Assembly: GCA_029779995.1 (NCBI GenBank)
Contig: JAKOZM010000073.1
Span: 1 to 13,251 of the forward strand
Source: Actinomycetes bacterium
GTDB taxonomy: Bacteria; Actinomycetota; Actinomycetes; S36-B12; UBA10799
Length of the DNA stretch: 13,251 bases
Reading direction: 5' to 3'
Each line of letters opens with the position of its first letter. Within the stretch, counting starts at the first letter, position 1. Under the pieces are notes generated by a model. The model made no database searches, had not been told where the DNA came from, and saw nothing but the letters and a program-made list of their open reading frames with translations. Made by a program: the position numbers and the translations under genes. Positions 1-13,251 of the stretch are shown here, piece by piece.

Positions 1-1
1 C

Positions 2-100
2 CGGCTGGCCAACCACGCCCGCAAGATCAACCTCGGACAAGTCGACATGCGTGAACGCCTCGACCAGCGCTCACGCGCCGACACCAACTACTGGGAATAG
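2..100 (+). CDS. C-terminal end of an unidentified protein (cut by window start)
   Basis: Thirty-two codons stay open from the window edge to a TAG at 98-100, with G/C-rich third positions typical of the neighbourhood. The tail is hydrophilic and charged (it contains QVDMRERLDQRSRAD and ends in NYWE), with no membrane segment or motif I can name. It is followed 10 bases later by a strong hairpin, which fits the end of a transcription unit. I do not recognise the family. The reading frame is chosen because it is open and ends naturally before the hairpin; a short open stretch like this could still be chance. Confidence 0.5.
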   Translation, partial: RLANHARKINLGQVDMRERLDQRSRADTNYWE

Positions 101-106
101 GACCCC

Positions 107-183
107 GGCCGGTACCGGCCCGCCACCAGGGCCGGTACCACCTCCCCAGAGCAGCGGTACCAACAAGCCGGACTACCCGTACC
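107..183 (+). repeat. Spaced GGTACC motif series, ~22-bp period
   Basis: GGTACC occurs at 111-116, 134-139 and 156-161, and a degenerate copy CGTACC lies at 178-183. Start-to-start spacings are 23, 22 and 22 bp, about two helical turns, so all copies face the same side of the DNA. The first copy sits in a perfect 14-bp palindrome GGCCGGTACCGGCC (107-120). The period is not a multiple of three, so a repeated peptide does not explain it. It could be a set of protein-binding sites or a degenerate tandem repeat; no function can be assigned. Confidence 0.4.
111..139 (+). terminator. Terminator-like hairpin after the partial gene
   Basis: GGTACCGGCC (111-120) and GGCCGGTACC (130-139) form a perfect 10-bp stem with a 9-base loop, starting 10 bases after the TAG stop. 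There is no T-run after it, so it would be a T-less hairpin of the kind often seen in high-GC actinobacteria. The same bases also take part in the GGTACC series described separately. Confidence 0.45.
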
Positions 184-303
184 AGATACGGCTACCTGCC
201 ACAGGCTACGTGATCTTGGGCACTCTCTGCGTCCTCGGATTGTGGCGAGTGTGGGTGTGGGGAGAAGGACCCGGCCGACTCGTTCGCGTGTCGGGGCCGA
301 CAT

Positions 304-406
304 GGACGAACGGATGTACACCGGACGAACGGATGCGCACGACCGTCAGAGTTTGGGCAGAAGGTGCGATTTCCCACGGCGTGTCGTAGCAACGAATGCC
401 CATTTA
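304..406 (+). repeat. Palindromic repeat family A, copy A1
   Basis: The core (352-406) matches 10074-10128 at roughly 85% identity. It folds as a two-part palindrome: outer stem TGGGCA (354-359) with TGCCCA (397-402), inner stem TGCGA (365-369) with TCGTA (384-388). Compared with copy A2, the last outer pair changes from A-T to G-C on both sides, which supports a real stem. Upstream, GGACGAACGGATG occurs twice (304-316 and 322-334); the same phrase precedes copy A3 near 10177. This looks like a small interspersed intergenic element rather than coding sequence. Confidence 0.7.
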
Positions 407-651
407 CTCAGTCATGTGATGAGGGCATCAGGGATGACTTATCTATTGCACTGGACAACGACCGCACATGGAGAGCAACCTGCGAAATCTGCGGCGGAAA
501 CTTTGCTCACAAGACATGGGACGGGGACATCATCGCCCCTTTGGAGTCCCATGAGCATCTGGAGACCCCGAACCTGCTGAACATCCTGGCGATCAGCAGG
601 GCACCGGGAGCCAACTCCGACCGGATTCTGCGAGCAGCCGGAATCCTCTAG
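364..651 (+). CDS. Doubtful small protein with a CxxC motif (possible gene fragment)
   Basis: An open frame of 95 codons starts with GTG inside repeat A1 and ends at TAG 649-651. The first ~20 codons are repeat sequence and are unlikely to be native. From about residue 35 the frame has more typical actinobacterial codon use and a sensible composition, with two Cys pairs (CPFTQSC at residues 12-18 and CEIC near residue 40) that might bind metal. No Shine-Dalgarno sequence is seen before the GTG. I recognise no family. It may be a 3' fragment of a gene broken by the repeat, or simply non-coding. Confidence 0.27.
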   Translation: MRFPTACRSNECPFTQSCDEGIRDDLSIALDNDRTWRATCEICGGNFAHKTWDGDIIAPLESHEHLETPNLLNILAISRAPGANSDRILRAAGIL

Positions 652-813
652 CGCTCGCGTGATGTGGAACGGGCGTATTACCTATCGCATCCTTAGGCGC
701 ACATGGTGACCAGCGGCGAATCAGGGGCCTGCCGCTGAGGCTGTTCAGCAACCCTGACCAGTTGCGCCAGGTCTGACGAAGAGAATGACGACCCCGCATC
801 GCCGCACGCGAAA

Positions 814-1234
814 CTACCCGGTGAACGGGTTGATGATAGTGAGCCCGGCCGCGCCGGCGAAGTCGCTGACGTTGCGCGTGGCCAACTCGTGGTGGCCTGC
901 TCGGCAGATTCCGGCGATCTGGGCATCGGCCAGGGACATGGGCCGACCTCCAGCCTCTGCTGCCACGAGGATGTCTGCAGCGTGTTGGGCGGCTAGCAGG
1001 TCGTAGACCTCGATGCTGTCGGCGTAAGCCGCCACCAGGTTGCGCCAGCGTTGATCCAGGTCCCAGCGTCGCCGCCCGTCAGGCAGACGACCCAAGCCGC
1101 GCTCGATCTCCTCGACGGTAACCACGCAGATGGTCAGGTCGCAGGGATCGACGCCCTGTGCCCACGCCATCACCCTCGGGTCGGGGGATTCCCGCATGAA
1201 CTCCGACACCACGTTGATGTCGGCAAACGATCAC
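814..1234 (-). pseudogene. vapC: PIN-domain toxin (VapC/FitB-like), frameshifted near its start
   Basis: From residue 5 the minus-strand frame reads as a PIN-domain ribonuclease: ADINVVSEFMRESPDP at the N-terminus, EEIERG in the middle, SLADAQIAG and TRNVSDF towards the end, giving the acidic residues expected of the active site, and a total of about 139 residues as in FitB/VapC. The natural start is the GTG at 1234-1232, which overlaps the antitoxin stop by four bases. In that frame the gene breaks at once: a run TTT (1225-1227, AAA on the plus strand) where TT would give VIVADINVVSEF shifts the frame after three codons. The next in-frame GTG, at 1212, would omit the first catalytic Asp. As written the toxin is probably inactive; a sequencing error in the T-run is the alternative. 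Confidence 0.8.
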
Positions 1235-1461
1235 GGCAGGTCCACGAGTCGCGGCTCGTCGAGGCGATCAGGCAGGTCCATATCGATCCCACCACCTATC
1301 GACTCATGCAGGGCAACCAGGAAGTTGCGCTCTGGCAGATTTACCGCCGCGTCCAGGATCGCCCTCACCTCGGCCTCGACCGAGCGACCATGTGCGGCAG
1401 CGCGTCCACGCAGCCGAGCGTGTGTGCGCTCGTCGAGTTGTCTGATCGTCAAGGTGCTCAC
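1231..1461 (-). CDS. vapB: FitA/VapB-like ribbon-helix-helix antitoxin
   Basis: A 76-residue protein opens with STLTIRQLDERTHARLRGRA, the strand-helix start of a FitA-type ribbon-helix-helix DNA-binding domain, followed by AHGRSVEAEVRAILD (second helix), then a C-terminal tail rich in Asp, Pro and Leu that would wrap the toxin. FitA-type antitoxins bind their own promoter and neutralise the PIN toxin. The GTG at 1461 is chosen because AGGAGG (1473-1468) lies six bases upstream; longer versions from 1503 would contain that ribosome site. The stop TGA overlaps the toxin GTG by four bases, the usual coupling of such pairs. The antitoxin looks intact although the toxin is frameshifted. It follows the MFS gene by about 40 bases on the same strand. 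Confidence 0.85.
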   Translation of the reverse strand: MSTLTIRQLDERTHARLRGRAAAHGRSVEAEVRAILDAAVNLPERNFLVALHESIGGGIDMDLPDRLDEPRLVDLP

Positions 1462-1467
1462 AGTCCA

Positions 1468-1473
1468 CCTCCT
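1468..1473 (-). promoter_or_regulatory. Ribosome-binding site of the antitoxin gene
   Basis: AGGAGG on the minus strand, six bases before the GTG at 1461. It decides the antitoxin start and lies between the MFS stop and the antitoxin. Confidence 0.75.
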
Positions 1474-1499
1474 GACAGCAATGTAAGCACTCCGCGGAG

Positions 1500-2948
1500 T
1501 CACACCGCCACAATCTCCTCCGAAGGTTTGCTCACCTGACTCGGGAGATTGCGCGTGGACGACAGTGACAGCAGCACCAGCACGCCGGTGGCTAGCAGGC
1601 CGACCTTGAGTGCCTGCAGTTGTGCGCTCTCGTAGTCGGCGACGATCGCGTCGGTCTCCTGTGAGCTGATCCCGGCGTCGGTCGCCGCGGTGGCGATCTG
1701 GTCCGCGGACACGAAGTCGAGGCCGGTCCCGGCGGCCACGCCGACCTGCTCGGCGACCGCGGCGCTGATCCGCTCACCGTCCTGCACGTTGGTGACGAAC
1801 ACGCTGGTCAGTCCGGACAGGACGACCGCCCCGATCAGTGCCACGCCCAGCGATGAGCCCAGCTGCTGGCCGGTGAACTGCAGGCCACCGGCTTCGGCGC
1901 GCCCGGAGGCATCCACCGACGACTGCACGACGTTGCCCAACTGCGACACGATCAGGCCCATGCCGGTGCCCAACACGGCCATCGACCAGGCGAAGCCGGA
2001 GTCGTCGAGGGTGGGTTCGATCGTTCCCAGCAGCAGGAGGATCGCGACGGCGCTCAGGAGCAGGCCGGTGCGCACGATCCCGCGCACTGAGAAGCGGGCG
2101 GACAGCCGCGATCCCATCGCCGCAGCGAGGAACATGGTGATGGATACCGGCAGCATCTTCAGGCCGGTCTGCAGCGCGTCCAGTCCCAGGACCAGTTGCA
2201 GGTACAGCGGCACGATGAAGAAGACACCCATGAGGATCAGGTTCTGGGTGAATAGGCCCACGAGCCCGGACCGCAGCGGCGGTATCTGCACGAGATCGAG
2301 GTGGACCAGCGGATCGCTGCCGATGTTCTCCCGGTGACGCTGCCAGACCACAAAGGCCCAGACGAGCAGCCCGCCGGCCATCACCACGAACGGGGTCAGG
2401 GAGAACCCGAAGGGAGTGATGGGGGAGTCCTTGGGTTGCAGCCATCCCCAGCTGCTGGCCTGCAGCGTTCCCAGCACGATCAGACCGAGTCCGGATGCGG
2501 ACAGGACCGTTCCGACGACGTCCAGCTTCGGGCGCGGACCTTCCCGCACGGCATCACCGAGCAGCGTGGTCATCACCAGGATGATGACCACGAGGACCAC
2601 CTCGAAGAGGAACACGATGCGCCACGTGTAGGTGGTGGTCGCCCAGCCGCCGAGGATCGGTCCGATGGCGATGCCCGCCCCGGCGACTCCGCCGATCACG
2701 GCGTAGGCGGCCTTGCGCTGGTCGCCCTCAAAGTTGCCCGCAATCAGCGCGGCCAGCGCGGGCAGGACCAGCGCAGCGCCGAGGCCTTCCAACACCGACC
2801 AGCCCAACGCCAGCACCAGCACGGTCGGGGCGATTGCGGTGATCGCCGAGCCGATCGCATAGATCACCAGACCGATGATGAACGCCCGGCGCCGCCCGAT
2901 GATGTCGCCGATCTTCGCTCGCGGGGCACGCGGGTGGCCTGGCATCAC
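1500..2948 (-). CDS. DHA2-type MFS drug exporter, missing its N-terminus (probably a pseudogene)
   Basis: The 482-residue frame is a drug:proton antiporter of the 14-helix EmrB/QacA (DHA2) group in the inner membrane. Visible marks are the motif-A tail GDIIGRRRAF at residues 14-23, the antiporter motif C region GIAIGPILGGW near residue 93, a following TWRIVFLF, and regular hydrophobic helices to the end (last one near residues 452-466). Family members start with about 50-70 more residues carrying the first helix and the start of motif A; here homology begins abruptly about ten codons after the start. The frame upstream is closed by the TGA at 2972-2970, which is the stop of a RelE fragment, so the missing part is not merely mis-called. 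The GTG-ATG start (2948-2943) has no good ribosome site. A deletion joining RelE and MFS remnants is the likeliest history, and transport function is doubtful. Confidence 0.8.
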   Translation of the reverse strand: MMPGHPRAPRAKIGDIIGRRRAFIIGLVIYAIGSAITAIAPTVLVLALGWSVLEGLGAALVLPALAALIAGNFEGDQRKAAYAVIGGVAGAGIAIGPILGGWATTTYTWRIVFLFEVVLVVIILVMTTLLGDAVREGPRPKLDVVGTVLSASGLGLIVLGTLQASSWGWLQPKDSPITPFGFSLTPFVVMAGGLLVWAFVVWQRHRENIGSDPLVHLDLVQIPPLRSGLVGLFTQNLILMGVFFIVPLYLQLVLGLDALQTGLKMLPVSITMFLAAAMGSRLSARFSVRGIVRTGLLLSAVAILLLLGTIEPTLDDSGFAWSMAVLGTGMGLIVSQLGNVVQSSVDASGRAEAGGLQFTGQQLGSSLGVALIGAVVLSGLTSVFVTNVQDGERISAAVAEQVGVAAGTGLDFVSADQIATAATDAGISSQETDAIVADYESAQLQALKVGLLATGVLVLLSLSSTRNLPSQVSKPSEEIVAV

Positions 2949-2969
2949 CCGTGGTGGGTGGTCACTTCG

Positions 2970-3086
2970 TCACCGGTAGGCGTCACGCCGATGGGCGATA
3001 TGCAGCACCGTCACGACCCGCCGCGAAGAGTCGATCGTGTAGATGATCCGGTACTGCCCTCGGCTGCCTGCGTAGCGCTGATGAGT
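2970..3086 (-). pseudogene. C-terminal remnant of a RelE/ParE-type toxin
   Basis: The last ~38 codons before the TGA at 2972-2970 read GSRGQYRIIYTID, then SSRRVVTVLHIAHRRDAYR, which is the classic C-terminal third of RelE/ParE mRNA-interferase or gyrase toxins (Arg-Gly-x-Tyr-Arg-x-x-Tyr, then V-T-V-x-x-I-x-H-R-x-x-x-Y-R). The open frame continues upstream, but its residues there derive from repeat B1 and from the antisense side of thrE and do not resemble the family. No antitoxin gene is next to it. The same frame continues after the stop into the truncated MFS gene. It is a dead fragment. Confidence 0.75.
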
Positions 3087-3101
3087 GGAGGTCGTTTGCG
3101 G

Positions 3102-3179
3102 GTTCGTCTCCAGCCCGAGGTTTCCCGGGGTTGTTGGGGTGAAACGCTGCCCAGCGGCCCAACGTCGTCGGAATAGTCG
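3102..3179 (+). repeat. Palindromic repeat family B, copy B1
   Basis: About 78 bp alignable over its length with 5081-5160 (shared phrases TTCGTCT, CGAGGT, GGGGT-GTTGGG, CGCTGC, CCCAACGTC and CGGAA). It contains an outer stem GTTGGG (3133-3138) with CCCAAC (3158-3163) and an inner stem CGCT (3145-3148) with AGCG (3153-3156). It lies between the ThrE stop and the RelE remnant, exactly where RelE similarity ends. Confidence 0.7.
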
Positions 3180-3223
3180 CGGACGGCGGGTGTCTCGAAT
3201 CCTCTCGCGGAGACTGCGCACCA

Positions 3224-4978
3224 TCACGACATTGACGCGCCCGCGCGGGAGCGACCGAATCGCGCCGCGAGCGAGGTGCCGATCAGGACACCCAGGGCGA
3301 TGGACACCATGGTCTGGCCGGCCGTGAGCAAGTAGTCGGCGCCGTAGACACGTTCGTCGCCGAGGTACTTCGTGACGCCGATCAGGCTCAGGGCACCAGG
3401 GACGAGCAGCCAGAAGGCGGGCAGGAAACTCACCAACGGGGTGGGACCGTTGCGATGCCGCGCGACGGCGTAGGCCACCGGCGTCATGAGCACAGCACCG
3501 GTGAACGCCGACAGCACGCCACCGAGGAACAGCCCACCGATGACCTGCCCGGCATACGCCACGTACAGGACGAGCAGAATCCAGGCCGTGGCGCGAGGCC
3601 TGGCGCACAGATGTAGCACGATGCCGACACCGAAGATCGCCACACCGAACCACGGTCCCCAGGGAGCCAGCGGCTGGGTCGCGACATCGGTGACGTTTCC
3701 GGTCGGCACGCCGACCAGTTGCGCCGACGCCACGATCCCCACCGCGAGCAGGAACAGCCGCATCGTCCCGGCAGCGAGCCGACCGGCGCCGGAGATCATC
3801 TGCCCCGTCGCGAGTTCCAGGACGCCGGTGGTGAGCAATGCCCCCGGCAGCAACCCGACCAGTGGAGCGATCAGGGGGGCGAACACGCCGATGTCCCAGG
3901 TGGTGCGGGCGAGCAGGAAGACGGCCATCGACACGACGAACGCCCCCAGTAGGGGCAGCGCGGAGCGATAGGTGGACGTCAGGCTGCCGGCGCGCAGTTG
4001 CAGCGCCCCGAGGACGGCACCGAGCGCCGCAGCTACGGCGATCTCGGCCAGGCTCGCGCCGAGAATGAGCGACAGGCCCAGACTCATCAGGGAGTACCCG
4101 ACAACCCGGGTGGCGAACCCCCAGGGCGGGGGAGTGAGCCGGATCGACTCGAGCCGCTCGACCCCTTCGCTGGGCGGGATTCCCGGTGACTGCGCCTCCT
4201 CGACGACGTCGAACACCTCATCGATCTGATCCAGGCGCAGCCCCCGCACGCCTGCCGAGGCGACGGCCGTGCTGACCTGGTCGGTGCCGGGCAACGAGAC
4301 CATCAGGGCGGTGGCGAACACGACGACCTCCGCATCGGGGACGCCGCTGCGGTGTGCGATCCGTTCGAGCGTTGTGGTGACGTCCGTCACGGGAGCGCCG
4401 GCATCGATCATGGCCTCACCGAGCGCTACGAGGAACTGGCTGGTGTCCGTTGGCGCCAGGATGGGTGGTGCGGGCTCGGTCGTGCGCGGCTTCTGGGCAG
4501 GACGGAATCGGGCCGCTGCGATCAGGAGGGCTACTGCTGCGAGCAGGACCGACAGGGCGATCAGCAGCGCCCCCATGGTGACCGGCGAGTCCTCGCGTGC
4601 AGGTGCCGTCATCGGCGGTGGGGTCGGGCGGGTCGCCGGCTCTGCCTCATCGGTGGGCTCCGAGGTCGGGCTCGCCGTGGCTTCCGGGGTCGGGGCGGGT
4701 GTGCCTTCCGTCGGGGTTGCGTCGGCGCTTGCTTCAACGCTGGGGCTTGGCTCCTGTGGTTCCTCTGATGGAGGTTCCTGTGGCGGCGGTTCCTCGGTCT
4801 CCGGTGCGGAGGTCTCTGGCTCCTGGGTGGGCGTTACCGGGCCTTGCGGCACAGTGTCCGACTGGGTCGCCTCGGGGATGGGGTCGGCGGCAGCGGCCAT
4901 CGGAGCGCAGGCGATGCCGGCGGTGACTGCCAGCATCAGCGCCAGCAGCGTCCGGATGAAGGTGGACAGGATCGTCAT
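3224..4978 (-). CDS. thrE: ThrE-family threonine/serine exporter with a Pro/Thr-rich extracytoplasmic arm
   Basis: A 584-residue inner-membrane protein, likely exporting threonine, serine or related amino acids by proton-motive force. Order of parts: signal-like hydrophobic segment (residues 8-30, ending AAAADP); a low-complexity Pro/Thr/Glu arm (about 32-130); a membrane helix (134-156); the soluble ThrE N-domain with EAMIDAGAPVTDVTTTLERIA (188-208) and FATALMVSLPG (221-231); about five helices (293-455); then a ThrE_2-type half with LLVPGALSLIG near 524-534 and a final helix. The Corynebacterium ThrE I know is roughly 490 residues with both halves, so the extra length is the N-terminal arm. 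ATG at 4978 is preferred because GAGGAGG stands just before it (short 3-base spacing); a GTG at 4999 would include that site in the gene. It is divergent from the DUF1905 gene, and family-B repeats lie on both sides. Confidence 0.85.
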   Translation of the reverse strand: MTILSTFIRTLLALMLAVTAGIACAPMAAAADPIPEATQSDTVPQGPVTPTQEPETSAPETEEPPPQEPPSEEPQEPSPSVEASADATPTEGTPAPTPEATASPTSEPTDEAEPATRPTPPPMTAPAREDSPVTMGALLIALSVLLAAVALLIAAARFRPAQKPRTTEPAPPILAPTDTSQFLVALGEAMIDAGAPVTDVTTTLERIAHRSGVPDAEVVVFATALMVSLPGTDQVSTAVASAGVRGLRLDQIDEVFDVVEEAQSPGIPPSEGVERLESIRLTPPPWGFATRVVGYSLMSLGLSLILGASLAEIAVAAALGAVLGALQLRAGSLTSTYRSALPLLGAFVVSMAVFLLARTTWDIGVFAPLIAPLVGLLPGALLTTGVLELATGQMISGAGRLAAGTMRLFLLAVGIVASAQLVGVPTGNVTDVATQPLAPWGPWFGVAIFGVGIVLHLCARPRATAWILLVLYVAYAGQVIGGLFLGGVLSAFTGAVLMTPVAYAVARHRNGPTPLVSFLPAFWLLVPGALSLIGVTKYLGDERVYGADYLLTAGQTMVSIALGVLIGTSLAARFGRSRAGASMS

Positions 4979-5080
4979 CGACCTCCTCGGGTATGCCACT
5001 GCTGAAGTATGGCTTGGCCGGAGCGCGCGCGTTGATGGCCTTCGCCAATGCGGATGATGTGGATTCGAGCGTTCGGGATC

Positions 5081-5160
5081 CTTCGTCTTCTGCTCGAGGT
5101 ATTCCGGGGTAGTTGGGCAAAATCGCTGCGCGGCGACCCAACGTCTACGGAAAAGTGCGG
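5081..5160 (+). repeat. Palindromic repeat family B, copy B2
   Basis: Second copy of the ~78-bp element, in the same orientation as 3102-3179. Outer stem GTTGGG (5112-5117) with CCCAAC (5137-5142), at the same 25-base offset as in B1; inner stem TCGC (5123-5126) with GCGA (5133-5136). It lies in the divergent gap between thrE and the DUF1905 gene, upstream of the latter's ribosome site. Confidence 0.7.
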
Positions 5161-5184
5161 GGCGGAAGCGGAAGGATGACTCTC

Positions 5185-5658
5185 ATGGTGACCGAGGGAA
5201 CCTCATGGGTCGAGTTCAACGCGCTGGTCGAGGTGTTGCCATGGGGGCGCAACGACTACACCATCATTCGCCTCGATAGGGCTCTCGAGGACGCCGCGAA
5301 GGCTGCGGGTACCCGGCGGATTGAGGGCAGGATCAACGAAGTGCCCGTCAACGTCGGGGTCAACCGGGCCGATGTTCTTCCCGACGCCTTCATGTATGCC
5401 GGAAAGGCTCTGCAACGGCGCCTCGAGGTCCGGCCGGGCGATGTGGTTTTCTGCCGCCTGCGTCCGGCAGACCCCGATGACGTTCCGCTCGCCGACGACG
5501 TCCAGCGCGCATTGGCAGAGGCCGATCGCCTGGCCGCGTTCCTGCGTAAGCGGCCCTCCGAGCGACGGCGTCTGCTGCAACCGATTGAGGACGCCGCACG
5601 GCTGGAGACTCGCCGGCAGCGCATCGCGGCCTTGGTGGGATCGTTACCGCTCGGCTGA
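5185..5658 (+). CDS. DUF1905 / YdeI-like (OmdA, 'bacteriocin-protection') protein
   Basis: A 157-residue soluble protein. The first ~100 residues match the DUF1905 beta-barrel pattern: a charged start, RRIEGRINEVPVNVGVNRADVLPDAFMYAGKALQRRL, then VRPGDVVFCRLRPADPDDVPLADDVQRAL. The last ~45 residues follow the YdeI/OmdA helical pattern: AFLRKRPSERRRLLQPIEDAARLETRRQRIAALV. The biochemical role of the family is not established. ATG 5185 is chosen over ATG 5176 because GGAAGG (5170-5175) is nine bases upstream; a TTG at 5113 would begin inside repeat B2. The following membrane glycosidase gene starts 41 bases after the stop on the same strand, so they may share a transcript. Confidence 0.75.
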   Translation: MVTEGTSWVEFNALVEVLPWGRNDYTIIRLDRALEDAAKAAGTRRIEGRINEVPVNVGVNRADVLPDAFMYAGKALQRRLEVRPGDVVFCRLRPADPDDVPLADDVQRALAEADRLAAFLRKRPSERRRLLQPIEDAARLETRRQRIAALVGSLPLG

Positions 5659-5699
5659 TCAGAGCCAGCGTCCGCGAACCGCCGCAACCGCCGATCCGC

Positions 5700-8600
5700 A
5701 TGACTATTCTGTGGCGCATGCGGCGGCGTCGGTGGTGGATCCCGACGTTGGTGTATGTCCTCGTGGCGCTGCTCATCGGGTATGGCGCGGCCACCGGCGT
5801 CAACGGTCTGCTGGCGCTGTCGTTATCTCCCAAGGACCTGCCGCCGACCACGACCCTTCCGGTCTCAGCGCCGAAAACCGTCGCACCGCCGACCATCGAC
5901 ACGTTCAGCATGCCGGCCAACTGGCGGGGCGACCCCCTGCTCGTCCTGGCGGCACGGACCTTCCAGGACGCGGTGGAACAAGCGACGGGGACCCGGCCGG
6001 AGGTTGTCGACACCGACGCGGACTTCACGGTGTCGCGGGCGCCCGCCCTGCCGGATGGCGCGTACCGACTGACGACCGAGGGCGTGGCCGGCAGCGGCCG
6101 CAACGGCATCGCAGACGGTCTGTTCGCGGCCGCCGACCTCATCGCGGGCGGCGAGGAACTACCGGATCTCACCAGCAAACCTGTCGTGGCCGACCTCGAG
6201 TACCGGTTCGCCGACTACGGTGCGGTCGGCGTGGAGCCCGACCCGCAGGCGTGGGCCGCGCAGGACGACTACTCCCACAACTCCCGGCAGTTCGCCGACG
6301 TGATCCTCGACGCGCCACCGTGGATCGACCCGGCTGGCATGCGGGCCGCCACTCGCGACTGGAAGCAGTACATCGATCACATCCGGGCCTACGGCTACAA
6401 CGGGGTCATCGTCAGCGGGTTCCTGGAGTACGTGAACTTCGACCTCGTGGGTGACGGCTATCAGATCTATCCGCAGGACAGCCCCTACCGGGCCCGTCAC
6501 GAGGCCATGGTCGAGCAGTTCGGGACGATGTGGGAGTACGCCGCTGACCTCGGCATGCGGGTGGTCTTCAAGACGGACATGCTGGCCAACTCCGGGCCTC
6601 TGAACGACTATGTGGAGCGCGAACTCGGCGGCTTCAATGTCGACGATCCACGGCTGTGGGACATCTATCAAGCGGGCCTCGACGAGTTCCTGCAGAACAT
6701 GCCGTTCATCGACGGCCTGATGATCCGGATCGGGGAGGCGGGTAGCGTCTACAACTCCCCGGGTTGGGACTACTTCTCCACGTTGGCGGTGACCACGGAT
6801 GCGTCCGTGCAGACCATGCTCGAGAAGTTCACACAGACCGCCGCCCAGTACGACAAGACGATCTACTTCCGTACGTGGTCGGTCGGGGTGGGTGACGTCG
6901 GGGACATGCACACGAACCCGCAGACCTACGCACGGGTGCTGGACGGGCTCGACGCCGACAACCTCGTGATCGTCACGAAGTTCACGATGGGCGACTTCTA
7001 CTCCTGGCTGCCGTTGAACCAGACCCTGGAGCAGGGTGCCCAGCCGCGCATCATCGAGTTCCAGAGCCGGCGGGAGTTCGAGGCGTTCTCGTCGTTCCCC
7101 AACTACTTGTCCGCCGACCATCAGCAGGCCCTGCAGCATTTCGAGCAGGCCAACCCGAACATCGACGGTGTCTGGGTGTGGACCCAGGACGGTGGCCCGT
7201 GGCGTGCCGGGCCGATGTCGCTGTATCTCAAGAGCGGTTTCTGGCAGTTGTACGACCTCGACGTCTATGCCACCGGGCGGCTGGCCTGGGATCACGACGC
7301 GGACCTCGCCGCGGTCAATTCGGCATGGATCAGGCGTAACTTCTCCGACGACCCGGCGACGGTGCAGGCGATCGCGGAGGTCTTCGCGCTGTCCCGCGAC
7401 GTTGCCAAGCAGGGCCTTTACATCCCGCCGTACGCCGAGCAGCGGACGCTTGCCCTGGGCCTGGAGCCGCCGCCCATGATGTGGATATTCGAGTGGGATC
7501 TGGTCAGCGGAGACACCGCCGCGTTGTCGGTGATCCACCATGCGTCCCGCGATCGGGTGGCCGAGGCGATCGCCGGCGGCGAGGAGGCGACCGCCCGGGC
7601 GCAGCAGATGTTGGCGACCATCGAGGCCACCGATCCGGCGTCCTGGAAGGACCCGCAGGCCCGCGACAGCATGATCCACGCGCTGGAGTACGAGGTCGAT
7701 CTGTTCCAGACCTTGGGTGCGTTCCGCGCTGCCTTCCTGAGCTACTACGACTGGCTGGCCACCGGCAATGAACAGGCGTGGGTCGACTGGAAGGCCAACA
7801 AGGGGGCGTACGAAACCGCCGTGGCCGAGCACCGGGCCACGTACGCCGGCGACCTCGACACCCCCGCGTACGAGTTCTTCGCCGTCGACGCCGGATTCGG
7901 GCACGCCGAGCGCACCCGCTCCTCGCAGCTCGTGACCGGTGCGGTGATCCTGGTGATCCTCGCGATCCTGCTGCTGGGCAGCCCGCTCGGGCGGCGCTGG
8001 CACGCCAGTCGCTTCGGTGAGGTGGCGCACGGTCTGGTGGTGGGGATGATGGTGCCGTGGCGACTCGGCGAGGGGCGTTCCCGCATGCTCATCTGGGCAC
8101 TGCCGGCGTGCTTGCTGATCCTCAGTCGCGGGGCCTTCTCCGGGTGGCTGTCCTGGAGTTACCTGCTGGCCACCCTCGGGAGTATGGCGCTGTTCACGCT
8201 CACCGCCCGCGTGCTCATCCGCGGCCGCGATCCGTTCGCGCTGTACGCGGGCGTCGGCGGTGCGCTGCTGCTCAAGACCCTTCTGCTGAGTGTGGTCGCC
8301 GTGGTCCGCGGCCCGCTGTTCTACTGGTACCAGTTCTGGGTCGACGAGCAGTTCCGCACCGTGTACGTGACGATCAGTTTCGCGGCGTTCCTGTGGTTGT
8401 TCTGGGTTACCTACGTGGTGATGCGGTCGGCCTACGGGTGTGGTCGGCTGCGGGGCCTGGGCCGGGTGCTGGTGAGCGTGGCGGTACCCATGCTGGCCCT
8501 GGGGTCGCTGATGCAGATCTCGGGCTTGGAGGCCGCGCTGACCACGTTCAACGATCAGATGGCACTGCTGCCGCTGGGGCTGTCGCGCATCCTGGGGATC

Positions 8601-8714
8601 ACGGTCCACCTGGGCATACCGACGTCGATCCCGTTGTATCTCATGGTTGTCGCCGCCGTGCTGGGTGTGATCGGACTGCTGTGTGGGGCGGGTCGGCGCA
8701 CCCGGACGGTCTGA
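5700..8714 (+). CDS. GH67-type alpha-glucuronidase-like domain fused to a multi-spanning membrane domain
   Basis: A 1004-residue protein. RMRRRRWW is followed by a membrane anchor (residues 13-30), which would place the next part outside the cell. Residues 75-155 resemble the N-terminal domain of alpha-glucuronidases (GRNGIADGLFAAADLI). Residues 165-560 fit the GH67 barrel: GYNGVIVSGFLEYVNF, LGMRVVFKTDML, GLMIRIGEAG, NLVIVTKFTMGDF, IIEFQSRREFE, and YATGRLAWDHDADLAAVNSAWIRRNF near 523-548. By alignment with remembered GH67 enzymes the acid is Glu346 and the pair of catalytic carboxylates Asp432 and Glu459, with spacing close to the known one. A helical region runs to about 735. About seven hydrophobic segments follow, centred near 752, 803, 824, 857, 897, 930 and 985. 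GH67 enzymes are normally ~650-700 residues without such a tail. ATG 5718 is an alternative start; neither has a clear ribosome site. Substrate is unknown; glucuronic-acid-bearing polymers or surface glycans are guesses. Confidence 0.7.
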   Translation: MTILWRMRRRRWWIPTLVYVLVALLIGYGAATGVNGLLALSLSPKDLPPTTTLPVSAPKTVAPPTIDTFSMPANWRGDPLLVLAARTFQDAVEQATGTRPEVVDTDADFTVSRAPALPDGAYRLTTEGVAGSGRNGIADGLFAAADLIAGGEELPDLTSKPVVADLEYRFADYGAVGVEPDPQAWAAQDDYSHNSRQFADVILDAPPWIDPAGMRAATRDWKQYIDHIRAYGYNGVIVSGFLEYVNFDLVGDGYQIYPQDSPYRARHEAMVEQFGTMWEYAADLGMRVVFKTDMLANSGPLNDYVERELGGFNVDDPRLWDIYQAGLDEFLQNMPFIDGLMIRIGEAGSVYNSPGWDYFSTLAVTTDASVQTMLEKFTQTAAQYDKTIYFRTWSVGVGDVGDMHTNPQTYARVLDGLDADNLVIVTKFTMGDFYSWLPLNQTLEQGAQPRIIEFQSRREFEAFSSFPNYLSADHQQALQHFEQANPNIDGVWVWTQDGGPWRAGPMSLYLKSGFWQLYDLDVYATGRLAWDHDADLAAVNSAWIRRNFSDDPATVQAIAEVFALSRDVAKQGLYIPPYAEQRTLALGLEPPPMMWIFEWDLVSGDTAALSVIHHASRDRVAEAIAGGEEATARAQQMLATIEATDPASWKDPQARDSMIHALEYEVDLFQTLGAFRAAFLSYYDWLATGNEQAWVDWKANKGAYETAVAEHRATYAGDLDTPAYEFFAVDAGFGHAERTRSSQLVTGAVILVILAILLLGSPLGRRWHASRFGEVAHGLVVGMMVPWRLGEGRSRMLIWALPACLLILSRGAFSGWLSWSYLLATLGSMALFTLTARVLIRGRDPFALYAGVGGALLLKTLLLSVVAVVRGPLFYWYQFWVDEQFRTVYVTISFAAFLWLFWVTYVVMRSAYGCGRLRGLGRVLVSVAVPMLALGSLMQISGLEAALTTFNDQMALLPLGLSRILGITVHLGIPTSIPLYLMVVAAVLGVIGLLCGAGRRTRTV

Positions 8715-8855
8715 GTCGTTTTCGGGTAGTGCCTCGTGGCCGGATCCGCTGGGGTCAACTTCGCCCAACCTCGCGCATGTCAGCGCAGGAGAAAGCCAGT
8801 CGGGTACGTCACGGTTTGGCCCGAGGCGAGACGTTCGGTTCGGGACGCCGTCCAC

Positions 8856-8982
8856 ATCTGGTTGAAGACACTCCCGTCCGAGGCGTTCTCAACCAGTGAC
8901 ACGCCGACAAACGGTCATTTCGGACACGCATCGCGGCGTGTCTCGCCGTATCTGGTTGATCTTGATCCGTCGCCAACCAGAT
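8856..8982 (+). repeat. Array of alternating inverted repeats (CTGGTTG / CAACCAG)
   Basis: The motif CTGGTTGA or its complement occurs four times in alternating direction: ATCTGGTTGA 8856-8865, TCAACCAG 8889-8896, ATCTGGTTGA 8950-8959, CCAACCAGAT 8973-8982. The middle pair encloses a second perfect 9-bp pair, GACACGCCG (8898-8906) with CGGCGTGTC (8934-8942). The last pair makes a 9-bp stem ATCTGGTTG/CAACCAGAT with a 14-base loop. The array sits in the ~500-bp gap after the GH67-like gene and abuts the second RelE remnant. The rest of 8715-8855 shows nothing I can name. Confidence 0.65.
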
Positions 8983-8989
8983 ATGGATG

Positions 8990-9123
8990 GCAGACGAGCC
9001 GAAGCTGATGCCTCCGCGTGATGATCGGTACAGCGCACGGCGATGACCTAGCGAGTCCTTCGCCGGATCGACGACGAGAACCGCACCGTCACGGTGGCGG
9101 GCATCGGTCTCCCGGCAGATGTA
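8990..9123 (+). pseudogene. Second RelE/ParE-type toxin remnant, frameshifted
   Basis: One frame (8990-9043) reads ADEPKLMPPRDDRYSARR and then hits TGA at 9044. Another frame (9052-9123) resumes with RVLRRIDDENRTVTVAGIG, then LPADV. Joined, they match the RelE/ParE C-terminal half: L-x-P-P-L-x-D-R-Y-S-A-R-R-G-x-Y-R-V-L-Y-R-I-D-D, then T-V-T-V-x-x-I-x-H-R-A-D-V-Y. The frame change lies around 9043-9052, and the usual His-Arg before ADV is Leu-Pro here. Nothing like the toxin N-terminus is found upstream, where the inverted-repeat array lies. It is clearly decayed; no antitoxin is visible. Confidence 0.65.
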
Positions 9124-9221
9124 GGGACTGGTGTCGGCCCACATCCCACGTGGCCATGATCATTGGCGTGCATCCCAACCACGCGCACCTCTAACGTGAC
9201 GCCAAACGAGGAGGGCCACCA

Positions 9222-10034
9222 ATGGCTAATCGGATGCATGTCACATCCCGGGAGTACAAGGTCATGCTGCTCGCGCAGCGTTTCGACGGTGACGAGGCGA
9301 CGATGCGCGAGCAGGTGGACGCCTTCTGGAGTGACCTGAGTTTGCGGCTGGCTGAACTCAACATCCCGGTAGAGGGAGAGTTCAGCGAGGTCAAAGCACG
9401 CAGGTTGATCCGCTTCTTCGACACCCAGGAGCACCGCCTCAACGCTGACCAGTACATCGTGCGCGAACGGGAGGACCTGCAGACGGGGGAGCGTGAGGTC
9501 ACGCTGAAGTTCCGCCACCCGGACCGCTACATCGCCGCCGACCGGCAGATGGACCCTGCCGACGCCGACGACTTCAAGACCAAATTCGAAGAAGACGTCA
9601 AGCCGCCCTTCACAAGCGTCTACAGCTTCTCCACCCCCCAGCCTCTGAAGTCGGGTGCAGTCCTGCAGCAGGTGCGCGACGTCGCCGACCTGTTCCCGGG
9701 TCTGAACAGCGACCTCGATGAGCTGCTGGTGACCCAGCCGCTGGTGCTGGTCTCGGACTTCGTCGGCCACGAGATCGTGCTGGAGGGTGCCAACATCCTG
9801 CTCGGCAAGAAGGACATCGCCAGCGAATGTGCCGTTGTGGTCTGGTACGACCAGGGCGCGGAGGACACCACACCAGTCGTCGCAGAGTTCAGCTTCAAGT
9901 ATGGCAACGAGCTAGAGGATTACCGAGGAACCATCGCCCGCGATGCCTATGCCGTGCTCGGGATGTTGCAGTCGTCGCTGCCCGACTGGGTGGACGCCAA
10001 CCCGATCACCAAGACCGCTTTCGTCTATCGCTGA
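9222..10034 (+). CDS. CYTH / triphosphate-tunnel-like protein
   Basis: A 270-residue soluble protein with no signal peptide or membrane helix. REYKVMLL near residues 10-17 resembles the first acidic/lysine strand of CYTH (triphosphate tunnel metalloenzyme) proteins. RLIRFFDTQEHRL (61-73), then YIVREREDLQTGEREVTLKFR (79-98) match the typical 'Y-x-D-T, L-R-x-R, L-T-L-K' strands. A late VVAEFSFKYG strand (219-228) carries acidic and basic residues as in the family. Members hydrolyse triphosphates or make cAMP or thiamine triphosphate; the substrate here is unknown. Several family residues are only loosely matched, so this could be a diverged tunnel-fold protein without the same activity. ATG 9222 has GAGGAGG a few bases upstream. 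It stands alone: RelE debris before it and repeat A after it. Confidence 0.6.
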   Translation: MANRMHVTSREYKVMLLAQRFDGDEATMREQVDAFWSDLSLRLAELNIPVEGEFSEVKARRLIRFFDTQEHRLNADQYIVREREDLQTGEREVTLKFRHPDRYIAADRQMDPADADDFKTKFEEDVKPPFTSVYSFSTPQPLKSGAVLQQVRDVADLFPGLNSDLDELLVTQPLVLVSDFVGHEIVLEGANILLGKKDIASECAVVVWYDQGAEDTTPVVAEFSFKYGNELEDYRGTIARDAYAVLGMLQSSLPDWVDANPITKTAFVYR

Positions 10035-10073
10035 CGGGTCGGTGTGATCTGACGTTGGGACTTGCTGGTCGGG

Positions 10074-10128
10074 ATTGGGCGGAAGGTGCGATTTCTCGCG
10101 GCGTGTCGCAGCAACAAGCGCCCATTTG
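10074..10128 (+). repeat. Palindromic repeat family A, copy A2
   Basis: About 85% identical to 352-406. Outer stem TGGGCG (10076-10081) with CGCCCA (10119-10124), inner stem TGCGA (10087-10091) with TCGCA (10106-10110). It begins 40 bases after the CYTH-like gene stop and could also end that transcript. Confidence 0.7.
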
Positions 10129-10173
10129 CCCCTATTTGCGCCGGGGCGCCAGATCGACCGAGCCATGCGAGAC

Positions 10174-10229
10174 AGACGAACGGATACGTCGGCAGCAATT
10201 GGGCACAAGGTGCGATTCCGCGCGACGTG
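10174..10229 (+). repeat. Repeat family A, partial copy A3
   Basis: GACGAACGGATACG (from about 10176) followed by ATTGGGC at 10198 and AAGGTGCGATTCCGCGCGACGTG to 10229. It matches the left part of copy A1 including its upstream GACGAACGGAT phrase, but lacks the right arm, so it cannot form the full palindrome. The remainder of 10035-10413 holds nothing else I can support. Confidence 0.55.
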
Positions 10230-10413
10230 GGTTCCGGGGGTCAGTGCACCAGTCCGTCGTGGAAGATGCACCTCAAGATCACCCAGAAGTAGTAAATGAG
10301 AGCCCACGCAGGCTTGACCCTTCCCGGGCCCGTCCCCGCCGCAGTACGATTTGGGTGGGGCCGGTCGCTGAACCCGGCCGGGTGGCGCAGCCCCTCACTT
10401 GGGGAGGTGGGGC

Positions 10414-11133
10414 ATGTATCGAACAACCATCCTTATGGTTTCGTGCGGCATCGCGGCCTTGGGGCTCACGCCGGCGCAGGGTCAACCGCCGACGGAGGGG
10501 ACCTGTCTGCCGCTGTCCACCAGGCAGAGCAACATCTCTGCCGTGACGCCCGTTGACTGCAACACCGCTCACACCGCTGAAGTGATGGGTGTGCTCTCGG
10601 TGCCCGACAAGGTCTGGCGCAGTGGGTCAGGTCCGTTCTGGGCGTGGGCCTACAAGAAGTGCCATACGGTGGGTATCACCTACGTGTGGGGCAACGACCC
10701 AGCGCCGCTGCCCGTCGCGTCGTACGCATTGCCCATGAGTGCACGGTTGTACACCTACGAGCCCAACAAGGCCCAGATCCGGGCAGGCGATAGGTGGGTC
10801 GCATGCGTGGGATTCAATGCCGGTCCGACGGGCAGCGTGACGTCGCGCACGGGTTCCATCGCGTACTCGGGCCTCGCTCCCACGTTGTGCGTGAGCACGA
10901 AGACCTGGAAGTGGCAGGACTGCGCGGGTGCCGACTCGGCGGCCATGACCAACGTCGTATGGCTCAAGGGGTACAAGGCCAAATACCCCGGTGCATCACG
11001 GGCCGTCAGCATGGCCAAGACCAAATGCGCTGCCCTCGGGCGCAAGCAGGGCCTGACGCCGCGCAACTGGTACATCCCTGGCAAGCGTGCCTGGAAATAC
11101 GGTGACCACTTCGGCTACTGCAACTTCGGCTGA
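10414..11133 (+). CDS. Secreted septum-formation-family protein with duplicated four-Cys pattern
   Basis: A 239-residue exported protein. Residues 1-24 form a signal peptide (ILMVSCGIAALGLTPAQG); the Cys at 11 is not in a convincing lipobox. The mature part carries the Septum_form-type pattern: CLPL (31), TPVDCNTAHTAEVMGVL (45-61), W near 76, KKC (83), Y-T-Y-E-P then GDRWVAC (125-131). A second, looser round follows: CVST (159), WQDC (170), AKTKC (205), RNWYIPGKRAW (217-227), GYC (236). Each half thus has four cysteines in similar order, suggesting two disulfide-bonded modules. The family is linked to septation or the cell envelope in actinobacteria, but its molecular role is not known. ATG 10414 is chosen because GGGGAGG (10401-10407) lies six bases upstream; a TTG at 10399 would include that site. 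Confidence 0.75.
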   Translation: MYRTTILMVSCGIAALGLTPAQGQPPTEGTCLPLSTRQSNISAVTPVDCNTAHTAEVMGVLSVPDKVWRSGSGPFWAWAYKKCHTVGITYVWGNDPAPLPVASYALPMSARLYTYEPNKAQIRAGDRWVACVGFNAGPTGSVTSRTGSIAYSGLAPTLCVSTKTWKWQDCAGADSAAMTNVVWLKGYKAKYPGASRAVSMAKTKCAALGRKQGLTPRNWYIPGKRAWKYGDHFGYCNFG

Positions 11134-11141
11134 GACCGTTG

Positions 11142-11166
11142 GGCGGTGCAGAAGCGTGGCGCCGCC
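11142..11166 (+). terminator. Terminator-like hairpin after the septum-formation gene
   Basis: GGCGGTGC (11142-11149) pairs with GCGCCGCC (11159-11166) over eight pairs including one G-T, with a 9-base loop, eight bases after the TGA. No T-run follows, so it is a T-less candidate only. Confidence 0.4.
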
Positions 11167-11449
11167 TGGGTCCGGGTGCGTACATCGAGTCAGGGCCGGC
11201 TGCAGGAAGGCTTTGTAGGGCTCAGCCTTGGGCGGGGGATTCCGCCGGCGCCTTGGCGTGCAGCGGCCGCTGCGCGAGTTCCGGTGCTGAGAGCCGGGTC
11301 GGCGGAGGCGCCGCCCGCCTGAATCCCCACCATCGCAGCGCACGGGTGACGGTCGTAGTCCGGGTCCGGCCCCACTCCGCGGACAATTGGAGGTCGAACA
11401 CCAGGCGTGAGGCGGTCGCTCAAGGGCTGATGTTCGGTCGCTTCGGGAG

Positions 11450-11493
11450 GATCGCCCCTTTCGGTCAGGTTCGCCTGTCCGGGAGGGGCGATC
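11450..11493 (+). other. Perfectly centred 20-bp hairpin with TTCG loop upstream of the ABC-F gene
   Basis: The arms 11450-11469 (GATCGCCCCT, then TTCGGTCAGG) and 11474-11493 (CCTGTCCGGG, then AGGGGCGATC) pair in 19 of 20 positions, two of them G-T, with one T-T mismatch, closing on a TTCG tetraloop. The stem can add a G-T and an A-T pair at its base. It lies about 76 bases before the ABC-F start. No T-run follows. It may be a leader or attenuator structure, a T-less terminator, or a mobile palindrome. The rest of the gap 11167-11569 shows no gene I can support. Confidence 0.7.
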
Positions 11494-11569
11494 TTGCACG
11501 AAGTGGGCGGTTTTGCAGCGTTCGACCGGCAGGTGCCGGGGACGTCCGGCAGCGTGCTTAGGCTGGAGT

Positions 11570-13251
11570 GTGGGTCACGTTGACGTCGCCGGCGTGCGCT
11601 ACGAGTTGCCAGATGGACGAGTGTTGCTTGACGACGTCTCCTTCCGGGTGGGAGATGGGCAGAAGGTCGCACTGGTCGGCGCCAACGGTTCAGGCAAGAC
11701 GACATTGCTGCGGATCATCGTCGGCGACATCCGGGCCCACGAGGGCGCGATTGCCCGTTCCGGTGGGCTTGGGGTGATGCGGCAGTTCGTCGGCCAGGGG
11801 GTGGTGGGCGCGGATGCCGCCATCGCCGACCCCACGGTCGCGGACCTGCTGTTGTCGGTGGCACCGGCGCGCGTGCGCGTCGCTGCCCGCACCATTGAGG
11901 ACTGTGAGCTGGCGCTGATGGAAAGCGACGACCACGCCCTGCAGATGAAGTACGCCGAAGCCCTGGCTGAGTACGCCGACGCTGGCGGCTACGACGCGGA
12001 GGTCACCTGGGATGTCTGCACGGTCAGCGCTCTGGGTATGCCGTACGACCGGGTCAAGTACCGGTCGCTGCGGACTCTGTCTGGCGGGGAGCAGAAGCGG
12101 CTGGTCCTTGAGCATCTGCTCGCGGGACCTGACGAGGTGCTCCTGCTCGACGAACCCGACAACTATCTCGATGTTCCCGGGAAGGTCTGGCTGGAACAGC
12201 GCATCAAGGAGTCGGACAAGACGATCCTGTTCATCTCCCACGATCGGGAATTGCTGGCCAACACCGCCACTCGTGTCGTGACTGTGGAACTGGGGGCGGC
12301 GGGCAATCGGGTGTGGACCCATCCTGGCGGTTACGCGTCGTATCACGATGCGCGTCGGGACCGGTTCGCCCGGCTGGATGAGTTGCGTCGGCGCTGGGAC
12401 GAGGAGCACCGCAAACTCAAGACCCTGGTGACCACCCTGCGGCAGAAGGCGGCTTACAACGACGGGCTGGCCAGCCGGTACCAGGCGGCGCAGACCCGGT
12501 TGCGCAAGTTCGAGCAGGCAGGTCCGCCCACCGAGCAGCCGCGGGAGCAGCGGGTGGTGATGCGCCTGACCGGAGGCCGCACCGGAAAGCGCGCGGTGGT
12601 GTGCGAGGACCTCGAACTGCGCCTGCCGGACGCGGGCTTGATGTCGCCCTTCGACCTGGAGATCTGGTACGGCGAGCGGGTGGCGGTCCTGGGTTCCAAT
12701 GGCTCCGGTAAGTCACATTTCCTGCGGTTGCTGGCCGCGGGCGGGTCGTTACCCGACCTCCAGCACACGCCTGTGGGTGAGGCCGACATCGCCCCCGTCG
12801 CGCACACCGGGATCGCGCGGCTGGGAGCGCGTGTGCGACCCGGTTGGTTCGTCCAAACCCACGAGCATCCGGAACTGGTGGACCGCACCTTGCTTGACAT
12901 CCTGCACCGCGGCGACCGCACTGCAGATGGTCGCGGGCGGGCCGGGATGGGTCGTGAGCAGGCCGCTCGCGTTCTGGACAGATACGAACTGGCGCACGCT
13001 GCCGAGCAGGTATTCGGTGCCCTGTCCGGCGGTCAACAGGCGCGTTTCCAGATCCTTCTGCTGGAGCTGTCCGGGGCCACCATGCTGTTGCTGGATGAGC
13101 CCACCGACAACCTCGACGTGGAGTCGGCGCAGGCGCTCGAGGAGGGTCTGGCGTCGTTCGAAGGCACGGTGGTGGCCGTCTCACACGACCGCTGGTTTGC
13201 CCGCGGGTTCGATCGGTTTCTGGTCTTCGGTGCCGACGGAGTGGTCTACGA
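11570..13251 (+). CDS. ABC-F family ATPase (two nucleotide-binding domains), cut at window end
   Basis: About 560 residues are visible, nearly the full length of an ABC-F protein. First domain: Walker A GANGSGKT (37-44), signature LSGGEQKR (170-177), Walker B EVLLLDEPDNYLD (189-201), SHDRE (223-227). A charged linker with helices (about 260-320) joins them. Second domain: Walker A GSNGSGKS (375-382), signature LSGGQQAR (485-492), LLLDEPTDNLD (506-516), SHDRWF (538-543). There are no membrane segments, as expected for ABC-F proteins, which act on ribosomes as translation factors or antibiotic-protection factors; which subgroup cannot be told. The GTG at 11570 gives the family's usual N-terminus. 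Only GGAG directly before it resembles a ribosome site. TAGGCT at 11559-11564 is a possible -10 box five bases from the GTG, so a leaderless transcript is possible. Confidence 0.88.
   Translation, partial: MGHVDVAGVRYELPDGRVLLDDVSFRVGDGQKVALVGANGSGKTTLLRIIVGDIRAHEGAIARSGGLGVMRQFVGQGVVGADAAIADPTVADLLLSVAPARVRVAARTIEDCELALMESDDHALQMKYAEALAEYADAGGYDAEVTWDVCTVSALGMPYDRVKYRSLRTLSGGEQKRLVLEHLLAGPDEVLLLDEPDNYLDVPGKVWLEQRIKESDKTILFISHDRELLANTATRVVTVELGAAGNRVWTHPGGYASYHDARRDRFARLDELRRRWDEEHRKLKTLVTTLRQKAAYNDGLASRYQAAQTRLRKFEQAGPPTEQPREQRVVMRLTGGRTGKRAVVCEDLELRLPDAGLMSPFDLEIWYGERVAVLGSNGSGKSHFLRLLAAGGSLPDLQHTPVGEADIAPVAHTGIARLGARVRPGWFVQTHEHPELVDRTLLDILHRGDRTADGRGRAGMGREQAARVLDRYELAHAAEQVFGALSGGQQARFQILLLELSGATMLLLDEPTDNLDVESAQALEEGLASFEGTVVAVSHDRWFARGFDRFLVFGADGVVY

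Follow-up and report, generated by a model that had tools for sequence, protein, structure and literature searches.

What a catalytic domain resembling that of GH67 alpha-glucuronidases does in the membrane is a question raised by an ORF of the window (the whole 13,251-nucleotide stretch of DNA that was analysed). The first-pass annotation had described this ORF as a GH67-like barrel placed between a membrane anchor and about seven membrane segments. The observation is real: the coordinates (ATG at 5700, stop at 8714, + strand, 1004 aa), the residues named, the membrane segments and the stretch of the family's closing pattern were all confirmed (Table 1).

Architecture and fold of the window protein

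By hydropathy, the window protein has a single N-terminal segment and, towards its C-terminus, seven to eight more. An AF2 model based on 118 aligned sequences is confident (pLDDT 92.0, pTM 0.90). In it, the N-terminal helix is followed by an alpha/beta domain and the barrel, then by a helical region that leads to seven long helices at the C-terminal end. The long helices span residues 13-38, then 739-760, 795-813, 819-839, 846-870, 883-910, 916-941 and 977-997, and those of the 606-735 region span 606-642, 652-688, 691-715 and 727-737. The positive-inside anchor proposed ahead of the barrel is borne out by the basic start, the hydropathy segment and model helix 13-38, and the membrane segments proposed after it agree with the counts obtained by hydropathy and in the model. 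By the positive-inside rule and the order of the helices, both termini would be inside and the catalytic module outside.

Table 1. Features of the membrane-integral GH67-related gene (positions in the window)
Feature	Position	Strand	Evidence
CDS, membrane-integral GH67-related protein, 1004 aa	5700..8714	+	ORF, Pfam, protein search
N-terminal membrane helix, residues 13-38, after basic start; positive-inside anchor	5736..5813	+	model helix, hydropathy, homologous ORFs
N-terminal alpha/beta domain, ~60-170, like GH67N / GH20 domain 2	5877..6209	+	model, structure alignments
TIM-barrel catalytic domain, ~171-515	6210..7244	+	Foldseek and VIA vs PDB, hhalign to canonical GH67
Glu346, candidate catalytic acid	6735..6737	+	118/118, 81/81; one residue off GH67 acid in sequence alignments
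Arg391, aligns with Arg350 of canonical GH67 L081	6870..6872	+	118/118, hhalign
Lys427, aligns with Lys391 of canonical GH67 L081	6978..6980	+	118/118, hhalign
Asp432, aligns with Asp396 of canonical GH67 L081	6993..6995	+	118/118, phmmer, hhalign, HMM
Glu459, aligns with Glu424 of canonical GH67 L081	7074..7076	+	118/118, phmmer, hhalign, HMM
Start of GH67 C-terminal domain, residues 520-570	7257..7409	+	Pfam PF07477
Helical region 606-735, runs into membrane domain	7515..7904	+	model helices
C-terminal membrane domain, seven long helices, 739-997	7914..8690	+	hydropathy, model
Predicted outside loop 871-882 (G871, P872, Y875, W876, W880)	8310..8345	+	mean conservation 0.79; side from predicted topology
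Predicted outside segment 942-976, perhaps re-entrant	8523..8627	+	mean conservation 0.83; side from predicted topology

The GH67-like barrel is supported by its fold: GH67 structures top both PDB searches run with the window model (Foldseek and VIA), with alignments that begin near residue 60 and cover residues ~60-720. The assignment had been staked on a barrel match by profile or by structure, and such a match was found. At the level of profiles the likeness is partial. PF07477 (Glyco_hydro_67C) matches residues 520-570, which include the closing pattern noted at 523-548, with 30.4 bits against a curated cut-off of 27; the match spans profile positions 8-58, just 51 of 223, the rest of the C-domain profile being unmatched. 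By contrast, neither PF03648 (GH67 N-terminal) nor PF07488 (GH67 catalytic domain) matched the window protein at E <= 1, so that of the three profiles suggested as a check only the C-terminal one was recovered. None of 20 barrel slices matched PF07488 at E <= 1 either. Among nine relatives scanned, PF07477 was above its cut-off in five, and PF07488 was above its own in P0215 (28 vs 23.5) and below it in P0194 (17.1). The N-terminal domain aligned weakly in sequence with a hexosaminidase (E 0.017), and Glyco_hydro_20b was above its cut-off in the relative P0240 (26.5 vs 26.1) and below it in P0052, P0064 and L053. The window protein had no match in NCBIfam (E <= 1) or PADLOC (E <= 0.1). DUF4838, weakly matched by three of the 20 barrel slices of alignment A3 (best E 0.0096), is a possible further relative of the barrel.

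In an unrooted tree of barrel pieces (36 rows, three of them very long, TM-less and of unsure place), the six canonical GH67s, the only canonical rows included, and the 30 other rows formed two clusters (100/100). Because the catalytic-domain profile gave no match and the tree sets the clade apart, we keep the protein out of GH67. We regard it as a widespread membrane-integral relative, in a clade apart from canonical GH67, that likely works like a GH67 enzyme though it is not filed as one.

Putative active-site residues and conserved loops predicted to lie outside

Residues 346, 432 and 459, put forward as the three GH67 catalytic carboxylates, are E, D and E. In alignment A2, E346, R391, K427, D432, E453 and E459 are kept in 118/118 rows, and E346, D432, E453 and E459 are also kept in all 81 ORFs (80 loci and the window); the conservation on which the assignment had been made to depend is complete in both sets. 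In GH67, Asp365 and Glu393 form the base pair (Cellvibrio numbering), Arg325 and Lys360 bind the substrate carboxylate, and Glu292 (numbered so in the title of 1h41) acts as the catalytic acid. Three methods (phmmer, hhalign and an HMM built from six canonical GH67s) place D432 and E459 on the base Asp/Glu pair; their partners in L081 are residues that we take to be its base Asp and base Glu, and the GH67 partners of R391 and K427 are presumably the carboxylate ligands. E346 occupies the position of the GH67 acid, but hhalign and MAFFT each shift it by one residue, the acid motif being one residue shorter in the window protein (RIGE vs canonical KADSE, within KADSEGQPGP). The proposed correspondence hence stands for the D432/E459 pair, whereas E346 is invariant but off register.

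The membrane domain has its own conserved parts. Taking column conservation as the share of the commonest residue over 118 rows, single membrane helices average 0.50-0.62, as compared with 0.79 for residues 871-882 and 0.83 for residues 942-976. The mean is 0.82 over these two predicted outside segments together, against 0.57 over the remainder of the membrane domain and 0.65 over the catalytic part; when the loop mask was shifted circularly, the observed value was reached by 2 of 259 shifts, the unshifted one counted. Residues 941-975 (0.83) make up the third most conserved 35-residue stretch of the whole protein, below 572-606 and 489-523 (0.84 each) and just above 426-460 (0.82), which holds D432 and E459. 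Conserved in segment 942-976 are E944, T948, N951, D952, the motif LPxGLSRILG and P974. The charged residues conserved at 95% or more in the membrane domain are R810, R886, E944, D952 and R963, all of which would lie at or near the outside face in the predicted topology. The conserved outside loops suggest, at the level of sequence, that the membrane domain is more than an anchor: we read them as holding a membrane-bound part of the substrate or as locking the catalytic module onto the membrane, and the data fit both.

No Pfam family was found in more than two of 25 membrane-domain members at E <= 1; PF09534 reached E 3.3e-4 in L053, yet below its cut-off. The best PDB sequence match of the domain had an E-value of 0.088, and folding it alone, without an alignment, gave a poor model (pLDDT 51.8). 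Used alone as a query, it retrieved 31 matches, many partial or on short contigs, among which no free-standing membrane-domain family was clearly seen. Three of the matches on longer contigs can be paired with a barrel fragment whose longest contig has the same length (P0125/P0263, P0129/P0202 and P0141/P0177), which suggests split genes.

Recurrence of the fusion and its genomic context

Of 7995 proteins scored in a protein search, 1027 matched at E <= 1e-3, far beyond chance; the source names of the best 120 of these are mostly 'hypothetical protein' or 'GH67 C-terminal'. That the fusion recurs in other actinobacteria, as had been anticipated, is seen in three family samples and in the 80 loci; the latter were taken from the top of a score ranking of 190 relatives in the genome collection and so lean towards full-length members. 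Six to eight C-terminal segments are present in 80 of the 81 ORFs (80 loci and the window); the remaining ORF, with two, is L001, whose contig presumably ends there. The N-terminal anchor is a single segment in each of the 79 ORFs that keep their N-terminus, two of the 81 being without it. Hosts in the genome collection include Cellulomonas, Micromonospora and Actinoplanes.

Samples drawn evenly by taxonomic family were positive in 41/150 genomes (family of G002), 8/150 (family of G003) and 13/101 (family of G001), and a phylum sample in 4/396, the seed included; these counts are lower bounds because few candidates per genome were scored. With a profile itself built from fusions, 61 of the 62 positive genomes of the family samples reach at least position 1004 of 1018, in one or several pieces (G419, G479, G500, G509 and G744 hold copies in pieces), and the G403 match ends at 859, at which point it has reached the contig's base 1. 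Further carriers of the membrane domain are P0064 (source-named Chloroflexota), P0136 (source-named Anaerolineae, partial) and P0215. In the titles and abstract beginnings returned by searches of open-access PMC we recognised no membrane-integral GH67-like protein, and these searches turned up no functional study of this GH67 relative.

When the barrel alone was used as query, under a length limit that excluded full fusions, 145 proteins were retrieved, and seven of the 120 listed were inspected. Of these, P0241 (452 aa, from a Firmicutes MAG) and P0254 (620 aa, from a Roseiflexaceae MAG) seem truly TM-less and P0182 seems to carry a frame-shift, whereas the membrane domain is present in P0215 and P0194, P0206 and P0219 end before it.

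The gene neighbourhood, assessed by clustering the ORFs of the 80 loci and the window, gave no function. Where a directly adjacent gene recurs, it mostly does so inside a single genus, and no neighbour conserved across genera was found. A cluster identified as Na/H exchanger by a Pfam scan of its L024 member lies directly downstream on the same strand in 5/80 loci, all from Cellulomonas (L005, L007, L016, L024 and L048). The widest clusters, an ABC-transporter ATPase (loci of 25 of the 81 sequences), a 223-aa cluster (17) and a WYL regulator (12), are scattered up to 9 kb away on both strands, and the ATPases were taken as members of a large common family. Among 97 flanking proteins of 110-650 aa (one per cluster, from 154 positions), no Pfam family occurred in more than two at E <= 1e-6, a scan that speaks to a shared function of different neighbours, not to recurrence of a single neighbour, because clusters were collapsed first.

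In the window itself, a YdeI/OmdA-family ORF (5113-5658, +) on the same strand ends 41 bases before the gene; among the ORFs called in the 80 loci, blastp at E <= 1e-3 found nothing similar to it. Farther away are a ThrE-type threonine/serine exporter (3224-4999, -), an ORF of 270 aa that no Pfam family matches at E <= 0.01 (9222-10034, +), and a PIN-domain ORF (814-1503, -; 20.7 bits, below the cut-off of 23.6) that adjoins a FitA-like ribbon-helix-helix ORF, the two probably forming a toxin-antitoxin pair. Residues 193-226 of the ORF at 2970-3653 (-) match the ParE toxin (23.1 vs a cut-off of 23), and this ORF is perhaps a partial gene or over-long.

A canonical GH67 gene is located elsewhere in three of the four genomes looked at, and also in G229 (L092). 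In the family of G002, both genes occur in 21 of the 41 genomes against 17.2 expected (p 0.19), as for independent presence; in that of G001, canonical GH67 occurs in 1 of 13 against 5.7 expected (p 0.006), as for opposite presence, these p values being uncorrected for kinship.

Proposed function and comparison with known systems

Building on the computed fold, helices, conserved residues and recurrent fusion, our preferred reading, a tentative one held at somewhat under even confidence, is that of an exo-acting alpha-uronidase of a GH67-related clade, integral to the membrane and acting at its outer face on a membrane-tethered substrate. With the N-terminal helix on one side and the seven-helix domain on the other, the catalytic module would sit outside, at the surface of the cytoplasmic membrane. 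The hydrolysis would be inverting, as in GH67: Asp432 together with Glu459 would activate the water, and the leaving group would receive its proton from Glu346. The carboxylate of the sugar would be bound by Arg391 and Lys427, and the membrane domain, through its outside loops, would hold or present what remains of the substrate. What is released, in exo fashion and with inversion, would be a terminal alpha-linked uronic acid, and its source a membrane-tethered glycan, such as a glycolipid bearing uronic acid, an oligosaccharide linked to a lipid or a wall polymer with a lipid anchor. GH67 enzymes are described as inverting and as acting at the non-reducing end (PMC13059095), and Mycobacterium smegmatis and Corynebacterium glutamicum are reported to contain alpha-glucuronosyl diacylglycerol (PMC6868179). 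This lipid and lipid-linked wall polymers would be candidate substrates, should the hosts of the gene make them.

Two rivals stand out, a tethered enzyme for xylan oligosaccharides and a uronidase nearer GH138. The former, which we consider unlikely, would perform ordinary GH67 chemistry on plant glucuronoxylan fragments (xylan or xylo-oligosaccharides), the helices being a mere anchor. Such an enzyme would have the GH67 fold and base pair, and the three host genera named above are plant-polymer degraders; GH1, GH25, GH43 and GH114 occur once each among the 97 flanking proteins, TM-less P0241 is source-named xylan alpha-(1->2)-glucuronosidase, and both genes are found together slightly more often than expected in the family of G002. 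However, no recurrent xylan locus was seen around the 80 loci and the window, the family of G001 shows opposite presence of this gene and canonical GH67, the GH67 C-domain profile is unmatched after position 58, and outside loops conserved like an active site would be superfluous in a mere anchor. A function nearer GH138, an alpha-galacturonidase family, would make the protein an alpha-galacturonidase-like or other uronidase, still membrane-integral. The sequence signal to GH138 is at E 0.19, in the N-terminal domain, and because GH84 rows intervene in VIA, GH138 does not rank second in both structure searches; we find this reading quite unlikely.

The first-pass annotation had suggested surface-glycan trimming, sensing or transport. 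Trimming is our best guess, whereas nothing found beyond the seven helices speaks for the other two. A sensor or transporter, in which the GH67-like domain would bind sugar outside and the helices would pass on a signal or the sugar, fits seven helices with conserved outside loops. It is nevertheless improbable: a binding-only domain would not need invariant catalytic carboxylates, the model has no sizeable cytoplasmic part (the longest inside loop has 34 residues, with a mean conservation of 0.57 apart from P786-W787, and the C-terminal tail has 7), and neither a recurrent Pfam family in the membrane domain nor a cross-genus conserved neighbour was found.

A bolder form of the exo-alpha-uronidase reading, possible but on the unlikely side, is that this is the first known membrane-integral enzyme of its kind. 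It would work within the membrane plane, editing lipid-linked glycans or glycolipids that carry uronic acid, and the outside loops of its seven-helix domain, itself undescribed, would bring the lipid-bound substrate to a GH67-like active site. If the exo-alpha-uronidase reading is right, such proteins would be editors of the bacterium's own envelope glycans, not plant-biomass enzymes, annotation now read as xylan degradation would be corrected, and a handle would be gained on uronic-acid glycolipids or lipid-linked polymers in actinobacteria.

Among known systems, the listed GH138 chains (BP0997; 6hze, 6hzf and 6hzg) have 694-860 residues and no matching membrane part, unlike the window protein. 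P0241 and P0254 share with it R-[IV]-G-E, R-T-W-S-x-G, K-x-x-x-GDF and a Glu at the E459 column, but not the C-terminal seven-helix domain, and may reveal the sugar specificity of the core. A plasmid search gave three distant matches, among them a canonical GH67 from Novosphingobium (L093) and a very distant relative on a Persicobacter plasmid (L094, 5806-7542, +; 578 aa, no Pfam family at E <= 1e-3), which has the R-x-G-E, R-T-W and K-x-x-x-GDF motifs and no Glu at the E459 column, and whose neighbours are porphyranase-like, GH2 and sulfatase genes. With the GH67 alpha-glucuronidases of Pseudomonas (Cellvibrio) cellulosa (1gqi/1h41) and Bacillus (Geobacillus) stearothermophilus (1k9d/1mqr), the window protein has in common the fold over ~60-720, the base Asp/Glu pair, the barrel Arg and Lys and the start of the C-domain. 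It differs from them in missing the N-terminal and catalytic profiles at E <= 1 and most of the C-domain profile, and in having its own anchor and seven membrane helices, the RIGE acid motif and a separate tree cluster.
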